Of a stretch of 64,000 bases of DNA, positions 1 through 64,000 are shown in pieces. The notes below the pieces were generated by a model. The model was given only the letters and a program-made list of their open reading frames with translations, had not been told where the DNA came from and ran no database searches. The translations under genes were made by a program, and so were the position numbers. The DNA comes from an uncultured Poribacteria bacterium (lineage in GTDB: Bacteria > Poribacteria > WGA-4E > WGA-3G), in NCBI GenBank assembly GCA_951812525.1, contig OX638316.1, positions 1,376,506 to 1,440,505 of the forward strand, in the 5' to 3' direction. Numbering within the stretch: position 1 is the stretch's first letter; every line of letters begins with the position of its first letter.

Positions 1-581
1 GCCAACAAAGCGATAGAGAACAAAATGAAGGCATAAGAGATGAGATGTGCGAAATAGGTAACAATGATGAGTAGGTTTAGGAGAACGATACGCCTTTTGC
101 TCATCTGCTCCTTGTGTTTCCACCAGTAACCGAGTGCGAGTAAAAAGAGAGGGACGCTGACAGCAAAATTGTAGAACCCCATGAGAAAGAGATAGTTGTA
201 GATAAATGTAAAACCAAGTATGACAAGGGCATGTCGTCCGCGTTCGACAGCATTGAGGAAATAATAGATTGCGAGGGGGAACAGGATAACATAGAGGCTC
301 AGAAAGATTTTCTCGGCGATGAGGGGCGGAAAGACGAACATTAGGATCGCCAATGAAAAATGCGAAAGCCAATTAGGAAAAGGGTACCAGTTAATCTCGT
401 AATAATCTCGGAATTGATACTGCGGGTTGCTGTATTCTGTCAGGATCTGGGAGTTATAGACGTGGCTCACACCATCTTGTGTCGGAAAATAGGGGAACAA
501 CCATATCGGCAGCAGATAGATAACAATTAACACACCAATCAGAAGCGACCACTTTGTATAGAAGCGAGAGAAGTCTACCAT
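1..581 (-). CDS. Multi-pass membrane protein, N-terminal part (truncated by window edge)
   Basis: An open frame starts at the ATG at 581-579 on the minus strand, behind a GGAG ribosome-binding site, and stays open to base 1, giving about 193 residues. A hydrophobic segment lies at about residues 13-30, followed by a loop containing P-T-Q-D-G-V-S-H. At least four more membrane spans follow (about 76-98, 100-110, 117-135, 138-150 and 164-185). A long N-terminal span with an acidic first loop resembles GT-C type membrane glycosyltransferases, but the diagnostic C-terminal half is missing, so no function is assigned. It is divergent from the glutamine synthetase gene. Confidence 0.7.
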   Translation of the reverse strand, partial: MVDFSRFYTKWSLLIGVLIVIYLLPIWLFPYFPTQDGVSHVYNSQILTEYSNPQYQFRDYYEINWYPFPNWLSHFSLAILMFVFPPLIAEKIFLSLYVILFPLAIYYFLNAVERGRHALVILGFTFIYNYLFLMGFYNFAVSVPLFLLALGYWWKHKEQMSKRRIVLLNLLIIVTYFAHLISYAFILFSIALL

Positions 582-643
582 CAGTTGTCTCCTCAACCCA
601 CGCTTTTGGCGTAGCTTGCAGTTTTCCAAAACCGACTATTCAC

Positions 644-671
644 TTGAAATTTTCAGGACTTCAACTATAAT
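644..671 (+). promoter_or_regulatory. Sigma70-type promoter for the glutamine synthetase gene
   Basis: TTGAAA at 644-649 and a perfect TATAAT at 666-671 are separated by 16 bases. Transcription would start near 678 and leave a leader of about 120 bases before the ATG at 797. No gene lies between 582 and 796. Confidence 0.5.
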
Positions 672-796
672 GTTATCATGTTTCTCTATTTTGTAGTTAG
701 TATTTTTATACCAGTCACATCATACTATTGTAGAGGCAATTTTTAGTTTTATTTTCAAGACACCATCTTCTACATAAACCATTGGAGACTAATTTC

Positions 797-2131
797 ATGA
801 CCCGAGACCAAGTTAAACATTTCGTCGAAGAGAACGGCATTGAGTTTTTTCTCTGCTCTTTCGTAGAAATGAGTGGAACCCCGAAGGGAAAGGTTATCCC
901 ATCCACGCATCTTGAGGATATGGCAGAAGAGGGCGCGGGATTCGGTGGCTTTGCCGCAGGCGAAATAGGACAATACCCACACGACCCAGAGATGGCAAGT
1001 ATCCCTGATTTTAATTCCCTGACAATCGTGCCGTGGCGGAAAAACCTTGCTTGGGTAGCCGGGGATATGTACGTCGAAGGTAAATCGTGGCACTACTGTC
1101 CGAGGACTATTCTGCAACAACAAATAAAAAAGACCAGGGAAAAAGGTTACCTCTTCAATGTCGGCATTGAAGCCGAATTCATGCTTTTGAAGCAAGACGA
1201 AACAGGGCAATATTCCCCGTGGGACAAACTCGATACTTTGGATAAGCCGTGCTATGATCTGAGAGCACTGCACCGCAATCTTGATATGATGACAACCCTC
1301 ATTAAATACATGCAAGAATTGGGGTGGGAACCTTACGCAAACGACCACGAAGATGGGACGTGTCAGTTCGAGACAAACTGGACCTATTCGGACGCACTAA
1401 CGACAACTGATCGACATACTTTCTTCAAGTGGATGGTCAAAACGATCGCCGAGGCACAAGGGTTGCTGGCAACATTTATGCCGAAGCCGTTCACCAATCT
1501 GACGGGCAACGGCGCCCACTTCCACATGAGCCTATGGGATGAAGAAAATCAGACGAATCTGTTCCTTAATGAGAACGATAGAAATGGCTTGTCTCAACTC
1601 GCTTACTGGTTCACTGGGGGTATCCTGAAACACGCGAAAGCGGTAACAGCGGTTACGAATCCCCTTGTGAACAGCTACAAACGTTTAGTGCGTAGACCAC
1701 CACGTTCAGGTTCATCATGGGCACCTGTTTACGTCACCTACGGTGCGAACAATCGGACACAAATGATCCGTATTCCCGCACCAGGACGTATAGAAAACCG
1801 ACTCAGCGATGGCGCAGCCAATCCTTACCTCGCAGCGACAGCGATGCTTGCAGCCGGTCTGGACGGCATCGAAAATCAGATTGATCCCGGGATACAAAAC
1901 GAGGATAATCTTTATGAAGTACCAGAAGAAGAACTGCAGCGACGGGGCATCGGCTCCCTACCCCCAACGCTCAGTGCAGCCGTAGACGCTCTCGAAGAAG
2001 ACCAAGTCATCAAGAACGCACTCGGGAACGAGTACGCTGACTACTACATCCAAGTCAAACGTGAGGAATGGCGGAACTATCATTTGAGTATCAGCCAGTG
2101 GGAAACTGATAACTATTTAGAGGTTTATTAA
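797..2131 (+). CDS. glnT: Glutamine synthetase, type III (GlnT-like)
   Basis: A 444-residue cytoplasmic enzyme of the glutamine synthetase superfamily, expected to join glutamate and ammonia using ATP. The ATG at 797 is chosen because GGAGA at 784-788 sits eight bases before it; a TTG at 782 would swallow that site. The N-terminal beta-grasp region contains S-G-T-P-K-G-K. The catalytic barrel contains N-G-A-H-F-H-M-S (about residues 236-244) and R-L-S-D-G-A-A-N-P-Y-L-A-A (about 333-346), the usual ATP and glutamate site signatures. Length and sequence style fit the Rhizobium GlnT type rather than the 470-residue GlnA type. No GlnB or amt neighbour is present. A related gamma-glutamyl amide ligase using another amine remains possible. 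Confidence 0.85.
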   Translation: MTRDQVKHFVEENGIEFFLCSFVEMSGTPKGKVIPSTHLEDMAEEGAGFGGFAAGEIGQYPHDPEMASIPDFNSLTIVPWRKNLAWVAGDMYVEGKSWHYCPRTILQQQIKKTREKGYLFNVGIEAEFMLLKQDETGQYSPWDKLDTLDKPCYDLRALHRNLDMMTTLIKYMQELGWEPYANDHEDGTCQFETNWTYSDALTTTDRHTFFKWMVKTIAEAQGLLATFMPKPFTNLTGNGAHFHMSLWDEENQTNLFLNENDRNGLSQLAYWFTGGILKHAKAVTAVTNPLVNSYKRLVRRPPRSGSSWAPVYVTYGANNRTQMIRIPAPGRIENRLSDGAANPYLAATAMLAAGLDGIENQIDPGIQNEDNLYEVPEEELQRRGIGSLPPTLSAAVDALEEDQVIKNALGNEYADYYIQVKREEWRNYHLSISQWETDNYLEVY

Positions 2132-2143
2132 GCTTTCACATAT

Positions 2144-3298
2144 ATGAAACATTTATCTATATTATTCGGTTTAACACTTTCATGTCTGTTCGCTACTTAC
2201 ATAGTTAGCTGCGGGACGCGTGAAGCTGATGAAGCTGATCCAGTAGCACTAGTGAGCACGGAACCGACAGCCGGAAGTACCATCAATGCAAACAGAATCA
2301 TTACCGTTACTTTTGACGATATTCCTGAAAATGTATCGGTAAATGTAGGCATCGTTAAAAAATCCGGAACAACGGTCACAATCTCCGGCCCCTTCAATCC
2401 TGGCGTACTCACACTGAAAATCACTTGGGCAGACGGATTTCAAACACTCACTTATACTGTCGCAACACCTACGTCCGTGGCGGGCGAGCCAATTCCTGAA
2501 CTCGAACCGGAAATAATTCCTGAACCCGAACCGATTATTCCAGACGGAATGGTCCTGATTCCAGAAGGCGAGTTTCAGATGGGCAGCAACGACGGTAATG
2601 CTGATAACGACGAACAGCCGGTGCATACTGTTCATATTGACGCGTTTTACATAGACGCAAACGAGGTAACCAACGGGGAATTTAAAGACTTCGTTCTCGC
2701 GAATCCAGCGTGGCAAAAAGATCTCATCAACGACAGATTTGCCGACGGTAATTATCTAAATGACTGGAATGGAAATAACTACCCCCTCGGTCAACGCGAC
2801 CATCCCGTACGTTACGTGAGTTGGTACGCTGCGATGGCTTATGCAGTCTGGGTAGACAAGCGTTTACCAACAGAAGCAGAGTGGGAGAAAGCCTCACGCG
2901 GCGGATTAAAAAGGAAACAGTATCCGTGGGGTAATGGCATCAATTTCAACAGGGCAAACTACGGCAAAAACATAGGTCAAACCACTCCAGTCGGCGAGTA
3001 TCCGCCCAACGACTACGGTGTATATGACATCGCCGGAAATGTCTGGGAATGGTGCCTCGACGGATATGAGATCGATTTCTATGCTAATTCCCCACGTCGA
3101 AATCCGACCGCAGGCGCAAATAACGTTGAGGAGATTGTCAACGATTTCGAGAATATTGTAGATTTTCGTGTCCTACGGGGTGGTGGATGGAACAGCGAGC
3201 CTGAGTGGTTGCGCGTCTCAAACCGCCACGGCACGAGTCCAGCTTATGCCGGCATCGGTGCCCTTGGGTTCCGCTGTGCGAAAAGTGTATCTCCATAA
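2144..3298 (+). CDS. Lipoprotein with formylglycine-generating-enzyme (sulfatase-modifying factor) fold
   Basis: 384 residues, starting 12 bases after the glutamine synthetase stop and probably co-transcribed. A type II signal peptide ends in the lipobox I-V-S-C (Cys23). Residues about 32-115 form an Ig-like beta domain, followed by a Pro/Glu linker (about 118-135). Residues about 138-384 match the SUMF1/FGE fold: M-V-L-I-P-E-G-E-F-Q-M-G-S, then N-E-V-T-N, then P-T-E-A-E-W-E-K-A, and finally R-G-G-G-W with G-F-R-C-A near the end. The two active-site cysteines of true formylglycine-generating enzymes are absent from the G-G-G-W-N-S-E-P-E-W segment, so a binding or structural role is more likely than sulfatase activation. 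It lacks the W-K tail of its secreted neighbours. Confidence 0.85.
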   Translation: MKHLSILFGLTLSCLFATYIVSCGTREADEADPVALVSTEPTAGSTINANRIITVTFDDIPENVSVNVGIVKKSGTTVTISGPFNPGVLTLKITWADGFQTLTYTVATPTSVAGEPIPELEPEIIPEPEPIIPDGMVLIPEGEFQMGSNDGNADNDEQPVHTVHIDAFYIDANEVTNGEFKDFVLANPAWQKDLINDRFADGNYLNDWNGNNYPLGQRDHPVRYVSWYAAMAYAVWVDKRLPTEAEWEKASRGGLKRKQYPWGNGINFNRANYGKNIGQTTPVGEYPPNDYGVYDIAGNVWEWCLDGYEIDFYANSPRRNPTAGANNVEEIVNDFENIVDFRVLRGGGWNSEPEWLRVSNRHGTSPAYAGIGALGFRCAKSVSP

Positions 3299-3374
3299 CG
3301 TCTGTCTAACCTATTGGTGGGCAGAATTTTCTCTGTTGAAACAGAAATCATATTCTGTTAAAATGTAATTGAGG

Positions 3375-3400
3375 CAGAAGCGAACGACTGTCGCCTTCTG
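3375..3400 (+). terminator. Hairpin, possible terminator after the FGE-fold gene
   Basis: CAGAAGCGA (3375-3383) pairs with TCGCCTTCTG (3391-3400) with one bulged base. A T-containing but not uniform stretch follows. It lies between the FGE-fold gene and the LamG gene. Confidence 0.3.
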
Positions 3401-3457
3401 TTCTCTGTATTCACTCAGTATAACGTTAGACTTTCATTTTTCAACGAAGGAGACCAG

Positions 3458-4243
3458 ATGAAAATCTTTTCAATGATCACATTTTGCCTACTTATCTGCG
3501 CCGCATTCTCTCACGCCGACTTAATGGACGGGCTTGTTCTATACATGCCTCTCGATGAAGGCTCAGGGACCGCAACACAAGACTTCTCCGCAAACGGCTT
3601 TGAAGGCGAAGTAATGGGTAACGCAAAATGGGTCGCCGGGCAACACGGCCAAGCACTTCAATTCGCCGCTGCTGCAGATCACGTCCTCATCGAAGACGAT
3701 GCCGCCTTCCATATTGAAGGTGCAATCACACAAGCAGCATGGGTGCAACTGGACAAACTGCCAAGCGCACACGCTATTATTTTCGGCACTCGTCAGAGCG
3801 GCGCAACTCGGCATATCGGGTTCGGATTCGGTATGAACCCAGCAAATGGTATCAAAGTTTGGACAAACGGCGCAGCCGGTGGATTCAAAGATATCAACGA
3901 TAACGCAACAGCACTCGATTTAGGAAAATGGTATTATCTCGCATATACCCATACAGACGATAACAACGGCTTAGTGGAAATTTACGTAGATGGCGAGGTA
4001 ACGTATTCTGAAGAATCCGGCAATCCGGTTGCACCTGCCGAAAATACGAGTGCGGTGACAATCGGTACTTGGGGCGGTGAAGCGTGGACAGGGAGCGTAG
4101 ACGAGGCTCGGCTTTGGAATCGTGCACTCTCAGCTGACGAGATCAAAGCAAGCATGGATCAAGATGCAACGTCATTCCTGACCCCCGTAGAACCCCAAGG
4201 AAAACTCACCACGTCCTGGGCGAACATCAAGTCGAACAGATAA
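3458..4243 (+). CDS. Secreted LamG/concanavalin-like domain protein with W-K tail
   Basis: 261 residues with AAGGAGA just before the ATG. A Sec signal peptide (about residues 1-20, ending A-F-S-H-A) is followed by one LamG-like jellyroll domain (about 22-235). Visible hallmarks are G-L-V-L-Y-M-P-L-D-E-G-S-G, N-G-F-E-G, Q-A-L-Q-F, A-W-V-Q-L, W-Y-Y-L-A-Y-T, V-D-G-E-V and D-E-A-R-L-W-N-R-A-L-S-A-D-E-I. These domains usually bind glycans or act as adhesion modules; no catalytic residues are evident. After a short P-V-E-P linker the protein ends in K-L-T-T-S-W-A-N-I-K. This tail recurs on six other exported proteins in the window. The next gene is a diverged paralogue, so the pair probably arose by tandem duplication. 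Confidence 0.85.
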   Translation: MKIFSMITFCLLICAAFSHADLMDGLVLYMPLDEGSGTATQDFSANGFEGEVMGNAKWVAGQHGQALQFAAAADHVLIEDDAAFHIEGAITQAAWVQLDKLPSAHAIIFGTRQSGATRHIGFGFGMNPANGIKVWTNGAAGGFKDINDNATALDLGKWYYLAYTHTDDNNGLVEIYVDGEVTYSEESGNPVAPAENTSAVTIGTWGGEAWTGSVDEARLWNRALSADEIKASMDQDATSFLTPVEPQGKLTTSWANIKSNR

Positions 4244-4276
4244 CTCGGTTTATTGTCTAAAGACATATACACTATC

Positions 4277-4303
4277 GCTGGCGAGGTTTAAAATTTCGCC
4301 AGC
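4277..4303. repeat. Intergenic palindrome
   Basis: GCTGGCGA (4277-4284) and TCGCCAGC (4296-4303) form a perfect 8-bp stem. It resembles the short GC-rich hairpins found in several other spacers of this window. Confidence 0.5.
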
Positions 4304-4362
4304 AATGAACAGACCTCTAACATTTTAGGCTTCTGATTAAAAACAGAAAAGGAGATTACAAG

Positions 4363-5145
4363 ATGAAAAGGTTACTCTTTTGGTTAGCTTTCTGTGCTGT
4401 CCTCACGCTCTCAGCGAACGTTGAAGCGATTCGGAATGACCCGGACCTGTTAATCTACTACTCCTTCGACGAAGATGATGATAAAGAGGCTATAGACGAC
4501 ACCGGGAACGGGTTTGATGCTGAAGTAGACCGTGCCGAGTGGAGCAAGGAGGGCAAACTTGGTGGGGCAATGGAGTTTGACGGTGCAAGTGCTATTAAAA
4601 CACCACCAGAAATTCCCGGTCTCACCGACACTGAACTAACTGCAATGACCGTGGAGCACTGGGTTATGCTTAATGCACTTACCGGCGATACCCAACAAGT
4701 CTGGGAAGCATTGAATGCCGCCGGGGCGTGGCCCGCTGAAACCTTCATTGAAGGCGCTGCAGACATGGTGTTTTATATCTACGATACAAAAAATACGGCA
4801 CATACCACAGCCATCCCAACCCTACCAACCAAAAAGTGGGTGCATATCGCTGGCACTTACGACGGCAAAGTTCAGAAATCCTACTTCAACGGTAAAGTCG
4901 TCAGTGAAGAGGACTGGAGCGGAAAATTTGAAATCTTTGCATCACCGACAGGTGCAATTGTTCTGGGCAAAGACAACGAGGCAGATATTCAATACCTAAA
5001 CGGGTTTATTGATGAGTTCGCTTTCTATACGCGCGCCTTGAGTGAAGATGAGATTAATGCCGACATGAACAAAGGCGTTTTATTTGCCGTTGATCCTAAG
5101 GAAAAATTGAGCACCACATGGGCAAGTATAAAGGCTGAATATTAA
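4363..5145 (+). CDS. Secreted LamG/concanavalin-like domain protein with W-K tail (second copy)
   Basis: 260 residues with AAAAGGAG before the ATG. A signal peptide (about residues 1-22, ending N-V-E-A) is followed by one LamG-type jellyroll: Y-Y-S-F-D-E-D, N-G-F-D-A, A-M-E-F-D-G, V-E-H-W-V, W-V-H-I-A-G-T-Y-D-G, F-N-G-K-V and I-D-E-F-A-F-Y-T-R-A-L-S-E-D-E-I. The C-terminus has a V-D-P linker and then K-L-S-T-T-W-A-S-I-K-A-E-Y. It is homologous to the preceding gene but clearly diverged. Likely an exported glycan-binding or adhesion protein; ligand unknown. Confidence 0.85.
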   Translation: MKRLLFWLAFCAVLTLSANVEAIRNDPDLLIYYSFDEDDDKEAIDDTGNGFDAEVDRAEWSKEGKLGGAMEFDGASAIKTPPEIPGLTDTELTAMTVEHWVMLNALTGDTQQVWEALNAAGAWPAETFIEGAADMVFYIYDTKNTAHTTAIPTLPTKKWVHIAGTYDGKVQKSYFNGKVVSEEDWSGKFEIFASPTGAIVLGKDNEADIQYLNGFIDEFAFYTRALSEDEINADMNKGVLFAVDPKEKLSTTWASIKAEY

Positions 5146-5152
5146 AGACCGT

Positions 5153-5176
5153 GGGGCAGGTTTCAGTGCCTGTCCC
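5153..5176. repeat. REP-like hairpin
   Basis: GGGGCAGG (5153-5160) pairs with CCTGTCCC (5169-5176) with one G-U pair around an 8-base loop. It follows the second LamG stop and may also serve as a weak terminator. Confidence 0.45.
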
Positions 5177-5260
5177 TATACATATCTGTTTTAGAGAAAG
5201 ACGACGAAAGATCCCAATCGTCGTCAAATTTTTTAACACCTCAGGTCTACAGGTCCTCTC

Positions 5261-6280
5261 TTGATTAAAACAGAAACCCAATTAGAATCATATCTATCCG
5301 AACCGACAGACGAGGTGATAGCTGCAATCGCTGCACTGGAAGGGGATATCCTTATCCTCGGCGTTGGCGGAAAGATGGGACCAACGCTCGCTAAACAGGC
5401 GAAACGCGCCATTAACCGCGCAGGTATCACCAAGAAAGTAATTGGAGTCTCTCGTTTTTCGACACCCAACGTACAAGAAAACTTACAAAAAGCCGGCATC
5501 GAAACAATCACTGCCGACCTGCTCTCGGAAAACAGCCTCCAAAACCTACCCGATACGCAAAACGTAATTCTGATGGCAGGCAGGAAGTTCGGTTCTACAG
5601 ACAACGAAAGCCTGACCTGGGCTATGAACGGTTACATGCCAGGACGCGTGGCGGAAAAATTTCGCGATGCCCGGTTAGTTGTTTTCTCAACCGGGAATGT
5701 CTACCCGCTGACCCCGGTCTCCCATGGCGGAGCAACTGAGAATTCACCAGTTGCCCCGATTGGTGAATACGCACAATCGTGTCTGAGTCGTGAACGGATA
5801 TGCACCTATTTCTCATCGCAATTCGGTACGCCCATGGCAATTCTGCGACTGAACTACGCCATAGACCTCCGGTACGGAATACTGCTGGACATCGCCGAAA
5901 AAGTTTACACGGAAACCCCTATTTCCCTTGAGATGGGAAATGTGAATGTAATATGGCAAGGTGATGCAAACGCGGTAGCATTACAGGCTTTCGCATACTG
6001 CCAAAGCCCACCGTTGATTCTCAACGTAACGGGTCCAGAGACTATCTCTATCCGATACCTTGCGTCGTGTTTCGGCACGCTTTTCAAAAAACCGCCGCGT
6101 TTTGAAGGTGAAGAGGCAGCAACAGCACTGCTAAGCAACGCCTCTCGGTGTCATCAGCTATTTGGATATCCACGTGTCTCCTTAGGGCAAATGATCGAAT
6201 GGGTAACAGAATGGATTCAGATCAATGGCACAACGCTTCGCAAACCAACCCATTTCGAGGTGCGCGACGGAAAATTTTGA
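5261..6280 (+). CDS. NAD-dependent epimerase/dehydratase-like protein with degenerate active site
   Basis: 339 residues starting at TTG 5261; no strong ribosome-binding site is visible. A Rossmann domain opens with I-L-G-V-G-G-K-M-G (about residues 31-39), and V-V-F-S-T-G-N-V-Y follows in the fourth strand, as in extended SDR epimerases. The position of the YxxxK catalytic pair reads G-E-Y-A-Q-S-C, so the tyrosine is kept but the lysine is replaced by cysteine. The C-terminal half has the usual substrate-domain features (I-L-R-L-N-Y-A, N-V-T-G-P-E-T). It may be a binding protein or have altered chemistry. It lies on the same strand among secreted-protein genes and has no signal peptide, so it is presumably cytoplasmic. 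Confidence 0.75.
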   Translation: MIKTETQLESYLSEPTDEVIAAIAALEGDILILGVGGKMGPTLAKQAKRAINRAGITKKVIGVSRFSTPNVQENLQKAGIETITADLLSENSLQNLPDTQNVILMAGRKFGSTDNESLTWAMNGYMPGRVAEKFRDARLVVFSTGNVYPLTPVSHGGATENSPVAPIGEYAQSCLSRERICTYFSSQFGTPMAILRLNYAIDLRYGILLDIAEKVYTETPISLEMGNVNVIWQGDANAVALQAFAYCQSPPLILNVTGPETISIRYLASCFGTLFKKPPRFEGEEAATALLSNASRCHQLFGYPRVSLGQMIEWVTEWIQINGTTLRKPTHFEVRDGKF

Positions 6281-6313
6281 TATTCAGCCCTACACCGTTA
6301 AGGTCATTTACTA

Positions 6314-7321
6314 ATGACTGACAACCGAAAACCGAAAATCATAAAAACCATAGACAAAAAAATGCGAATTCTGTTAGTATGTCAGAGTAGTTTTTTTTTG
6401 GTATTTGCCCTTTTAATCAATAGTGCCTTGTGCCAGCCACATCCGCCAGTGACAATCGCTTTCGCTTCGGATGTGAGTGGCGACTGGGAAATCTACCTGA
6501 CAGATACCGCCGGAAAACCTCCAGTGAATCTCACGCGTAATCCCGCCGCGGACTACTATCCAACGTGGGCACCTGATGGTGCGCAGATCGCATTTTTTTC
6601 GCGGCGAGACGGCAATCATGAAATTTATCTGATGCAGGCTGACGGCACCAATCAGCATCGATTAACGCATCACCCTGCGACGGATAAAGCCCCAGCGTGG
6701 GCACCCGATGGTAGACGCCTCGCTTTCACATCAAATCGCGATGGGCATTTTAACATCTACCTGCTCAATCTCGATGATGACGAGGTAGTCCACGTTACGG
6801 AAAATCCGTTTGAAGACGAGGCACCGACGTGGGCACCGGATGGAAATACGCTTGTCTTCCACTCAAAGCGGGAACTCAACTGGGACATATACATCGTCGA
6901 TGTAAACAGCCGAGTTGAACGCCGGTTGACGCATCAACCGCTAATGGATACCTATCCGGCTTGGGCACCGGACGGCAAACGGATTGTATACGCCGCCATG
7001 CATCAAAAAGCAGTACTTGCTGACTTTGACCTATACGTCATGGACGCAGTAGATGGCGGAAATAAACAAGCACTTACCGACACACCAACAGATGAAGCCG
7101 TCCCGGCATGGGCACCAGATGGCGATACCATCGCTTTCCAATTCGAGAAAGACGGCAGATGGGTTATTCATCTCATGCGTGCTGATGGTAGCGAACGCCG
7201 TGAATTGATTAACAACGGGGCATGGGCAGCACAGCCGAAATGGTACAACGGTTCAGACATGCTCCCAATAGAACCCACAGGATTACAGATTCAACAGTGG
7301 GGTAAAATCCGAACCCCATAA
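6314..7321 (+). CDS. Secreted PD40/TolB-like beta-propeller protein
   Basis: 335 residues. The ATG at 6314 has TAAGG upstream; an internal ATG at 6362 would give a shorter signal peptide (M-R-I-L-L-V-C-Q-S-S) but has no ribosome-binding site. After the signal sequence, six PD40 blades repeat the pattern [P]-x-W-A-P-D-G-x-x-I-A-F-x-S-x-R-D-G-x-x-x-I-Y-L. Such TolB-type propellers act in the periplasm or outside the cell as binding platforms. The C-terminus carries a variant of the window-wide tail, L-Q-I-Q-Q-W-G-K-I-R. A second protein of the same architecture and length lies at 24198. No peptidase domain follows the propeller, so it is not a DPP-IV type enzyme. Confidence 0.85.
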   Translation: MTDNRKPKIIKTIDKKMRILLVCQSSFFLVFALLINSALCQPHPPVTIAFASDVSGDWEIYLTDTAGKPPVNLTRNPAADYYPTWAPDGAQIAFFSRRDGNHEIYLMQADGTNQHRLTHHPATDKAPAWAPDGRRLAFTSNRDGHFNIYLLNLDDDEVVHVTENPFEDEAPTWAPDGNTLVFHSKRELNWDIYIVDVNSRVERRLTHQPLMDTYPAWAPDGKRIVYAAMHQKAVLADFDLYVMDAVDGGNKQALTDTPTDEAVPAWAPDGDTIAFQFEKDGRWVIHLMRADGSERRELINNGAWAAQPKWYNGSDMLPIEPTGLQIQQWGKIRTP

Positions 7322-7361
7322 GGAAATGTAACGTTAAATCAGGTAGAACAGGCCATACAAC

Positions 7362-7450
7362 GGTTTTCAGTTTTCAGGATACAATTCTTAGTTATTTGGT
7401 TTCTGATACAAATCAGAACTTTCTTTAACCGAGAACTAACAACCGACAAG
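7362..7450. repeat. Dispersed intergenic inverted-repeat element (AACTGA family)
   Basis: The spacer begins GGTTTTCAG and ends with ACCGAGAACTAACAACCGAC, which is an imperfect inverted copy of its left part. The spacer at 50942-51011 begins with the same nine bases and has the same TCTTTAAC core. Confidence 0.4.
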
Positions 7451-7470
7451 TAATAAAAGGAGAAACCCTT

Positions 7471-8124
7471 ATGCGTTTCAAAACATTAGTGTTAGGTACA
7501 CTTTTCATATTCGGCTTACTGCTAACAAGCGGTATAAGTTACGGGTATGAGCGAGCAATTGAGGCGGAAATGGCGGATGCGATCGAAGCACCGATGGAAG
7601 TCGCTGACGATGCCAACGCTTCGGGCGGTCAGTTTGTATGGATGGAAGGACCTCCAGTAGCCGGTGGCGGTGGTGAAGGTTGGGTTGAATATATTCTGCC
7701 TATCCCGGCTGCCGGCACCTACGCCCTCTGGGGCAAAGTCATCGCATGGGATGGTAATAGTGATTCTTTCTGGGTGACATGGCAACCCGCCGATCCAGAC
7801 GAAAACGCTCAAGAAACCCAGAACACCGAGTTCCGCTGGGGCGTCGCCCAAGGTAACGATTGGCACTGGGACCGCATTAATCACTGGCTCGATGGTGGCA
7901 CGTTTGAACGGGAATGGGAAATAGAGGACGCTGGGGAAACCACGCTCCGGATAGCAGTTCGGGAAGATGCCACAATGTTAGATGTGATCTTTATCACCGA
8001 CAACCTTTCTGAAGATGAAGCAGAAGTAGGTCCCCGCGATCCTATTCCATCAGATTCCGTAGTACCTGTTGAACCGCAAGATAAACTCGCCACAACATGG
8101 GCGAAACTCAAAGCAGGAAAATAG
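7471..8124 (+). CDS. Secreted carbohydrate-binding-like beta-sandwich protein with W-K tail
   Basis: 217 residues with AAAGGAG before the ATG. A signal peptide (about residues 1-25) precedes a single galactose-binding/CBM-like beta-sandwich starting I-E-A-E-M-A and containing W-M-E-G, a G-G-G-G turn, Y-A-L-W-G-K, S-D-S-F-W-V-T-W and R-I-A-V-R-E-D-A. The opening E-A-E and closing L-R-I-A-V-R-E-D-x-x-x-L-D pattern is typical of CBM6/CBM35-like folds. The tail is V-E-P then K-L-A-T-T-W-A-K-L-K. The next gene is a close paralogue; a central stretch (7742-7830 against 8528-8616) is almost identical in DNA, which points to recent duplication or gene conversion. The ligand is unknown. Confidence 0.8.
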   Translation: MRFKTLVLGTLFIFGLLLTSGISYGYERAIEAEMADAIEAPMEVADDANASGGQFVWMEGPPVAGGGGEGWVEYILPIPAAGTYALWGKVIAWDGNSDSFWVTWQPADPDENAQETQNTEFRWGVAQGNDWHWDRINHWLDGGTFEREWEIEDAGETTLRIAVREDATMLDVIFITDNLSEDEAEVGPRDPIPSDSVVPVEPQDKLATTWAKLKAGK

Positions 8125-8239
8125 TTAACTGCTATCAGCCATCGGCTCTCAGAGGTCGAAGAAGAACTGTTCGCGATGGTTGCAAACCTTTGCAATCCCC
8201 AAACAATCAACCGACTGCTGACTGCTGATGGCTGACAAC
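8125..8239. repeat. Dispersed intergenic inverted-repeat element (CATCAGC type)
   Basis: GCTATCAGCCATCGGC at the left and TGCTGATGGCTGAC at the right form imperfect terminal inverted repeats about 110 bases apart. A near-identical pair of ends is found at 49288-49420. Confidence 0.45.
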
Positions 8240-8260
8240 CAACAAGAAAGGAGGTACACG

Positions 8261-8935
8261 ATGAAATACAGCATAATTTTGCCAATGGTTATATTGACGG
8301 TATTCGTATCTGGAGTAGCAAATATCGACGCGGAAGTTGAGATTGCCCTTGAGGCAGAACTCGCAAATGAAATGGTAGAACCAATGATTATTTCAGACGA
8401 TAAACTTGCATCTGATGGAAAATTCATTTGGATGGAAGGCGCACCGGTAGCCGGTGGTGGCGGTACAGGTCATGCAGATTTTATCGTTAATATTCCCGAA
8501 CCCGGAAAATATGCCCTCTGGGGCCACGTGATCGCATGGGATGGTAACAGCGATTCTTTCTGGGTGACATGGCAACCCGCCGATCCAGACGAAAATGCAC
8601 AGCAGACCCAAAACACCGAGTTCCGCTGGGGTGTTGCTCAAGGTGCAGCTTGGCACTGGGATCGCATCAATCACTGGTTAGACGGTGGAACATTCGACCG
8701 TGAATGGAAGTTCAACAAAGCAGGTGAGACCTCTCTACGTATCGCAGTACGCGAAGATGCTACTATGCTAGACGCAATTTTCGTGACGACTAATGTGAAA
8801 GCCACGGCTGCAGATCAGGCAAACGTCCGTCTTCCAACCGATAGAGACCGGAAAATACAAGTTGAGGGACTCGCCGTAGATGCAAAGGGCAAAGCCGCAA
8901 CGACCTGGGGGTCACTAAAACGGGCGTATCAATAA
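8261..8935 (+). CDS. Secreted carbohydrate-binding-like protein with W-K tail (second copy)
   Basis: 224 residues. The start is placed at the ATG at 8261 because AAGGAGGT (8248-8254) lies seven bases before it; an upstream in-frame ATG at 8228 lies inside the repeat element. A signal peptide (M-K-Y-S-I-I-L-P) is followed by the same beta-sandwich as the preceding gene (E-A-E-L-A, F-I-W-M-E-G-A-P-V-A-G-G-G-G, Y-A-L-W-G, R-I-A-V-R-E-D-A-T-M-L-D). The C-terminal linker is longer and the tail reads G-K-A-A-T-T-W-G-S-L-K-R. The last 146 bases overlap the convergent minus-strand gene. Confidence 0.8.
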   Translation: MKYSIILPMVILTVFVSGVANIDAEVEIALEAELANEMVEPMIISDDKLASDGKFIWMEGAPVAGGGGTGHADFIVNIPEPGKYALWGHVIAWDGNSDSFWVTWQPADPDENAQQTQNTEFRWGVAQGAAWHWDRINHWLDGGTFDREWKFNKAGETSLRIAVREDATMLDAIFVTTNVKATAADQANVRLPTDRDRKIQVEGLAVDAKGKAATTWGSLKRAYQ

Positions 8936-9347
8936 GAAATGGTGGCATGAACTTGCACGTGCAAGTCTCAATACGAATATGCGCTTGATGTTCCGACTGC
9001 AGATCAACGCAAGGAGCAGACTTGATAAATCGGTTGTTCCGAAACATATAGCACTGTTCCTCATAATGGTCAATACGCCATATATCGAATCCCTGTTCAA
9101 ACCGAATAATACGCTCAGGTGGGCCAAGATGGAGTCGCAGTTTCTCCACTGCCCGCCTGTCACGCGTAACAAGGGCGTGTGTCAGATATGTAAGTCCTGA
9201 CAGAATCCCAGCCAACGCAATTTTCCCTCTTAATTTAACCGAAATACCCTCCGCAGCCGGTGCCAACCCCCAAATTAGACACAGAATAAGGACCAAAGCG
9301 CACATTTTTCTTGTTTTTTCACAGCAAATTTGACATAAATTTCGCAT
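8790..9347 (-). CDS. Small exported protein of unknown function
   Basis: 185 residues if read to the first stop. The first part looks genuine: a signal peptide (about residues 1-33, L-I-L-C-L-I-W-G-L-A-P-A-A-E-G), then a compact region with L-G-P-P-E-R-I-I-R-F, G-F-D-I-W-R-I-D-H-Y and Y-M-F-R-N-N-R-F. The last 45-50 residues overlap the convergent carbohydrate-binding gene and look like non-coding shadow, so the natural protein may end earlier through a frameshift in this copy or simply have a poorly conserved tail. The start at 9347 has AAGG about 11 bases upstream; an internal ATG at 9305 is an alternative. I do not recognise the family. Confidence 0.55.
   Translation of the reverse strand: MRNLCQICCEKTRKMCALVLILCLIWGLAPAAEGISVKLRGKIALAGILSGLTYLTHALVTRDRRAVEKLRLHLGPPERIIRFEQGFDIWRIDHYEEQCYMFRNNRFIKSAPCVDLQSEHQAHIRIETCTCKFMPPFLIDTPVLVTPRSLRLCPLHLRRVPQLVFSGLYRLEDGRLPDLQPWLSH
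8951..8966. repeat. Perfect 16-bp palindrome between convergent stops
   Basis: ACTTGCACGTGCAAGT is self-complementary along its full length and lies 16 bases after the stop of the plus-strand gene. No T-run follows on either strand, so an operator or a bidirectional hairpin is as likely as a terminator. Confidence 0.45.
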
Positions 9348-9360
9348 TAGTATGTTAACC

Positions 9361-9390
9361 TTGACAAAAAAACCATTTTTCAGGTATCTT
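9361..9390 (+). promoter_or_regulatory. Sigma70-type promoter for nadA
   Basis: Perfect TTGACA at 9361-9366 and TATCTT at 9385-9390 with an 18-base spacer. It is the only good match in the short spacer between the divergent genes and predicts a leader of about 70 bases to the first nadA start. Confidence 0.5.
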
Positions 9391-9466
9391 AATAGGAACG
9401 ATTAAAAAAGAGTCGCTAATTTAGCGAGCAGCTCGCATTTGCCAACTTTCGATAGCGCGAGTTTGC

Positions 9467-10660
9467 ATGCTGGATCGCTTACCCACAGACAGGGAGCATC
9501 TGATTAGCGATGACTTGGAGCGTACCAAAAAAATGACTGTTATGCGTTCTAACGGAGAAACTCCCCACGCAACAGATACACCGGGTTGTACAACCGACCT
9601 CAGCATTGAGGACGTTAAGAAAGAACTATACAATCGCCACCATCCCAGTTTAACGTTTCTCGATATAGAAGCACACGCCAAGACCGTCCACAGAATACGC
9701 ACACTAAAGCAGAAACATGACGTTGTGATGCTCGGTCACAATTATATGGAGCCACTGGTCTTCGGATTGTCTGAAAAAGAGGAACAGGGCGATTCACTCG
9801 GGTTAAGTATGTTTGCCGCAAAAACGGAAGCACCCTATTTAATTTTTAACGGTGTACCGTTTATGGCAGAAACAGCGAAAATCTTAAGTCCAGACAAAAC
9901 GGTGTTAGTTGCAGATAAAACGGCAGGATGCTCACTCGCCGATAACTTCGGTGCGGAAGACGTCAAGGAATTGAAAGAGCTTTACCCAGGCGCGCCGGTG
10001 ATGATCTATGTGAATAGCTACGCAGACGCCAAAGCAGAATCGGATATTTGTTGTACATCGGCGAATGCAGCACACATCGCAAAAACGCTACCGGGCGATA
10101 CAGTAATCTTTGTGCCGGATATCTTCTTTGCGCAGAACTTAGAGGAAGAATTGAAGGGCGAGAAAAACGTTGTCTACCCCGGTAAAGATAATACAGCGCG
10201 CGGTGCTGTCTGTGAAGTTCACGAGAGATTCACACTCGACGATCTTCTGAACGTGCGCGAATCCTTTGAAATCCCGAAAGGGCATCCCGACCGTAAACTC
10301 TATGCCCACTGGGAATGCCGTCCGAATGTACTGCAAGAAGCGGATTTTTACGGCAGCACCAGTCAGATTATGAAAGACATTGCAGAGCGTGTCGCAGTGA
10401 ACCAATTGGAGCGTGCTTTTGTCGCCTCGGAATGTGAACTCACCTCGAATCTGGCGCAGGAATTCCCTAAAGTCCAATTCTGGACAGCCTGTTCCATTCG
10501 ATGCTCACACATGGCACAGGTAAATTTGGGCAAAATTGCGAATATTCTGGAAGCGATTGACCGGGATGATGACCTCAGTGAATACGAAATTACACTAAGT
10601 CCTGAGACCATCGACAAAGCGCGTACACCAATTGAGCGAATGCTTGAAGCAAGCGTTTAA
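9467..10660 (+). CDS. nadA: Quinolinate synthase
   Basis: 397 residues from the first ATG; the usual length is about 350, and an ATG at 9533 (GGAG 13 bases before it) would trim 22 residues, so the true start may be there. It condenses iminoaspartate with dihydroxyacetone phosphate to make quinolinate for NAD synthesis, using a 4Fe-4S cluster. Signatures are M-L-G-H-N-Y-M-E, G-D-S-L-G-L, F-M-A-E-T-A-K-I-L, A-G-C-S-L-A-D (Cys about 154), H-W-E-C-R-P-N (Cys about 284), Y-G-S-T-S-Q-I and I-R-C-S-H-M (Cys about 346). These three cysteines are the expected cluster ligands. NadB and NadC are not in the window. It forms its own transcription unit, bounded by a promoter and a strong terminator. Confidence 0.93.
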   Translation: MLDRLPTDREHLISDDLERTKKMTVMRSNGETPHATDTPGCTTDLSIEDVKKELYNRHHPSLTFLDIEAHAKTVHRIRTLKQKHDVVMLGHNYMEPLVFGLSEKEEQGDSLGLSMFAAKTEAPYLIFNGVPFMAETAKILSPDKTVLVADKTAGCSLADNFGAEDVKELKELYPGAPVMIYVNSYADAKAESDICCTSANAAHIAKTLPGDTVIFVPDIFFAQNLEEELKGEKNVVYPGKDNTARGAVCEVHERFTLDDLLNVRESFEIPKGHPDRKLYAHWECRPNVLQEADFYGSTSQIMKDIAERVAVNQLERAFVASECELTSNLAQEFPKVQFWTACSIRCSHMAQVNLGKIANILEAIDRDDDLSEYEITLSPETIDKARTPIERMLEASV

Positions 10661-10667
10661 TAGCATT

Positions 10668-10710
10668 AACCGGCGAGGTTTCCCAACCTCGCCGGTTTTT
10701 TATTTTTTAT
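10668..10710 (+). terminator. Intrinsic terminator of nadA
   Basis: AACCGGCGAGGTT (10668-10680) and AACCTCGCCGGTT (10685-10697) make a perfect 13-bp stem with a TCCC loop, followed by a T-rich run. The core G-C-G-A-G-G-T-T-T-C-C-C is the same as in the REP-like hairpins elsewhere, suggesting such a repeat was recruited as a terminator. Confidence 0.85.
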
Positions 10711-10764
10711 TAAAGTCAATCTCACCAGTTCAAAGCGTCTCAGCAATTGCAAAATCCACTATAG

Positions 10765-11745
10765 TTAGAAACGGGTGATAAAAGAGACGCGATGTGCATT
10801 CCCGACATAAGCATCCGGCACAAAAGCATAGTCGAATTGAAAATCAATATTCGCTAACGCGTCCTCACCGCTTCGTCTTACACCAACGCCGAGTGACAAT
10901 CCGTCGCTCGGATTCTCGTTCAAACCGATACGGTATCCAACACGCGCCGCCACGCTATCGTAGAACCAGCGTTCCGCCCCAACATGAAAACTCGGATTCG
11001 CATCAATGAGTGGGAGGTGCGCGTCTGCAACGAATGCCCACACTTCACGTTCAGGCATCAATGCGTCTGCTTCTGCCACTGCCTCTTTCCAAGTTCTATA
11101 AGCCAAACCTGCGCGAAGTGCCATCGGCAGATTCTCCGCGCCATCTAAGACCCCAGCATTTTGGAGAGCAACCCCGATACCGAGATGATTGTCAAGCAGC
11201 CGTAAGATTAAACCGACATCAGCGGCAGCACCGTAGACGTTCTGAATATCCAATTGCTCCGAAATTACCTTCGCCGTACCACCGACAGATATAGCTTCAC
11301 CAAGCTGATACGCAAAAGACAAGCCTGTAGCGAAACCTCCGACAGTCACAGTGCTATCCGGATCTTCTGTTGGCCCTTGTCGCCGCTCAATCTCTGTGAA
11401 ACTGCCGAGGAAACTTGCCCCCCACACGAACCGTTCCATGCGTTGTGCGTAACCAATAGATTGGTTGTTAATGTCCGCGAACGAGAAGTGTTGCATTGCA
11501 GTTAATTCCTGATCCTGAACGGCGGTCAAACCAGCAGGATTCCAAAAGATAGTGTTAACATCATTGGCAAGCCCTGCAAATGCGCCACCCATTCCCACAG
11601 GTCGACTCCCGCCCTCAATCTTGAGGAAAGCGGCACCCACAGTACCTGCTCCATCGTGGATATCAACTGCACTGACGCGTGGGGCAACTGCGGCTATTAT
11701 GAGAAGTGCCATTACAATTAGAACGGCTCCCCTTTTCTCCATCAT
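10765..11745 (-). CDS. PorV/PorQ-like outer-membrane beta-barrel protein
   Basis: 326 residues with GGAG just before the start. A signal peptide (about residues 1-26, ending R-V-S-A) precedes the family hallmark A-F-L-K-I-E-G-G-S-R-P-V-G-M-G-G-A-F and N-T-I-F-W-N-P-A-G-L (about residues 65-75). Alternating beta strands with glycine-rich turns follow, ending in a terminal aromatic strand R-V-S-F-I-T-R-F. PorV and PorQ belong to this fold; in Bacteroidetes PorV shuttles type IX secretion substrates. It lies 84 bases after the giant Ig-like protein gene on the same strand, so the two are probably expressed together. No other type IX components are visible here, so a secretion role is only an inference. 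Confidence 0.8.
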   Translation of the reverse strand: MMEKRGAVLIVMALLIIAAVAPRVSAVDIHDGAGTVGAAFLKIEGGSRPVGMGGAFAGLANDVNTIFWNPAGLTAVQDQELTAMQHFSFADINNQSIGYAQRMERFVWGASFLGSFTEIERRQGPTEDPDSTVTVGGFATGLSFAYQLGEAISVGGTAKVISEQLDIQNVYGAAADVGLILRLLDNHLGIGVALQNAGVLDGAENLPMALRAGLAYRTWKEAVAEADALMPEREVWAFVADAHLPLIDANPSFHVGAERWFYDSVAARVGYRIGLNENPSDGLSLGVGVRRSGEDALANIDFQFDYAFVPDAYVGNAHRVSFITRF

Positions 11746-11829
11746 ACATTCTCCTTATCCTGACTTTGATATCGGCTTAAAATCCTAACTTTCTGATATG
11801 GGAAATCTGACCCAGAAAATACAACGCCC

Positions 11830-14800
11830 TTAATCAACAACAAGCACTTTGCCGACAGCATTTGCACTATTTCCGGCTGCGTTGATCGCTTCCAAATGGA
11901 AGATATAGAGCCCTCGTGCAACGGGGTTACCCCCTTGGTTCTCCAAATTCCACTTCACCAACTGGTCGTTCCGCTGCCCTGACACAACATCCTGATAGGT
12001 TTGAGAAAGGACCATGTCACCACTCCAATCATAGATGCTCAAGGTAAGCTCAACTGTATCCCCAAGCGGAACGTTGATATCAAACGAAAAGAATGCGACA
12101 TCCCCTCTGGAGATTCGGAGTGGATTCGGCCATCCAAACGTCGGTTCGCGGAAGGTAAGTGATACCGACATGGTATATTCCCCAATGTCGTAGACCTCGT
12201 AGTTTCCCGCATTGTCAGTGACGCGAACATCCAAATCATACTCACCAGAACGAGTGGGCAAGAAATCAATCGACCAAACGCTCCACGGTTCTTGCTCCGC
12301 ACTGCTATCATCAACAGCAGGAACCGCATCTATCGGCTGTTTGTCGGGTCCAATACCAACAATTTCAACAAGCCACACGCCAGAGGCAGGGATTGAAACT
12401 TCGCCTTCACCGCTTGGGTCGGAGGCTGTGCCTTCTAACGGTAATGCTTTATCCGTGAGTTCCGTTTCACCACCATCGCTCGTTACAGCGGCAGTAGGTG
12501 CTGTAGTTTCATAAAGAAATTCTGTTGTAATGGAATTCGTTGGGGCAAACCCAAGCAGTTCGGAGTCATTTCCGATGCTAACAACTGTAACTTGATAAAG
12601 CCCTTGGACGGATAGACCATCAGATTTGAAGACGAGGGTATCTACACCGTTCTGTTGTGTATTGCCCGAAACTTCGGTGCCATCCGGTTGCCTAACGATA
12701 ATTCTTGACTGGGCGAGATTGACCCCTAAGCCTGTGTCAAACATATTCGCCTGAATAATGACACCACCGGTCGTAGAAACCGCTGTCGGATAATTCTCTG
12801 CATCGATGTCAACGAGTAGCGGCGCGTCATTGAGAAGTAAAGTACTGGCATCGATTAGCGGGGGGCTGGTGTCATAGGTAAAGACCTTTTCATAAGATAT
12901 ATCACCGTTTCCTGCCCGATCCTTAGGTGTAACAGTAACTCGATACTCACCATCAGCCGACCCGTTGTCCGCAAGCGGCACAGCCAGTGTGAAACTGAGA
13001 ATGCCTTGGTTATCATCCTCTACCCGTCCCGCAATTTTAGTCGGATTCGGTGAAACGCGTTCAAAGGTTACCCACGCCTCATCAACGTTTTTCCAATCAA
13101 TTCCAGACTGCTCATCAATAAGGTCAACACGTATCTCCGTTAAGGAATTATTAACCTCAGGAGACGCAACAACAAGGTTAATCGCTTCAGGCTCAACTTC
13201 CGGCGCTTCTGTGTCGTGCGTAAAGGTTAGTTGTTGAACGGCACCGGTTCGTCCAGACGCACTGATTGGTGTAAACTCAATGGTATAGAGTCCATCGTCG
13301 GAACCGTCTTCCGCAAGTGGGCGCACAAGATTATAAACCAATCGATCAGATTCGCGCAGTTGTTGTCCCGCCACGACTTGACCGGCAGCATTCAGTAACC
13401 GAAGCGTTGACAAGTGATTTTCATCATCTGTTTCAATCTCCACTTCTATCTGTTCTACCTCTTCATTGGTAAACGCCTCGTCCACTGGGGCTGTCTTCGG
13501 TGAGGTTGAAACAATAGCGGGTAAACGCCTCGAAAGCAAAAAACTGCGCTCAAAAACGGTCGCACTGCCGTTACCAGCACGGTCAACGGCTTGAACGCGA
13601 ATGATGTAGCGTCCGTCCTCAATAAGTTGATTCGTATTCAGCGTTAACTGTGTCGTTCCATCACTGACAATTTCGCCCGATATTTCGGATCCATTCGGGT
13701 CAATTAACGTAACCGTAGTCACCTCCCAGTCTATACCACTGCCGCCGTCATCACTAAGGTTTACTTGTACCTGTGTGCGATCAGCGGTGACCAAGGCACC
13801 ATCAGCAGGGACAGTACTCACAAGGGTCGGTGCTTGCGTGTCATAAACAATGAGATGTTCAACAGTGAACGCATTCGCCGCTTTGTCTGCTAACTCAACA
13901 AGGACGGTATATTCGCCATCCATACTGCCATCACGAGACAAGGGTTCATCAAGCGTGAGATAGAGCTCGCTATTGGTATCATGAGTGAGTTGTGCGGGTA
14001 TGAGGTTCCCACTCGCATCGCGTAGACTCACTTTCTGATCTGACAGCTCAAGTTCTGCGGGACCAATATCCACGACGGTGAAGCGAAACTGTGTCAAGTT
14101 ATGGCTGATATATGAGACAGGTTGACTTAAGTCAATCGGATCAGCAGCAGTTATCTCTGGTTCTTGGGTATCATAAACAAACTCACGATAGACAGCACTT
14201 CCTTGACGTCCGGCTTTATCAACGGGTACAACGTATACATTGTATCTGCCATCTGTACTCCCATCAGATGTAAACGTCGCCGGTTCCCAACCAATTAGGT
14301 CTACATTATTAGAGCCGATTGCTCCGGAAACAGGCGTGCCATCGGGGGTACTTACTAAGATTCTTGAACTCTGACTACCGAAGGCTAAGCCCGTTTCTGT
14401 TGGATCAAGGAGGGCAGCAACTATAACCATATTGCTAGCATTGACGTAAGCAACATCGCTCGTCTGACCACCGATAGCAACCGTATCCACGCTCGGGAGC
14501 GGTATATCAAGAACAAACTCGTAAGTCGCCGCGCCTGATGCCGAATTACCTGTTATATCTTGAGGTGTTACAGACAGTGTATACGTACCAATCTGCGTTA
14601 ATCCTAAGAAATTAACAACAACCTCCGACATACTATCGTCTTCTAACGTGAGTGGAATTAACGGTCTTATATATTCATCAGAGGCATCAAGCTCCTCGGG
14701 TCCGAGTAATGTAATCTGAGTATTGGAAAAATCAACGCGTGTCGCCTCTTCAAATTTAAGGGTAATACTACTTACAGGTTCTAATATCTCGGCAATCTGC

Positions 14801-17800
14801 TGAGGTAGAAGTGCCATCGGTGAAGCAGTATCTATCGTGACAGAAGACAACCGAGGTGCTTGTGAATCATAAACAAGTTTATGCTCAGCATCAAGACGAT
14901 TTCTCGATTTGTCAACGAGAGAAAACTTTATCAGATACTCCCCATCTGCACTACCATCTCGAGGAAAAGGCGCAGCAAAAGTCAAATAGAGTTGATTGTT
15001 TATCTCATCGGTAGTAAGTGTCCCCGCAACTGGCACACCATCAGCATTATGGAGCTCAATCGTCTGATCTTCCAACTCTAAATCGGCTGGTCCGACATCT
15101 TCAACGGAGAACTGAAGTTGTGTAAGCGTCCCACCCACATAGGAAACAAGCTGGGTCAAGTTGACGGGTACTGCCGCAGTTACGCGAGGTTCTTGTGTAT
15201 CGTAAATGAATTGTCGATAAACGACTTCACCTTGCCTACCCGTCCTATCTACAGGCGTGACAGCGACCGTGTAACGACCATCTGCACTTCCGTCGGTCGG
15301 AAGGACTATCGGAATCCACGTTAACTGATTTGTGCCATTGGACGTGGTGATACCGGGGGCAGGGAGGCCACTCTCGTTGGTAACAGTAATCGTTGAACCG
15401 CCTTCGCCTAAAGCCAATCCAACGCCAGTCGGATCTGCAAACGTAGCGACTATTGTCGTAGAGGTCCCATTGACATAAACAATTGTACCAACCCTTCCAT
15501 CAACCAAAACGGAACTCACAATAGGCAAAGCAACATCAATCTGAAATCTATAAATAAACGGAGCTGTGCTTTGGTTACCCGATAGATCTTGCGGTGTAAT
15601 CGAGAGAACATATTCACCCGGCTGCGTCAAGTTTCGGAAATTGAGGGTTAAAGTCGTCCGTCCATTATCGAAACGGTTGATAGGTATATTTTCGCTATCT
15701 GGACTAACAAGGGTAACACTCGTATTCTCAAAGTCAATGTCACTACCCGAAACACGTAAGTCCGTCGCTACATTTTGAGGAGGATCCTCAAAATTTACAA
15801 TAATCTGTGAGAAACCTACTGTGATGTTTGTTGTACTACTCGTAGAGAGTACCGGTTCAGATTCGGTTGCGACCCGAACACTTTCTATTGCTGGAAACTG
15901 TGTATCTAAAACGATCGGAAATGCATCTGTAAAACGTTTTCCTGTAAAATCAACGAATGTTGCAGTTATGGTGTATTCGCCATCGGCGGTACCATCGCGT
16001 GGAATTACGGCATCGGTGCTCCAAGTTAAGATGGTATTTGTTGCATCGGTTTCAATCTTTCTCTCTGGAACAGCAACACCTTGAGAATTTGTGACTGTGA
16101 GGGTTGATGCGTCAAAGTTAATACCTGGACCGATATAATCAATCAGCTCGACGACAATCATCTCCAAATTATTGACAGTCGTCGTCTCAGGTGCTGTTAA
16201 TCGGACTTCTGCTTGGCTCTGGCTAACAAGATAGAACTCACGTCGAGCAGTCGCACCAATATTGCCAGCACGGTCAGTTGGTGTAACTTCTATAGCATAG
16301 GTGCCATCGTCAGAACCATCCAAAGCAATCGGCTCTAACACAGTCAGAGTGGCAGTATCCCTTCCGTTATTTGTAATATTAACAGGCACCTCTATCTGGG
16401 TTCCGCCAACATTACGTATTAACCGGAAACTACTCTGTGTGAAATCAATACCACTGGTCACTTCATTGAGAACAACCCGTACCTGCGATAGATTGCCGAC
16501 GGTCTCATTCGCTGCAGGGAAGGTAGATACAAGGGTTGGCAATTGGGTATCATAGAGAAATAGGAACGCCTCCATATCCATATTACCGATCGTATCGGCG
16601 ACCCGCACTTCGAGACTATAGCGTCCATCTTGACTAACGAGTGGTTCTTCTAAAACGTGGGTAATTTGCGCGTTATTCCTATCTATAAAGGTACGACCCG
16701 GGATCACCTCACTTGTATTCCCCTCTCCAATAGCACTAAACTGAATCTGCGTGTTCTCCTCAAAATCAATGCCGATGCCGGAACTGCCATCGTTAAAGGC
16801 GGCAACAATTTGGGTAAGAGGTTGATTGTGGTAAATCGTATCCCCAATTCGGTTAAAAGATCCACCACCTTGGGTCGGACTTAAAGAGACGATCTCTGGA
16901 GCAAGATTATCATAAACAAAAGGAACACGAATAGCACCGCTCTGGTTACCCGCCCTATCCGTCCCTACAACTTCAATGGTATATCCACCATCATGAAGCC
17001 CATCTCTGGGTGATAAAGGCGATAGAAATACCCACCGAATTTTATCTCTCGCTGGGAATGTCTGTCTACCTAAAATCTCACCTGCTAGACCTGTGAGGCG
17101 TATAGTCGAATCAGAGAGATTAACACCATTTTCAAAATTATCTGCAAGGGTAGCCTCAACAAAATTTAAGCGTTGGCTAACACCCGCGCCAGGAGAGATC
17201 GCACCGCTGCTACCAGCAACCCTAGTCAAAGTGGGCGCAACATTATCAAAGGTAAATTCTGTTGTGCTTTGAGCGGAATTGCCTGCTTTATCAAGGAGGG
17301 TAATCATTAAGGTATAACGTCCATTCTCGGAACGTATATCTAAAGGGTCTGCCAAGTTAAAACTCAGCTGCGTTGTGTAATTGACGGTGCCGTTGAGCGC
17401 AACACCTCGCGCATTTTTTAAAACGATCTCCGTCCGCTTCGCGCCGAAATCAATGGGACTTCCCTCATCTGCTTCGGTTGCTATGGTTACAGCGCGAAGC
17501 GGTGTATTGATAAAACTGCCATTGGTAAGCAACAGATTCGCATCTTCGTTGGCAAATACACTGGAGATGCGCGGCGGTTCTGTATCTAAAATAGCACTTG
17601 CGGATCTTTCCACGACTTCGCCAGGTCCAGCTTGCTTGTGAAGCACGACGCTAATTGTATAATTCCCGTCTGGTACCTGCCTACTGTTAATACTCCCGTT
17701 CCAATTGATACGTACTGACTGATCTGCGGACACAGTCCCACGTGTAATCAGATGTTGATTCGCCGTAACAGTATAGTCATCTCCATCCTCAGCAGTATTA

Positions 17801-17982
17801 TCATCAACGGTAAAAGCAATACTTAAACGCTCCTGCTTTCCTCTGAAAATCGTATCACCGTTTGCATCAAGTGATAAACTCGTCAGACCTGCCCAAACAT
17901 CAGCAGGCACCATCAAGACAGCGAGACAGACAAAAATCTGAAAGAAGAGAATATTTATCAAACCTAAACCTGTTTTTGGCAC
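11830..17982 (-). CDS. Giant exported Ig-like repeat protein with FlgD-like C-terminus
   Basis: About 2050 residues. The GTG at 17982 is preferred because it gives a compact signal peptide (V-P-K-T-G-L-G-L-I-N-I-L-F-F ending A-D-V-W-A); the frame is open upstream to an ATG at 18177, but that stretch is full of hairpins. The body is a chain of roughly 15-18 Ig/cadherin-like units of about 100 residues. Most contain a Y-D-T-Q-x-P linker, D-G-S-x-D-G-x-Y-x-I/V and D-R/K-A-G-N, with L-S-D-D-x-G-S-G-I-D in many. The last about 75 residues resemble the FlgD Ig-like domain (L-S-I-Y-D-W-S-G, W-N-L-E-N-Q-G-G-N-P-V-A-R-G-L-Y-I-F), which in secreted bacterial proteins often sits at the C-terminus as an anchoring or secretion module. 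The downstream PorV-like gene fits an outer-surface protein. Possible adhesin; ligand unknown. Confidence 0.8.
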   Translation of the reverse strand: MPKTGLGLINILFFQIFVCLAVLMVPADVWAGLTSLSLDANGDTIFRGKQERLSIAFTVDDNTAEDGDDYTVTANQHLITRGTVSADQSVRINWNGSINSRQVPDGNYTISVVLHKQAGPGEVVERSASAILDTEPPRISSVFANEDANLLLTNGSFINTPLRAVTIATEADEGSPIDFGAKRTEIVLKNARGVALNGTVNYTTQLSFNLADPLDIRSENGRYTLMITLLDKAGNSAQSTTEFTFDNVAPTLTRVAGSSGAISPGAGVSQRLNFVEATLADNFENGVNLSDSTIRLTGLAGEILGRQTFPARDKIRWVFLSPLSPRDGLHDGGYTIEVVGTDRAGNQSGAIRVPFVYDNLAPEIVSLSPTQGGGSFNRIGDTIYHNQPLTQIVAAFNDGSSGIGIDFEENTQIQFSAIGEGNTSEVIPGRTFIDRNNAQITHVLEEPLVSQDGRYSLEVRVADTIGNMDMEAFLFLYDTQLPTLVSTFPAANETVGNLSQVRVVLNEVTSGIDFTQSSFRLIRNVGGTQIEVPVNITNNGRDTATLTVLEPIALDGSDDGTYAIEVTPTDRAGNIGATARREFYLVSQSQAEVRLTAPETTTVNNLEMIVVELIDYIGPGINFDASTLTVTNSQGVAVPERKIETDATNTILTWSTDAVIPRDGTADGEYTITATFVDFTGKRFTDAFPIVLDTQFPAIESVRVATESEPVLSTSSTTNITVGFSQIIVNFEDPPQNVATDLRVSGSDIDFENTSVTLVSPDSENIPINRFDNGRTTLTLNFRNLTQPGEYVLSITPQDLSGNQSTAPFIYRFQIDVALPIVSSVLVDGRVGTIVYVNGTSTTIVATFADPTGVGLALGEGGSTITVTNESGLPAPGITTSNGTNQLTWIPIVLPTDGSADGRYTVAVTPVDRTGRQGEVVYRQFIYDTQEPRVTAAVPVNLTQLVSYVGGTLTQLQFSVEDVGPADLELEDQTIELHNADGVPVAGTLTTDEINNQLYLTFAAPFPRDGSADGEYLIKFSLVDKSRNRLDAEHKLVYDSQAPRLSSVTIDTASPMALLPQQIAEILEPVSSITLKFEEATRVDFSNTQITLLGPEELDASDEYIRPLIPLTLEDDSMSEVVVNFLGLTQIGTYTLSVTPQDITGNSASGAATYEFVLDIPLPSVDTVAIGGQTSDVAYVNASNMVIVAALLDPTETGLAFGSQSSRILVSTPDGTPVSGAIGSNNVDLIGWEPATFTSDGSTDGRYNVYVVPVDKAGRQGSAVYREFVYDTQEPEITAADPIDLSQPVSYISHNLTQFRFTVVDIGPAELELSDQKVSLRDASGNLIPAQLTHDTNSELYLTLDEPLSRDGSMDGEYTVLVELADKAANAFTVEHLIVYDTQAPTLVSTVPADGALVTADRTQVQVNLSDDGGSGIDWEVTTVTLIDPNGSEISGEIVSDGTTQLTLNTNQLIEDGRYIIRVQAVDRAGNGSATVFERSFLLSRRLPAIVSTSPKTAPVDEAFTNEEVEQIEVEIETDDENHLSTLRLLNAAGQVVAGQQLRESDRLVYNLVRPLAEDGSDDGLYTIEFTPISASGRTGAVQQLTFTHDTEAPEVEPEAINLVVASPEVNNSLTEIRVDLIDEQSGIDWKNVDEAWVTFERVSPNPTKIAGRVEDDNQGILSFTLAVPLADNGSADGEYRVTVTPKDRAGNGDISYEKVFTYDTSPPLIDASTLLLNDAPLLVDIDAENYPTAVSTTGGVIIQANMFDTGLGVNLAQSRIIVRQPDGTEVSGNTQQNGVDTLVFKSDGLSVQGLYQVTVVSIGNDSELLGFAPTNSITTEFLYETTAPTAAVTSDGGETELTDKALPLEGTASDPSGEGEVSIPASGVWLVEIVGIGPDKQPIDAVPAVDDSSAEQEPWSVWSIDFLPTRSGEYDLDVRVTDNAGNYEVYDIGEYTMSVSLTFREPTFGWPNPLRISRGDVAFFSFDINVPLGDTVELTLSIYDWSGDMVLSQTYQDVVSGQRNDQLVKWNLENQGGNPVARGLYIFHLEAINAAGNSANAVGKVLVVD

Positions 17983-18177
17983 TTTGGTGGTAGGATAGTC
18001 TCCGAGATGACGCTGATCTCGACTTCTGTGTATCGGCTTGCAAGCAACACCGCACATATTTTTAATTTTTGGCACTCGTTTCTCCCTGCTTGTGGCGAGC
18101 CAGAAGGTAATTAACTCGGTAACTCGCGTTGCAGGGGATGTGTCGGTAACATCCCCGTATTTTTTGTTGCTTCCCAT
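17983..18177 (-). promoter_or_regulatory. Structured leader upstream of the giant protein gene
   Basis: Nested stems are visible. GGGGATGT/ACATCCCC lies at 18134-18156; CCCTGC (18084-18089) pairs with GCAGGG (18131-18136) and encloses GCGAG/CTCGC (18095-18099 with 18123-18127). GAGAT/ATCTC and the palindrome GCTTGCAAGC lie nearer the gene. The motif TTACCGA occurs in two of the loops and GTGCCAAAAA occurs twice. I could not match it to a riboswitch family. The stretch is also an open frame continuous with the gene, so it could instead be coding. Confidence 0.35.
18134..18166 (+). terminator. Plus-strand intrinsic terminator-like hairpin
   Basis: GGGGATGT (18134-18141), a 7-base loop, ACATCCCC (18149-18156), then GTATTTTTTG. 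Three bases of the stem are shared with an alternative stem that pairs with 18084-18089, a terminator/antiterminator arrangement. No plus-strand gene lies close by, so an antisense or small RNA ending here is one possibility. Confidence 0.4.
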
Positions 18178-18316
18178 TATTTTTCTTTATGTTCTTGGGG
18201 TACAGAGGACACGAAAATCCACTGCATAACAACCCCTTTTGTATCTGTTAGACGCACAAATTTCAATTAGGTTGATAAAAATCACAGAAAAGATGTGGGC
18301 ATAGAACACATCTATA

Positions 18317-18338
18317 GAGCGCGGTTTTAACCGCGCTC
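18317..18338. repeat. REP-like perfect palindrome
   Basis: GAGCGCGGTT (18317-18326) and AACCGCGCTC (18329-18338) form a 10-bp perfect stem in the spacer between two minus-strand genes. Core similar to the hairpins at 20593, 42013 and 44532. Confidence 0.55.
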
Positions 18339-18377
18339 GAAGCCATGACCCTTACTGTAATGGAGTCCCACTCGTCA

Positions 18378-18424
18378 ATCAGAAACAGATACCATCTCTT
18401 AACTGACAACTGACAACTGACAAT
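18378..18424. repeat. Dispersed AACTGACA element
   Basis: AATCAGAA, a TCTCTTAACTGA core and then three tandem copies of the 7-mer ACTGACA abut the 3' end of the oxidoreductase gene. The same core and heptamer array occur at 50110-50142. Confidence 0.45.
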
Positions 18425-18427
18425 TAT

Positions 18428-19435
18428 TTAACCCACATCGCCATTGGCAACCATCGTCAACAACGCCGAATCATCTACTGTGAGCGGTAAATGAATCCGT
18501 CCTCGCTGTCGGCTCGACTGATACGTCGCAAAAATGAGTTCAGTTGCCTGGATTGCTTTGCGTCCGCTGAGTTCTGGCTCACGTCCCGTCTTTATACCGT
18601 GAATAAGATCTAACACCGAGAGGACCGTGGCATCGCGTTCCGCAACCAAACCGGTTAAGTCGGGTTCTTCCCACCCGGTGCCGCCCTCGCGAAGCATCCG
18701 AACTGGTGTGTCCCTTCCACCGACATCAATAATACCTTTCGTGCCGATAAGACGATTAGCGAAGCCGCTCATACCTACATCACCTGTCGCAAGCAATCCC
18801 TCTACGCCATTCTTCCAACGTATCCACGAGATTCCACTCGTCTCAACCTGAACACCGAAAACAGTCTTTTCCTCTGCTACATCTATTTGACCCACAACCC
18901 AGTCAACAGGTTCGTCATTATTATAAAAAAAGAACATGTCAAACCAGTGCGTTCCCCAGTCAAGCAAATTCGGGCAGGAGGCTTCAAGCCGACGCAGTTC
19001 ACCAATAGCACCTTCATTTGCCAAGCGTTTCGCTTTGACAAACTGCGCCCCAAAACGGCGCTGATGACAGAATGTGATCACCACGTTGTTATCAACACAT
19101 GCTTGATAAAGTGCCTTGGCATCACCCCAAGTAGGCGCCAGCGGTTTCTCACAATGGATAGCTCTAATTCCGCTGTTAGCAGCGGCGATCACCATGTCTT
19201 TATGGAGTTCAATCCAGGTGCAGACGCTTACAAAATCAAGCGATTCTGTATCCAACATCTCCTGATAATTCTCATAGGTATTAGGCACCTCAAACGCCTC
19301 AGCAAAAGCGTTCCGTGCGTCTTCAACCGGGTCGGAACATGCGACGATGTCAACATCTGGAGATACCTGATACCCGCGGGCATGGGAGCGTCCACGTCCC
19401 CCACAACCGATAATACCTGCTTTAAAAGTTGCCAT
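18428..19435 (-). CDS. Gfo/Idh/MocA family NAD(P)-dependent oxidoreductase
   Basis: 335 residues, cytoplasmic, AAAGGAAA upstream of the ATG. The N-terminal Rossmann fold has G-I-I-G-C-G-G-R-G-R (about residues 7-16) and the family's signature C-E-K-P-L-A (about 94-99) carrying the catalytic lysine. The C-terminal alpha/beta domain includes D-W-G-T-H-W-F-D-M, where the histidine region contacts the sugar or polyol substrate. It follows the lactate/malate dehydrogenase-like gene by 47 bases on the same strand, so the two likely form an operon for oxidation of a sugar or sugar acid; the substrate cannot be told from sequence. A second member at 43452 is only distantly similar. Confidence 0.88.
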   Translation of the reverse strand: MATFKAGIIGCGGRGRSHARGYQVSPDVDIVACSDPVEDARNAFAEAFEVPNTYENYQEMLDTESLDFVSVCTWIELHKDMVIAAANSGIRAIHCEKPLAPTWGDAKALYQACVDNNVVITFCHQRRFGAQFVKAKRLANEGAIGELRRLEASCPNLLDWGTHWFDMFFFYNNDEPVDWVVGQIDVAEEKTVFGVQVETSGISWIRWKNGVEGLLATGDVGMSGFANRLIGTKGIIDVGGRDTPVRMLREGGTGWEEPDLTGLVAERDATVLSVLDLIHGIKTGREPELSGRKAIQATELIFATYQSSRQRGRIHLPLTVDDSALLTMVANGDVG

Positions 19436-19482
19436 GTAAATTTTCCTTTCGGAGCGATTCGGAGATCACATCCATAATTCGT

Positions 19483-20448
19483 TTACGTTAGTTGACTTAC
19501 AAGCGCGTCGTCCAAATGGATACCGGAAACGAGATGTGATTCCCGTTGGCGGTACGCCCTTTCGCCGGGGATAAGAATTTCTGTAACCCCTCTCTCTCGT
19601 CGATTCTCTTTCACACGGGCAATGAGCTCATCAACTTCTGTCTTGAATTGCGCCAACGGCACGAAACTTGTTGGGTTGAGTGCAATGATGAGTAAGCCGT
19701 AGTTTGCACCCGGAGGTGGGATTGTTGCGGCGTTCACTAACGCCCCAGCAAGAATTTGTATAATAAGTGCGAGTCCGAATCCTTTATGTCCACCGAAGGG
19801 ACGAACACTCCCCTTCAACGCTGCGTCAGCATCTGTCGTCGCTGCGCCGTCTGGATCAAAAGCGATTCCCTCGGCAATTTCAGTGCCTTCCCGCATGGCG
19901 ACAAGTAGATCGCCATTGGTTATCGCAGCAGTAGACATATCAAACAAGAATGGGACTGTGTTAGACGGGATTCCGACAGCAAGTGGGTTTGTTCCTAAAA
20001 TAGCCTCGGTTCCGCCTTCTGGAGTAATTCGTGGCAAACAATCCGCAAAGAATAGCCCAACAATATCCGACTTGCGCGCCATATCGGCATAATACCCCGC
20101 CATGCCACAATGGGATGTATTGTAAACGCCAACAATACTTACACCGGTATGTTTCGCACGTTCAATTGCGAGTTCCATCGCTCGATAAGCGACCAGATAA
20201 CCGGGTTGGTTTCCGCCGTTAATCCGTACACACTGCCCTTCCTCTTTATCAACTTGGATCTCAGTCCGCTCACCGTCTTCATAGCGGCTTTTAATGCCGG
20301 GCAAACGGATAAATCCATGTGTCTTACGCCCCCTGAGCTCTGCTTCTAAGAGAATATCTGCAATAATGGCGGCATCCGTCGATGATATCCCACCTTGCAC
20401 CAAAAAGGTTTCAGCAAGCCGGCGCGCATCAGCAATGGAAATATGCAC
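19483..20448 (-). CDS. Malate/L-lactate dehydrogenase (Ldh2/YiaK family)
   Basis: 321 residues. Family features in order are: T-D-A-A-I-I-A-D-I-L-L-E-A-E-L-R-G (about 25-40), T-H-G-F-I-R-L-P (about 44-51), N-T-S-H-C-G-M-A-G-Y-Y (about 110-120), G-T-N-P-L-A-V-G-I-P and F-G-G-H-K-G-F-G-L-A (about 216-225). This family reduces or oxidises 2-hydroxy acids such as lactate, malate, ureidoglycolate or 2,3-diketo-L-gulonate with NAD(P), and does not belong to the classical LDH fold. It is the first gene of a two-gene minus-strand unit with the Gfo/Idh/MocA enzyme. The exact substrate is unknown. Confidence 0.88.
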   Translation of the reverse strand: MHISIADARRLAETFLVQGGISSTDAAIIADILLEAELRGRKTHGFIRLPGIKSRYEDGERTEIQVDKEEGQCVRINGGNQPGYLVAYRAMELAIERAKHTGVSIVGVYNTSHCGMAGYYADMARKSDIVGLFFADCLPRITPEGGTEAILGTNPLAVGIPSNTVPFLFDMSTAAITNGDLLVAMREGTEIAEGIAFDPDGAATTDADAALKGSVRPFGGHKGFGLALIIQILAGALVNAATIPPPGANYGLLIIALNPTSFVPLAQFKTEVDELIARVKENRRERGVTEILIPGERAYRQRESHLVSGIHLDDALVSQLT

Positions 20449-20499
20449 GTTGTTGCTCCACTTCTTTGCAATGAATAATAGAAAATTGTAGGTTAGATG

Positions 20500-20528
20500 T
20501 TGACTTCTGTTTTTGAGTTTGCTATACT
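20500..20528 (+). promoter_or_regulatory. Sigma70-type promoter for the 20637-23442 operon
   Basis: TTGACT (20500-20505) and TATACT (20523-20528), spacer 17 bases, with TTGC before the -10 box. The leader of about 100 bases contains a REP-like hairpin. Confidence 0.55.
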
Positions 20529-20592
20529 TTACCGCAAATTTGGTTGACTGTCAAGATGTATTTGGAAAGTCACTTTTTAACCCCTACTGTAG

Positions 20593-20613
20593 GCGCGGTT
20601 TTTTTAACCACGC
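20593..20613. repeat. REP-like hairpin in the operon leader
   Basis: CTGTAGG is followed by GCGCGGTT, a short T loop and AACCACGC; one mismatch in the stem. Same layout as the GTAGG-started hairpins at 23462, 44532 and 62085. Confidence 0.45.
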
Positions 20614-20636
20614 AAATCCCCAAGGAGGTCCTACAG

Positions 20637-21044
20637 ATGGCGAATCAAAAGCATGACCTGGTTGAATATCCTATCCAGGATAACGTTCTGTTAGAGACAT
20701 ACTGGCGCGACGATGCTGGTGGACGCGGCCCCGCGGCTTCTTTGTTTGTCTACGGTGATGAGATCATGCGCTTCGACTGCTTCGGCGGTGATAATGGGCA
20801 CTGCCATTTTAACTTACGGCAGACACGCGGCAGGCGATGGATGTACCCGGAAGGCTCCTTCCAAGACCACATTCAGCAGAGCCTCTTCGATCTCCGCACA
20901 AATTTGAACTTCTGCCTCCAAACCCATCAAGACGAACGGGTTCAAGAAATTCAGATAGAGCAGAAAAGCATCGAACAGGCAATACCACAGATGGAAACAC
21001 ACCTGTTAGTGCTTGCTGACAAGCTCCAGCAAGACACGGCATGA
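20637..21044 (+). CDS. Conserved-looking hypothetical protein
   Basis: 135 residues, start fixed by AAGGAGG at 20622-20628. No signal peptide or membrane span. The sequence has a polar beta-like N-terminal half (Y-W-R-D-D-A-G-G-R-G-P-A-A-S-L-F-V, then F-D-C-F-G-G-D-N-G-H-C-H-F) and a C-terminal helical, coiled-coil-like half rich in Gln and Glu (about 85-135). The cysteine and histidine cluster C-F-G-G-D-N-G-H-C-H could bind metal. It overlaps the nnr gene by four bases (ATGA), so the two are translationally coupled. I do not recognise the family. Confidence 0.7.
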   Translation: MANQKHDLVEYPIQDNVLLETYWRDDAGGRGPAASLFVYGDEIMRFDCFGGDNGHCHFNLRQTRGRRWMYPEGSFQDHIQQSLFDLRTNLNFCLQTHQDERVQEIQIEQKSIEQAIPQMETHLLVLADKLQQDTA

Positions 21045-22615
21045 AAGTCGTGACTGCGGCGGAAATGCGCCAAATCGATCAGGACACTATTGAAGGTATT
21101 GGCATTCCCGGTATCGTTCTCATGGAGACAGCTGGGAGTGCCATCGTCCGAGCGATCAAACAACATTATCCCGCATGCAAACGGATCGGCATCCTCGCTG
21201 GCAAAGGTAATAACGGCGGCGATGGAATCGTTATCGCACGCCAACTCGCACACGCAGGACGCGACGTGCATCTTTTCTTGCTCTCCTCACCAGAAAGCTT
21301 CACCGGGGAGGCATATATCAACCTTCAAATTGCGAAAAATCTGCAGTTGCGAATTGCGGAAATCCACACAGATACAGCACTCGGTGTGGAAAAAGATGAC
21401 TTTTTAAATCATATCGCGAGTTGCGAACTTCTTGTAGATGCGATTCTCGGCACAGGGCTGCGTGGTGAGGTACGTGATCCAATCGCCACCATAATTAACG
21501 CTATCAATAATCTTCCAATACCCATTCTCTCCGTCGATCTACCTTCCGGCTTGGATGCGGACACAGGAAATCCCTTGGGTACTTGTGTGCAAGCAGATAG
21601 AACGGTAACAATAGGTTTACCCAAAAGAGGATTACTAGTCCATCCAGGTGCCGAACGCACTGGAAAATTGGAAATTGCTGACATCGGTTTCCCAGAACAG
21701 GTCATAGACGCACAAGATATTAAGGTAAACTGGACAACGGCATCACAAGCGGAACAATGGGTGCCACCGCGACCATCAGCCTCCCACAAAGGTACTTACG
21801 GACGCGTTTTCATCGTCGCTGGTTCAACAGGTATGACAGGTGCCGCAGCACTCGCAAGTGAGGCAGCACTACGCGCTGGTGCCGGATTGGTAACACTCGC
21901 TATACCGAAGCATCTCAATCCAATATTAGAGGGTCTTTTGCCTGAGGTAATGACTCTGCCACTGCCAGAAACGAATACCGGAAGTTTGGCAGCATCAGCG
22001 ACCTCAACTATCCTCGAATTCGTAGAAAGGACAAAATCTGTACTTGCGATCGGTCCTGGGCTTTCTCAAAATCCAGAGACAGTGACACTCGTTCACCAAC
22101 TGATCCGAGAGAATCAAGAACAAAAGCTCAGTTTACGGATGGTTATCGATGCGGATGGGTTGAACGCCCTGGCACAAAGTAGAGAAGCACTCTCATTTCT
22201 AAACGAAGATGCAATACTCACACCGCATCCGGGAGAGATGGCTCGGTTAACGAATACACCGATTTCAAAATTAGAGACAGACAGGATTAGCACTGCACAA
22301 CAGTTTGCAAATGAGCACGGTGTAACGCTCGTATTTAAAGGTGCACCCACCGTTACTGGTACGCCAAACGGTGATGTGTGGATCAACGCCACCGGTAACC
22401 CCGGCATGTCAACAGGAGGCATGGGCGATTTACTGACAGGTATAATCGCAGGATTGATGGCACAAGGCACATCAACTGAAAAGGCGGCTGCACTGGGGGT
22501 CTATCTACACGGCTTAGCCGGAGACATCGCCTCGCAGAGATTGGGGGCACATGGGCTCATCGCAAGCGATGTACTAAAGACGGTACCAGAAGCAATTTCT
22601 TCAATGATACAGTAG
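21041..22615 (+). CDS. nnr: Bifunctional NAD(P)HX epimerase / ADP-dependent NAD(P)H-hydrate dehydratase
   Basis: 524 residues, the full fusion length. It repairs hydrated NAD(P)H: the N-terminal YjeF/NAXE domain (about 1-215) epimerises R and S forms and the C-terminal ribokinase-like NAXD domain (about 235-520) dehydrates with ADP or ATP. Visible signatures are A-G-K-G-N-N-G-G-D-G (about 48-57), D-L-P-S-G-L-D-A-D-T-G in the first domain, and then Y-G-R-V-F-I-V-A-G-S-T-G-M-T-G-A-A, T-P-H-P-G-E-M-A-R-L and G-N-P-G-M-S-T-G-G-M-G-D-L-L-T-G in the second. It is coupled to the preceding small gene and followed 44 bases later by an SDR gene. Confidence 0.93.
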   Translation: MKVVTAAEMRQIDQDTIEGIGIPGIVLMETAGSAIVRAIKQHYPACKRIGILAGKGNNGGDGIVIARQLAHAGRDVHLFLLSSPESFTGEAYINLQIAKNLQLRIAEIHTDTALGVEKDDFLNHIASCELLVDAILGTGLRGEVRDPIATIINAINNLPIPILSVDLPSGLDADTGNPLGTCVQADRTVTIGLPKRGLLVHPGAERTGKLEIADIGFPEQVIDAQDIKVNWTTASQAEQWVPPRPSASHKGTYGRVFIVAGSTGMTGAAALASEAALRAGAGLVTLAIPKHLNPILEGLLPEVMTLPLPETNTGSLAASATSTILEFVERTKSVLAIGPGLSQNPETVTLVHQLIRENQEQKLSLRMVIDADGLNALAQSREALSFLNEDAILTPHPGEMARLTNTPISKLETDRISTAQQFANEHGVTLVFKGAPTVTGTPNGDVWINATGNPGMSTGGMGDLLTGIIAGLMAQGTSTEKAAALGVYLHGLAGDIASQRLGAHGLIASDVLKTVPEAISSMIQ

Positions 22616-22659
22616 AATTGCAACACCCGCCTACATCTACAAAAACACATGGAGGAATT

Positions 22660-23442
22660 ATGGAACTCGGATTGACTGGAAAAGTTGCCGTTATCACTGG
22701 CGGAAGCGAAGGGATCGGTAAAGGTATTGCACTCCGTCTCTGTCAAGAGGGCGCGAAAGTTGCGATTTGTGGAAGACGTGAAACGATTTTGGAGGACACC
22801 GCCGAAGAGATTCGCACACAAACCGGTGGTGAAGTCCTCGCAATTTCTGCAGATGTAACGAAACCAGAAACGCTGGAAAATTTTATCGGACAAACCGCAA
22901 ACCACTTCGGAAAGATTGATATTTTAGTGAATAACGCCGGTAGATCTGCAGGTGGTGCCTTTGAATCGACAAGCGACGAGGCATGGTATGAAGATCTTGA
23001 TCTCAAACTGATGGGAGCCATCCGCTGTGCGCGACTGGTGATTCCGCACATGAAAGCCAACGGCAGCGGCAGAATTATTAACATCACACATCCCGGTGGC
23101 AAACAGCCCAGTGCCGGTTCCTGTCCGACCTCGGTAAGCCGAGCAGCGGGTATCGCGTTGACGAAGGCACTCTCTAAGGAACTTTTACCCCACAAAATCT
23201 TGGTTAACACGGTATGCCTCACCTCCATTAAAAGCGCACAGGGTGAACGCGCGTGGAAAGAAGCAGGCTCACCTGGGACACTTGAGGAATATTGGGAGGC
23301 GCGTGGCGCGGAGCACCCGCTTGGACGTTTAGGTGAACCCGGTGAAGTGGGCAATCTCGTTGCATTCCTTGTTTCGGACTGCGCCTCATATATTACCGGA
23401 ACCGCGATCAACATTGACGGCGGCCTCTCCGCAGTGGTATAG
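22660..23442 (+). CDS. Short-chain dehydrogenase/reductase with substituted catalytic residues
   Basis: 260 residues, start set by GGAGG at 22651-22655 just before ATG 22660. The Rossmann motif T-G-G-S-E-G-I-G (about residues 13-20), N-N-A-G (about 89-92) and the C-terminal Y-I-T-G-T-A-I-N-I-D-G-G are typical of classical SDRs. However, the segment that normally holds YxxxK reads P-T-S-V-S-R-A-A-G, so the tyrosine is replaced by threonine and the lysine by arginine. The sequence is otherwise intact, so it may belong to a divergent subgroup with altered chemistry or only bind cofactor. Last gene of the operon; a REP hairpin and an intrinsic terminator follow. Confidence 0.85.
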   Translation: MELGLTGKVAVITGGSEGIGKGIALRLCQEGAKVAICGRRETILEDTAEEIRTQTGGEVLAISADVTKPETLENFIGQTANHFGKIDILVNNAGRSAGGAFESTSDEAWYEDLDLKLMGAIRCARLVIPHMKANGSGRIINITHPGGKQPSAGSCPTSVSRAAGIALTKALSKELLPHKILVNTVCLTSIKSAQGERAWKEAGSPGTLEEYWEARGAEHPLGRLGEPGEVGNLVAFLVSDCASYITGTAINIDGGLSAVV

Positions 23443-23461
23443 AGCACATTCCTTTGTAGGA

Positions 23462-23479
23462 CGAGGTACCCGTGCCTCG
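23462..23479. repeat. REP-like hairpin
   Basis: Preceded by TTTGTAGGA; CGAGGTAC pairs with GTGCCTCG through one G-U. The same TGTAGG plus GAGG/CCTC layout occurs at 43307. Confidence 0.5.
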
Positions 23480-23516
23480 CCACGCCGTGGATTCCGAGCA
23501 ATTGTGTAGAAAAGAT

Positions 23517-23549
23517 GGGCGGCTCTTATTCCTTAGGACCGCCCTTTTT
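23517..23549 (+). terminator. Intrinsic terminator of the hypothetical-nnr-SDR operon
   Basis: GGGCGG (23517-23522) and CCGCCC (23539-23544) enclose a 16-base loop that can pair further (TCCT/AGGA); TTTTTA follows. Confidence 0.65.
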
Positions 23550-23570
23550 AACGCAGCCACAAATCAAACT

Positions 23571-23579
23571 TGCTATACT
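23571..23579 (+). promoter_or_regulatory. Extended -10 element before the gene at 23699
   Basis: TGCTATACT matches an extended -10 box; no convincing -35 is present. The same TTGCTATACT sequence forms the -10 of the promoter at 20500. Confidence 0.3.
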
Positions 23580-23698
23580 AAAATTAATGTGCTGTAGCAC
23601 AAACTGTTAGTTTGTGGCATGCCACATGAACATCAGAAGTTTCCGGTATTATGCCTCTTTATCAAACTCACGTTAAGTTTGCAATGTATGGAGAGAAT

Positions 23699-24112
23699 AT
23701 GGAATTCTATAAAATTTATCCTGTCCCAGCAGCAGACGCATCAACAGCGTTCCAAGTGGAACTCGATCCGCTGGCAATTACCGCTGCAGAAGAACTTGAA
23801 AATAGCAGTGCCCAAGGCACTGAAAGAGAAGAAATCCTACAGAAACATCTCGGCACCGATTACACAAAAGGCTATCGAGGCACCGCATGGGGCTTACACG
23901 GCATCTCCGAAGGTCTGACCCCAGCACGCTTAGCAGTCTTATTGGAAGCACACGGAGAATACTTCGATCCGTGCGCCGAACGCGAAACTTTCGATCACAG
24001 CCTGATGGTCAACGTTGAAGAGGAATTAGCGGCGCAATTGGAGGATATTCCTGAATCTATCTTGGAGGCTATTGTCGAAGAATACAAGACTGATTTGTTA
24101 GGCGTACCATAG
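23699..24112 (+). CDS. Hypothetical cytoplasmic protein
   Basis: 137 residues from ATG 23699, which has GGAGAG six bases upstream; an in-frame ATG at 23651 without a ribosome-binding site would add 16 residues. No signal peptide or membrane segment. It is acidic and mostly helical, with a conserved-looking centre D-Y-T-K-G-Y-R-G-T-A-W-G-L-H-G-I and a C-terminal A-A-Q-L-E-D-I-P-E-S-I-L-E-A-I-V-E-E-Y. It stands alone between a terminator and the PD40 gene. Family not recognised. Confidence 0.6.
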   Translation: MEFYKIYPVPAADASTAFQVELDPLAITAAEELENSSAQGTEREEILQKHLGTDYTKGYRGTAWGLHGISEGLTPARLAVLLEAHGEYFDPCAERETFDHSLMVNVEEELAAQLEDIPESILEAIVEEYKTDLLGVP

Positions 24113-24197
24113 TTTTTTGAAACCCTTTTGGATGAAGCGTGTATAAGTATACAATACCATATCATCGAAAACTGTCCTTCATCAATAAGCAGATTTT

Positions 24198-25205
24198 ATG
24201 GAAAAACACATGAAATTCATTCTTTACGCACTTAGCGCGCTACTCGCTTTCGGCATCCTCTCTGCCGCCATCGCAAAAGCACCGACAACCGCCAAAATCG
24301 TATTTTCATCAAACCGCGATGGCAATTCCGAAATTTACATCATGAACCCGAATGGGTCTGAGCAGATAAATCTAACCAAACATCGTGCCTCCGATTACAA
24401 TCCCGTCTGGTCGCCGACAGGTGCGCAAATTCTTTTTGTTTCTGATCGACACGGAACCAAGGATCTTTATCTTATGAATGCAGACGGGACGAATGTGCGT
24501 AAAGTATTCCAAAAATTAGTAGGTAGACAATCCCCAACTTGGTCGCCTGACGGAAAACAGTTGGCGTATCACCGATTTGACAAACTCGCTATCTACATCG
24601 CCTCAAATGACGGAAAAAAGGAGGAGAAACTTACAAGCGGTTTGTGGCCCGTGTGGTCCCCCAACGGTTCTGAGATAGCCTTTGTTGCCGACGAAAAGTT
24701 TGTGTTCCTTGCTGAGGGTGTACTCCAAGTCGAGAACGCCAAGATTCAGATTACCAACCTACAGACCAACGCCGAAGAGCCACTCCTACCGGGAAGAAGA
24801 TTGATGTTTAGTCCCGCTTGGGCACCCAATAGTAATAAAATAGCCTTCTCTTGGATAAATCTGAATGCTTTAAATCTCTTAGCAGGTAAAGATCCCGCGG
24901 ATGCCGAGGCTGTCTATGTTGTGAACCGAGACGGCAGCGGACTCAAGCAGATTGTTGATGCAGATGACGGCGCAACGTCCAATCCTATCTGGGCACCACA
25001 AGGAGACGAACTCATTTACGAAAAGGATATTCGTGAAGACACACACCTTTTCAAAATCGCTTTGGACGGAGATGCCTCGGAACAACTCACACACCAAGGC
25101 GATAACTTCAGTGGGGACTGGTTCGATCCGGCGTTTGCCTTGCCCGTTTCACCACAACCGCAGTTGCTAACCACAACATGGGGCAAAATGAAAACTGGAG
25201 ATTGA
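24198..25205 (+). CDS. Secreted PD40/TolB-like beta-propeller protein (second copy) with W-K tail
   Basis: 335 residues; ATG 24198 or ATG 24210 (M-K-F-I-L-Y-A-L-S-A) could start it, neither with a clear ribosome-binding site. A signal peptide ends about residue 28 (A-I-A-K-A). PD40 blades follow: I-V-F-S-S-N-R-D-G-N-S-E-I-Y-I-M, P-V-W-S-P-T-G-A-Q-I, P-T-W-S-P-D-G-K-Q-L-A, P-V-W-S-P-N-G-S-E-I-A, P-A-W-A-P-N-S-N-K-I-A and P-I-W-A-P-Q-G-D-E-L. The C-terminus ends P-V-S-P plus L-L-T-T-T-W-G-K-M-K. Same fold, length and tail as the protein at 6314, though clearly diverged. An exported binding platform is likely; partner unknown. Confidence 0.85.
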   Translation: MEKHMKFILYALSALLAFGILSAAIAKAPTTAKIVFSSNRDGNSEIYIMNPNGSEQINLTKHRASDYNPVWSPTGAQILFVSDRHGTKDLYLMNADGTNVRKVFQKLVGRQSPTWSPDGKQLAYHRFDKLAIYIASNDGKKEEKLTSGLWPVWSPNGSEIAFVADEKFVFLAEGVLQVENAKIQITNLQTNAEEPLLPGRRLMFSPAWAPNSNKIAFSWINLNALNLLAGKDPADAEAVYVVNRDGSGLKQIVDADDGATSNPIWAPQGDELIYEKDIREDTHLFKIALDGDASEQLTHQGDNFSGDWFDPAFALPVSPQPQLLTTTWGKMKTGD

Positions 25206-25218
25206 AAACAGGTGATTT

Positions 25219-25249
25219 TTGCAACTTTTCCGGACAGATAGTGTATAAC
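25219..25249 (+). promoter_or_regulatory. Shared promoter-like module before the 25339 gene
   Basis: TTGCAACTT and GTGTATAAC are spaced exactly as in the module at 30111-30141 that precedes the paralogous gene at 30340 (19 bases between TTGCAA and TATAAC). Confidence 0.35.
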
Positions 25250-25338
25250 AAGGTACCAATAACGCAAACACCTACTTTGCCAACTGGGAGATCGTCTTTT
25301 ACCCGCTCACACGAATACAACACCTACAAGGAGATATG

Positions 25339-26259
25339 ATGGAAATCAAACCTAAAAGTATTATAGGCATACTCGCACTTTTGGCAGTTCTCGGAATCGC
25401 CACTCTCTCTGCGCTACAGGCAGATTCTTACACCTTCAGTGAAACAATGGAATTCAAGCCCATAACACCAACCGTCCCCGAAACATATACTGGTTTCCAA
25501 ACCGTGCAAGCACTGATGAATGCTTATGATGCACAATATAACCGTAGGTACTCAAAAACCACAGTCACAGCTGGCAGCAAATCCAGTCAATTCACACTTT
25601 CAGAAATAGATGCACGTTATCCGCGAGCAGCGTGGCTTCAGATGCTTCTGAAGAAAGGCATCACCATAAAGAATTTCCACGAGTACGCCTCCTCCCTGTC
25701 AAAGCGACATACGCTGGCATTTCTGGAAGACAATCCAGACTTACGGAAAGCTGGGATCCTCGGTATTTCGCCAACAGATAACTGGGAAACTTATAAAGCA
25801 GCTTATATTGATAAGTTGGTAAGCATTAATACCCAGATCCAGAATTCCGTAACGGCAATAGAAGCTTCCAAAGCACGGATAGAAGCTGCTAAAACGAGAA
25901 TAGAAGGCATCAGATCGGATAGGAATCCAACAGTTCCTGATGCTCTAATGGTTCCTGATGTTTCCAAAATTAATATTCCAACACCTCCCAACGTTCCAAT
26001 AAGCCCGCGTGTTCCGCAGCATCTTATTGATCTTACAGAACTCGAAGAGATGACGTTTCCAACACTGCAAAGCCTCGTGAACCAGCTGCAACAGACAATG
26101 AAAGATTTGGAACGCCAACACAGATGGAAGGATGTGGAACAAGTTAGAGAGATTTTGGAACACGTCAAGGAGATGCTGAAACAGACCGAAAAAGTGAATC
26201 CCTCTCTTAACGAACCAAAGTGGAACATGAAAAAGACATCACGCTACCCGCCTCTGTAA
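25339..26259 (+). CDS. Exported protein of unknown family (paralogue A)
   Basis: About 306 residues. ATGs at 25336 and 25339 are adjacent; the second has the better distance to AAGGAG (25328-25333). An N-terminal signal peptide or anchor spans about residues 7-28. The centre (about 85-160) contains the block F-T-L-S-E-I-D-A-R-Y-P-R-A-A-W-L, then L-Q-M-L-L, N-F-H-E-Y, K-R-H-T-L, L-E-D-N-P and P-T-D-x-W-x-T-Y-K. The same block occurs in the protein at 30340. The C-terminal third has a helical stretch, a Pro-rich segment and a predicted coiled coil. Located directly upstream of an ABC-2 permease gene. No known domain recognised. Confidence 0.75.
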   Translation: MEIKPKSIIGILALLAVLGIATLSALQADSYTFSETMEFKPITPTVPETYTGFQTVQALMNAYDAQYNRRYSKTTVTAGSKSSQFTLSEIDARYPRAAWLQMLLKKGITIKNFHEYASSLSKRHTLAFLEDNPDLRKAGILGISPTDNWETYKAAYIDKLVSINTQIQNSVTAIEASKARIEAAKTRIEGIRSDRNPTVPDALMVPDVSKINIPTPPNVPISPRVPQHLIDLTELEEMTFPTLQSLVNQLQQTMKDLERQHRWKDVEQVREILEHVKEMLKQTEKVNPSLNEPKWNMKKTSRYPPL

Positions 26260-26299
26260 GACACAAACACGTCTTGCCTATGCTATAAGGAAACACCAG

Positions 26300-27718
26300 A
26301 TGTTAATGACGCTAATTCAGAAAGAGATTATGCACCATATTCTCAGCGTCCGATTCGTCGCGCTCCTTCTGATGTGTTTGTTACTCATCCCACTCACCCT
26401 TTCTATCAATTATCAAAATTATCGTCAAAATCTCGTTGACTATCAAGAAGCCGTCAAACTCGCAAACCTCGAAGAGAAGACAGTAAACCCAAAGATGCCG
26501 CTGGAACCAGAGATTGAAGTTTCCAAACTCTTTCTCAAACCAACGCCGATGAGCGTCTTTGCAAACGGATTAGGGGACGCATTGCCAAGTTACCTTGGGA
26601 TGACTCGCAATGGGATTATCCAAGGGGCTTCAACGTTAGCCTCAGATTCTCTTGCCTACCTCTTAGGACACCTCGACTTTCTTTTTCTTGTAGGTACTGT
26701 TTTCAGTTTGCTCGCGCTGCTGTTTACCTTCGATGCAGTTGCCGGGGAGCGGGAAGCAGGCACGCTGCGGATCACCTTAGCAAACTCCCTGCCACGTGAT
26801 CTCTTTTTGTGGAGCAAACTGATCGGCGGATATTTGGTGTTTGTTGTTCCGTTCTTGGTGTCGCTTCTATTCGGTTTACTCGTTCTCGTCTGGCAAGGCT
26901 TTCCGCTTGGTGAACCCGAAATTTTTCCACGAATCCTTAGCCTTACCCTCGTTTCGCTACTCTACATCGCAGTTTTCTTTGCAATAGGGACGGTAATTTC
27001 CACCTACTTAGACAATGCCAAGACAGCACTCATCGTTGTATTTACTTTCTGGGTGTTTGCCGTGCTGATTACGCCACGCGTTGGGTTTCTCGCAGCGAAA
27101 TTCATTTCACAGACACAAACTTCGCAGAGTATTTATCTCGAAAAGACAGCACTTCGCGAAAATATCAACATAGAACTCGAAGAGAAAAAAAGGAAGATAC
27201 ACCAAGAACTCTGGAAAAATCGTCCTCAATCTTCTTTAGAAGAACAGATAGCAATCGGAAAAGAGATGGATGAACAGATGAAACCTATTGAAGAGGAACT
27301 TCGGCAGGAATTCAAGGAGCATGCTGACGAAATAGACAGGCGTTACAAGCGTGACAAAGCGCGGCAAGAAGGCGTAGGTGAAACCCTCTCCCGAATCACA
27401 CCGACATCTTCCCTAACCTATCTCGCTACAAATTTAACACAAACCGGAAAACGAAAAAGAAGCAACTACTTCCAAGCGGGCGAACGCTATTATGATGCCC
27501 TTCATGCAGATTTGTTCAGTAAAATTGTAGATCACGCCACCACAAGAATGTTCAATCCAGAAACTGACATTGTCAAAATCACGCAGCCACCCCCTTTGGA
27601 AATCCCAACCTTAGCGGAAACACTCCGTCAATCGGTAGTGGATATACTGCTGCTCTGCTTCTTTGCGGTTGCGTTGACAACCGTGTCATTTTTGAAATTC
27701 TTCCGTTCCGACATTTGA
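26300..27718 (+). CDS. ABC-2 type transporter permease (first of three)
   Basis: 472 residues, AAGGA upstream of ATG. One N-terminal span (about 15-37), a large extracytoplasmic segment, then a cluster of spans about 125-265, and a final span about 445-465. The first cytoplasmic motif G-E-R-E-A-G-T-L-R-I-T-L-A-N-S-L-P-R-D (about 148-166) is shared with the permeases at 35870 and 37329. The second half has a long charged coiled-coil-like region (about 285-380). It belongs to the ABC-2/DUF3526-like group, which moves substrates outward with an ATPase partner; the only ATPase in the region is at 31295. Substrate unknown. Confidence 0.83.
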   Translation: MLMTLIQKEIMHHILSVRFVALLLMCLLLIPLTLSINYQNYRQNLVDYQEAVKLANLEEKTVNPKMPLEPEIEVSKLFLKPTPMSVFANGLGDALPSYLGMTRNGIIQGASTLASDSLAYLLGHLDFLFLVGTVFSLLALLFTFDAVAGEREAGTLRITLANSLPRDLFLWSKLIGGYLVFVVPFLVSLLFGLLVLVWQGFPLGEPEIFPRILSLTLVSLLYIAVFFAIGTVISTYLDNAKTALIVVFTFWVFAVLITPRVGFLAAKFISQTQTSQSIYLEKTALRENINIELEEKKRKIHQELWKNRPQSSLEEQIAIGKEMDEQMKPIEEELRQEFKEHADEIDRRYKRDKARQEGVGETLSRITPTSSLTYLATNLTQTGKRKRSNYFQAGERYYDALHADLFSKIVDHATTRMFNPETDIVKITQPPPLEIPTLAETLRQSVVDILLLCFFAVALTTVSFLKFFRSDI

Positions 27719-27961
27719 CTTAAAATTCCCACTGGGCAGCCTACTAACAGCAAAATTCTCCTACCTCTCTATTCTGCACAATTTTCACTATCCTTTCTCA
27801 TTTGAAGTGTCTCTAATAGACAAAATCCCCGATTTTTTCATTAAAATTCAGACTTTTTATATCACCCATCTTGTAAATACTCTGTTGTCGCAACAAGTCC
27901 GGCTATGATTTAGGAGTAAATCGAAACCTTTTTATGAGATAAATTGTAAAGGAGAAGAAAA

Positions 27962-29200
27962 ATGCATAAGAAATGGGTTGTTTACAAAAGTATTTCACTC
28001 TTTTTATTTTTGGTACTGCTCCTTCCTGGGTGTGCTATACCTACTTATATGGGTGGCACCAAGAAGATCCGCCTTACGTTAGAAGGTCCAGAACAGATTC
28101 CGGTTCAGGCATCTATCGTGCCAATTGCGTTTCCTACTGGCGAGTTCCTTAAATGGAAATCCCTCACAAATCTAAAAGAGGTAGAAAAAGAAAAAGATCA
28201 TCCTATGTCGGTATTTCAGGGTTTTCTCCCTAAAAAATCCGTCTCCGTCGGCGAGGCGTGGAAAATTGATCGTGAAGCTGCACTTCAATTGCTCAAGCAA
28301 CTTGCTGAGAAACCCCAATTTGAAATGCACATCAGTCCTGGCACTATGAAGCTCCAGATCGGTAGCAAAACTTTCAGGAGAGGGGGTGACACAGATGGAT
28401 TGTGGGCATTGCTTCGCGCATACGACGACGCTTACGCCGAAATTGTCTTCCGCATTCACGCCGAGTTTGTCTTGGAAGATGGCTTTTTTACACCCTCACA
28501 ATTTGCAGGACGTCTTATTCTCGACAGACACTCGCAAGAATTAACTTACTTTGAGATGCTTGTCCCACCAAGCACGCTTAACTTTGATGTCAATTGGAAA
28601 CTTTCAGATATACGTGTTATAACTAGCACTGGTGTTTCTCAAATTGAGATGACCGCTGGGAAAGATGTCACCACAGAGATTGCTTTCTTAGAAGAAATCT
28701 CTGTGAAACAGGCAGAACTCACACTCGCAAGACGGTTTTACAAAGCACAAGAAATTGAATGGGTGCCTTTGGGTGAGGCAGTAGAAAAAGCAAGATTGCT
28801 GGACCGTCCCATTCATGTTGTTTCAGCGGACGGCACCTTTATGGATGAGTCGTGCTGAGGCAGTGGGAAATCCCTGAGGGCAGTTGTCCTCTCCGATAAG
28901 AAAACAATCAAGTATCTGAACGCTAATTTTGTTAATGTCTGGGTTTTAAATCGCGATCTCAAACGCCACCGAGATGCCAAAAGTATTGACGGCATCTCAC
29001 CTTTGGAACGGACAATCATTAGTGGATGGAATAAGGGATCTCCGGTAGATTGTCAAGTGATTTCAAAAGACTTAAAACTGCTTATGAGCCTACCTTTTAA
29101 CGACTTTATGAGCAAATCTGCCTCCTCGTTTTATTCTAAAGGCGGAAGTCTCTATCGAGACATTTTGAAAGGTTCATTAGTAGGAGGAAATCCGGAATAG
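27962..29200 (+). CDS. Candidate selenocysteine-containing thioredoxin-like lipoprotein
   Basis: The frame runs 298 codons to a TGA at 28856 and continues in the same frame with protein-like sequence for 113 more codons to TAG 29198, giving 412 residues if TGA is read as selenocysteine (U299). The N-terminus is a lipoprotein signal (lipobox L-P-G-C). The segment around the TGA resembles a thioredoxin-like fold: L-G-E-A-V-E-K-A, R-P-I-H-V-V-S-A-D-G, then S-C-U-G-S-G-K-S-L-R, V-V-L-S-D-K, and L-N-A-N-F-V-N-V-W-V. The Cys-Sec pair falls where redox-active thiols are expected. A hairpin with SECIS-like geometry follows (28876-28891). Alternatives are a nonsense mutation or sequencing error. No Sec machinery genes are in the window. 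Confidence 0.7.
28876..28891 (+). promoter_or_regulatory. SECIS-like hairpin after the in-frame TGA
   Basis: GAGGGC (28876-28881), loop AGTT (28882-28885), GTCCTC (28886-28891): a 6-bp stem with one G-U pair. The apical loop starts 23 bases after the TGA and has G as its second base, which fits the published bacterial SECIS rules of spacing and loop guanine as I recall them. Confidence 0.55.
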
Positions 29201-29296
29201 ATGAATTCCTATCAGCGCCTACGCAAAATAACAGTGATGCTGAATAAGCCTTGGTTATTCCATGGATGACACCAACACCAACACAAGGAGCATCAA

Positions 29297-30016
29297 ATGA
29301 CTAAATCTAAGCGGTTAGTTGCTTTTCTGGTCTTTCCTCTCATATTTCTATCATTGGTTATCTTGGTCCTATTTATAGGAAAAATTGAAAACTCACAAAC
29401 GGATAGATCAGGTTTCACCGTTAATCCTACCGGACATTTAACAGTTGATCTGGAGTTTGGGACGATTAATATAGAGACCACAGACCAAGATCATATCAAT
29501 ATCACCACCACAAAGAAATGGAAAGCAAAGTTATCGGCATGGCAACCGAAGTTTGTCGAATGGATTAGTAAACTGCCGGGGGACTTTGAGATTACAACTA
29601 AAAATGGCGACTCGGACACCCAATCAGATATTCAAATTGAGGGAAAGTTCAAGCGTGGGCGAGAACATTGGCAAGACGGATTAAAGTGGTTGACAATTGA
29701 CCTGCGCGTGACAGTGCCGCGCCAATATAAGGTCACGCTCAAAACTGCCTCTTCCGGGGATATTCGCGCAGAAGTGACAACACAACCACAATACCCATGG
29801 ATTTTGAACACAGCCGAAAACGGAGAAATAGATGTAACGCTCCATCCAGATATCGCAGTTGACGTAGATGCCCAAACGCAAGGCAACATCTCAAGCGACT
29901 TTTCCATTCAATCTCACAGAAATGTCGAAAATATGTTAAAGGGGACGGTTAACGGCGGCGGACCGTTACTGAGATTGCGCGCCGATGCCGGTGAAATCCA
30001 CCTGAGGAGAAAGTAA
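29297..30016 (+). CDS. Membrane-anchored DUF4097-like beta-rich protein
   Basis: 239 residues, AAGGAG upstream. One N-terminal hydrophobic anchor (about residues 8-28, L-V-A-F-L-V-F-P-L-I-F) is followed by repeated short beta strands of the type seen in DUF4097 putative adhesins: L-T-V-D-L-E-F-G-T-I-N-I-E-T, V-T-L-K-T-A-S-S-G-D-I-R-A-E, L-N-T-A-E-N-G-E-I-D-V-T and L-R-A-D-A-G-E-I-H-L. These form a right-handed beta-solenoid-like sheet outside the membrane. It sits between the candidate selenoprotein and the paralogue B gene inside the exporter region. Function unknown. Confidence 0.75.
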   Translation: MTKSKRLVAFLVFPLIFLSLVILVLFIGKIENSQTDRSGFTVNPTGHLTVDLEFGTINIETTDQDHINITTTKKWKAKLSAWQPKFVEWISKLPGDFEITTKNGDSDTQSDIQIEGKFKRGREHWQDGLKWLTIDLRVTVPRQYKVTLKTASSGDIRAEVTTQPQYPWILNTAENGEIDVTLHPDIAVDVDAQTQGNISSDFSIQSHRNVENMLKGTVNGGGPLLRLRADAGEIHLRRK

Positions 30017-30110
30017 TTTTTTCACAGAAAGTTGAAAATCACATCCGCGCTGAAACGCACGACTTTGGAAAATACCTGAGATAATCCACCACCTGGCAAT
30101 GCCATCCTGT

Positions 30111-30141
30111 TTGCAACTTCCTTGAAGAAATGGTGTATAAC
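30111..30141 (+). promoter_or_regulatory. Shared promoter-like module before the 30340 gene
   Basis: TTGCAACTT (30111-30119) and GTGTATAAC (30133-30141) with the same spacing as at 25219-25249. Confidence 0.35.
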
Positions 30142-30209
30142 TAAGCATAGAGCAGAGGCAGTTTTTATCATCTTTTTTCGCTTAAAATTCAGACTTTCTG
30201 CGAAATAAT

Positions 30210-30236
30210 GCAACCTTTCCACCCCCAAATCGCGTC
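30210..30236 (+). promoter_or_regulatory. ECF sigma-type promoter before the 30340 lipoprotein gene
   Basis: GCAACC (30210-30215), 17-base spacer, CGTC (30233-30236). The flanking TGCAACCTTT and CGCG bases are shared with the element at 41922-41947 in front of the ECF sigma gene. Confidence 0.5.
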
Positions 30237-30339
30237 ACTATGACATAGGCTAAAATATCGTTGGTAGCTAAACCTGAAAAAATAGTATGAAGGGATACAA
30301 CATCTCTCAGGTTACAAGTAATAAAGGAGGTACGGAACG

Positions 30340-31089
30340 ATGAGAAGTACTTTTCACAATATAGGTCTCCCACTCTTCACAGTTTTGGGACTCGCCATTT
30401 TTTGGGGTGGATGCGCCTATTCATTCACACACAGATATGAAACCGGATCATCGGATATGATGTTACGTGAATCCGCTCAATTTGAATGGGGAGGACTACA
30501 CGTTAACGAAGAGTATAACGGTCCCCAAAACGCACAGGAACTGATGAAAGCCTTCGACACGAATTACAATAGTGGATATTCAAAGACCGAGGTGAGCGTA
30601 TTTCGTAAGGTCGCCGGCAAAGAAACCACAGATTATAGTAGCGAATTTACAGTAAGTGAGATAGACGCACGGTATCCACGGGCAGCGTGGCTTCAGATGC
30701 TTTTAGACAGAGGCATCACTATAGAAAATTTCCACGAGTATTCAAGGTACCTATTAAAGCGCCACACTTTAGTGCTTCTCGAAGATAATCCGAATCTGCG
30801 GAAGCGCAGAATTCTCGACATCCCACCGACAGATGATTGGCAAACTTACAAAGAGGCTTACATCAACCAGTTGGTAAAGGATTACGACGAGCAGCAGAAA
30901 AAGAAACAGAAAGCAGCAGAACGGACTGAACGCCCCAAGGCACATATCGAACACGACCAAGTGAAGATTGAGAATTCTCGGAGGCATCTTGGACACACTA
31001 CAAAACATATTGAGTACATACAAGGAACCGTAGCCGCACCCAAAGCACCAATTCCGCCTCAGGCACCAATTCCGCCTCAGGTGCCATAA
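30340..31089 (+). CDS. Lipoprotein of unknown family (paralogue B)
   Basis: 249 residues with AAAGGAGGT before ATG. A lipoprotein signal ends in W-G-G-C (about Cys24). The body shares the block F-T-V-S-E-I-D-A-R-Y-P-R-A-A-W-L, L-Q-M-L-L, G-I-T-I-x-N-F-H-E-Y, K-R-H-T-L, L-E-D-N-P and P-T-D-D-W-Q-T-Y-K with the protein at 25339. The C-terminal third is a charged, Lys/Gln-rich helical region followed by a tandem P-P-Q-A-P-I / P-P-Q-V-P repeat at the very end. Two promoter candidates precede it. Family not recognised; the strict conservation of the central block suggests a defined domain. Confidence 0.75.
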   Translation: MRSTFHNIGLPLFTVLGLAIFWGGCAYSFTHRYETGSSDMMLRESAQFEWGGLHVNEEYNGPQNAQELMKAFDTNYNSGYSKTEVSVFRKVAGKETTDYSSEFTVSEIDARYPRAAWLQMLLDRGITIENFHEYSRYLLKRHTLVLLEDNPNLRKRRILDIPPTDDWQTYKEAYINQLVKDYDEQQKKKQKAAERTERPKAHIEHDQVKIENSRRHLGHTTKHIEYIQGTVAAPKAPIPPQAPIPPQVP

Positions 31090-31231
31090 GATAGAGGGCT
31101 CCTTGTCCACCTCTATAGTACACTTTTTAGATTATTCTGTTCCGACAGACTGCGGGGTTACACACCATCCACTTCAACTAAGGCACTCTGCAAACACACC
31201 ATTAACGACACAGAATAGGCATGTGCCTCAC

Positions 31232-31260
31232 TTGAAAACCCCGCAGATTTCTGGTATCAT
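31232..31260 (+). promoter_or_regulatory. Sigma70-type promoter for the ABC ATPase gene
   Basis: TTGAAA (31232-31237), 17-base spacer, TATCAT (31255-31260), with TGG directly before the -10 box as in extended -10 promoters. Predicted leader about 28 bases. Confidence 0.5.
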
Positions 31261-31294
31261 ATACGCAGAGGAAAATCAACCGTAGGAGAAACTC

Positions 31295-32029
31295 ATGTTA
31301 GAAACCCGCGACCTCACGAAAGTCTATAACGAAAACGTTTTAGCCGTCAACAATTTGAATCTGAAAGTAGAAGATGGCGAAATTTATGTCGTCCTCGGTG
31401 CAAACGGTGCCGGGAAAAGTACGACAATCTCCATGCTCCTGAACTTCATCGAACCCACAAGTGGCACCGCACTCGTAGATGATATCGAGATCCCGAAGTT
31501 TCCACTGGAGGCAAAAAAGCATCTCGCCTACGTCTCAGAGAACGTGGAACTCTATCGTAACTTCACGGCGCGGCAAAACCTCTCCTTTTTCGCAAAACTC
31601 GGCGGACGCAAGAAAGTATCAAACGCCGAATTAGATGCGACCCTCGGACGCGTGGGTTTACCGGAAGAAGCGTTCACGCGACGCGTTAAGACCTTCTCCA
31701 AAGGGATGCGCCAACGTCTCGGTATCGCCATCGCAATTATGAAAAACGCACAAGCCGTCCTGCTCGATGAGCCAACTTCGGGCTTGGATCCGAAGGGCGG
31801 TGCTGATTTCCTGAACCTACTACGCCAACTCAAAGAGGAAGAGAAAGCCATCTTCATGTCCACACACGACATCTTCCGAGCAAAGGAGATCGCTGATAGA
31901 ATCGGTATCCTCGTACAAGGCAATCTGGAGCGTGAATTGACGCGCGAAGAGATTCAAGAAGAGGATCTTGAGGCACTGTACCTGAATTACGTTGCCGGAT
32001 ACGAATCCGAGGAAGACGCAACTGAGTAA
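31295..32029 (+). CDS. ABC transporter ATP-binding protein
   Basis: 244 residues, GTAGGAG upstream. All ATPase motifs are intact: Walker A G-A-N-G-A-G-K-S-T (about 36-44), Q-loop region Y-V-S-E-N, signature F-S-K-G-M-R-Q-R-L (about 135-143), Walker B A-V-L-L-D-E-P-T-S-G-L-D-P (about 155-167) and a switch histidine in S-T-H-D. It belongs to the CcmA/DRA exporter group that works with ABC-2 permeases. The only ATPase among three permeases, a NEW3-domain protein and a TolC-like channel, so it probably powers one or more of them. The next gene follows with at most about 110 bases of repeat between them. Confidence 0.92.
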   Translation: MLETRDLTKVYNENVLAVNNLNLKVEDGEIYVVLGANGAGKSTTISMLLNFIEPTSGTALVDDIEIPKFPLEAKKHLAYVSENVELYRNFTARQNLSFFAKLGGRKKVSNAELDATLGRVGLPEEAFTRRVKTFSKGMRQRLGIAIAIMKNAQAVLLDEPTSGLDPKGGADFLNLLRQLKEEEKAIFMSTHDIFRAKEIADRIGILVQGNLERELTREEIQEEDLEALYLNYVAGYESEEDATE

Positions 32030-32040
32030 AGGAAAAAACA

Positions 32041-32142
32041 ATGGAAGAATGGAAGAAAAGGTGGAAGAACGGAAACCGGTTGGAAAAGAGAATGGAAGAA
32101 TTACACCTCCAATCCTCTAATCTTCCAATCTTCCAATCTTTA
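32041..32142. repeat. GGAAGAnTGG repeat element, possibly extending the next reading frame
   Basis: Tandem ATGGAAGA units at the left (32041-32070) and CTTCCAATCTTCCAATC at the right (32122-32138) are imperfect inverted copies. The element is in frame with the following gene and, if translated, would add a Trp/Lys/Glu-rich segment before its signal peptide. Confidence 0.5.
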
Positions 32143-34425
32143 ATGCTTGTGCTGATTTTTATCAGCGCGATAGGAATGTTGTTGCCTATAGCGACACCGT
32201 CAGCATTTGCAGATGAGACCCAACCGCTCAACGAGAACACGCCGAAAACCAAAGAAGAACAGAGTCGCCAAATTCAGATAGAGACTGAACGTCTGAAAAT
32301 GGAACTCAAAGAACAACTGATGAAGAAAAAGTTAGTTGAACTTGAAAACCTCAAGGCGATGATGATGGAGGCAAGCAACATCGTCACTGTCTCTGAAGTT
32401 AATAAAGCCGAAGAGGACTACGAAACCGCCCTCTCCGAATATGAACAAGCAAAACTAACGCTGCAAGAAGTGGAACTTAACTCCCTAAAAGATGAATGGC
32501 ATATCACTGTTGAAAACACAAACTTATATGAATCCGCTGATGGTAGAGAGCTGTTCTCAATCACCTTGCGGAATAGTTCATCGCCCGTTAAACTCATCGA
32601 GAGTTCCAAAGTACTGGGAAAAGAAATCATCATCAGTGCCCAGATCGATGATATCTTTGTTTCTATCAGAGAGCAGGAAGGTTTTGGAGCAAGCGGGGCA
32701 ATTATCGCCGAACCTTACGAACAACACATTGAGACGTTTAAAGAGGGTGAATCCGTTACTTTGGAGTTTGAACTCATAAAAGAGGATGTGCGCGATGTCG
32801 TCGTCCATCTTGAGTACTCCGGCGGTTATGAAGAGCACAACATCCATCTCAAACAGGAAGATCCGTATATCTCTGTTGTGTCCGCACGGCGTTATAAGGA
32901 GGGGGATCGACGGCGCTTGGAAGTCGTCCTCACCTACGGCGCGCTGAAAAGCGAGACACAAGAAACAGACACAGAGGTCCCTGCTGGTTACTCCGATGGG
33001 GCAACAGCACAAGAAATCAACAACGTTTATGTCTCCATCAAAGATGAAGCGGAAGCTATCATCGGATTTCCTTACGAATACCGTATTCCAACCCTAAAAG
33101 ATGGCCAAGAAACAACGCTCGATTTTGAATTGCGACGGAATGTCGACAGTCTCACCGTTTATATCCAATACCTTGACAAGCCATACCCGAAAAAAATCCA
33201 TCTTGAGGAGGACACGCGCCATATCTCTATTCTTAGTGCGAAGAAGTTTCGCGTCGCCAGCAACACAGGCGGGCAAATGATGGTGACAATTCAGTTGAAG
33301 AACACCTCCACGACAGAAGCGATGCCAAGCAATGCGACTCCGCAAGAGATCGCAGCGGCGAATGAAATCCGCGGAATCTATGTCTCTTTACTTGATGTTA
33401 CCGACGACACAAATATCGTCAAACCCTATGAGGTGAAAATCCCGGTCCTCGGTTACAACGAAATTGCGGAACTAACGTTCCAACTCCAGAAAGATGTCGA
33501 GAGCCTCAAGGTATCGCTGGATTATTCCGAACTTCCTGAGCCCGATATACGGCTCATTTACCTGCAAAAAGAATCCGCATTGGATGTCGTAAACGTCAGT
33601 TCGCTTCGCTTTTCGCAAGAGGGGAACTTGGGAAACAGTGTCACCTATGATTTAACCCTCGATCGGTTAGCAGAAACGGAGAATACATTCCAACTCCGAG
33701 TCATTAACCTACTCAACCGACTCTCCTTTGAATTCCAAGACCCCGAAACGAAATCTCGGCAGTCTCAGGTGAAGTTCACGCAGGAACAGTCGAAACGAGA
33801 TCTCTCACTGATCGTCTACCTACCCGAAGAACTGGACGCCACTTATCTTGACAGCACGCTTGAATTCTATGTCGCCGTCCTCGACGAGACCGAAGCAACC
33901 GAACTCGGTGGTGTCAACAACCGATTGGATTTACCTGCCGATAGGATTGCGGGTATACAAGGCGGAGTCGAGCGGTTTGAGCTGATTCCAAAAGGTGTGC
34001 CAGAGATTGAGGTATTCGTGCCGAACGCCTTCCAGACCATCAAAATAGGCGAAGAAGTCAATATGACAGCAACGCTACAGAACATCGGTACTCGCGACCT
34101 CGTCGACATCCGTATGATCGTCGATGTCAACACCGATTGGAAATATACTGTCGTGCCAGAAGTTATCGGTTCGCTCAAGCGAAATGAGGAAAAAGAGATA
34201 CAACTAACGCTGAGTCCACCTATGGACATTGGAGTGGGTGAATATCAGGCGAAGTTGAACGCCGAAGTCACTGTTGATAACCGGAAGTTTGAGGCACGCG
34301 ACCGCTCGATCACGGTGCAGGTCGAATCAAAGACGCAAATGTCGGTGACGACGCTGCTTTTCGGTGCGTTGATACTCCTGATGATTGGGATTGTCATCGT
34401 CACAATCCGTATTAGCCGACGTTAG
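32143..34425 (+). CDS. Exported NEW3-domain protein with C-terminal membrane anchor
   Basis: 760 residues from ATG 32143, which starts a normal signal peptide (M-L-V-L-I-F-I-S-A-I-G-M ending A-F-A). An upstream in-frame ATG at 32041 lies in a repeat element. A coiled coil (about residues 40-120) is followed by three repeats of a beta-rich unit ending in paired V-S-x-x-x-L-D-Y/L-E-Y-S and I-H-L motifs, then a NEW3/CARDB-type domain (about 620-725: P-N-A-F-Q-T-I-K-I-G-E-E-V-N). One C-terminal span (about 735-755) is followed by R-I-S-R-R. NEW3 proteins commonly sit beside ABC-2 exporters. It is flanked by the ATPase and the TolC-like gene, 10 bases before the latter, so it may form the periplasmic link between permease and channel. 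Confidence 0.78.
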   Translation: MLVLIFISAIGMLLPIATPSAFADETQPLNENTPKTKEEQSRQIQIETERLKMELKEQLMKKKLVELENLKAMMMEASNIVTVSEVNKAEEDYETALSEYEQAKLTLQEVELNSLKDEWHITVENTNLYESADGRELFSITLRNSSSPVKLIESSKVLGKEIIISAQIDDIFVSIREQEGFGASGAIIAEPYEQHIETFKEGESVTLEFELIKEDVRDVVVHLEYSGGYEEHNIHLKQEDPYISVVSARRYKEGDRRRLEVVLTYGALKSETQETDTEVPAGYSDGATAQEINNVYVSIKDEAEAIIGFPYEYRIPTLKDGQETTLDFELRRNVDSLTVYIQYLDKPYPKKIHLEEDTRHISILSAKKFRVASNTGGQMMVTIQLKNTSTTEAMPSNATPQEIAAANEIRGIYVSLLDVTDDTNIVKPYEVKIPVLGYNEIAELTFQLQKDVESLKVSLDYSELPEPDIRLIYLQKESALDVVNVSSLRFSQEGNLGNSVTYDLTLDRLAETENTFQLRVINLLNRLSFEFQDPETKSRQSQVKFTQEQSKRDLSLIVYLPEELDATYLDSTLEFYVAVLDETEATELGGVNNRLDLPADRIAGIQGGVERFELIPKGVPEIEVFVPNAFQTIKIGEEVNMTATLQNIGTRDLVDIRMIVDVNTDWKYTVVPEVIGSLKRNEEKEIQLTLSPPMDIGVGEYQAKLNAEVTVDNRKFEARDRSITVQVESKTQMSVTTLLFGALILLMIGIVIVTIRISRR

Positions 34426-34435
34426 AGATAGATTT

Positions 34436-35821
34436 ATGAAAATTGTAAGGAAAAAAATATTGACGGCACTTGCAGTCTGTCTGTTTTTTAGTATTGCAGG
34501 TGCCGTTTCAGCGCAGCAGCTCATCTCGCTTCAACCAAAACGCGCAATAGAACTCGCTCTACAAAACAATGAAGCGGTAAAAAAAGCAGAGAAGATCGTA
34601 GAACGCGCCAAGGCAAACCTTCGTGTATCCAAAGCCGTTTACCTGCCACAAGCCGGGCTCACCAGCGAATATCTACGCCAAAAAGATGGCGATATCGATG
34701 AAAGAGACTATCTCACTCGCGCACAGATGAGTATGCTTTTCGCCCAATTCGGTGAGATCCCCGTAGGACTCGACGACGCACAAGAACAGGTGCGCAAAGC
34801 CGAAATTGAATACGAACGCGCAAGAAAAGAGAGTGTCCACACCGTTCGGAATCTCTGGAATAATATTATTCTTACACAAGAAGAGATTGAAGAACGTGGT
34901 GCGATTGCTGCCGAGCTCGAGAAGAAACTCGAAGGCACACAAATCAAACAAACCCAAAAGCGGATCCCATTCCTCATCCAACTCAACACAGAACTTGAAC
35001 TCTCAGAACAACAACTTGCTCTCAACGAACTCCAGCGACAACTCGACGTAGACACCGCCGAACTCATTAGCCTCATCGGACTCGATCCACTTGCACGGGT
35101 TGTTCTTTCACAACCTCTTCTTGATGACGATATAACACTGGAGGCTGCCGTTGAACTCGCACTGACAAACAGCCTCGATTTGCGCGATTTACAGGGCGAT
35201 ATCGTTCGTCAAGAGCGTCTCGCCATGGAGACAATCTGGCATCGATTCCCCGAACTCTCTGCTGAAGCACGCTACAAAGATTTCCGCGTGCAGTTGGAAC
35301 AACATCAACAGAATCAGACGTGGGACGCAAAAGCCGTCTACGATCCAGTCATACTCGACCGCGGACAAGATGTGCCAAGTATTTTTCAGACAAGCCCCCG
35401 CACCCAAGACGGGTGGGAACTGCGTTTTAACTTCAATATTCCGCTATACGATGGGAACAAGACGAAGAATCTCCGCTCCCGAGAACTCGCCGAACTCGAG
35501 CGACTCCAGTTGGAGTACATTGAAAAAACGAAGTCAATCCGTGTAGAGGTGCGACGGGACTACCGTGCGGTAGCGAATGCGAAAGAACGGATGGAGATCG
35601 AAGAAAAGCGCGTGAGAATCCGTGAGCAATACTTACGGACGATAGAACGTGTGCTTGAGGAAATCACGGTCGAAATCCCCGGGTATCAAGGACTCACCTA
35701 CAACGATGCATTTCAAACACAGGCACAATTTACAGAAGCACAACGCGTCTATTACCAAGCACGCCGAGATTACGCCAAGGCAAAGGAACGCCTTCGAGAA
35801 ACAATGCAATGGATTGAGTAA
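34436..35821 (+). CDS. TolC-like outer-membrane efflux protein
   Basis: 461 residues from ATG 34436, which opens a clean signal peptide (M-K-I-V-R-K-K-I-L-T-A ending A-V-S-A). Two outer-membrane efflux protein repeats are visible (about 25-225 and 235-455): A-I-E-L-A-L-Q-N-N-E at the start of the first, A-V-E-L-A-L-T-N-S at the start of the second, each with long amphipathic helices rich in Glu, Lys and Gln. F-N-I-P-L-Y-D-G-N-K-T matches the conserved strand before the last helices. It gives the ABC exporter a path across the outer membrane. The last gene of the plus-strand run; two permeases follow on the opposite strand. Confidence 0.88.
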   Translation: MKIVRKKILTALAVCLFFSIAGAVSAQQLISLQPKRAIELALQNNEAVKKAEKIVERAKANLRVSKAVYLPQAGLTSEYLRQKDGDIDERDYLTRAQMSMLFAQFGEIPVGLDDAQEQVRKAEIEYERARKESVHTVRNLWNNIILTQEEIEERGAIAAELEKKLEGTQIKQTQKRIPFLIQLNTELELSEQQLALNELQRQLDVDTAELISLIGLDPLARVVLSQPLLDDDITLEAAVELALTNSLDLRDLQGDIVRQERLAMETIWHRFPELSAEARYKDFRVQLEQHQQNQTWDAKAVYDPVILDRGQDVPSIFQTSPRTQDGWELRFNFNIPLYDGNKTKNLRSRELAELERLQLEYIEKTKSIRVEVRRDYRAVANAKERMEIEEKRVRIREQYLRTIERVLEEITVEIPGYQGLTYNDAFQTQAQFTEAQRVYYQARRDYAKAKERLRETMQWIE

Positions 35822-35869
35822 TATTTAGACGAGGTGTTACAATCCCGGCACACCGACACTATATCCGCA

Positions 35870-37315
35870 CTATTTCACATCAGTTTTGAGAAAAGAAACC
35901 TGTGCCAAAATAAAGAACAGCAGATTAAACAACACCAACAAACCCACTTGGGATAACACACTCCGATATGAGATCTGCTCTGTGAACACCGGGACTCCCG
36001 CTGGATCCACCGGTTTCTGAGACAAGCCTTCCTTTACAGGATAAATATGTAGGCTCTCTGGATCGCCCCGATCCTCTGTCTTAACGAAGTCTATGAACGT
36101 CTGTCGATAACGGCGTGCTTGTTTAACGAAATTCATATAACCGACGATACTCGTGTTTGCAAGACCCTCCATCGCATACTGAAAAGTGGCTATCGGAGAG
36201 ATCTGAGTGAGGTCACGGGCAAGTTGCACCTGTTGAAGCTGCCGGTCGATATGTCCATCGGCAATCTGTGTCTCCGTGTCACTGATTTCTGTGAAGTACG
36301 TCGCCCAGAGGCGTGCGACGGAGGGTCTCTCAATGGCAGGTGATTTTTTTAACTTCGGGGACGGTCCTTCTCGCCATTCATCATCAATTTGGTCCAATTG
36401 CGCCCGTCTTTGCATTGAAATCTCGTCAACCGATGGAATCGGATTCAGATTGCTGACAAAAATACCAAGCAGACTCGGAAAGACAAACGCCAAGCAGACC
36501 CAAGTTAATAGGAGCCACACTAAACTTGTAATGGCGTTCGAGACACGACTTGAGAAAAGCAATCCGAGAAAAATAAAAATAGAAATGTGTAACCCAAATA
36601 GTCCGACTATACCCAAAATTCTCAACCAATCACCCGAGTTAAATGGAATATTTCCAACCAAGAGAATAATCAATAGGTTCATCAGGATACCGATGATAAG
36701 TGGCACCATGAGGGTCACAAATGCCCCAAGATATTTGCCCAACAATACCTGTCCACGCGAAACCGTGTTCGACATAATTAAGCTAAGTGTGCCGCGCGTC
36801 CGTTCCCCAGCAATACCATCGAAAGTGAACAAAATCGCAAAGAAACTCATCAGCACGCCGATGAAAACCCAGTTAATTTTGATATATCTCGTCGAGTTGC
36901 TACCAGCAGGCATTATCTGATACTCTAACTTCAATGGATGTCGCCACGCGTAATCTTCATCTTCAACACCGCTACTGCGACTGATATTCCCGTCGCTTCT
37001 CATCTTAATAGCGCGCGATACCACTTCATCAACGCCACCGGCACAGAATATCAAACGGCTGGGACGTTTCGGAATGTCCCCAGGTCCCCGCAGTGCCAAC
37101 TCCGCTAAACTCATATCCGCTTGCTCTTTAATATGCTTTCTATTTTGCTCTACCTGTCGGTTATAGGCATCAATCTGCGTGGTATAACCATTATCGCCGA
37201 GGCTATATATCAGCGCATTCGCCATAAACAAAACAGGTAAAAGAATTATCATCAAGGCAAATCGGAGCGTCGTGAGATTGTGGTGTATCTCTTTCGTCGC
37301 AATGTGCAAAATCAT
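35870..37315 (-). CDS. ABC-2 type transporter permease (second of three)
   Basis: 481 residues. N-terminal span (about 15-38), a long extracytoplasmic loop, a core of spans about 150-290 and a final span about 455-475. The cytoplasmic motif F-T-F-D-G-I-A-G-E-R-T-R-G-T-L-S-L-I matches the other two permeases. Encoded 13 bases downstream of the third permease on the minus strand, so the two are an operon and may form a heterodimer. Convergent with the TolC-like gene. Substrate unknown. Confidence 0.82.
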   Translation of the reverse strand: MILHIATKEIHHNLTTLRFALMIILLPVLFMANALIYSLGDNGYTTQIDAYNRQVEQNRKHIKEQADMSLAELALRGPGDIPKRPSRLIFCAGGVDEVVSRAIKMRSDGNISRSSGVEDEDYAWRHPLKLEYQIMPAGSNSTRYIKINWVFIGVLMSFFAILFTFDGIAGERTRGTLSLIMSNTVSRGQVLLGKYLGAFVTLMVPLIIGILMNLLIILLVGNIPFNSGDWLRILGIVGLFGLHISIFIFLGLLFSSRVSNAITSLVWLLLTWVCLAFVFPSLLGIFVSNLNPIPSVDEISMQRRAQLDQIDDEWREGPSPKLKKSPAIERPSVARLWATYFTEISDTETQIADGHIDRQLQQVQLARDLTQISPIATFQYAMEGLANTSIVGYMNFVKQARRYRQTFIDFVKTEDRGDPESLHIYPVKEGLSQKPVDPAGVPVFTEQISYRSVLSQVGLLVLFNLLFFILAQVSFLKTDVK

Positions 37316-37328
37316 CTGTGTGCCTCTT

Positions 37329-38852
37329 CTAACTCATATCATATCGCAGGAAGGATACATAAGCCGTCATGATTAGGACAATATTCCACGCCAATAATAT
37401 CAAAATATCTACTGATGCATCGGAGAAACTCTCGGAAAGCGAAAGTCGCCGATGTTGGAAAACGGGCAGGTCTTCTAATTCTGCCGTACCCTTGTCTGTG
37501 GAAAACCACGCCCGCGAAGAAAACGCCTCTTTATCTTTCAGATATTCAACAATCTCACGTTTGTAGGCTCTGGCACTCTCAATAAAATCGTTATAACGCT
37601 GCCGATCAGTCCCCGCCATGGCACCAGCAGCAAAGTGATATACATCCGCGAACGAGATACGAGAGAGTGCGTCTGCGAACTTAGCATTCCTCTCTTGTTC
37701 CTCCGCAGGCTTATTGAGAATCTCTTCCGTCTTATCCGCATATTCGACCCGAAGCTGCTCTTGATAGCCTAAAATTTCTTGGAAGATGGTAGTATCCGCC
37801 TTGTCGATATTTGTGACCCTATAACGTTCTATTATGAAATAGCCACCAGACATAGAACTCGTGCCCATCCCAGTTGAATTCGTCCCAGGTTCCCAAGAAA
37901 TTGACCCTTGCAAATCTTCGTAGCCTCTCTGCTTGATATAGGCATCCCGTTCATTCTTGAACTGATCCCAAACCTCAAAGGCGGGTTGGAGAACCTGGAA
38001 ATTAGGTTCCGACTGACGGGGTGAGAATTTATCCACCGCAAACGTTACCACATTTGAATGAACACTCGTCAGAATCACCCAGATAAACATCGAAAGGATT
38101 AAAGTTGTTGCCGCTTCCTTCGTCCAAACTGATAGAACAAGCCCTAAAAGATACCACGTTGACACATACAACAGCGAAACCCCGAAGATCAGCACAATAT
38201 GCGCAACAGCATTTCCATCAAAGTCGGTAACCGGAGAAGAGACAGCGATGAGTAGTGCCACGATTAAGCTCACCAAAACAATTGGAAACAGCGACAGCAT
38301 CCCGCCGAGGTATTTCCCCAAAACGACTGTGTCCCTCGGTATTGAATTAGATAACACGAGTTTCAAGGTGCCGTCCTCTCTCTCCCCTGAAATTGTGTTG
38401 TAAGCGAACAGGATCGCCAACGCGCTGAGCACGATTTTGAAAATGAAAACTACATCAACAGTCAGGAACATCGCAAGGAAGGGGTTGTCTGAACCCCGCT
38501 TCTGCGTCGGTGCCTCCCATATTGGGAACGGGAGTTCAAAGACAGGTTTTCCCAATTCAACGGTGACCGTATTTGCCCCGTCATTCTCCGACCCAACGTT
38601 AAAGATGCTAAGAGGGTTAGGCTTTCGGTGTGCTTTCGGTTTGATGTTGACATAGAGATCCCACTCCTGTGCCTCTATCTCTGCTTCCCGTACGGCGGTG
38701 TTATATCCCGCCAATCGTTTCTCGTAATCGTCCACCTGAACGAAAACGGCAACAGCCGTTGAGAGGACACACACAACAAATCCAATCATGAATCTGGAGG
38801 TCAACACATTTGAGACGAACTCCCGTTGTATAACAAGCCAAAGTGTATGCAT
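37329..38852 (-). CDS. ABC-2 type transporter permease (third of three)
   Basis: 507 residues. N-terminal span (about 20-40), extracytoplasmic domain about 45-135, spans in about 135-290, a second large soluble segment and a terminal span about 480-500. The motif F-A-Y-N-T-I-S-G-E-R-E-D-G-T-L-K-L-V-L-S-N-S-I-P-R has its counterparts at 26300 and 35870. First gene of a two-permease operon that has no ATPase of its own, so it may depend on the ATPase at 31295 or on one outside the window. Confidence 0.82.
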   Translation of the reverse strand: MHTLWLVIQREFVSNVLTSRFMIGFVVCVLSTAVAVFVQVDDYEKRLAGYNTAVREAEIEAQEWDLYVNIKPKAHRKPNPLSIFNVGSENDGANTVTVELGKPVFELPFPIWEAPTQKRGSDNPFLAMFLTVDVVFIFKIVLSALAILFAYNTISGEREDGTLKLVLSNSIPRDTVVLGKYLGGMLSLFPIVLVSLIVALLIAVSSPVTDFDGNAVAHIVLIFGVSLLYVSTWYLLGLVLSVWTKEAATTLILSMFIWVILTSVHSNVVTFAVDKFSPRQSEPNFQVLQPAFEVWDQFKNERDAYIKQRGYEDLQGSISWEPGTNSTGMGTSSMSGGYFIIERYRVTNIDKADTTIFQEILGYQEQLRVEYADKTEEILNKPAEEQERNAKFADALSRISFADVYHFAAGAMAGTDRQRYNDFIESARAYKREIVEYLKDKEAFSSRAWFSTDKGTAELEDLPVFQHRRLSLSESFSDASVDILILLAWNIVLIMTAYVSFLRYDMS

Positions 38853-38900
38853 AAACTCCCCTAACTAAGCCAAATCTATTTAAGAATCACCAAAAATAAA

Positions 38901-41885
38901 TCACCCACTGTTGCACAATATTTCCGACCAGATGGAGCGTTGAAGGTCCGTCCTATCCCTTCTTCTCGTAATGGTAACATCAATAATATCCGACGCCAGA
39001 GGCGGTTCTTTGAACCTGCCACCCAATGTAACAGGCAGGATAACTTCTTTCCCTTCTCGTTCAAGGGTCAACTCCACCACATCCCCGAATTTCCAATCTC
39101 TGGCAACCTTTCTGATATCGCCAAACGTCTTCACCGCTATACCACTAACACCTATTAGACTGTCATCATCCTGAAACTGACGAGATCGATGGATGAACAT
39201 CCCGCCACCCGGTGGTCCACCAAATGAACCGATTCCAAGCATATCATGAATGATATACCCAAACCGTGGCAACCTTTCACCAAGGTCTATCGCGACATCC
39301 ATACCGGCGTCTTTAAGGTATTCCTCCAAGGGTAATTGCTCTGTTCCTGTTACATACTTGCTGAAGAACGGCTCAAAATCTCTACCGCTAATTTGGCTGA
39401 CGATCCTAATAACATCATCCATCGTGTACACGATATCAGTGAGACCAAACTCTCGATACATCTGCCGCATCACATCGTCTAAACTGTTTCGATTTTTTGT
39501 TAGATTACGAATCTGCAAATCCAAAGCAGCAGCGACTAAACGTCCGCCATCGTAGACAAGCTCTCGATTGGCTAATTTATCCTCACCAGCTTCCCGAATG
39601 GAGCGTTCTCCGTGTTGATACAGATACGATTCCCATGCAAGCTCAAGACTTCTGAGAAAATCGCTTTCAGAAATAAGTCCAAGGCGGGTACAGATAACGC
39701 TTGAATAATACTTGCTGAAACCTTCAGAGAACCAATACTCCTGTTCATCATCTGCAGTGAACCAGTACTCCTGCTCTTTAAAATGAATAGTTTTCCCATT
39801 CCAGATATAGCCAATCACATTTGCCACCAACGGTCCCCAAAAATTTCTTCTCGCTTCGTCTAATGTACCACCCACCAAAGCAGTGATGCTGCTTCTTGAT
39901 GCACCACCGCTGCGGTATTCTTCCTCACCATAAGGATTCGCGACAAATAGCATCCTGCCTATCGGGGTCCCACCAAATACGTCTGAATACCCATGAAGAA
40001 TTGCCTCAATAGCAGACGCTACCTCATCCATAGACGCTTTAAAGCGTCCACCCAGAGCAAGCACAACCTCTGCCTCTCCTGAGCTTACCAGACGCTCATA
40101 ATGCTCGCCAAGTACGAGATACGCATACATTAAATCGTCTTTATCTTTGCAAACAAAACGGTGTCCTTCGGATCCAATCCGTTCCCAAGGCGTTGACACA
40201 TACCAATTATCAGGCACATCAACACACAGTTCGATATCGTCCACCTCACCAACAATAAACAGCGCATACCCGGGCCAGAAAATACAGTCTTCTTGGGCAT
40301 ACGGTGCCTCGTCCCTACCAAATGGCCAATCTCGCGCATCATGATCCAGCAATACTTTATAGTGCAGCGTCACAGGCGACGCATCACTCGCTTCAACTAC
40401 CCACTGTGTCTTGTCAATCTCTTCTACAACCAACGTTTCACCCTTAGCACCGGTAGCTGTCAAGTCTTTAAGAGAACGGGCATATCCATCGTAGAGCCAT
40501 TCAGTCCCAAAACGACTCATGGATAAAAACAAAAACTTTCGATCTCCTTTTGTACCACTGCCAACCTTAGGTGTTAGGATACATTTAACATTCGCCACGC
40601 GCGGTGCATCAGCATCAATTTTGACCTCATACCTTGCCGACGCAAGTTCCATCGGACTATCAAGATCCTCAAGTTGACGGAAATTCCTAATGACCCGCCA
40701 CTCCTCAATAACCGCTTCATCCCGATAGGTGTTGTGCCACTTGTACGTCCACTGCGCGCCTATCTGGGTAGGAAAGTACGTTTCCTCTCCCCGAATCGGC
40801 ATTTCATATTCAACCACCTCGGCTTCAGTAACCACGCCGTTGGAATGTTCATAGCGCATCTTCACAAGTCCAATACCTTTAGCAAACCACAGATAACGCG
40901 TGCCGTTTGCAAGAGCACTTCGCAATTCAGCATCGGTATCTTTTACATCAGCGTCCGTAAAAACAGTTTTATGCTTCAGACACGCCGAGAAAGTGCCTGC
41001 AGATACCTCTACTGTTTCATAACCCTCCAAAGTTGCCATCGCTTGTGATTTCCAACCACCTTCTTGTTCCCAAGAACCACTATCAACTAATGGAAATTTT
41101 AAGAGCTCAATCCTACCGCGCGTAAGATAATGCAGCAACATGTACATCGGCGATGGATCGCCATCACCATGTCCTCTTGTGTGAAAACCAGAAGATGTGA
41201 AAACCTTACAAGTTTGGTTGAAGTTAAAACAACCTTCTGCTAAATGCTCACCTGTTTCTGTTGCTGCAGTCGTCTGAATGTCAACGCGGCGCGGTTCGCT
41301 CTTTAACAAATTCGGACCCAAGTTTTCCCGAAGCATCGACTCCTCCTTTTCCAACCGCTTCCGTGCACGATATAGGCGACTTTTCACTGTATTCAGCGAT
41401 ACGTCCAAACGTGCACTCATCTCTTCACACGTCAAGCCTTTATAATAGTGCAACACCATCACAGAACGTTCACCAACTGGTAGCTTTTGGAGGAGGTATT
41501 CTACAACTTCCCGCAGCCCATCCGATGACGCTTGCGTCTGCTCCTCTTCAAGATATTGCGTATAGAACACCCGCTCTAACTCGGCTTTTGGCATTGCATC
41601 CAGGGACTGCATCGTAATCGGTCTCTTTCGCAACCACTCAACACACCGGCGCTTCGCTATTACATACAGCCATCCTAAAAAACGATTGGGATCTTTTAAA
41701 CTCGGAAGCGACTTAAAGGCTTGGATGAAGGTGTCCTGCGCAATTTCTTGTGCCGCGTGAAAATCACGGATTTCTCGCCATGCGAGCGAATGAATCCACT
41801 TCTGGTGCCTTTCCACCAGCGCAGTGAACGCACTTTCATCACCCGATAAGATGCGTTGAATCAGATCAACATCTTCGTTTTTCAC
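38901..41885 (-). CDS. ECF sigma factor fused to an inactive M61-peptidase-like domain and PDZ-like domain
   Basis: 994 residues, GTG start with GGAGG upstream. Residues about 5-85 are sigma region 2 (A-A-Q-E-I-A-Q-D-T-F-I-Q-A-F, G-W-L-Y-V-I-A-K-R-R) and about 125-190 sigma region 4 (L-P-V-G-E-R-S-V-M-V, V-S-L-N-T-V-K-S-R-L-Y-R-A). Residues about 220-375 resemble a lipoprotein-type beta domain (Y-L-W-F-A-K-G-I-G-L-V-K). Residues about 560-800 match glycyl-aminopeptidase M61, but the HEXXH site reads N-V-I-G-Y (about 688-692) while W-F-S-E-G-F is kept. A PDZ-like domain spans about 860-965 (I-G-V-S-G-I-A-V-K-T). No membrane span joins the parts. The dead peptidase probably senses a ligand or peptide for the sigma domain. 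An ECF-type promoter precedes it. Confidence 0.85.
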   Translation of the reverse strand: MKNEDVDLIQRILSGDESAFTALVERHQKWIHSLAWREIRDFHAAQEIAQDTFIQAFKSLPSLKDPNRFLGWLYVIAKRRCVEWLRKRPITMQSLDAMPKAELERVFYTQYLEEEQTQASSDGLREVVEYLLQKLPVGERSVMVLHYYKGLTCEEMSARLDVSLNTVKSRLYRARKRLEKEESMLRENLGPNLLKSEPRRVDIQTTAATETGEHLAEGCFNFNQTCKVFTSSGFHTRGHGDGDPSPMYMLLHYLTRGRIELLKFPLVDSGSWEQEGGWKSQAMATLEGYETVEVSAGTFSACLKHKTVFTDADVKDTDAELRSALANGTRYLWFAKGIGLVKMRYEHSNGVVTEAEVVEYEMPIRGEETYFPTQIGAQWTYKWHNTYRDEAVIEEWRVIRNFRQLEDLDSPMELASARYEVKIDADAPRVANVKCILTPKVGSGTKGDRKFLFLSMSRFGTEWLYDGYARSLKDLTATGAKGETLVVEEIDKTQWVVEASDASPVTLHYKVLLDHDARDWPFGRDEAPYAQEDCIFWPGYALFIVGEVDDIELCVDVPDNWYVSTPWERIGSEGHRFVCKDKDDLMYAYLVLGEHYERLVSSGEAEVVLALGGRFKASMDEVASAIEAILHGYSDVFGGTPIGRMLFVANPYGEEEYRSGGASRSSITALVGGTLDEARRNFWGPLVANVIGYIWNGKTIHFKEQEYWFTADDEQEYWFSEGFSKYYSSVICTRLGLISESDFLRSLELAWESYLYQHGERSIREAGEDKLANRELVYDGGRLVAAALDLQIRNLTKNRNSLDDVMRQMYREFGLTDIVYTMDDVIRIVSQISGRDFEPFFSKYVTGTEQLPLEEYLKDAGMDVAIDLGERLPRFGYIIHDMLGIGSFGGPPGGGMFIHRSRQFQDDDSLIGVSGIAVKTFGDIRKVARDWKFGDVVELTLEREGKEVILPVTLGGRFKEPPLASDIIDVTITRRRDRTDLQRSIWSEILCNSG
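39728..39776. repeat. 30-base tandem duplication inside the sigma/M61 gene
   Basis: Two 19-base units with two differences lie 30 bases apart (39728-39746 and 39758-39776), producing E-Q-E-Y-W-F-T-A-D-D followed by E-Q-E-Y-W-F-S-E-G-F next to the conserved M61 glutamate motif. Confidence 0.7.
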
Positions 41886-41921
41886 GACCCACCTCCAAAG
41901 AATATTGCCTTATGATGTTAT

Positions 41922-41947
41922 GTCGCGTTTTAAAAGAAAAAGGTTGC
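41922..41947 (-). promoter_or_regulatory. ECF sigma-type promoter of the sigma/M61 fusion gene
   Basis: On the minus strand GCAACC (41947-41942), a 16-base spacer and CGAC (41925-41922). This matches the GCAAC-N16-CGTC style known for SigE-type ECF factors. The start codon lies about 37 bases downstream, so the gene may be autoregulated. Confidence 0.55.
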
Positions 41948-42012
41948 ATAAAATGAATTTTTACGCAATTTTTTTGTTGATGGGAAAAATGGGATATACT
42001 GAATGGTGGAGC

Positions 42013-42033
42013 GGCGCGCTTACAAAGCGCGCC
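42013..42033. repeat. REP-like perfect hairpin
   Basis: GGCGCGCTT (42013-42021) and AAGCGCGCC (42025-42033), 9-bp stem with a 3-base loop. Read on the minus strand it is preceded by TTGTAGG, as in the other family members. Confidence 0.55.
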
Positions 42034-42053
42034 TACAATTGTGATAAGAAATT

Positions 42054-43148
42054 CTAATAATCAGCGATAGAGCCGTCTGCCAATCTACTATCGGGCCATG
42101 TGAAACGCCTGCCATCCTTTCCAACTTCAATAACCTTCGCCTCATCCACAGTAACACCTAAACCGGGTCCTTCAGGAAGCGAAACGTAGCCCTCCTCGTC
42201 CATCTCCCATGTTTTGTGTGCAACACCATCTGGAAGAACATTCTCATAGCCCTCGTGGATAAGGAAAAAAGGCACAGCAGCCGATAGATGGAAACTCGCC
42301 GTGAGACCAAGGTAGGACATCGTGCAGTGCGGTGCTATCGGAACGTGATGCGCTTCGGCGAGTGCAGCGACCTTCTTGACCTGTGTGATGCCACCACCGT
42401 GGCCACAATCGGGCTGAAGGATGTCAATTACCTGCGCTTCAAGGATTTCGCGAACCTCCCATATCGTACGATCGCGCTCACCCGTCGCCAACGGCACAGG
42501 AACAGATTCCCGGATTTTGCGCATCACTTCAATATTGCCCGGCACCCACGCCTCCTCCAGAAAGAGCAGATCGTCGGGCTGCAGATAACTCGCGAATTGT
42601 TTCACGATAGGCGGAGGTAAGCAGCTATGCGCATCAAACATCACCGCACCATCCGAACCAACTTGTTCACGGGCATCCCGCACGCGCTGAACCAAGTCGG
42701 CGATCTCATCGGGGTTGCCAGCGAATGGCTTAGAACCACCAGGTCCCGTTTTAATTGCCTTTGGACTCGGATACTTCCAAATTTTATCGCGACACGGACC
42801 ACCGAGTAGACGATACACCGGTACACCCCAGAGCTTTCCAGCAATATCCCACAACGCCATATCAATAGCGGAGATAGTATGTACCATCAAGCCGCCGCCT
42901 CGAATGTTACGGTGCGCGCGGAACAAACGTTGCCAGTGATGCTCAATTCGCGTCGGATTCTCCCCGATAATCAGTTCTGATAAAGAACGTGCCAACGCAC
43001 AGGTGACGGTTGTCTCCATATTGTTGATCTCACCCCAACCCGTAACACCCATGTTCGTTTCAATCTTTACGTAGGCTTTCACACCCATTGGAAAAGCTTC
43101 AAGGTTTGTCACTCGAATCTCGGAACCTTTATCTTCATAGTCTGCCAT
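42054..43148 (-). CDS. Enolase-superfamily dehydratase (mandelate racemase/muconate lactonizing type)
   Basis: 364 residues from ATG 43148, chosen because AAAGGAG lies just upstream; an in-frame ATG at 43184 adds 12 residues. The N-terminal capping domain contains V-T-G-W-G-E-I and the loop N-I-R-G-G-G. The barrel carries the expected metal ligands in M-F-D-A-H-S, L-F-L-E-E-A-W and A-T-G-E-R-D, followed by D-I-L-Q-P-D-C-G-H-G-G-G and I-A-P-H-C-T-M-S. The pattern is closest to acid-sugar dehydratases such as galactonate or gluconate dehydratase. A divergent Gfo/Idh/MocA gene lies 300 bases away, consistent with a sugar-acid catabolic role. Exact substrate not determinable. Confidence 0.85.
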   Translation of the reverse strand: MADYEDKGSEIRVTNLEAFPMGVKAYVKIETNMGVTGWGEINNMETTVTCALARSLSELIIGENPTRIEHHWQRLFRAHRNIRGGGLMVHTISAIDMALWDIAGKLWGVPVYRLLGGPCRDKIWKYPSPKAIKTGPGGSKPFAGNPDEIADLVQRVRDAREQVGSDGAVMFDAHSCLPPPIVKQFASYLQPDDLLFLEEAWVPGNIEVMRKIRESVPVPLATGERDRTIWEVREILEAQVIDILQPDCGHGGGITQVKKVAALAEAHHVPIAPHCTMSYLGLTASFHLSAAVPFFLIHEGYENVLPDGVAHKTWEMDEEGYVSLPEGPGLGVTVDEAKVIEVGKDGRRFTWPDSRLADGSIADY

Positions 43149-43306
43149 ACGAGAACTCCTTTTCGTTTTTTCATAGTCTTTCACACCTCTGAAAGTTTGT
43201 CAAGATTCGTGACTGGATAACTGAAAGCTATAGTAAATTATCAAATATGCAGACATTTCAGTGAACTATGAGCGTGAAGCCTTATATTGCACTGGCTAAC
43301 TATGTT

Positions 43307-43330
43307 AGGCGAGGTCCCCGTACCTCGCCT
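43307..43330. repeat. REP-like hairpin
   Basis: AGGCGAGGT (43307-43315) and ACCTCGCCT (43322-43330), perfect 9-bp stem, 6-base loop, preceded by TGTT. Lies in the divergent spacer. Confidence 0.55.
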
Positions 43331-43393
43331 TTCTCGGCAACCGTCCAGAGTGCATTATTACTACAAACACCTCTCGACTCCCATAGTTTTCTA

Positions 43394-43422
43394 TTGACCG
43401 AAAGCAGAAAAATTGATAGAAT
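43394..43422 (+). promoter_or_regulatory. Sigma70-type promoter for the gene at 43452
   Basis: TTGACC (43394-43399), 17-base spacer, TAGAAT (43417-43422). The predicted transcript starts after an upstream in-frame start at 43413, supporting ATG 43452. Confidence 0.5.
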
Positions 43423-43451
43423 CCTTGCCAATACAGAAGGAGGCTGAAAAG

Positions 43452-44516
43452 ATGGCGAATCAGACATACCGAATCGGAATCATCGGTTGCGGTGGGATGG
43501 GAAGATCCCACTCCAGATCATGGAAAGGGAATCCTGACGTACAAATCGTAGCAGCAATGGATATCTTCGAGGAATCCGCAAAACGGGTCGCCGATGAATA
43601 CGACATTCCAGCTATCTATACCGACGTTGACGAAATGCTCTCAAAAGAGGATTTGGACATCGTCAGTATCACGACGTGGCAGGGACCCCGGGCAGAAGCC
43701 ACCGTCGCAGCGGCGAAGGCAGGTGTAAAAGGAATTATCGGAGAGAAACCGATGGCAGCCTCACTTGGGCAAGCCGATGCTATGATTTCCGCCTGCGAAG
43801 AGAACAATGTTAAACTCATCATCGGTCACCAAGGCAGATACGCACCAGCAAATATAGAAACGCGTAGACTCGTCGCTGCAGGCGCAATTGGTGAACCGAC
43901 AACCGTCCATCACCGTGCTAAACAGCATGCAGGCTTGCTTAACACGGGCACCCACGCAATCGACGGATGGCGCTTTATCTTGTCCGACCCAGAGACTTTG
44001 TGGGTCATCGGGCAGACCGCCCGTACCACTGACCGGTGGGAACGCCGCACTATCTGTGAGGATCTCTGCATGGGCTTAGTCTGCTTTGAAGGCGGCACAC
44101 GCGGTATCTACGAAGGCGATCTGCCAGATCCGAACGATGCAATGCCTAAAATTGCTGGGACAGAAGGACAAATTCGTAACGGACCCGACGGCACGCTTCT
44201 TCTCCAAAACGGTGATGCGAAGGGATGGCAAACTATCACGCCACCACCAGAGCCTAAGAATCAATTTCAGGAATTGATTGAGTGGATCGAGGGTGATATT
44301 TCCGACCATCGCGGTAGCGGTCACCAAGCACGTTACACGCTTGAAATCATGATGGCTATCTATGAATCGCTACGCATCAAAAACGTCGTCAACATGCCGA
44401 TGGAAACCAAGGAATTACCGCTCGAACTCATGGTTAATGACGGCACGCTGCCTGTCTTAGAAGAAGGTCGCTACGACCTACGTGCGCCGTTTGAAGGACA
44501 AACCCGGAAACGATAG
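43452..44516 (+). CDS. Gfo/Idh/MocA family NAD(P)-dependent oxidoreductase
   Basis: 354 residues from ATG 43452, with AAGGAGG eight bases before it and a promoter just upstream. Rossmann motif I-G-I-I-G-C-G-G-M-G-R (about 6-16), the catalytic-lysine signature G-E-K-P-M-A (about 96-101) and substrate-domain histidine in G-T-H-A-I-D-G-W-R-F (about 160-170). Family members oxidise or epimerise sugars, inositols and amino sugars with NAD(P). Divergent from an acid-sugar dehydratase gene, so both may belong to one catabolic route. Different from the family member at 18428. Confidence 0.88.
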   Translation: MANQTYRIGIIGCGGMGRSHSRSWKGNPDVQIVAAMDIFEESAKRVADEYDIPAIYTDVDEMLSKEDLDIVSITTWQGPRAEATVAAAKAGVKGIIGEKPMAASLGQADAMISACEENNVKLIIGHQGRYAPANIETRRLVAAGAIGEPTTVHHRAKQHAGLLNTGTHAIDGWRFILSDPETLWVIGQTARTTDRWERRTICEDLCMGLVCFEGGTRGIYEGDLPDPNDAMPKIAGTEGQIRNGPDGTLLLQNGDAKGWQTITPPPEPKNQFQELIEWIEGDISDHRGSGHQARYTLEIMMAIYESLRIKNVVNMPMETKELPLELMVNDGTLPVLEEGRYDLRAPFEGQTRKR

Positions 44517-44531
44517 TCCATGCCTCGGTAG

Positions 44532-44551
44532 GCGGGGTTTCCTAACCCCGC
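44532..44551. repeat. REP-like hairpin before the Rieske gene
   Basis: GGTAG then GCGGGGTT (44532-44539), TCCT loop, AACCCCGC (44544-44551). The following TTACTTTTAG is moderately T-rich, so it could end the upstream transcript. Confidence 0.55.
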
Positions 44552-44576
44552 TTACTTTTAGTGCCAGGAGAGACCA

Positions 44577-45047
44577 ATGGAGAAAAAGGAGACCCGACGC
44601 TCATTTTTTGAGATCGCAACAGCCTTTATCGGCGGAATTCTGAGTCTCGCTGCCGGAATTCCGCTTATTGGTTTTGCGATCTCACCTGCTTTTAAAACGC
44701 CAGAATCGAAATGGGTAGATTTGGGACTCGCCGACCGACTCAAAAACAGCCGCTTTAAAAAGGTAGACTACACCTTCACCGCAAAAGACGGCTGGGTTAA
44801 AGCAACGAAAAAACGCTCCGTCTATGTAACCGACACCGGCAACGGAGAGTGGAGCGTTTTCTCACGCACCTGTTCACATCTCGGTTGCCTCGTCCGATGG
44901 GATGAGCAGAAAGAATCGTTCCTCTGCCCGTGTCACGGTGCAATATTCGACCAGACCGGTGCAGTTATTGCCGGTCCACCGCCAGAACCGTTGCAGAAAC
45001 TCGACACCAAAGTAGAAGCTGGCGTTCTGTACGTGAAGGAGACGTAG
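44577..45047 (+). CDS. petA: Rieske 2Fe-2S protein of a cytochrome bc/b6f-type complex
   Basis: 156 residues, GGAG upstream. The N-terminus has a twin-arginine motif T-R-R-S-F-F followed by one hydrophobic anchor (about residues 15-40), as in Rieske proteins exported by Tat and left membrane-anchored. Cluster ligands are in C-S-H-L-G-C (about 100-105) and C-P-C-H-G (about 120-124). It passes electrons from quinol at the cytochrome b site to a soluble or membrane cytochrome c. The cytochrome b gene follows after five bases. Symbol follows the b6f naming; no cytochrome f or c1 gene is present next to it. Confidence 0.9.
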   Translation: MEKKETRRSFFEIATAFIGGILSLAAGIPLIGFAISPAFKTPESKWVDLGLADRLKNSRFKKVDYTFTAKDGWVKATKKRSVYVTDTGNGEWSVFSRTCSHLGCLVRWDEQKESFLCPCHGAIFDQTGAVIAGPPPEPLQKLDTKVEAGVLYVKET

Positions 45048-45052
45048 CGTAG

Positions 45053-46279
45053 ATGTGGCAATTTCTCAACGAACGTCTCCCATTAGCCGAGTTTTCCGCA
45101 CATTTGCGCAAACCGCTACCGAAACACATCAATCTGCTCTTCTCACTCGGCAGTTTGGCGATGTTTCTGCTTCTGCTGCAAGCCGCTACTGGTGCCTTTC
45201 TGGCGTTATACTATTCCCCTTCACCCGAACACGCACATAACGCCGTCACCTATATCAGCAAAGAGGTCCCGTTCGGCGCATTTGTGCGCGGGTTACACCA
45301 CTGGGGTGCGAGTGCGATGGTCATCATCGTCTTTCTGCACCTCCTCCGTGTCGTTCTCTACAGTTCATACAAAGCACCGCGTGAATTCACTTGGATATTC
45401 GGTGTTCTCCTCCTACTGATTGTACTCGGTTTCGGATTCACAGGATACCTGCTCCCGTGGGACGAGAAAGCATATTGGGCAACAGTCGTCGGTGTGGAGA
45501 TCGCCAGCACTGCACCCGTATTAGGCGATTTTGTGGCGAAGGTGATGCGCGGTGGAACAGAGATAGGTGCCGTAACACTGTCGCGGTTTTACGCACTCCA
45601 CACGATCTGGCTGCCGTGGTTAGCCTTCGGCTTAGTGGGTGTACATCTCTTCTTCGTCCGATACTACGGGTCTTCAGGCAAACCGCAGAACACATCCGAA
45701 GAGATGAAGACGGGAAAACCTTTCTATCCCGATCAGGTTTTTGAAGATGTCGTCGGCATGCTAATCCTTTTTGTAATACTTGCAGTCATGGCACTGTCCG
45801 TCCCCGTTCCGCTTGAAGACGTTGCCGACCCAACGAATGCGGATTACGACCCGCGACCCGAATGGTATTTTCTTTTCCTGTTTCAACTACTAAAGTATTT
45901 CCAAGGCCCGTTTGAAGTTCTCGGAACGTTTGTAATCCCGACAATCGGCATGGTACTACTGCTACTCCTCCCGTTCTTAGATAGAAGCGAGCGTGCCGTC
46001 CTCTGGAAACGTCCCGTAGCATTGACGGTCACGACTGTCAGTGTCGCCGGCATTGTGCTGTTGACGATCCTCGGTGCCAGCTCGCCGAAACTCGAAACAC
46101 AGGAAACATCGCAACCCACAGAACAAACCCAAGGCACTACAACACCGGATACAGAGACAGAAGCAATCGAGGCAGGAGAGGAAGTCTTTGATTTCCAACT
46201 AACTGAAGATGAAGTCGAGGGAACAGCGGAAGATGAAGCGGTTTTCGATTTCCAGCTAACAGAGGAAGAATTGCAATAA
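45053..46279 (+). CDS. Cytochrome b (fused b6/subunit IV type) with repeated acidic tail
   Basis: 408 residues. About eight membrane spans (about 25-50, 75-100, 105-130, 180-200, 230-250, 290-320, 330-350). Haem ligands are in R-G-L-H-H-W-G-A-S (about 80-88) and the paired histidines of the fourth span (Y-A-L-H-T-I-W, V-G-V-H-L-F-F). The quinol-site P-E-W-Y is at about 268. It is a single chain covering the full cytochrome b. After the last span there is an unusual 60-residue Thr/Gln/Glu-rich tail containing a tandem copy of V-F-D-F-Q-L-T-E-[DE]-E. Operon with the Rieske gene. The cytochrome c partner must be elsewhere. Confidence 0.92.
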   Translation: MWQFLNERLPLAEFSAHLRKPLPKHINLLFSLGSLAMFLLLLQAATGAFLALYYSPSPEHAHNAVTYISKEVPFGAFVRGLHHWGASAMVIIVFLHLLRVVLYSSYKAPREFTWIFGVLLLLIVLGFGFTGYLLPWDEKAYWATVVGVEIASTAPVLGDFVAKVMRGGTEIGAVTLSRFYALHTIWLPWLAFGLVGVHLFFVRYYGSSGKPQNTSEEMKTGKPFYPDQVFEDVVGMLILFVILAVMALSVPVPLEDVADPTNADYDPRPEWYFLFLFQLLKYFQGPFEVLGTFVIPTIGMVLLLLLPFLDRSERAVLWKRPVALTVTTVSVAGIVLLTILGASSPKLETQETSQPTEQTQGTTTPDTETEAIEAGEEVFDFQLTEDEVEGTAEDEAVFDFQLTEEELQ

Positions 46280-46333
46280 CATTCTTAACGTAGTTTGTAA
46301 ACCAAAATTTGCGCTACAATCTCACAGTGGCTT

Positions 46334-47758
46334 ATGAAAAACCGAAATTTGATAGAACAATCGCAAACCCGTATTCAAGGAACGCTTTTCCCGACAGATA
46401 CTGTATCTGAACCACCAATAGACGAACCGGCATCTGACGAGGTAGAGCTGGTTTCGTTCCGGGAACTCGTTCCTGAAATCAAAGACACCGGTTACTTGAC
46501 GCACGCTATTTTTGCCTACCCTGCGAAATTCATTCCTCAGATCGTTCGGTACGCCATTACGACCTACACAAAAGAGGGAAATTGGATTGTCGATCCGTTC
46601 GCAGGGTCAGGAACGGTGGGAGTTGAAGCGTATCTATGCAAGCGCAACGCCCTTCTTCTCGACCTCAACCTACTCCTGAACCACATCATGCCACTCAAGG
46701 TCTACCGTGGAAAAGAGAGGTTGCGTGAAACGGATTTGTACAAACTACTGGAGGGTATGAAAGAAAACAAGTGCCAGTTTATACCCACTTGGTCAAACGT
46801 TGATTACTGGTACGCCCCTGAAATTTTAGAGGTTTTATCATATTATTGGGGATTCGTCAATAGCACGGATAGCGTCTACGCTACTATTATCAAATCAGCG
46901 TTGCTGAAGGCAAGTAAACGTTTCTCCTATACGGAAGACAGAACGCCTAAACTTGCCAGATCCAAGCGTAAGTTGAAAGCCATAGAGGAGCTGGTTAAGG
47001 AAAATTGGAGAGAACAGTTAGATGAGATGATTCACAGCCTCTCCTTGAAGACACTAAGAAGCCTCAACGATTTTGTGATGTACACCCAGCAGCATCAAGA
47101 TAGTAGCATCTCAGAAATACGCTGGCAAGCCGGCGTGGATTCGTCTTACGCGACTGTACCGCGAGTGTGTGACGCCCTAATAACATCGCCCCCGTACCTC
47201 CAAGCGCAAGAATACATCCGTTCCACGAAGATGGAGCTGTTTTGGTTGGGACACACAGAGGAAGAGACTCGGGAGCTATCACGGCTTGAAATCCCGTATC
47301 GGAAGGCAGATCGGGTGATTCAAACCGAAACGTTGGATAAAATTAGGGATATACTCACCCGCGACGACCTTCAAAAACGGCTTGACTCCTATTTCTGCCA
47401 TACGATTAACGCACTCGAAAATGCAATGAATCAGCTGAAACCGAACGCAGCCGCCTGCATCTTCGTTGGCAATCCACGGATTGACGGTATAACCGTTGAA
47501 TTATGGCGAATATTAGCGGAGTATTTTACGGAACGTGGCTTCGTATTTGAGAAAGTTTATGAGGATCGGATTCAAACACGGAAACTCTTCGGGGCACGAA
47601 AAAATAAGAATCCAGACGGAATGAAGTCGGAATTTCTGCTGATTTTGAGGAAGCACGCTATCAATCAATCATCTCCTCGGCAGTGCGGACCCGCTCTTGA
47701 AGATAAGGAACGTCCCTTGCACGCTCCACAAAAATCTCCAAATAACGACGCATCATGA
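46334..47758 (+). CDS. Orphan DNA methyltransferase (N4-cytosine/N6-adenine, TSPPY type)
   Basis: 474 residues. The AdoMet-binding motif D-P-F-A-G-S-G-T-V-G-V-E-A (about residues 85-97) precedes the catalytic motif L-I-T-S-P-P-Y (about 276-282), so motif I comes before motif IV with a long insertion of about 180 residues between them. T-S-P-P-Y favours N4-cytosine methylation, but base specificity is not certain. No restriction endonuclease gene is adjacent, so it is an orphan, possibly regulatory or a remnant of a defence system. The last 98 bases overlap the convergent TPR gene, and the C-terminal 25 residues are low-complexity, suggesting the stop has shifted downstream. Confidence 0.82.
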   Translation: MKNRNLIEQSQTRIQGTLFPTDTVSEPPIDEPASDEVELVSFRELVPEIKDTGYLTHAIFAYPAKFIPQIVRYAITTYTKEGNWIVDPFAGSGTVGVEAYLCKRNALLLDLNLLLNHIMPLKVYRGKERLRETDLYKLLEGMKENKCQFIPTWSNVDYWYAPEILEVLSYYWGFVNSTDSVYATIIKSALLKASKRFSYTEDRTPKLARSKRKLKAIEELVKENWREQLDEMIHSLSLKTLRSLNDFVMYTQQHQDSSISEIRWQAGVDSSYATVPRVCDALITSPPYLQAQEYIRSTKMELFWLGHTEEETRELSRLEIPYRKADRVIQTETLDKIRDILTRDDLQKRLDSYFCHTINALENAMNQLKPNAAACIFVGNPRIDGITVELWRILAEYFTERGFVFEKVYEDRIQTRKLFGARKNKNPDGMKSEFLLILRKHAINQSSPRQCGPALEDKERPLHAPQKSPNNDAS

Positions 47759-48476
47759 GTGTATCACCATTTTTTCGATACGCTTCTGCGACACGATAGT
47801 ACGCCTCTGCATCGCTGTCATCAAGAGATAAACCTTTTTCATAAGACTGGATAGCGCGAAGAAACTCGCTGGTCTCCTCGTAAGCGAGACCGAGATTAAA
47901 ATAGACATCAGCGTCACCCGCTTCCATTTCAAGCGCGGTCTCATAATACTGAATAGCCTCCTGATACATTTCGCGCTGCAGGTGCGCATCTGCCATATTG
48001 TTATAGGCATCAACAAAGGTCGGATCCGATTCAACAGCGTTGCGAAAGGCGGTAAGTGCTTCCTCAAACCGGTCTGTCATATCGTAAGCATAGCCGAGGT
48101 TATTATAGAAGGCAGGATTACCCGGTCCGAACTCAAGCGCAGCAAGGAACATATCAATAGCGAGAGGATATAAGCCGAGATCTATATAAACCAAACCGAG
48201 ATTGTTATAGGCATGTTCGTGTTGGTCATCAAGTGCAAGAGCACCCTGAAAAGCATCTAGCGCATTTTCATACTCGCCCAATTCACGATAGGCTTTTCCG
48301 AGTTGGATATACCCTTCTGCATCTGTCGGATTGAGTGTCTGCCCCATTCTGAGCCTTAAGACATCACGCTGCAGTTCTCGCTTCTGTTGCGTCTGATTCT
48401 GCGAGTCACAGCCCAGAATAAAAACAAAAATAAATAATATGGAGAGATATCTATGATTATTGATACACATACACAT
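47661..48476 (-). CDS. TPR-repeat lipoprotein
   Basis: About 271 residues from ATG 48476 (or 48470); the frame is open further upstream but that part is the antisense of the amidohydrolase gene. Signal peptide with lipobox F-I-L-G-C. Six TPR units follow (about residues 45-245), e.g. A-Y-N-N-L-G-L-V-Y-I-D-L-G-L-Y-P-L-A-I-D-M-F and V-Y-F-N-L-G-L-A-Y-E-E-T. Such lipoproteins scaffold envelope complexes. The 5' end overlaps the divergent amidohydrolase by about 20 bases and the 3' end overlaps the methyltransferase gene, so it is tightly packed between both neighbours. Confidence 0.82.
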   Translation of the reverse strand: MCMCINNHRYLSILFIFVFILGCDSQNQTQQKRELQRDVLRLRMGQTLNPTDAEGYIQLGKAYRELGEYENALDAFQGALALDDQHEHAYNNLGLVYIDLGLYPLAIDMFLAALEFGPGNPAFYNNLGYAYDMTDRFEEALTAFRNAVESDPTFVDAYNNMADAHLQREMYQEAIQYYETALEMEAGDADVYFNLGLAYEETSEFLRAIQSYEKGLSLDDSDAEAYYRVAEAYRKNGDTLMMRRYLEIFVERARDVPYLQERVRTAEEMID

Positions 48477-49286
48477 TTCTACGATCCAACGCGACCGGAG
48501 GGAGTACCGTGGCCCAACCCCAACGATGAAGTCCTCTACCGACGCGTCATGCCCGAAGACTACAAAGCACTCGCAGTCCCTGAAGGTGCAACAGGCACCG
48601 TCGTCGTCGAGGCAAGTAAATGGCTTGAAGACAACCAGTGGATTCTCGACCTCGCCGCAGAAGAGCCCTTCATTGTGGGGTTCGTAGGACATTTAGAACC
48701 GACAGCCGATTTCGAGGACAATTTGAACCGGTTTTCTGCGAATCCACTTTTTCGCGGAATCCGTCTCGGTGGTGGACACTTACAGGCGATCGGGGACCGA
48801 ACCTTCCTGGCAAGTATTGAGAAATTAGCAGCGAAAGAACTCACCTTGGATCTGCTAATTAACCCCGAAGCCCTATTAACCTTACCGACATTGGTTGAAC
48901 ACACACCAGAGATGCGCATCGTCATCAACCATATTGCCGGTGTCCGAATATCGGAGCAACCTCCTGACCCATCATGGGTTTCAGCGATCCATGAAGTGGC
49001 TCGCTATCCGAACATCTACTGCAAGGTCTCAGGTTTAGCAGAACACACAGGACAGATTCCAGCACCGACAGATGTCGCCTACTACACCCCAACGGTCGAT
49101 GTCTTATGGGATGCCTTTGGTGAAGACAGGCTCATCTACGGGAGCAACTGGCCCGTCTCCGAACGCTTCGCACCGTATAGAGTCGTACAACAGATCGTGA
49201 ACGACTACTTCAGTGCGAAAGGCGATACAGTCAAGGCGAAATTCTTTTGGCAAAATGCCAAGGCAGCATACCAACTATCAGTGTAA
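48453..49286 (+). CDS. Amidohydrolase-superfamily TIM-barrel hydrolase
   Basis: 277 residues, GGAGAG seven bases before ATG. The barrel opens with I-I-D-T-H-T-H-F (metal-binding HxH at about residues 5-7), followed by G-I-R-L-G-G-G, I-N-H-I-A-G (about 158-163) and late-strand Y-G-S-N-W-P-V-S (about 230-237) with the active-site Asp/Asn region. This is the LigI/2-pyrone-4,6-dicarboxylate lactonase-like group, which also includes fuconolactonase-like and other lactone hydrolases. In a genome with several sugar-acid enzymes a sugar lactonase is plausible. No operon partner. Confidence 0.85.
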   Translation: MIIDTHTHFYDPTRPEGVPWPNPNDEVLYRRVMPEDYKALAVPEGATGTVVVEASKWLEDNQWILDLAAEEPFIVGFVGHLEPTADFEDNLNRFSANPLFRGIRLGGGHLQAIGDRTFLASIEKLAAKELTLDLLINPEALLTLPTLVEHTPEMRIVINHIAGVRISEQPPDPSWVSAIHEVARYPNIYCKVSGLAEHTGQIPAPTDVAYYTPTVDVLWDAFGEDRLIYGSNWPVSERFAPYRVVQQIVNDYFSAKGDTVKAKFFWQNAKAAYQLSV

Positions 49287-49287
49287 T

Positions 49288-49420
49288 GGCTATCAGCCAT
49301 CAGCTATCGGTATATTGGCTGTTGGTGAAAGCAATTTGTGACAGTAAAACTATTGTAACTGCCACAAGTCTTACTGATCGCCAACCCCAACTGCTATACT
49401 CCTGCTGATGGCTGACGGCT
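49288..49420. repeat. Dispersed intergenic inverted-repeat element (CATCAGC type)
   Basis: Left end GGCTATCAGCCATCAGC and right end CTGCTGATGGCTGACGGC are imperfect inverted copies about 100 bases apart. Same ends as 8125-8239. It occupies the whole spacer between convergent genes. Confidence 0.5.
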
Positions 49421-49990
49421 TTACGCCACCCAACGGATAAACTCGCCAGCGGGTTGCCGCTTCGGTGCACCGATGTCGGCAGGGTAACCCGTGTAGAAGA
49501 AACCGATGATATACTCTTGTGATGAATCAATTCCGAGCAACTGGTAGGTCTGCTCTTCCATTGTGATCCTACCCGTGCTCCACTGCATCCCGACCCCGGC
49601 ATCCCATGCAGCGAGTTGGACGTTCTGCACGGCACAGCAGGCAGCCGCATAATCTTCGCGTCTGCGTTGCTCATCACCCTCTTGTACGCACGAAACAGCG
49701 ATAATGGTCGGCTTAGACATGAACTTCTCGTAAGCCAACTCACCGATTTTGGCGAGATTTTCGGCATCAACGTGGTCAGGGGTATCCTCAATCTTAATAT
49801 CACGGTAGCGGTCTGCAAGGATCAGTTTCGTCTCTTCGCCGATTACGGTAAAACGCCACGGTTCCGTGACATGGTGATTCGGTGCCCATATCCCGAAGCT
49901 GAAAACCTGTTCAATAACATCGTTCGGCACCGGCTCCGGTTTGAATTTAAAAATGGTCCGTCGTTCAAGAATCGCGTCTTTAACATCCAT
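49421..49990 (-). CDS. Nitroreductase-family flavoprotein
   Basis: 189 residues, AAGGAGG upstream. FMN-binding signatures are E-R-R-T-I-F-K-F (about 9-16), W-A-P-N-H-H-V-T-E-P-W-R-F (about 35-47) and C-A-V-Q-N-V-Q-L-A-A-W-D-A-G-V-G-M-Q-W (about 118-136). The family reduces nitro compounds, quinones or flavins using NAD(P)H. A well-formed promoter lies directly upstream. Substrate unknown. Confidence 0.88.
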   Translation of the reverse strand: MDVKDAILERRTIFKFKPEPVPNDVIEQVFSFGIWAPNHHVTEPWRFTVIGEETKLILADRYRDIKIEDTPDHVDAENLAKIGELAYEKFMSKPTIIAVSCVQEGDEQRRREDYAAACCAVQNVQLAAWDAGVGMQWSTGRITMEEQTYQLLGIDSSQEYIIGFFYTGYPADIGAPKRQPAGEFIRWVA

Positions 49991-50017
49991 TATGTCAGAT
50001 CCTCCTTATAGCATTGA

Positions 50018-50046
50018 ATTATACTGTATTGGATGGTTAATTGCAA
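50018..50046 (-). promoter_or_regulatory. Sigma70-type promoter for the nitroreductase gene
   Basis: On the minus strand TTGCAA (50046-50041), 17-base spacer, perfect TATAAT (50023-50018). The start codon lies 28 bases downstream of the -10 box. Confidence 0.55.
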
Positions 50047-50142
50047 GGTATCGACTATCAGTTAAAGAGACGCTACATTTTCCGAAAAACATTAGTAAAT
50101 CTAAATTGCCCTCTTAACTGACAACTGACAACTGATAACTAC
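50047..50142. repeat. Dispersed intergenic inverted-repeat element (AACTGA family)
   Basis: CTATCAGTTAAAGAG at the left and CTCTTAACTGACAACTGA at the right are inverted copies; the right end is a tandem array of ACTGACA heptamers ending AACTGATAACT. It fills the spacer after the prepilin peptidase gene. Confidence 0.5.
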
Positions 50143-50931
50143 TCAATACCACCCCACAAGCTGCAAATACAGCCGCCAAAGGCTATCTCCCCACAAAAGC
50201 ACAAGCACAGCCGCACCCGAAAGGAACGGACCATACGGAATAGGGCTTTGACGACTTTTCACGCCAGAGACGATGAGGGCAGTCCCGACAATCGCACCAC
50301 TCAGCGCAGAGAAAGCTATCACCATTGCCTGTTCTGGCCACGCACCGAGGAACAACCCATTGAGTGCCATCAGTTTGATGTCCCCACCGCCCATCGCCTT
50401 CTTGCGTAAAACCGCGCTCCCAACAATCGCAATCACCCATAACACCAGACTACCAGCGACGGCACCGATCAGCCGTATCAGGAGATACCAGACATCGGCG
50501 CGTTGATACGCAATCGCAGAAACGATGACGAAACCGAGAATCAACCCTGTCAAAATGAGAACATTCGGAATAATATAGTGTTGGGTATCGATGACAGCAA
50601 TCGGTATGAGCAGTGTAACAAAAACGAGAGCAAGCAGACCTTCAAGGCTCACCCCGAAACGATAGTACATCACGAGAAACAGGAGTGCCGTTAAAAGTTC
50701 AACACACGGATATAACACCGAAATTCCTGTTTTGCAGTGTCGGCATCGCCGGCGTAAGAACAGATAACTCAGAAGCGGAATAGTGTCAAACGTTTTTATC
50801 GGCGTTTTGCACGTCGGACAAAAGGAGCGACGTGGCGAATGAATCGTCATACCGTCGCGCGGGATGCGGTAGATACAGACATTGAGAAAACTCCCAATCA
50901 CTGCCCCGAACACGAAAATAAAGATCCACAT
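50143..50931 (-). CDS. pilD: Prepilin peptidase (A24 family, PilD-like)
   Basis: 262 residues, about eight spans. It cleaves leader peptides of prepilins and pseudopilins in the inner membrane and usually N-methylates them. The N-terminal methylase-type domain has the zinc ligands C-P-T-C (about 38-41) and C-R-H-C (about 63-66). The two catalytic aspartates lie in I-D-T-Q-H-Y-I-I-P-N (about 115) and G-G-G-D-I-K-L-M-A (about 180). The gene follows a pseudopilin gene on the same strand, its likely substrate. Confidence 0.92.
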   Translation of the reverse strand: MWIFIFVFGAVIGSFLNVCIYRIPRDGMTIHSPRRSFCPTCKTPIKTFDTIPLLSYLFLRRRCRHCKTGISVLYPCVELLTALLFLVMYYRFGVSLEGLLALVFVTLLIPIAVIDTQHYIIPNVLILTGLILGFVIVSAIAYQRADVWYLLIRLIGAVAGSLVLWVIAIVGSAVLRKKAMGGGDIKLMALNGLFLGAWPEQAMVIAFSALSGAIVGTALIVSGVKSRQSPIPYGPFLSGAAVLVLLWGDSLWRLYLQLVGWY

Positions 50932-50941
50932 ATTTTTCTAT

Positions 50942-51011
50942 GGTTTTCAGTTGTTAGTTGTCGGTATTGTCACAGAATCCCTCTTTAACTGACGGCTGAT
51001 AACCGATAACC
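50942..51011. repeat. Dispersed intergenic inverted-repeat element (AACTGA family)
   Basis: GGTTTTCAGTTGTTAGTTG at the left; TCTTTAACTGACGGCTGATA at the right. Same beginning as 7362-7450. It separates the pseudopilin and prepilin peptidase genes. Confidence 0.5.
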
Positions 51012-51013
51012 AA

Positions 51014-51448
51014 TCACCACCAATACTTCTCGCCTAAACGCGCGTCAGCGTGATAGACTCTACTGATTTCCGCGATGCCACCGACCCGATATTTTTCTGG
51101 CGCGCGTGGATGATCCTTTGCAATGCCTACCTTATACGTGTCTTGAAGAAGGACATAACTACTACCCCAAGGTGTTTCGGGAAGAGACTCCAGATAATTC
51201 CCACGCCACCCCTCAACACCAGGATCCGTCACCAGCACCTCTAAACTCGTCGGATAACTCCCTGTGTGCCTGAAGTACTTTTTGATAGCGACAGCAATAG
51301 TTTCGACATCTATATCCGCCGTGCCTACCTTACGGTATTCTAACCACGGTGGAAAAGACAGCACCCCAATCACAACGACTATGACAACAAGAATAAGCAG
51401 TTGAAGGCGAGTTATCCCACTGTTTTCGCTGATGTTTTTTCGTAGCAT
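51014..51448 (-). CDS. Type II secretion GspG-like pseudopilin with Gln at position +5
   Basis: 144 residues. A short basic leader ends N-S-G, followed by the mature start I-T-R-L-Q-L-L-I-L-V-V-I-V-V-V and one hydrophobic helix (about 14-33). The prepilin glutamate at +5 is replaced by glutamine. The C-terminal domain has the GspG-like pattern A-V-A-I-K-K-Y-F-R-H-T-G-S-Y-P-T-S-L-E-V-L, then L-P-E-T-P-W-G-S-S-Y. It should be a substrate of the prepilin peptidase encoded downstream. Other secretion genes (gspE, gspF) are not in the window. Confidence 0.8.
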   Translation of the reverse strand: MLRKNISENSGITRLQLLILVVIVVVIGVLSFPPWLEYRKVGTADIDVETIAVAIKKYFRHTGSYPTSLEVLVTDPGVEGWRGNYLESLPETPWGSSYVLLQDTYKVGIAKDHPRAPEKYRVGGIAEISRVYHADARLGEKYWW

Positions 51449-51503
51449 CGTATTTAGTAAAACGCTCCCTCAGATATAATAGCGTAAGGTCTCGGCACTA
51501 AGT

Positions 51504-52919
51504 TTAATTCTCAGAACTTGGACGGGAAATGCCATACTTGTTCATCTTTTTATACAAGTTGCTCCGCTCAACCTCTAACGCTTCCGAAGTGCGTCGGATA
51601 TTCCACTTATTCTCTTCCAAAGCCGCAAGAATGCACTCCGCCTCGGCATCATCCATCATTCGACTCAGAGCGATACCTGGTTTGTAGAGCGGCATACCCG
51701 GAACAGATTCCAAAGAAGGAGCAGTCGCAGGCGGGTACGATAAAGACGGTTGAGGTGTCAAAGACAACGCTTCGGCAACATCAGGAGCCATCACAACATC
51801 CCGATGCACCATAATGAGGAGGCGCTCAACAATATTTTTCAACTCTCGGATGTTCCCGGGCCAATGGTAACTCTGAAACACACTGTAAGCTCCGGGATCA
51901 ATGACCTTCGGCGTAGATCCCATATCCAGTTGCAACCGCTCAGCAAAGTATCTAACCAACAACGGGATATCCTCCCTTCGCTCGCGCAGCGGAGGCACCC
52001 GAATAGGCACAACATTAAGCCGATAGAAAAGATCGCGTCGAAACCGCCCGTTATCAATCTCTTCGGGAAGACGCTTGTTAGTCGCCGCAATAATTCGAAC
52101 ATCGACCGTTCGGATCTTATTACCACCGAGACGCTCAACTTCACCCGTCTCAATGACACGTAGCACCTTGGCTTGTGCTTTTAAACTCATATCACCAATC
52201 TCATCAAGAAAGAGAGTACCACCGTGGGCAATCTCAAAGCGACCCTGCCGTTGCGAATCCGCCCCAGTGAAGGCACCACGCTCATGTCCAAAAAGTTCAC
52301 TCTCAATGAGCTCGTCCGGCAAGGCAGCACAGTTGAGCGGGATAAAGGTTTTCCCCGAACGTCTGCTCTGTTGATGAATCGCATTAGCAACGAGTTGTTT
52401 ACCTGTACCATTCTCGCCAGAAATTAGGACACCAAGTTTGCTTGCAGCCACCCGATTAATTTGCGAACGGAGGTACGAAACAGCGGCACTCTCACCTACC
52501 ATCTCATCCGTCGGTGTAATTTGCGATTTCAGAATCTCATTTTCTTGTGATAGACGTGATATCTCCAAAAACGGCTGGACATTGGATAAAATTTTATCAA
52601 TACTAATCGGTTTCGTGATGTAACGCTTCGCACCAAGCTCCATCGTTTTAACAGCGATTTCGATATCCTGTTGTGCCGACATCATGACTATATTCAACGC
52701 TGAATATAACTCACGAAGTTTTACAAGCGTCTCGACACCATCCATGCCGTTTTCCATACGAATATCTAACAACACAAGATCCACTTCCGACTTAGCGCAC
52801 TGCTGCAACGCTTCTTCACCACTCGCAGCCGTCAGGGCTTGATACCCGCGCATCTTGAGTCCTTGCGATAACATCTTGAGCGTATTTTTTTCGTCATCTA
52901 CAATCAGAATAGTTTCCAT
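51504..52919 (-). CDS. NtrC-family sigma54-dependent response regulator
   Basis: 471 residues. Receiver domain (about 1-120) with acidic pocket I-V-D-D-E and phospho-acceptor in L-L-D-I-R-M (about 53). AAA+ domain (about 140-370) with Walker A G-E-N-G-T-G-K-Q (S to N relative to the usual motif), the sigma54-contact loop G-A-F-T-G-A, Walker B G-G-T-L-F-L-D-E-I-G-D and sensor R-F-R-R-D-L-F-Y-R-L. C-terminal Fis-type helix-turn-helix (about 425-465, I-R-R-T-S-E-A-L-E-V-E-R-S-N-L-Y-K-K). It activates sigma54 promoters when phosphorylated by the kinase encoded 43 bases upstream. Confidence 0.93.
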   Translation of the reverse strand: METILIVDDEKNTLKMLSQGLKMRGYQALTAASGEEALQQCAKSEVDLVLLDIRMENGMDGVETLVKLRELYSALNIVMMSAQQDIEIAVKTMELGAKRYITKPISIDKILSNVQPFLEISRLSQENEILKSQITPTDEMVGESAAVSYLRSQINRVAASKLGVLISGENGTGKQLVANAIHQQSRRSGKTFIPLNCAALPDELIESELFGHERGAFTGADSQRQGRFEIAHGGTLFLDEIGDMSLKAQAKVLRVIETGEVERLGGNKIRTVDVRIIAATNKRLPEEIDNGRFRRDLFYRLNVVPIRVPPLRERREDIPLLVRYFAERLQLDMGSTPKVIDPGAYSVFQSYHWPGNIRELKNIVERLLIMVHRDVVMAPDVAEALSLTPQPSLSYPPATAPSLESVPGMPLYKPGIALSRMMDDAEAECILAALEENKWNIRRTSEALEVERSNLYKKMNKYGISRPSSEN

Positions 52920-52961
52920 TTTTATTCATCCTACGTACAAACACCCAAAGCATAGATCCGT

Positions 52962-55049
52962 TTAGGTGTGGCGGTCTATCTCCTGCGTTTCGGTTTCGGG
53001 CGAGTTTAATGCTTCGGATTCTCCCGTTAATTCCTCAGCTGGAACACTTGGGTCGTATGAAAAACGGATACGAACCGTTGTACCTACGTTCTCAGCACTT
53101 TTACAATCCATCTCGGCACCATGCTCTGTAACAATCCTCTTGACAATCGGCATACCCAAACCTGTACCATTCATTTCAGACTTTGTCGTGTAATAAGGAA
53201 CAAAAAGATTCGCCATCGTCTCTTCGGTCATACCGCGACCGGTATCTTGGACTTCAAGCGTAACCGTGCCGCCGACCTCTCTATATTTCTCTTCTTTGAC
53301 CGCCTGTCCTTTGCCGTTGTGTGACACACTCGGATCCCCATCCATTACAGCGGAACGGAGATCTCGGTTTAAATTTGCCGGTGCCGAACTCGGTGTGAAA
53401 TAGGTTTTTACGCTAAGCATCCCGCCATCAGGCATGGCTTCAATGGCATTTTTGAAGAGATTCCCGAGTGCTTGTGCAATCTGCTCTGGATCAAGAAAAA
53501 GCTGCGGCAGAGGTGCTAACTCGGTCTCCACCTTAATCTTAGAGACATTTTCAAGCCAAAACTTCTCATTAGAATCTTGTAGTCCTAAATCTTCGTGCCT
53601 TGCGTCTGTCAATGTATCCTCGGTACTGTGTCCAAGCTCTGGTACCTGTCTACCGGTATATAAGTTCAAAACAGATCTTACAATCCTGTTGAGCTCGCTC
53701 GGTTTTCTTTCGAGTTTAGGCATTCGAGCGAATTGATGGAATTCATCTATTAAATTCCCGATTCTATCAACTTCTTCAATGACAGTGTCAGTACATTCAC
53801 CAAATATTTGCTCGAAAACTTCTGGATTCGATTTCGCCTGCTGCAGGTTTTCAACGGAGAGCCGGATCGGAAAGAGTGGATTTTTAATTTCGTGTGCCAC
53901 CTGTCTTGCAACATCTCGCCATGTCGCTGCACGTTCAGCCGCCATCCGCTCCTCTAAACTCCGCTTTAACTCTTGTGCCATCTGGTTGAAACCCTCAGCA
54001 AGCTGACCTACCTCGTTGTGGGACTCAATTTTAACCCGATGATCCAGATTACCAGCCGCAATGTGACTAACCCCTTCACGAAGCGTTGCGATAGGACGGG
54101 TAATACGACGACTAATAATATAACTAATGAGGTAAACCAACGCCAGTCCACCAAGACCACTCAAAAGCAGCATCAGGGTGAGTTGCTGCTGCCATTCCAT
54201 CTGACGCTTATGCGAATACGCTACAATCAAGTCAACAGGTGGTGCTTCACGTGTTGTCGCGAAGGGTGAGTTAAATGGTGTTATTCGAAAAGCAGTAAAC
54301 GCACTTTCACCATCCTCGTCAGTTGTTTGTAAAACAACTTTTCGCTCCGATTGCGAAGTGGGAAACGATTCAAACCAGTCATTTCTGCGTGCTTCTCGAG
54401 AGGCATTATTTAACGGAAGCCAGTCCTCCGCTGCCGTCTTTGATTCGGAACCAAAGGCTGCCGGATTGGGTGTTTGCGGCTTTTCGACAAGAAAAACCGG
54501 ATGATCGTCCGACTGGATACTCGCTTGGGCCTCTAACCATTCTTGCAATCGATAACCACCTGTAACGAATCCCCATTCACCTACTTCGGTCGCTTGAACC
54601 ACAAACTGTAACCCTATATCACTCTGCTCCGGAATATTTCTCAGCTGTATATGTCCCTCTCGGTTCTCCAGTGAATTATATATCCGTGTACCCCGTCCTG
54701 CCCTTAAGTCGGGATACAGCAGTTTGCCGGTCGGTGTCCCGTATTCAAGGAGATCAAACTCTGCTATTGGCAAATAACGGTAGGAGGACTGCCGCTCTAT
54801 GGCGCGATGCAGCTGCACGTCAGTGGCTGCGGCGTGCACTTCCTTTTGAACTTTCTCAACGAAAACTCGATACCTGTTTGAAACTTGGGCTTGAAGCGTT
54901 TCAACGTAACTATCAATTTCCCTCTTAAAAGCAAGTCGAATCAGGAAATTGGTGCTACCAAAAATAACGCCAAACATCACGAGGAAGACGAAGCCGTAAG
55001 CGATAAATATTTTATCATGAAACTGTAAAGTGGAAAGTTTATTCCTCAT
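52962..55049 (-). CDS. NtrY-like membrane sensor histidine kinase
   Basis: 695 residues. Span at about 13-34, a large extracytoplasmic sensor domain (about 35-280), a second span (about 285-310), HAMP domain (about 310-360: R-R-I-T-R-P-I-A-T-L, G-N-L-D-H-R-V). The H-box is V-A-H-E-I-K-N-P-L (His about 386), the N-box F-K-N-A-I-E-A-M-P-D-G-G, and the G-boxes D-T-G-R-G-M and G-T-G-L-G-M-P-I. Two non-conserved insertions lie in the catalytic half, one between the dimerisation and ATPase parts and one before the D-T-G-R-G-M box. The response regulator gene follows. The signal is unknown. Confidence 0.93.
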   Translation of the reverse strand: MRNKLSTLQFHDKIFIAYGFVFLVMFGVIFGSTNFLIRLAFKREIDSYVETLQAQVSNRYRVFVEKVQKEVHAAATDVQLHRAIERQSSYRYLPIAEFDLLEYGTPTGKLLYPDLRAGRGTRIYNSLENREGHIQLRNIPEQSDIGLQFVVQATEVGEWGFVTGGYRLQEWLEAQASIQSDDHPVFLVEKPQTPNPAAFGSESKTAAEDWLPLNNASREARRNDWFESFPTSQSERKVVLQTTDEDGESAFTAFRITPFNSPFATTREAPPVDLIVAYSHKRQMEWQQQLTLMLLLSGLGGLALVYLISYIISRRITRPIATLREGVSHIAAGNLDHRVKIESHNEVGQLAEGFNQMAQELKRSLEERMAAERAATWRDVARQVAHEIKNPLFPIRLSVENLQQAKSNPEVFEQIFGECTDTVIEEVDRIGNLIDEFHQFARMPKLERKPSELNRIVRSVLNLYTGRQVPELGHSTEDTLTDARHEDLGLQDSNEKFWLENVSKIKVETELAPLPQLFLDPEQIAQALGNLFKNAIEAMPDGGMLSVKTYFTPSSAPANLNRDLRSAVMDGDPSVSHNGKGQAVKEEKYREVGGTVTLEVQDTGRGMTEETMANLFVPYYTTKSEMNGTGLGMPIVKRIVTEHGAEMDCKSAENVGTTVRIRFSYDPSVPAEELTGESEALNSPETETQEIDRHT

Positions 55050-55129
55050 TTTTTTCTACAGCTTGCCAAACGTCTCGGCTTTTGAATTCTGGAAATGCTT
55101 ATATACGAAAGGGACTATGCTTCACACAT

Positions 55130-56530
55130 CTACGCGTTCTCAGCACTCGGTGCCAATGCAAAAGATCGGAAATTCCGCTTATATCCCTCAACCCCATCTT
55201 GAAGGTATGTTAACTCCTCGCCATCATCATTATCAAGGTGCAAGCCTTGGAGTCTACCTTTCACAGCAATGGTATCCATCAGGATACGCATGAGCTGACA
55301 AACAGACTGAATGTCCCGTCTTGGAAGGGTTAGTGTTGCATGTGACACGCCTTTTTCGCTAAAATCCAAGGCAGTACCGCGATAGGAGGCGGTCTGCATG
55401 TGTGTCATAGACATTCCTGCAAACTCGACTAATTTGCTATCCACGTCAGTCCCTTTCGGGAGCATTAAATCGGGACCTAGTCCTTCCCAATGGACAAATA
55501 AGACAACTTTGTCTCTCGGACCGGCGATGATGCCGTTGAGAATCGAGTGGTTGCTCGTCGGTCCCTTCGCAGGTATAACGTTAGCACCGCCCTCACGCTC
55601 CTGAATAGATTCTGTATAAAGTTGGACGAACCACTCACCGAGGCAACTATTATCAGCATAATTGTAGAAAATAATAGTCCCTATTCCGTCAATTGCTTCA
55701 GCCAGATGAATCCAGCGAGCGAGTTGATAAGCGATGTTGTCTTGATCTTCACAAGGAAGTTTAAAGTCCTCATCCGCTTGCCTCACACCTTCTACTGCGG
55801 AACGGATCCGGCTATCTGGGGTTTCCCCCTTCCCGGCAGTCATAGCAAGAAAGAACAAACCAACTGGAGAAAAAGCAGAAAACCGTCCACCGACACCATC
55901 GGGAACCGGAAGCAGCGTCCCACCGTAGAAGGGCGATTGCTCGTGCATTCGGAACAGTACGCTGTCGGGCGTCAATCCCGTAGTCGCAAGCACCTGTTGC
56001 TGCCAGTCCACACCTGTAAGCGCATCACGGATAACCATCAGCGTCGCCATGGTTTCGGTTGTCGTGCCAGACTTGCTAATAACATTGAAAAGCGTTTTGT
56101 GCAGTAGGTCCCTCGACTTGAGCATTTCGAGCAAGCCAGCGAGTTTGCGGGGATCAAAGGTATCACCCGTAAAATATACTTCAGGCGCACCGCCGCGTTC
56201 TTCAAGCGACAGTAAGTTGTGATATGGATGGTTGAAAAAATCGTGAAAGACACGTCCACTCAGATCGGAACCGCCTACACCGATGGTGACCAGCACCGAA
56301 AATTCTTCACGAGCACGCCTTGCCAGAGCAGTAACCTGTTCAATATCCTCGCTTTGGAGATGGCTCCGGGTCCAAGCACGAAGTTGGCGTTCCAACCCAG
56401 GGAGTGATGCTGACGCTTCTTCTTGAAACAGAGCGTGAACCTTTTGCAAAGCCGCATCAACGCTCTGCTGCACTGTGGACGCACCTGCTGTCTCATTGTC
56501 AAACGAAAAATAGAGTTTCCTGTCCAACAA
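55130..56530 (-). CDS. pgi: Glucose-6-phosphate isomerase
   Basis: 466 residues from TTG 56530. It interconverts glucose-6-phosphate and fructose-6-phosphate in the cytoplasm. Signatures are I-G-V-G-G-S-D-L-S-G-R (about 81-91), V-I-S-K-S-G-T-T-T-E-T (about 151-161), G-G-R-F-S-A-F-S-P-V-G (about 215-225) and K-G-P-T-S-N-H-S (catalytic histidine, about 328). The sequence is diverged and shorter than E. coli Pgi, close to the compact bacterial form. It is 15 bases after the cupin gene and probably in an operon with it. Confidence 0.88.
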   Translation of the reverse strand: MLDRKLYFSFDNETAGASTVQQSVDAALQKVHALFQEEASASLPGLERQLRAWTRSHLQSEDIEQVTALARRAREEFSVLVTIGVGGSDLSGRVFHDFFNHPYHNLLSLEERGGAPEVYFTGDTFDPRKLAGLLEMLKSRDLLHKTLFNVISKSGTTTETMATLMVIRDALTGVDWQQQVLATTGLTPDSVLFRMHEQSPFYGGTLLPVPDGVGGRFSAFSPVGLFFLAMTAGKGETPDSRIRSAVEGVRQADEDFKLPCEDQDNIAYQLARWIHLAEAIDGIGTIIFYNYADNSCLGEWFVQLYTESIQEREGGANVIPAKGPTSNHSILNGIIAGPRDKVVLFVHWEGLGPDLMLPKGTDVDSKLVEFAGMSMTHMQTASYRGTALDFSEKGVSHATLTLPRRDIQSVCQLMRILMDTIAVKGRLQGLHLDNDDGEELTYLQDGVEGYKRNFRSFALAPSAENA

Positions 56531-56545
56531 AACCTGTTCCTTTAG

Positions 56546-56911
56546 CTAAATTCTTCCATACTTGTCCGAAAGACGAACGATGTCCTCTTCATCAAAGTGT
56601 CCAAACGAAATCTCAAGGATCCGGTAGTCTTTAGATTCACCGATGAGCTGATGCTTTGCACCTTGTGGAATAAAGACAGGCTCCATAGGCTCAGGACGTT
56701 GAATCGCACCATCCAGTTTCAGGCAGGCACCCTCATCAAGGGGGATCCACAACTCGCTCCGATGGTGATGATACTGATAACTCACCTGCTCACCCGACCG
56801 AATCTCTAAAATTTTGACGGTAACCGGCTGATTGAGCACATATTGTATGAAACCACCCCACGGTTTATCGGTTGTTATGATCTCCTGAAGTTCTTTTGGC
56901 GGTAACTGCAT
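56546..56911 (-). CDS. Cupin of mannose-6-phosphate isomerase type
   Basis: 121 residues forming one cupin domain: K-P-W-G-G-F, V-K-I-L-E-I-R-S-G-E-Q-V-S-Y-Q-Y-H-H-H-R-S-E with metal-binding His and Glu (about 46-53), F-I-P-Q-G-A-K-H-Q-L (about 80-89). It corresponds to the C-terminal domain of bifunctional mannose-1-phosphate guanylyltransferase/phosphomannose isomerase enzymes, here free-standing. Upstream of the glucose-6-phosphate isomerase gene, it suggests hexose-phosphate interconversion. Confidence 0.85.
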   Translation of the reverse strand: MQLPPKELQEIITTDKPWGGFIQYVLNQPVTVKILEIRSGEQVSYQYHHHRSELWIPLDEGACLKLDGAIQRPEPMEPVFIPQGAKHQLIGESKDYRILEISFGHFDEEDIVRLSDKYGRI

Positions 56912-57150
56912 GATTCACTCTCCGAATTGACAGACACATTCATCGAACACTATAACGAAAAAACAAATTAAGACTTACTTCTCAGTCAAAAAATGCTTAC
57001 AAAAATATAACAGATAGTGTATCATAGAAGCAGACCGTTAGTCAACTAAAAACTATTGCTTACATTTCCTATTATACTTGTAGTAATTTAATTGTCCACC
57101 AAGATACACTTATTCTAATCCGAACTGGATTGCACTATAAGGTTATCAAT

Positions 57151-58233
57151 TTGTTAAAAGAATCACTTTCAAGACTTATTGAGAATAGCATCGCAGAAAA
57201 GGTCTTCCCTGGAGCTGTCGCCCACATCCTTACCAACGAAAAGACCGTTTATCACAACGCATTTGGCTTCCGATGCGTAAAGCCGAAACGGTTACCAATG
57301 CTTCGTACGACGTTCTTCGACTTGGCATCTCTGACGAAACCTATTGTTGTCGGAACGCTCTGCATGCAGTTAGTTGAGAGCGGTGAAATCTCTCTTAACA
57401 CACCCGCAGAGAAATACTTGCCGGAGTTCAAACACCCAAACGTAACGCTTACCCACCTACTGACGCATACCTCAGGACTTCCCGCATGGCTTCCTATCTA
57501 TCTACGCGCCCCATCGCCTGAGAAGGCAGTCCCTTACCTCGCTGAGGTCCCGCTGGAATCACAACCCGGTGAGAAGGCAGTGTATAGTTGCCTCGGATAC
57601 ATCGTGCTGGGGAAACTGTTGGAGAAGGTAACCGGACAATCATTAGATAAACTGGCGCAGCGGCGTATCTTCATACCTCTCGGCATGGAATCAACACGTT
57701 TCAACCCACCACAGACGTGGCGTGAGCACTGTGCCGCCACAGAGGATTCCAACAGCTTTGAACGCAGAATGGTAAATTACGAACGCTACGACTGGCGAGA
57801 AGGCGTGATTATTGGGCAAGTACACGATGAGAACGCACATTACCTCAGTGGCGTTTCGGGCAATGCAGGACTCTTCTCCACATCAACAGACCTTGGAAAA
57901 TTCTGCAGAACATTGATGAACAAAGATGGTGAGTTGCTACGTCCGGAAAGTCTGCACACCATGCAACAAGTTGCCTCAGCAAAAGGTGAACGCCGAGGCA
58001 TCGGATGGGCTGTAACAGACGACGGGTGTCTCTACCACACAGGATTCACCGGCACGTCAATACGGATATGCCTGAAAAGAAAACTCGCGGCGATTCTACT
58101 GACGAACCGAGTGCACCCTGATGCGGACAGACGCGGTATCATCGAATTTCGGAAAATGTTTCACAGCCTCATATATACGGATTCCCATAGCAGGAAAACC
58201 TATGTCTCCCACGGAAAACCACCAAAAAACTGA
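57151..58233 (+). CDS. Class C beta-lactamase-fold serine hydrolase
   Basis: 360 residues from TTG 57151, with AAGG eight bases upstream; a TTG at 57130 adds seven residues. Active-site serine and lysine in L-A-S-L-T-K-P (about 59-65). The usual Y-S-N motif reads Y-S-C-L-G-Y, and a late H-T-G-F-T-G stands for the K-T-G box. No signal peptide is visible, so it may act in the cytoplasm or be exported otherwise. In this fold, penicillin-binding proteins, esterases and muropeptide enzymes occur; the overlap of 32 bases with the NamZ gene points to cell-wall fragment processing. Confidence 0.85.
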   Translation: MLKESLSRLIENSIAEKVFPGAVAHILTNEKTVYHNAFGFRCVKPKRLPMLRTTFFDLASLTKPIVVGTLCMQLVESGEISLNTPAEKYLPEFKHPNVTLTHLLTHTSGLPAWLPIYLRAPSPEKAVPYLAEVPLESQPGEKAVYSCLGYIVLGKLLEKVTGQSLDKLAQRRIFIPLGMESTRFNPPQTWREHCAATEDSNSFERRMVNYERYDWREGVIIGQVHDENAHYLSGVSGNAGLFSTSTDLGKFCRTLMNKDGELLRPESLHTMQQVASAKGERRGIGWAVTDDGCLYHTGFTGTSIRICLKRKLAAILLTNRVHPDADRRGIIEFRKMFHSLIYTDSHSRKTYVSHGKPPKN

Positions 58234-59377
58234 ATTAGGACTGACTGTCCTACTCACAGAGAAACGCGACTGGATTCGCGGGAAATCTATAGGACTTATC
58301 ACGAATCACACAGGCGTTGATGCTACCTTACAAAGCAACTATCGGCTTTTCGCAGAAGCATCTGACTGTCAACTCTCCGCAATTTTTTCCCCAGAGCACG
58401 GACTCTGGGGAGCAGTTCAAGACGGTATCACCGTCAATAGCATTGATAACACTGATGAGAACGTGCCTGTTTTTAGTCTGTATGGACAATCAATGCGTCC
58501 CACAGCCGAGCAACTTGAAGGCATAGATCTGCTTGTCTATGACATGCAAGATGTCGGGGTGCGCTACTACACCTACATTTCAACGCTCCTACACGCCATG
58601 GAAGCCGTCAATGACTACGGCGTTGAGTTTATCGTTGCTGACCGACCCAATCCCATTACCTGCACGGCTATAGAAGGAGCAGTGTTGACAAGCGGGTTTG
58701 AATCATTTGTTGGAATACATACACTACCAATCCGCTACGGCTTGACAATAGGCGAGTTGGCAATGCTCTTAAAGGCGGAACGCGTCCCATCGTGTCAGTT
58801 AAAAGTCGCGTGGATGCCCGGATACGAACGCTGGATGTGGTACGATGATACAGGTTTGCAATGGGTGCCGCCATCACCGAACATGCCGACTCTCACAACA
58901 GCGATACTCTACCCGGGTCTATGCCTATTTGAAGGAACAAATATGAGTGAAGGGCGCGGAACAACGACACCGTTTGAATACATCGGTGCCCCTTGGTGTG
59001 ACGGCGAACGGTGGACACAGACATTGAATGCCTTGCGGCTACCGGGTGTCCTATTCCGACCTGTTGTTTTTACACCGGCACCTGTCAATGAAAATACAAA
59101 ACACGCCAGACAGACCTGCGGTGGTGTAGCGATTCACGTTACTGACAGGGAACGTTTCCGTCCGGTAAAAACAGCCATCCACATGCTATCTACGCTTACG
59201 TCCGAATACAGCGATCACTTCGCCTTCCGAACTGCACATTTTGATAGATTAGCAGGGAATAGTTGGCTCCGAAATGCTCTGTTAGATGGAAAATCCGTGG
59301 AAGCAATACAAGCACAATGGGCTGCAGAACTTCAGATATGGATTGACAACACAGCACAATATCGTGCCTATTCTTAA
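58202..59377 (+). CDS. namZ: Exo-beta-N-acetylmuramidase NamZ (DUF1343)
   Basis: 391 residues from ATG 58202. Family features are G-L-I-T-N-H-T-G-V (about 36-44), F-S-P-E-H-G-L-W-G (about 66-74), L-V-Y-D-M-Q-D-V-G-V-R-Y-Y-T-Y (about 116-130), V-A-D-R-P-N-P-I (about 152-159) and F-E-G-T-N-M-S-E-G-R-G-T-T-T-P-F (about 240-255). NamZ removes MurNAc from the non-reducing ends of peptidoglycan fragments. It lies between a beta-lactamase-fold hydrolase and anmK, as in known muropeptide-recycling loci. No signal peptide is evident. Confidence 0.9.
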   Translation: MSPTENHQKTELGLTVLLTEKRDWIRGKSIGLITNHTGVDATLQSNYRLFAEASDCQLSAIFSPEHGLWGAVQDGITVNSIDNTDENVPVFSLYGQSMRPTAEQLEGIDLLVYDMQDVGVRYYTYISTLLHAMEAVNDYGVEFIVADRPNPITCTAIEGAVLTSGFESFVGIHTLPIRYGLTIGELAMLLKAERVPSCQLKVAWMPGYERWMWYDDTGLQWVPPSPNMPTLTTAILYPGLCLFEGTNMSEGRGTTTPFEYIGAPWCDGERWTQTLNALRLPGVLFRPVVFTPAPVNENTKHARQTCGGVAIHVTDRERFRPVKTAIHMLSTLTSEYSDHFAFRTAHFDRLAGNSWLRNALLDGKSVEAIQAQWAAELQIWIDNTAQYRAYS

Positions 59378-59394
59378 CCGACTGCCATTAAAAT

Positions 59395-60594
59395 ATGCAA
59401 GAATTTTACGAACGCCTCAAAGCAGATAAAAAATATATCATTGGTTTGATGTCCGGGACTTCAGTCGACGGCATCGATGCAGCCATCGTTGAAATTAGCG
59501 GGCATGGACTGGAAACCGTAGTAGACCTCATTGCTTTTGAGACCTTTCCGTTCCCGTCTGGAGTGCCACAACGTATCCTTGCCCTTTGTCAGCCCGACAC
59601 CGGTCGCGTTGACGACATCTGCGAGATGAACTTCTATATCGGACACCTCTTTGCGGAGGCTGTCAAGCATATCCTACAAAAAAGCGGTATCCCTGCCATC
59701 GATATTTCCTTGATCGGCTCACACGGTCAAACGATCCACCACCTACCTAAAGACGCAAGCACAAACCCCAATGCGTCCTATTATCCGTCAACCCTGCAAA
59801 TCGGAGAGCCTGCCGTCATCGCACATGAAACAGGGATTCCAACCATCGCTGACTTCCGGGTGGCAGATATGGCAGCAGGCGGACAAGGCGCGCCATTGAT
59901 TGCATACCCAGATTATCTACTCTTCCGTGATAGCGTAAAAAAAGTGGGGCTTCTAAACATCGGAGGGATCGCAAATCTCACAGTACTTCCAGCAAATTGC
60001 TCGCTTGATTCCGTTTCGGCTTCGGATACAGGTCCCGGGAACATGTGCATCGACGCAGTCACCCAAGAAATCACTAAAGGAGCAGAACGCTACGATACAG
60101 GAGGGACGCGCGCCGCACAAGGGACCGCTTATCAACCCGTCATCGACGAATGGTTAAAGCACCCATTTTTTCAATTACGACCACCCAAGACGACAGGACG
60201 TGAGATGTTTGGGAACACCTTCGCAATGGAATGTCTGACAGCATGTCGCAAACACGGACTCACAGACAACGACTGTATCGCGACATTAACCGAATTAACT
60301 GTCCAGACAATTATACACTACATTGAGCGATTTGTGACGGAAGGGAACCTAATAGATACACTCTATGTAAGCGGTGGAGGTGTCCACAATCGAACGATTA
60401 TGCGGAGACTCAGCGAAGTGTTAGCAGATACAACAGTGGAGTCTGTTGACAACTCAGGTATCTCAGCGGATGCGAAAGAAGCAATTGCCTTCGCAATTCT
60501 GGCGAATGAGTCACTTCACGGACACGGCGGAAATCTGCCTTCTGCTACCGGTGCATCTGTCCGGAAAATTCTGGGCAAATTCGTATGTCCCTGA
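59395..60594 (+). CDS. anmK: Anhydro-N-acetylmuramic acid kinase
   Basis: 399 residues. It phosphorylates and opens 1,6-anhydro-MurNAc to MurNAc-6-phosphate in peptidoglycan recycling. Signatures are G-L-M-S-G-T-S-V-D-G-I-D (about 17-28), G-S-H-G-Q-T-I-H (about 108-115), T-I-A-D-F-R-V-A-D-M-A-A-G-G-Q-G-A-P-L (about 147-165), N-I-G-G-I-A-N (about 186-192) and D-T-G-P-G-N (about 212-217). It starts 17 bases after namZ. MurQ, which would act next, is not in the window. Confidence 0.93.
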   Translation: MQEFYERLKADKKYIIGLMSGTSVDGIDAAIVEISGHGLETVVDLIAFETFPFPSGVPQRILALCQPDTGRVDDICEMNFYIGHLFAEAVKHILQKSGIPAIDISLIGSHGQTIHHLPKDASTNPNASYYPSTLQIGEPAVIAHETGIPTIADFRVADMAAGGQGAPLIAYPDYLLFRDSVKKVGLLNIGGIANLTVLPANCSLDSVSASDTGPGNMCIDAVTQEITKGAERYDTGGTRAAQGTAYQPVIDEWLKHPFFQLRPPKTTGREMFGNTFAMECLTACRKHGLTDNDCIATLTELTVQTIIHYIERFVTEGNLIDTLYVSGGGVHNRTIMRRLSEVLADTTVESVDNSGISADAKEAIAFAILANESLHGHGGNLPSATGASVRKILGKFVCP

Positions 60595-60616
60595 TTTACG
60601 GTGAATAAAGACCGGA

Positions 60617-60841
60617 CTACTTAGGCGGAGATGCATCTGGAAGCGCGTACACACCCCAGCGCACCTTAACGATCTCACCCATCTTCACAAGCCTCACAAG
60701 CTCATGATGAACTGCTTTCGAGTTCCCCTCTATAGCTGCAGTCACTTCACTTGCTTTTTTCTCACCGTTGGCAAGAAGAGCAAGAATTTGCTCTCGGTAA
60801 GTTACACGCCGAATGTTCCCCCCTATTTTTTGCCACTCCAC
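60617..60841 (-). CDS. Small winged-helix DNA-binding protein
   Basis: 74 residues from GTG 60841. The sequence I-L-A-L-L-A-N-G-E-K-K-A-S-E-V followed by K-A-V-H-H-E-L-V-R-L-V-K-M-G-E-I-V-K-V-R-W-G-V-Y-A-L is a typical winged-helix topology. It overlaps the preceding 41-residue frame by 19 bases and is probably translationally coupled to it. Likely a regulator; target unknown. Confidence 0.65.
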   Translation of the reverse strand: MEWQKIGGNIRRVTYREQILALLANGEKKASEVTAAIEGNSKAVHHELVRLVKMGEIVKVRWGVYALPDASPPK

Positions 60842-60948
60842 CGGTTCAATCCTGCGCGCCCGACCATCTCTGTGACAGCGGGATTGTCGGAATCAGGATT
60901 TTCAGGATAAGAGCGCATGTAGTGAGCCTTTAATTTCACAGTTTTCAT
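60823..60948 (-). CDS. Possible 41-residue protein coupled to the winged-helix gene
   Basis: From ATG 60948: M-K-T-V-K-L-K-A-H-Y-M-R-S-Y-P-E-N-P-D and then D-N-P-A-V-T-E-M-V-G-R-A-G, ending in G-K-K. The last 19 bases overlap the GTG start of the winged-helix gene. The upstream minus-strand TATACT about 10 bases before the start could be a -10 box, which would leave almost no leader. Short but protein-like; not recognised. Confidence 0.4.
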   Translation of the reverse strand: MKTVKLKAHYMRSYPENPDSDNPAVTEMVGRAGLNRWSGKK

Positions 60949-61164
60949 AGTAAAGTATAAAAAGTGTGGATTGGAAAAGATGCTATAAACATAGGTAGTA
61001 ACTGGGTTTTTGGCGATTATAGAGAAGATTGGTTTTATAGTTACTATGAAAATTTCATTGTTGTCGATGGATGGTCTGAAGCAGAATCATACAGGATTAG
61101 GTCGTCAGTGTTTTCGTATAGTTTGTATGCGCTTTGGGTCGGTTGTAGGGTCCTGTATACAGAA

Positions 61165-61243
61165 AGGAGTAGGGAAAGTAGGGGAAAAGTAGGGGGAAAG
61201 TAGGGGGAAAAGTATACGGAAAAGGGTAGGGAAAGTAGGGGGA
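61165..61243 (+). repeat. Degenerate purine-rich tandem repeat (GTAGGGGGAAA)
   Basis: Six copies of GTAGGG/GTAGGGG/GTAGGGGG plus AAA or AAAA, with one variant GTATACGGAAAAGG. Several runs of three to five G spaced 5-7 bases apart could form a G-quadruplex on this strand. Confidence 0.7.
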
Positions 61244-61386
61244 ATTTGTATGTTGAGTATGTGGTTTGCTAAAATGTCAATATATTTCTATAATTTACCA
61301 TAAATGACCCTACTTTTATATTTCAATATATTAATATATTAAATAATATCTAATATATGACATTTTTTGATTTTTTTTAATATATC

Positions 61387-61415
61387 TTGACTTTTTTCAT
61401 TATATAGCGTATAAT
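61387..61415 (+). promoter_or_regulatory. Near-consensus sigma70 promoter for the HTH gene at 61477
   Basis: TTGACT (61387-61392), 17-base spacer, perfect TATAAT (61410-61415), embedded in AT-rich DNA resembling an UP element. Confidence 0.65.
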
Positions 61416-61476
61416 TATTACGTATCAGATTATATGATTCAATTTTTCAAAGTCGACCGAAAAGGAGGTTTCACGA

Positions 61477-61713
61477 TTGCGCAGTACTTCAAAAGGCACG
61501 ATTTTGACGGCTTGCGAGATGTCTTTCAAAGGCGTTAGCAACTCCGAAATCGCACAACACTTCAAGGTCACCGATTCGACGGTATCACGCTGGCGGAAAC
61601 TTCAGGTCTGGATAGACTTTGAAAATGAACTTGTCGCTGCGTATAAGGCGACGGCACTGAAGAAACCATACCCACCCGATGCTGAGGGTGAAGATCCTAC
61701 AAGGCTGGGTTAA
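61477..61713 (+). CDS. Small helix-turn-helix protein, terminase-small-subunit-like
   Basis: 78 residues from TTG 61477 with AAGGAGGT upstream. The HTH runs F-K-G-V-S-N-S-E-I-A-Q-H-F-K-V-T-D-S-T-V-S-R-W-R (about residues 17-40), followed by a helical tail and K-K-P-Y-P-P-D-A-E-G. The HTH plus W-x-x-F-E-x-E-L arrangement resembles the N-terminal part of phage terminase small subunits and transposase HTH modules. No other phage or transposase gene is present, so it may be a remnant or a free regulator. Confidence 0.6.
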   Translation: MRSTSKGTILTACEMSFKGVSNSEIAQHFKVTDSTVSRWRKLQVWIDFENELVAAYKATALKKPYPPDAEGEDPTRLG

Positions 61714-61718
61714 AAAAA

Positions 61719-61757
61719 ATGTAGCGACGGAATAGTCGACATCTTCCATCGCTACAT
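61719..61757. repeat. Long hairpin after the HTH gene
   Basis: ATGTAGCGACGGAA (61719-61732) pairs with TTCCATCGCTACAT (61744-61757) with one mismatch around an 11-base loop. An A-run precedes it, so it would serve as a terminator for transcription from the minus strand; it could also be an attachment-type site. Confidence 0.5.
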
Positions 61758-61971
61758 CTGGTCAGTTCCGCGCATTACGCACATGGCCCCCTGACCGCCA
61801 GTATTTTAGTTTGAATTTAGGAGGTTAATGTCATCCTAAAAAGACAGGGTGAGTTTATACCGTCATCCCAGGACGTGCTCGAAAAGATCAAAAAACCGTC
61901 TTTGAAAGTGCTTCGTTGATAGGATTAACACATCCTGTATTTTGATGCATTGACCTACTCCGCCCCGCTAA

Positions 61972-61998
61972 GCAGGAGGTTGCTCAGTCTCCTCCTGC
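61972..61998. repeat. REP-like hairpin
   Basis: GCAGGAGG (61972-61979) and CCTCCTGC (61991-61998), perfect 8-bp stem, 11-base loop. Confidence 0.45.
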
Positions 61999-62084
61999 GC
62001 GAGGCAGATCGTCGCTTTTTAATAGCCCCTTCCCCGTAGTCTGGGTAGGAACCGCTGCGGGTCTGATACCCTCTCTCTGTAGGA

Positions 62085-62100
62085 GGGATCTCCCGATCCC
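62085..62100. repeat. REP-like hairpin
   Basis: CTGTAGGA then GGGATC (62085-62090), TCCC loop, GATCCC (62095-62100). Confidence 0.45.
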
Positions 62101-62192
62101 GACCTCTCCCTTATAACTAACAACCAACCACTAATTAGTAGCCACGTTGTGTTCTTGTGAATTTTGATGGGATCGCCAAATACCGTCGTTGA

Positions 62193-62232
62193 ATAAAAAA
62201 ACAGGGACTCACAACCGAAGCCGGGAGTCCCT
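62193..62232 (-). terminator. Intrinsic terminator of the lamin-tail gene
   Basis: On the minus strand AGGGACTC (62232-62225) and GAGTCCCT (62210-62203) form a perfect stem around a 14-base loop that contains a CCGGCTTCGG mini-hairpin, followed by GTTTTTTTATT. Confidence 0.8.
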
Positions 62233-62288
62233 ATTTTCGTTTTAGGTTAGTTCAATTTTTTCATCCCTGAACAACCTTGGTGTCCGAC

Positions 62289-64000
62289 TTATTTGCCAGA
62301 CGATTTTAGCTCACTCCAACGCGTTGTGAGTTTACCACCCGCACTCACATTGCCACGCAGATGCGTTGTGCGCAAGGTTGTCCGCTTGCCGTCCAGCGAG
62401 ACATCCTCAATCTGGTAGTAGTAAACAACGTTGGGTTTCGCAGTTGTATCTGTGTACGTGTACACATGCTTTTCAGATGTCGTGCCGTGTCCGGGAACGA
62501 TGCCCTTGACGTTGATAACATTGAACGCACTGCCTTTACCTTCACTCCGCAGGATATTGAAACCGGCGTTGTTTAGCTCAGACTGCGTGACCCACGTAAT
62601 ATCAACATGACCCGTCTCTTGATTGCGGACCGGACGGAAACTCGACAGCGATACGGGCAGCGGACCACCGAGACGGTAGCCGGGTGTGCCGATGTCATTA
62701 CGGTGTCCATAGTATGCCAAGCCAGCACCAGAAATGTCAGACTGTTTCCACGACGTTTCCATCGTGCCATCGTCTGCCGCATCCGGTGTACCGTCAATCA
62801 CACGACTTCCATATTGACGTATCAACGATTGACGTGCCGCAGGATCGCGTGTAGGCAGTTCCCACATCACCATGCGTTGCGCACCTTGAACAGAAACGTT
62901 ACCAGCTTCGTCTATCATCTTCAAAGCCGTTCTACCGCCTTCGTTGACTTTCGCATGCAAACTCAAGTAGAAGCCTGTGCGAGACAACAGGATAGAATCA
63001 CGTGCCAGCAATCCAAGCTCACGACGATGGTGTTGATAGAGGTTATAGACGCGGTCGGCATCAACATCGTTGGTACCGGCACCCGAAACGAGCAGTATGG
63101 TCTGATTCGGCTGAATCTTAGCACCTGCTTCGAAGTCGAAACTTGAATCAACGTAGGATTCAACGTCTTCTTTGTTGCGAATCTCTAAACGCCAACCGGC
63201 AAGGTCAATCGTTTCGCTCATCGATGAGTTGTAGAGTTCGATCCATTGGACAAGATTCCAACGAGGACCGGCATCATACATCACTTCAGAAATCGTTACA
63301 GACCCGCCAAAGGCATACGCTGTGTGCTTCGCTGCGCCATCTCTGTCGTGTTCTATGACGTTGATAGCAACATTCGGATAGCCGGGTGTGCCGGGTGAGA
63401 CGCGTCCATCAGCACCGCGATCATAACCTGTACCCATATATCCAAAGGACAGCCAGTCGTCTTTATGCATCCTGTTGCCTTCACGACCCTTGGGCCAATA
63501 GACACCACGATTCAGCTCTGTGCTTGCGCGTTTGGCAGCCTCTTTCGGATCGGCAGTGCCAACGGCGTGTCCGAGTTCGGTTTTCCGTCCCCATGACTGA
63601 TCCGCTGATGCGAAGGTATCATCTCCCACGGCGGCTTGGTCACCGGGTGCTGTCCAACCGACGAAGGGCCAGACTTGGGTATCAAACTCGTTAGGCTCTT
63701 GGCGTGTGAAGTAGCCGTTACCAGCAAAATCAACAACCTTTTCATGCGTCCCCTTTTTATCATTACCGTTTCTGAGAATGATAAGGAACTTCTTATCAGA
63801 CGGCAGATTCAGGTTTGCACTAACGGTATACACGTGAGACGTGCCTTTGTTGACGTTGGTCTGATTCGCCACAGCATCAATACTCACACCACCAGCAAGA
63901 CCAGTACCTACGGGATCGCGGTTATAGATAACCAGATATTCACCCGGTGCCAACTTATACGTCGGCAAGACAGCGAGGCTTTCATCCTTATAGTCGAAAT
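62289..64000 (-). CDS. Secreted lamin-tail-domain protein with W-K tail (5' end outside window)
   Basis: The frame is open to the window edge, giving about 570 visible residues; the first internal start is TTG 63968, but codons before it (Y-K-D-E-S-L-A-V) are in keeping with an upstream start. Two lamin-tail (LTD) domains: one near the visible N-terminus (Y-K-L-A-P-G-E-Y-L-V-I-Y-N-R-D, F-L-I-I-L-R-N-G-N-D) and a second about residues 225-300 (V-T-I-S-E-V-M-Y-D, W-I-E-L-Y-N-S-S, L-A-G-W-R-L-E-I-R-N). A fibronectin-III-like segment follows (V-D-I-T-W-V-T-Q-S-E-L-N-N-A-G-F-N-I-L-R). The tail is G-K-L-T-T-R-W-S-E-L-K. Likely an extracellular structural or binding protein. Confidence 0.85.
   Translation of the reverse strand, partial: FDYKDESLAVLPTYKLAPGEYLVIYNRDPVGTGLAGGVSIDAVANQTNVNKGTSHVYTVSANLNLPSDKKFLIILRNGNDKKGTHEKVVDFAGNGYFTRQEPNEFDTQVWPFVGWTAPGDQAAVGDDTFASADQSWGRKTELGHAVGTADPKEAAKRASTELNRGVYWPKGREGNRMHKDDWLSFGYMGTGYDRGADGRVSPGTPGYPNVAINVIEHDRDGAAKHTAYAFGGSVTISEVMYDAGPRWNLVQWIELYNSSMSETIDLAGWRLEIRNKEDVESYVDSSFDFEAGAKIQPNQTILLVSGAGTNDVDADRVYNLYQHHRRELGLLARDSILLSRTGFYLSLHAKVNEGGRTALKMIDEAGNVSVQGAQRMVMWELPTRDPAARQSLIRQYGSRVIDGTPDAADDGTMETSWKQSDISGAGLAYYGHRNDIGTPGYRLGGPLPVSLSSFRPVRNQETGHVDITWVTQSELNNAGFNILRSEGKGSAFNVINVKGIVPGHGTTSEKHVYTYTDTTAKPNVVYYYQIEDVSLDGKRTTLRTTHLRGNVSAGGKLTTRWSELKSSGK

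Follow-up and report, generated by a model that had tools for sequence, protein, structure and literature searches.

A candidate selenoprotein family with adjacent Cys and Sec residues in a predicted thioredoxin-like fold of Poribacteria

Gene architecture around the in-frame TGA

The window (the whole 64,000-nt stretch of DNA analyzed) belongs to a Candidatus Poribacteria genome that consists of a single contig of 5.06 Mb. On the forward strand, which also carries the parts of the gene described below, positions 27962..29200 contained a candidate selenoprotein gene that ends in a TAG stop at 29198-29200 and encodes 412 aa, residue 299 being the Sec. The gene was delimited by read-through translation and by the full-length collinearity of its paralogues and relatives. 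A single TGA (28856..28858) interrupted this frame in the context S-C-[TGA]-G-S-G-K and was followed by 113 sense codons up to the TAG, exactly as the initial annotation had described. Its assignment as the probable Sec codon was based on the translation and on the presence of the same codon in paralogues and relatives. By a simple base-composition estimate, the probability of a 112-codon open run was about 0.003. Seven other long genes of the window ended in TGA, and in these the open run past the TGA was at most 31 codons, compared with 113 here. TGA was an ordinary stop in these seven genes, so there is no general reassignment of the code.

The encoded protein began with a signal peptide (27962..28036) carrying a lipobox-like LLPGC (Cys24), which was judged by eye from the sequence, with no signal-peptide program. 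LLPGC is a non-canonical lipobox, and its counterpart at the same place in the orthologue L064 was FFSGC. The gene product had initially been called a lipoprotein. This reading fits the window member and does not extend to most relatives, which had a plain signal peptide or none (undetected in about 60% by a crude hydropathy screen). Positions 28037..28690 encoded an N-terminal domain, mostly beta in the AlphaFold model, with invariant FRIHAEF...FTPSQF motifs; the domain had no Pfam or PDB match. A predicted DsbH/DUF255-type thioredoxin-fold domain followed (28700..29185), with the TGA inside it, and was delimited from the AlphaFold domain model, Foldseek and weak matches to Pfam PF03190. Within this domain, the putative active-site motif C-U-G-S-G-K-S (28853..28873) comprised Cys298, Sec299, Gly302, and Lys303.

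The selenoprotein region was flanked by two related secreted-looking proteins (25336-26259 and 30340-31089), which shared FTVSEIDARYPRAAWLQML...KRHTL.LLEDNP.LRK. A DUF4097-like gene (29297-30016) lay downstream of the selenoprotein gene. The block from the selenoprotein gene to the DUF4097-like gene was 83-84% identical in L064, and the remaining neighborhood was largely unshared. Position beside an ABC exporter, which had been remarked upon at annotation, was not a conserved feature across the family. A census of family neighbors, in which some counts were incomplete after de-duplication, returned beta-propeller (WD40/PD40) and assorted genes, with no functional link and no metal-related neighbors.

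Family distribution and the Sec codon across Poribacteria

A read-through search of the host genome recovered five further full-length paralogues at 37-49% identity, and every match contained a single TGA. These TGAs aligned at the same codon, within the motif CU[GA]SGK. Altogether, the family was present in 65 of 85 Poribacteria genomes, and some genomes had at least 17 family matches, a number that may include fragments. A stringent DNA pattern that combined the motif with the SECIS-like hairpin gave 352 matches (summed over the per-genome table) in 63 of the 85 genomes, with up to 13 per genome; a reversed control pattern gave two.

Among 177 distinct members that spanned the site in the loci examined, the codon at the Sec site was TGA in 173, Gly in three, and Ser in one; Cys, TAA, and TAG did not occur. 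Cys298 and Gly302 were invariant. Homologues with TGA at the same codon, which had been put forward as a check on the candidate, were therefore found both in its own genome and in other Poribacteria. The TGA/TGC exchange that would also have been informative did not appear, as the only replacements seen were Gly and Ser. A phylum-wide motif scan that allowed C, G, or T as the last base of the site codon, and so covered both Cys codons, likewise yielded no Cys form; its matches were two GGC copies and a single one that looked unrelated. The four members without Sec were L035, L042, and L050 (Gly) and L076:9068 (Ser), all of which kept Cys298. Their variant codons differed (GGA, GGC, and TCA), which probably reflects several independent losses, and the existence of these members indicates that some copies can do without Sec.

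Family genes were frequently arranged in tandem arrays. In the loci examined, all 104 adjacent pairs of family genes lay on the same strand. At L116:371-7153, four selenoprotein genes followed one another head to tail with no gap between a stop codon and the next start codon, a spacing that suggests that four Sec insertions are translationally coupled on a single message. Most members (e.g., L083:5885-7879 and L094:182-2173) encoded an extra C-terminal region of ~120 aa, beta-rich-looking, which was absent from the window protein and in some members preceded another short domain. This region had no significant Pfam match.

A scan of genome contigs returned only Poribacteria among the best 80 matches. 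Remote relatives were likewise absent from the order- and class-level genomes that had given no first match, and searches of plasmids, phages, and viral contigs returned no relatives.

SECIS-like hairpin and selenocysteine machinery

The bacterial SECIS-like hairpin GAGGGC-AGTT-GTCCTC (28876..28891; arms at 28876-28881 and 28886-28891, loop at 28882-28885) was found precisely as first annotated, with its loop 23 nt past the TGA and G as the second loop base. Alone, it had a predicted folding energy of -8.9 kcal/mol (z -3.9). For the 56-nt region as a whole, the fold z-score was unremarkable (-0.9), so that the decisive evidence is comparison with relatives and not the fold of a single sequence. 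Published bSECIS constraints are a stem of 4-16 bp, a loop of 3-9 nt, a G among the first two bases of the loop, a distance of 16-37 nt from the UGA, and a minimum free energy (MFE) of <= -7.5 (PMC13188914). The window hairpin lay within all of these limits (6 bp; 4 nt, AGUU; 23 nt; -8.9 kcal/mol), in agreement with its SECIS-like designation.

All six pairs formed in about 90% of 142 distinct sequences. When each codon was replaced by a synonymous one drawn from the remainder of these genes, 3.8% of hairpins were intact (maximum 8.5% in 300 draws), and when same-amino-acid codons were shuffled within columns, 77% were intact (maximum 82% in 1000 shuffles); these percentages are not formal P values because related sequences are not independent. 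The stem Arg codon was AGG in 85% of sequences versus 8% elsewhere in the same genes, and Leu in the stem was nearly always encoded by TTG or CTG in the 5' arm and by CTC in the 3' arm. In a divergent subfamily the stem was shifted by one base (GAGAGTG-GGTC-CACTCTC), and distant relatives of this subfamily in genus g2 had GAGGGCG-GGTC-CGCTCTC, in which a C-G pair replaces T-A as a compensatory change. Taken together, the alignments indicate that the hairpin is constrained as RNA, beyond protein coding. The hairpin was kept in most Gly and Ser variants; L042 had no loop G (loop AACT). Within 300 nt, no other hairpin position was more than 36% conserved, compared with 91% at this one. A second, weakly conserved 6-bp hairpin position, present in about 36% of members, lay 38 nt upstream of the Sec TGA, immediately ahead of the active-site codons.

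The genes selA, selB, and selD and a tRNA-Sec, named at annotation as the machinery to look for, were all present in the host genome. selA and selB scored 594 and 336 bits, respectively, and the tRNA-Sec (anticodon TCA, i.e., UCA; 78 bits) adjoined selB. The host selD (L031:1501-2424, equivalent to G000:C1:3914052-3914975) contained one in-frame TGA near its N-terminus, in CAGUASK; it is of the Sec type and is itself a selenoprotein. Across the phylum, selA was detected in 72 of 85 genomes, and because it is nearly phylum-wide, its co-occurrence with the family is a weak test. Eight of the 65 family-bearing genomes had no detected selA, and tRNA-Sec was present in four of these eight. In one metagenome-assembled genome (MAG; G062, 96% complete), four Sec-type copies and one Gly copy were found and neither selA nor tRNA-Sec was detected; this gap may be a binning gap, or may mark a recent loss in a lineage losing Sec decoding. 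SelA and SelB have been reported from most sponge-symbiont bins, but not from most of their relatives (PMC5649159). The new family is a candidate client of this machinery in Poribacteria.

Thioredoxin-like fold, proposed function and relation to known selenoproteins

Against the 78%-identical orthologue L064, dN/dS was 0.14/0.42 before the TGA and 0.08/0.50 after it. These rates indicate that purifying selection on the downstream frame is at least as strong as that on the upstream frame, the conservation expected of the candidate when it was first noted. With 50 relatives in the alignment, the AlphaFold model of the whole protein had a pLDDT of 82.8 and a pTM of 0.80, and that of the C-terminal domain had a pLDDT of 91.6 and a pTM of 0.87. 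The top Foldseek matches of the C-terminal domain model were 7tkv, 3ira, and 2ju5 (DsbH), with probability 1.00 and E-values from 9e-5 to 5e-4. TM-scores were moderate (0.47-0.54 of query), so the fold class is clear and the relationship distant. A search against viral structures returned nothing meaningful. Weak matches to PF03190 were obtained for 13 of 50 members (best E 0.003), the window protein itself scoring 13.9 bits, below the gathering cut-off of 27. Sequence searches of Pfam, NCBIfam (June 2026), and the PDB found no family that covers the protein. The TGA is thus predicted to sit inside a DsbH/DUF255-type thioredoxin fold, and in the models the downstream part completes the fold begun upstream, as had been proposed from the sequence alone. 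In a by-eye alignment to what we take to be the DUF255 consensus, Sec299 corresponded to the first active-site Cys and Gly302 to the second.

In the proposed mechanism, SelB-GTP and Sec-tRNA(UCA) would bind the hairpin 23 nt after the UGA at 28856, selenocysteine would be inserted at residue 299, and the ribosome would proceed to the TAG at 29198. The product would be a DsbH/DUF255-like thioredoxin-fold protein, with its putative signal peptide pointing to export and targeting to the envelope. By the alignment to DUF255, Sec299 would replace the attacking N-terminal Cys and Gly302 the resolving Cys; the adjacent Cys298 is therefore the likely resolving partner, in a vicinal Cys-Sec selenenylsulfide. 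From fold and motif, the most likely role of the protein is extracytoplasmic, as a peroxidase or a thiol/selenol oxidoreductase. Within Poribacteria, the family has multiplied into tandem arrays.

Two explanations of the TGA dispense with selenium. A true stop would leave a 298-residue lipoprotein and a downstream frame that is a relic or is separately translated. Standard gene callers would end the gene there, and some family copies contain additional stops; this reading is nevertheless highly improbable, given a TGA that is kept in hundreds of copies with no exchange for TAA or TAG, the indicated selection downstream, and a downstream frame that completes a thioredoxin fold predicted with high confidence. 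General reassignment or a suppressor tRNA might instead let UGA be read as Gly, Trp, or Cys, with Gly as the best guess because of the Gly variants, and the substitutions seen were indeed all Gly or Ser and never Cys. We consider this more improbable still: seven other long genes in the window end normally at TGA, the genome has the Sec machinery and tRNA-Sec, its selD also has an in-frame TGA, and the constraint on the hairpin is required by SelB but not by general reassignment. It is very likely, from the comparative evidence, that the gene encodes a genuine selenoprotein in which Sec is inserted into a thioredoxin-fold protein.

The function of such a selenoprotein is a separate matter. A serious alternative to redox chemistry is a role for the vicinal Cys-Sec pair as an envelope binding site for a soft metal or metalloid (Hg, As, or Se). 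An invariant Cys298 beside Sec and a Gly at the canonical position of the resolving Cys, by alignment, would suit such a role, as would the vicinal CU motifs given for SaoL, HgcA, and SaoC in PMC13188914. Set against this, Sec is predicted to take the nucleophilic Cys position of a thioredoxin/DsbH fold, an arrangement typical of redox enzymes, and the neighbor census contained no metal-related genes. Metal binding is accordingly judged unlikely, and a redox function, considered by itself, probable from fold and motif.

DsbH and Thioredox_DsbH proteins (DUF255, PF03190; PDB 2ju5, 7tkv, and 3ira) share the thioredoxin-like fold with the predicted model by Foldseek. The new family differs from them in scoring below the Pfam cut-off, in its CUxxG rather than CxxC-type site, in its putative selenocysteine, and in its extra N-terminal beta domain. 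Thioredoxin reductase has adjacent Cys and Sec residues in a C-terminal GCUG tail. In other vicinal Cys-Sec proteins folds or positions differ, the pair of the new family lying in the thioredoxin active-site loop and not in a C-terminal tail. Adjacent Cys and Sec are likewise described for SaoL, SaoC, and HgcA in the available portion of an inventory of 119 prokaryotic selenoprotein families from 2026 (PMC13188914). The same portion describes UxxC/CxxU thioredoxin-like bacterial selenoproteins, which also combine a thioredoxin-like fold, an active-site Sec, and a SECIS just downstream; in contrast, the CU[GA][ST]G[KR] motif and domain make-up of the new family were not among the families there, and Poribacteria were not mentioned in it.

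No literature linking Poribacteria with a selenoprotein or describing the family was found, and the motif strings occurred only in works unrelated to selenoprotein biology. All known selenoproteins are stated to have Cys homologues (PMC12013277), which makes their absence here notable; no Cys homologue of the new family was found in a search that was deep for one phylum only. The gene, which very probably decodes its in-frame TGA as Sec, belongs to a previously undescribed, many-copied family of sponge-associated Poribacteria; replacements of Sec in this family are very rare, and none of those found was by Cys. The evidence leans slightly towards a stronger statement, i.e., that this is the first essentially Sec-only family (no Cys homologues), invented within Poribacteria and reaching, in some genomes, more than 10 tandem copies. 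Because selenoproteins are discovered largely through pairs of Cys and Sec homologues, a family without a Cys form would be missed. If the Sec-only reading is true, Poribacteria would depend on selenium to an unusual degree and would have an envelope redox system based on a vicinal Cys-Sec pair. The known bacterial selenoproteome would be greatly enlarged by several hundred such genes from a single phylum. In public annotations, the TGA has probably caused the family genes to be truncated or split.

Follow-up and report, generated by a model that had tools for sequence, protein, structure and literature searches.

Introduction

How a bacterial sigma factor might come to be regulated by a peptidase fold built into the same polypeptide is the question raised by one ORF in a 64,000-nucleotide stretch of DNA (hereafter, the window; contig OX638316.1, positions 1,376,506 to 1,440,505) from a sponge-associated Candidatus Poribacteria. 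At least 26 groups of ECF sigma factors carry N- or C-terminal extensions, among them SnoaL, TPR, WD40, Cys-rich or transmembrane (TM)/anti-sigma tails, and no M61 extension is described in the review that catalogs them (PMC8999054). Our literature searches returned nothing relevant on Poribacteria ECF factors or M61-sigma fusions, a review of pseudometallopeptidases mentions neither M61 nor sigma factors, and no pseudopeptidase was found in the literature searched that acts as a direct on-board regulator of a bacterial sigma factor. The original prediction, made from the letters alone, held that this ORF joins a sigma factor to a catalytically dead M61 peptidase and a PDZ-like domain without an intervening membrane span, and that it could be a one-component switch.

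Results

Domain layout of the fusion

The ORF encodes 994 residues from a GTG start preceded by a GGAGG ribosome-binding site, and it contains no internal stops. Its features are as follows.

38901..41885, minus strand: ECF sigma factor, LolA/DUF3108-like barrel, pseudo-M61 and PDZ-like fusion (ORF, Pfam, structure model, orthologs)
41331..41885, minus strand: sigma domain, residues 1-185, regions 2 and 4 (Pfam; TIGR02937, 2.9e-25)
40677..41291, minus strand: beta-barrel (LolA/DUF3108-like), residues 199-403 (separate AF2 model, pLDDT 88.9; weak 3bk5/LolA/DUF1329/YmcC-like matches)
39306..40553, minus strand: M61 N-terminal and catalytic-fold domains with HEXXH lost, residues about 445-860 (Pfam; 4fgm, 6e-27; Z 30.1)
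39807..39821, minus strand: degenerate zinc motif N-V-I-G-Y, residues 689-693, at the place of HEXXH in active relatives (alignment with relatives)
39021..39305, minus strand: PDZ-like domain, residues about 861-955 (weak PDZ_2; M61 structure alignment reaching residue 992)

Sigma70_r2 (residues 23-88) and Sigma70_r4_2 (127-178) scored above their curated Pfam cut-offs, as did TIGR02937, and by domain content the protein is an ECF sigma factor. Peptidase_M61_N (463-586, 2.7e-9) and Peptidase_M61 (694-763, 5e-7) likewise exceeded the curated cut-offs, and matches to DUF3108_like (286-343, 0.0037) and PDZ_2 (902-953, 0.098) fell below them. A full-length AlphaFold2 model built with 51 relatives as input had a pLDDT of 79. 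Its residues 416-992 aligned by VIA-align with the M61 structures 4fgm (Z 30.1, 520 residues aligned, rmsd 5.6) and 8j9c (Z 25.5), and Foldseek and a sequence-profile search agreed on M61. Both the N-terminal domain and the catalytic fold of the family are thus present. Because that alignment extends to residue 992, the PDZ-like C-terminus is backed by fold rather than by sequence. For residues 199-403 we claim just a general barrel fold, since the LolA/DUF1329/YmcC-like matches are weak (Z 7-9) and no better than those to membrane barrels. Residues 185-195, between the sigma domain and the barrel, had a pLDDT below 50 and are probably a flexible linker.

No TM segment was found in the fusion protein (hydropathy maximum, 1.1), and hydropathy profiles rule out a hidden membrane span both in this protein and in 17 of the 18 orthologs checked; in the exception (L059_3), the hydrophobic segment lies in a stop-to-stop stretch ahead of the true start. 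The intact ORF, Pfam, the model and hydropathy therefore bear out the predicted arrangement of sigma, M61-like and PDZ-like parts in a single ORF without a membrane span. The protein has the M61_N domain, catalytic fold and C-terminal PDZ-like domain of the M61 glycyl aminopeptidases (4fgm, 8j9c, 7xyo); unlike them, it lacks HEXXH and a secretion signal, and it carries a fused sigma factor and an extra N-terminal barrel. It also differs from ECF57, part of which has WD40-like repeats, in that there was no WD40 match at E values up to 1 and the fold is that of M61.

Distribution among Poribacteria

Among 84 Poribacteria genomes, those with a full-length ortholog of the fusion (about 68-81% identity) comprise most members of the window's genus and five from a second genus in its family; one of these genomes is a single-contig 5.8-Mb assembly. 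The occurrence of the orthologs in many independent assemblies, including that single contig, excludes the join of two genes by an assembly error or frameshift that would have undone the original prediction, and the in-frame C-terminal extension is conserved across them, as in ECF factors with C-terminal extensions. In other Poribacteria families, matches were limited to the sigma half or to distant M61 proteins; phyla beyond Poribacteria were covered by an exact-peptide scan alone, which detects close relatives only.

A lost active site in a conserved fold

The suggested replacement of HEXXH by N-V-I-G-Y was found at residues 689-693, and a survey of whether the loss is constant gave a uniform answer: HEXXH is kept in none of 29 distinct full-length fusions from Poribacteria, with the catalytic Glu and the second His replaced in every one (NVIGY, RLVCY, YMVSS, HVVGY, GVVCY and others), and is kept in 29 of 29 complete relatives outside the dead-fusion class, including the older sigma-TM-M61 form described below. 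Another six sequences without HEXXH turned out to be either truncated fragments of fusions or a fusion that lacks the barrel. Judged from these residues, the M61 part is a non-peptidase homologue of M61. The third ligand, Glu721 (WFSEGF) in the window protein, is also present in that protein's nearest ortholog and in the second genus; the other orthologs have Ala there.

In close pairs, dN/dS was about 0.11-0.24 for the dead catalytic domain and 0.04-0.19 for the sigma domain. This purifying selection suggests that the fold is maintained for a role other than hydrolysis. A separate departure from the solved M61 enzymes is seen at residues about 655-668, where GGVSGRS stands in place of a GGLEH-type Glu. 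No member of the Poribacterial M61 clade has that Glu, not even the active ones, and these may therefore be something other than aminopeptidases.

The predicted promoter and neighboring genes

The following features flank the fusion.

41920..41948, minus strand: predicted ECF-type promoter TGCAACCTT-N6-TTAAAA-NN-CGACAT, upstream of the fusion (ortholog conservation; 0 mismatches)
37329..38852, minus strand: ABC-2 permease (DUF3526 type), 48 nt downstream of the fusion (Pfam; linked in most relatives)
35870..37315, minus strand: second ABC-2 permease (DUF3526 type), same presumed operon (Pfam)
31295..32029, plus strand: ABC transporter ATPase, convergent neighbor and candidate permease partner (ABC_tran, 6.9e-31; same arrangement in L070)

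ECF promoters have an AAC/CGAC layout. The element ahead of the fusion, in full CATTTTATGCAACCTT-N-TTAAAA-NN-CGACATAA, is strongly conserved, being present in 16 of 17 aligned upstream regions, and its assignment as a promoter comes from position and conservation. The motif occurs once in the window with 0 mismatches, and shuffled sequences are expected to yield none even at three mismatches. A pattern search across the genus (38 genomes) gave 52 matches against 16 in a reversed control. An AAA(A/G) spacer element was present in 44 of the 52, of which 25 were the fusion's own promoter, 14 lay elsewhere in the fusion locus and 5 lay outside it; among fusion-less genomes of the genus, one of nine had a site with this spacer. 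Among the genes behind the extra sites in relatives are those for active M61, ABC-2 permeases, LamG-like proteins and esterase-like proteins with Big_5. Sigma paralogs of other classes have a different -10 element, CGTCAC, ahead of their own genes. Short sigma-barrel paralogs share the -35 element TGCAACCTT with the fusion and have CGTCAC at -10; these proteins of about 424 residues without M61 (L081-L083, L086) lie beside the same ABC-2 permease pairs. We infer that the sigma domain of the fusion reads the promoter ahead of its own gene. A large genome-wide regulon was not supported in the window's genome, where a loose pattern gave 3 matches against 10 in the reversed control and just the fusion's own promoter looks real; with the exact motif at one credible place there, the regulon may be a single operon. 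The predicted promoter would make the switch testable in a heterologous reporter although Poribacteria are uncultured.

The operon in the window likely consists of the fusion and the two permeases, a TolC-like gene is nearby, and no recognizable anti-sigma gene was seen among the neighbors examined. The exporter locus may extend beyond the sigma operon, as the plus strand ahead of the ATPase (26300-27718 and 27962-30016) also encodes a DUF4097-like protein, a lipoprotein-like protein and a third DUF3526-type ABC-2 permease.

Origin of the dead domain

A tree calculated from the M61 and PDZ segment, with the active-site columns left out, groups the dead fusions in a single clade (SH-aLRT 97), and the loss of HEXXH maps to one change. 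The sister of the dead fusions is a clade of 11 cytoplasmic paralogs that are free of sigma and TM segments and keep HEXXH. Outside both clades fall TM-anchored active forms, secreted two-barrel M61 proteins and two sigma-TM-active M61 proteins (L077_3 and L084_1). The last two (L077:3471-6788 and L084:427-3666) are sigma-TM-M61 fusions with HEXXH intact and appear, from their sequences, to place an active peptidase on the outer side of the membrane and the sigma factor attached to it on the inner side. In front of some TM-anchored active M61 genes lie degraded remains of a sigma region 4, its linker and a TM segment; the sigma-TM part of L077 matches the region upstream of L059_8 at 4.6e-15 in tblastn, spanning a stop codon. 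The region 4 remnant FLGVSANTIKSHLHQSQ* was seen directly before such genes in L060 (upstream of 11510) and L059 (upstream of 12982).

The tree and the sigma remnants together suggest the direction of change. The simplest path runs from a secreted M61 protein to a sigma-TM-M61 fusion with the enzyme outside, after which sigma was lost in some copies, and the TM and catalysis were lost in the window's lineage; a sigma-TM-active M61 protein with its peptidase outside the membrane is likely the ancestral form of the dead fusion. Candidate intermediates all survive in one bacterial family (secreted M61, sigma-TM-active M61, TM-M61 with decayed sigma, cytoplasmic sigma-free M61 and sigma-pseudo-M61), and the fusion family offers a traceable route along which a sigma factor may have gained a regulatory domain from an enzyme. 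The sigma-TM-active form, the barrel at 199-403, the promoter at 41920-41948 and the active sigma-free paralogs adjacent to fusions elsewhere had no place in the original prediction.

Discussion

We favor, at a rough probability of 0.55, the view that the protein is an autoregulated soluble ECF sigma factor whose pseudopeptidase extension serves as its cytoplasmic sensor or regulator, driving an envelope exporter locus. The sigma domain would read the TGCAACCTT-N14/15-CGACAT promoter ahead of its own gene and, in relatives, ahead of other genes of the locus, thereby controlling itself and an envelope operon that in the window includes the two ABC-2 permeases and in relatives would also take in active M61 peptidases and secreted lectin-, esterase- and DUF3108-like proteins. 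The barrel, pseudo-M61 and PDZ half would have started as an M61 peptidase, secreted or periplasmic, whose fold outlasted its catalytic activity, and it most likely binds a peptide, protein or lipid-like ligand that causes it to hold or release the sigma domain. Regulation by the extension, and its sign, are our inference, and the kind of ligand is guessed from the domains, with M61 and PDZ suggesting a peptide or protein and the barrel something lipid-like; the extension may even be passive. The one-component switch of the original prediction thus fits the conserved upstream ECF-type promoter, the absence of a recognizable anti-sigma gene nearby and the purifying selection on the dead domain, with the ligand and the switching step as its conjectural part. 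The fuller account, to which we give somewhat less than even odds, is that an ex-periplasmic peptidase, first joined to sigma through a membrane span, moved to the cytoplasm and was stripped of catalysis to become a peptide- or protein-sensing one-component sigma switch, in some genomes with a co-translated active sister peptidase as its balance.

Such sisters invite another explanation, in which the dead M61 half pairs with an active cytoplasmic paralog, or competes with it for substrate, and sigma activity reports on the peptidase or the substrate. The sigma-free, HEXXH-intact paralogs form the sister clade of the dead fusions and in other genomes lie directly downstream of them; in five loci the two frames overlap by 4 nt (ATGA type), which suggests coupled translation. 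However, the cytoplasmic paralog is missing from about half of the loci, and the genomes of the window and of G013 carry only the dead copy of this M61 family (in the window's genome, one match), which rules out an active paralog as a universal, obligatory partner; we regard this explanation as unlikely. Slightly less probable still is that the extension is an inhibitory tail cut off by a cellular protease, which would free the sigma domain as happens in IutY and has been suggested for ECF52-type factors. Regulated proteolysis has been established or put forward for ECF factors whose extensions are anti-sigma-like (PMC8999054), and the low-confidence linker is probably flexible, but the fusion contains neither a TM segment nor a zinc-finger anti-sigma domain, and purifying selection across an 800-residue folded tail exceeds what a removable tag would need. 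We consider it improbable, more so than either of these, that the C-terminal half merely shares a gene with the sigma domain and performs an unrelated binding function in the cytoplasm. The same half does occur sigma-free in tandem copies, but catalytic loss coincides exactly with the fused, TM-less state, and the barrel module alone recurs behind sigma domains beside ABC permease pairs (L081, L082, L083 and L086).

A soluble sensor or regulator, the reading we prefer, has its nearest likeness in ECF factors in which a soluble domain with a presumed regulatory role is fused behind regions 2 and 4, again with no dedicated anti-sigma seen nearby; those extensions are SnoaL-like, TPR, WD40 or Cys-rich, whereas that of the window protein is a barrel, pseudo-M61 and PDZ of about 800 residues (PMC8999054). 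The membrane-span sigma/anti-sigma fusions IutY/ECF243, ECF52 and ECF53 (PMC8999054) share its one-protein design and differ from it in their membrane span and zinc-finger anti-sigma domain. It is the Poribacterial sigma-TM-propeller and sigma-TM-M61 paralogs that resemble those fusions in layout. The window's genome encodes no fewer than a dozen ECF sigma paralogs in which a TM helix, at about residue 220-265, precedes propeller (BNR/sortilin-like), kelch or LRR domains (among L009-L020; e.g., L009:9535-12543, L014:5881-8010, L017:5869-7866 and L012:11862-14693), apparently a large family of membrane-tethered sigma factors with outer sensor domains.
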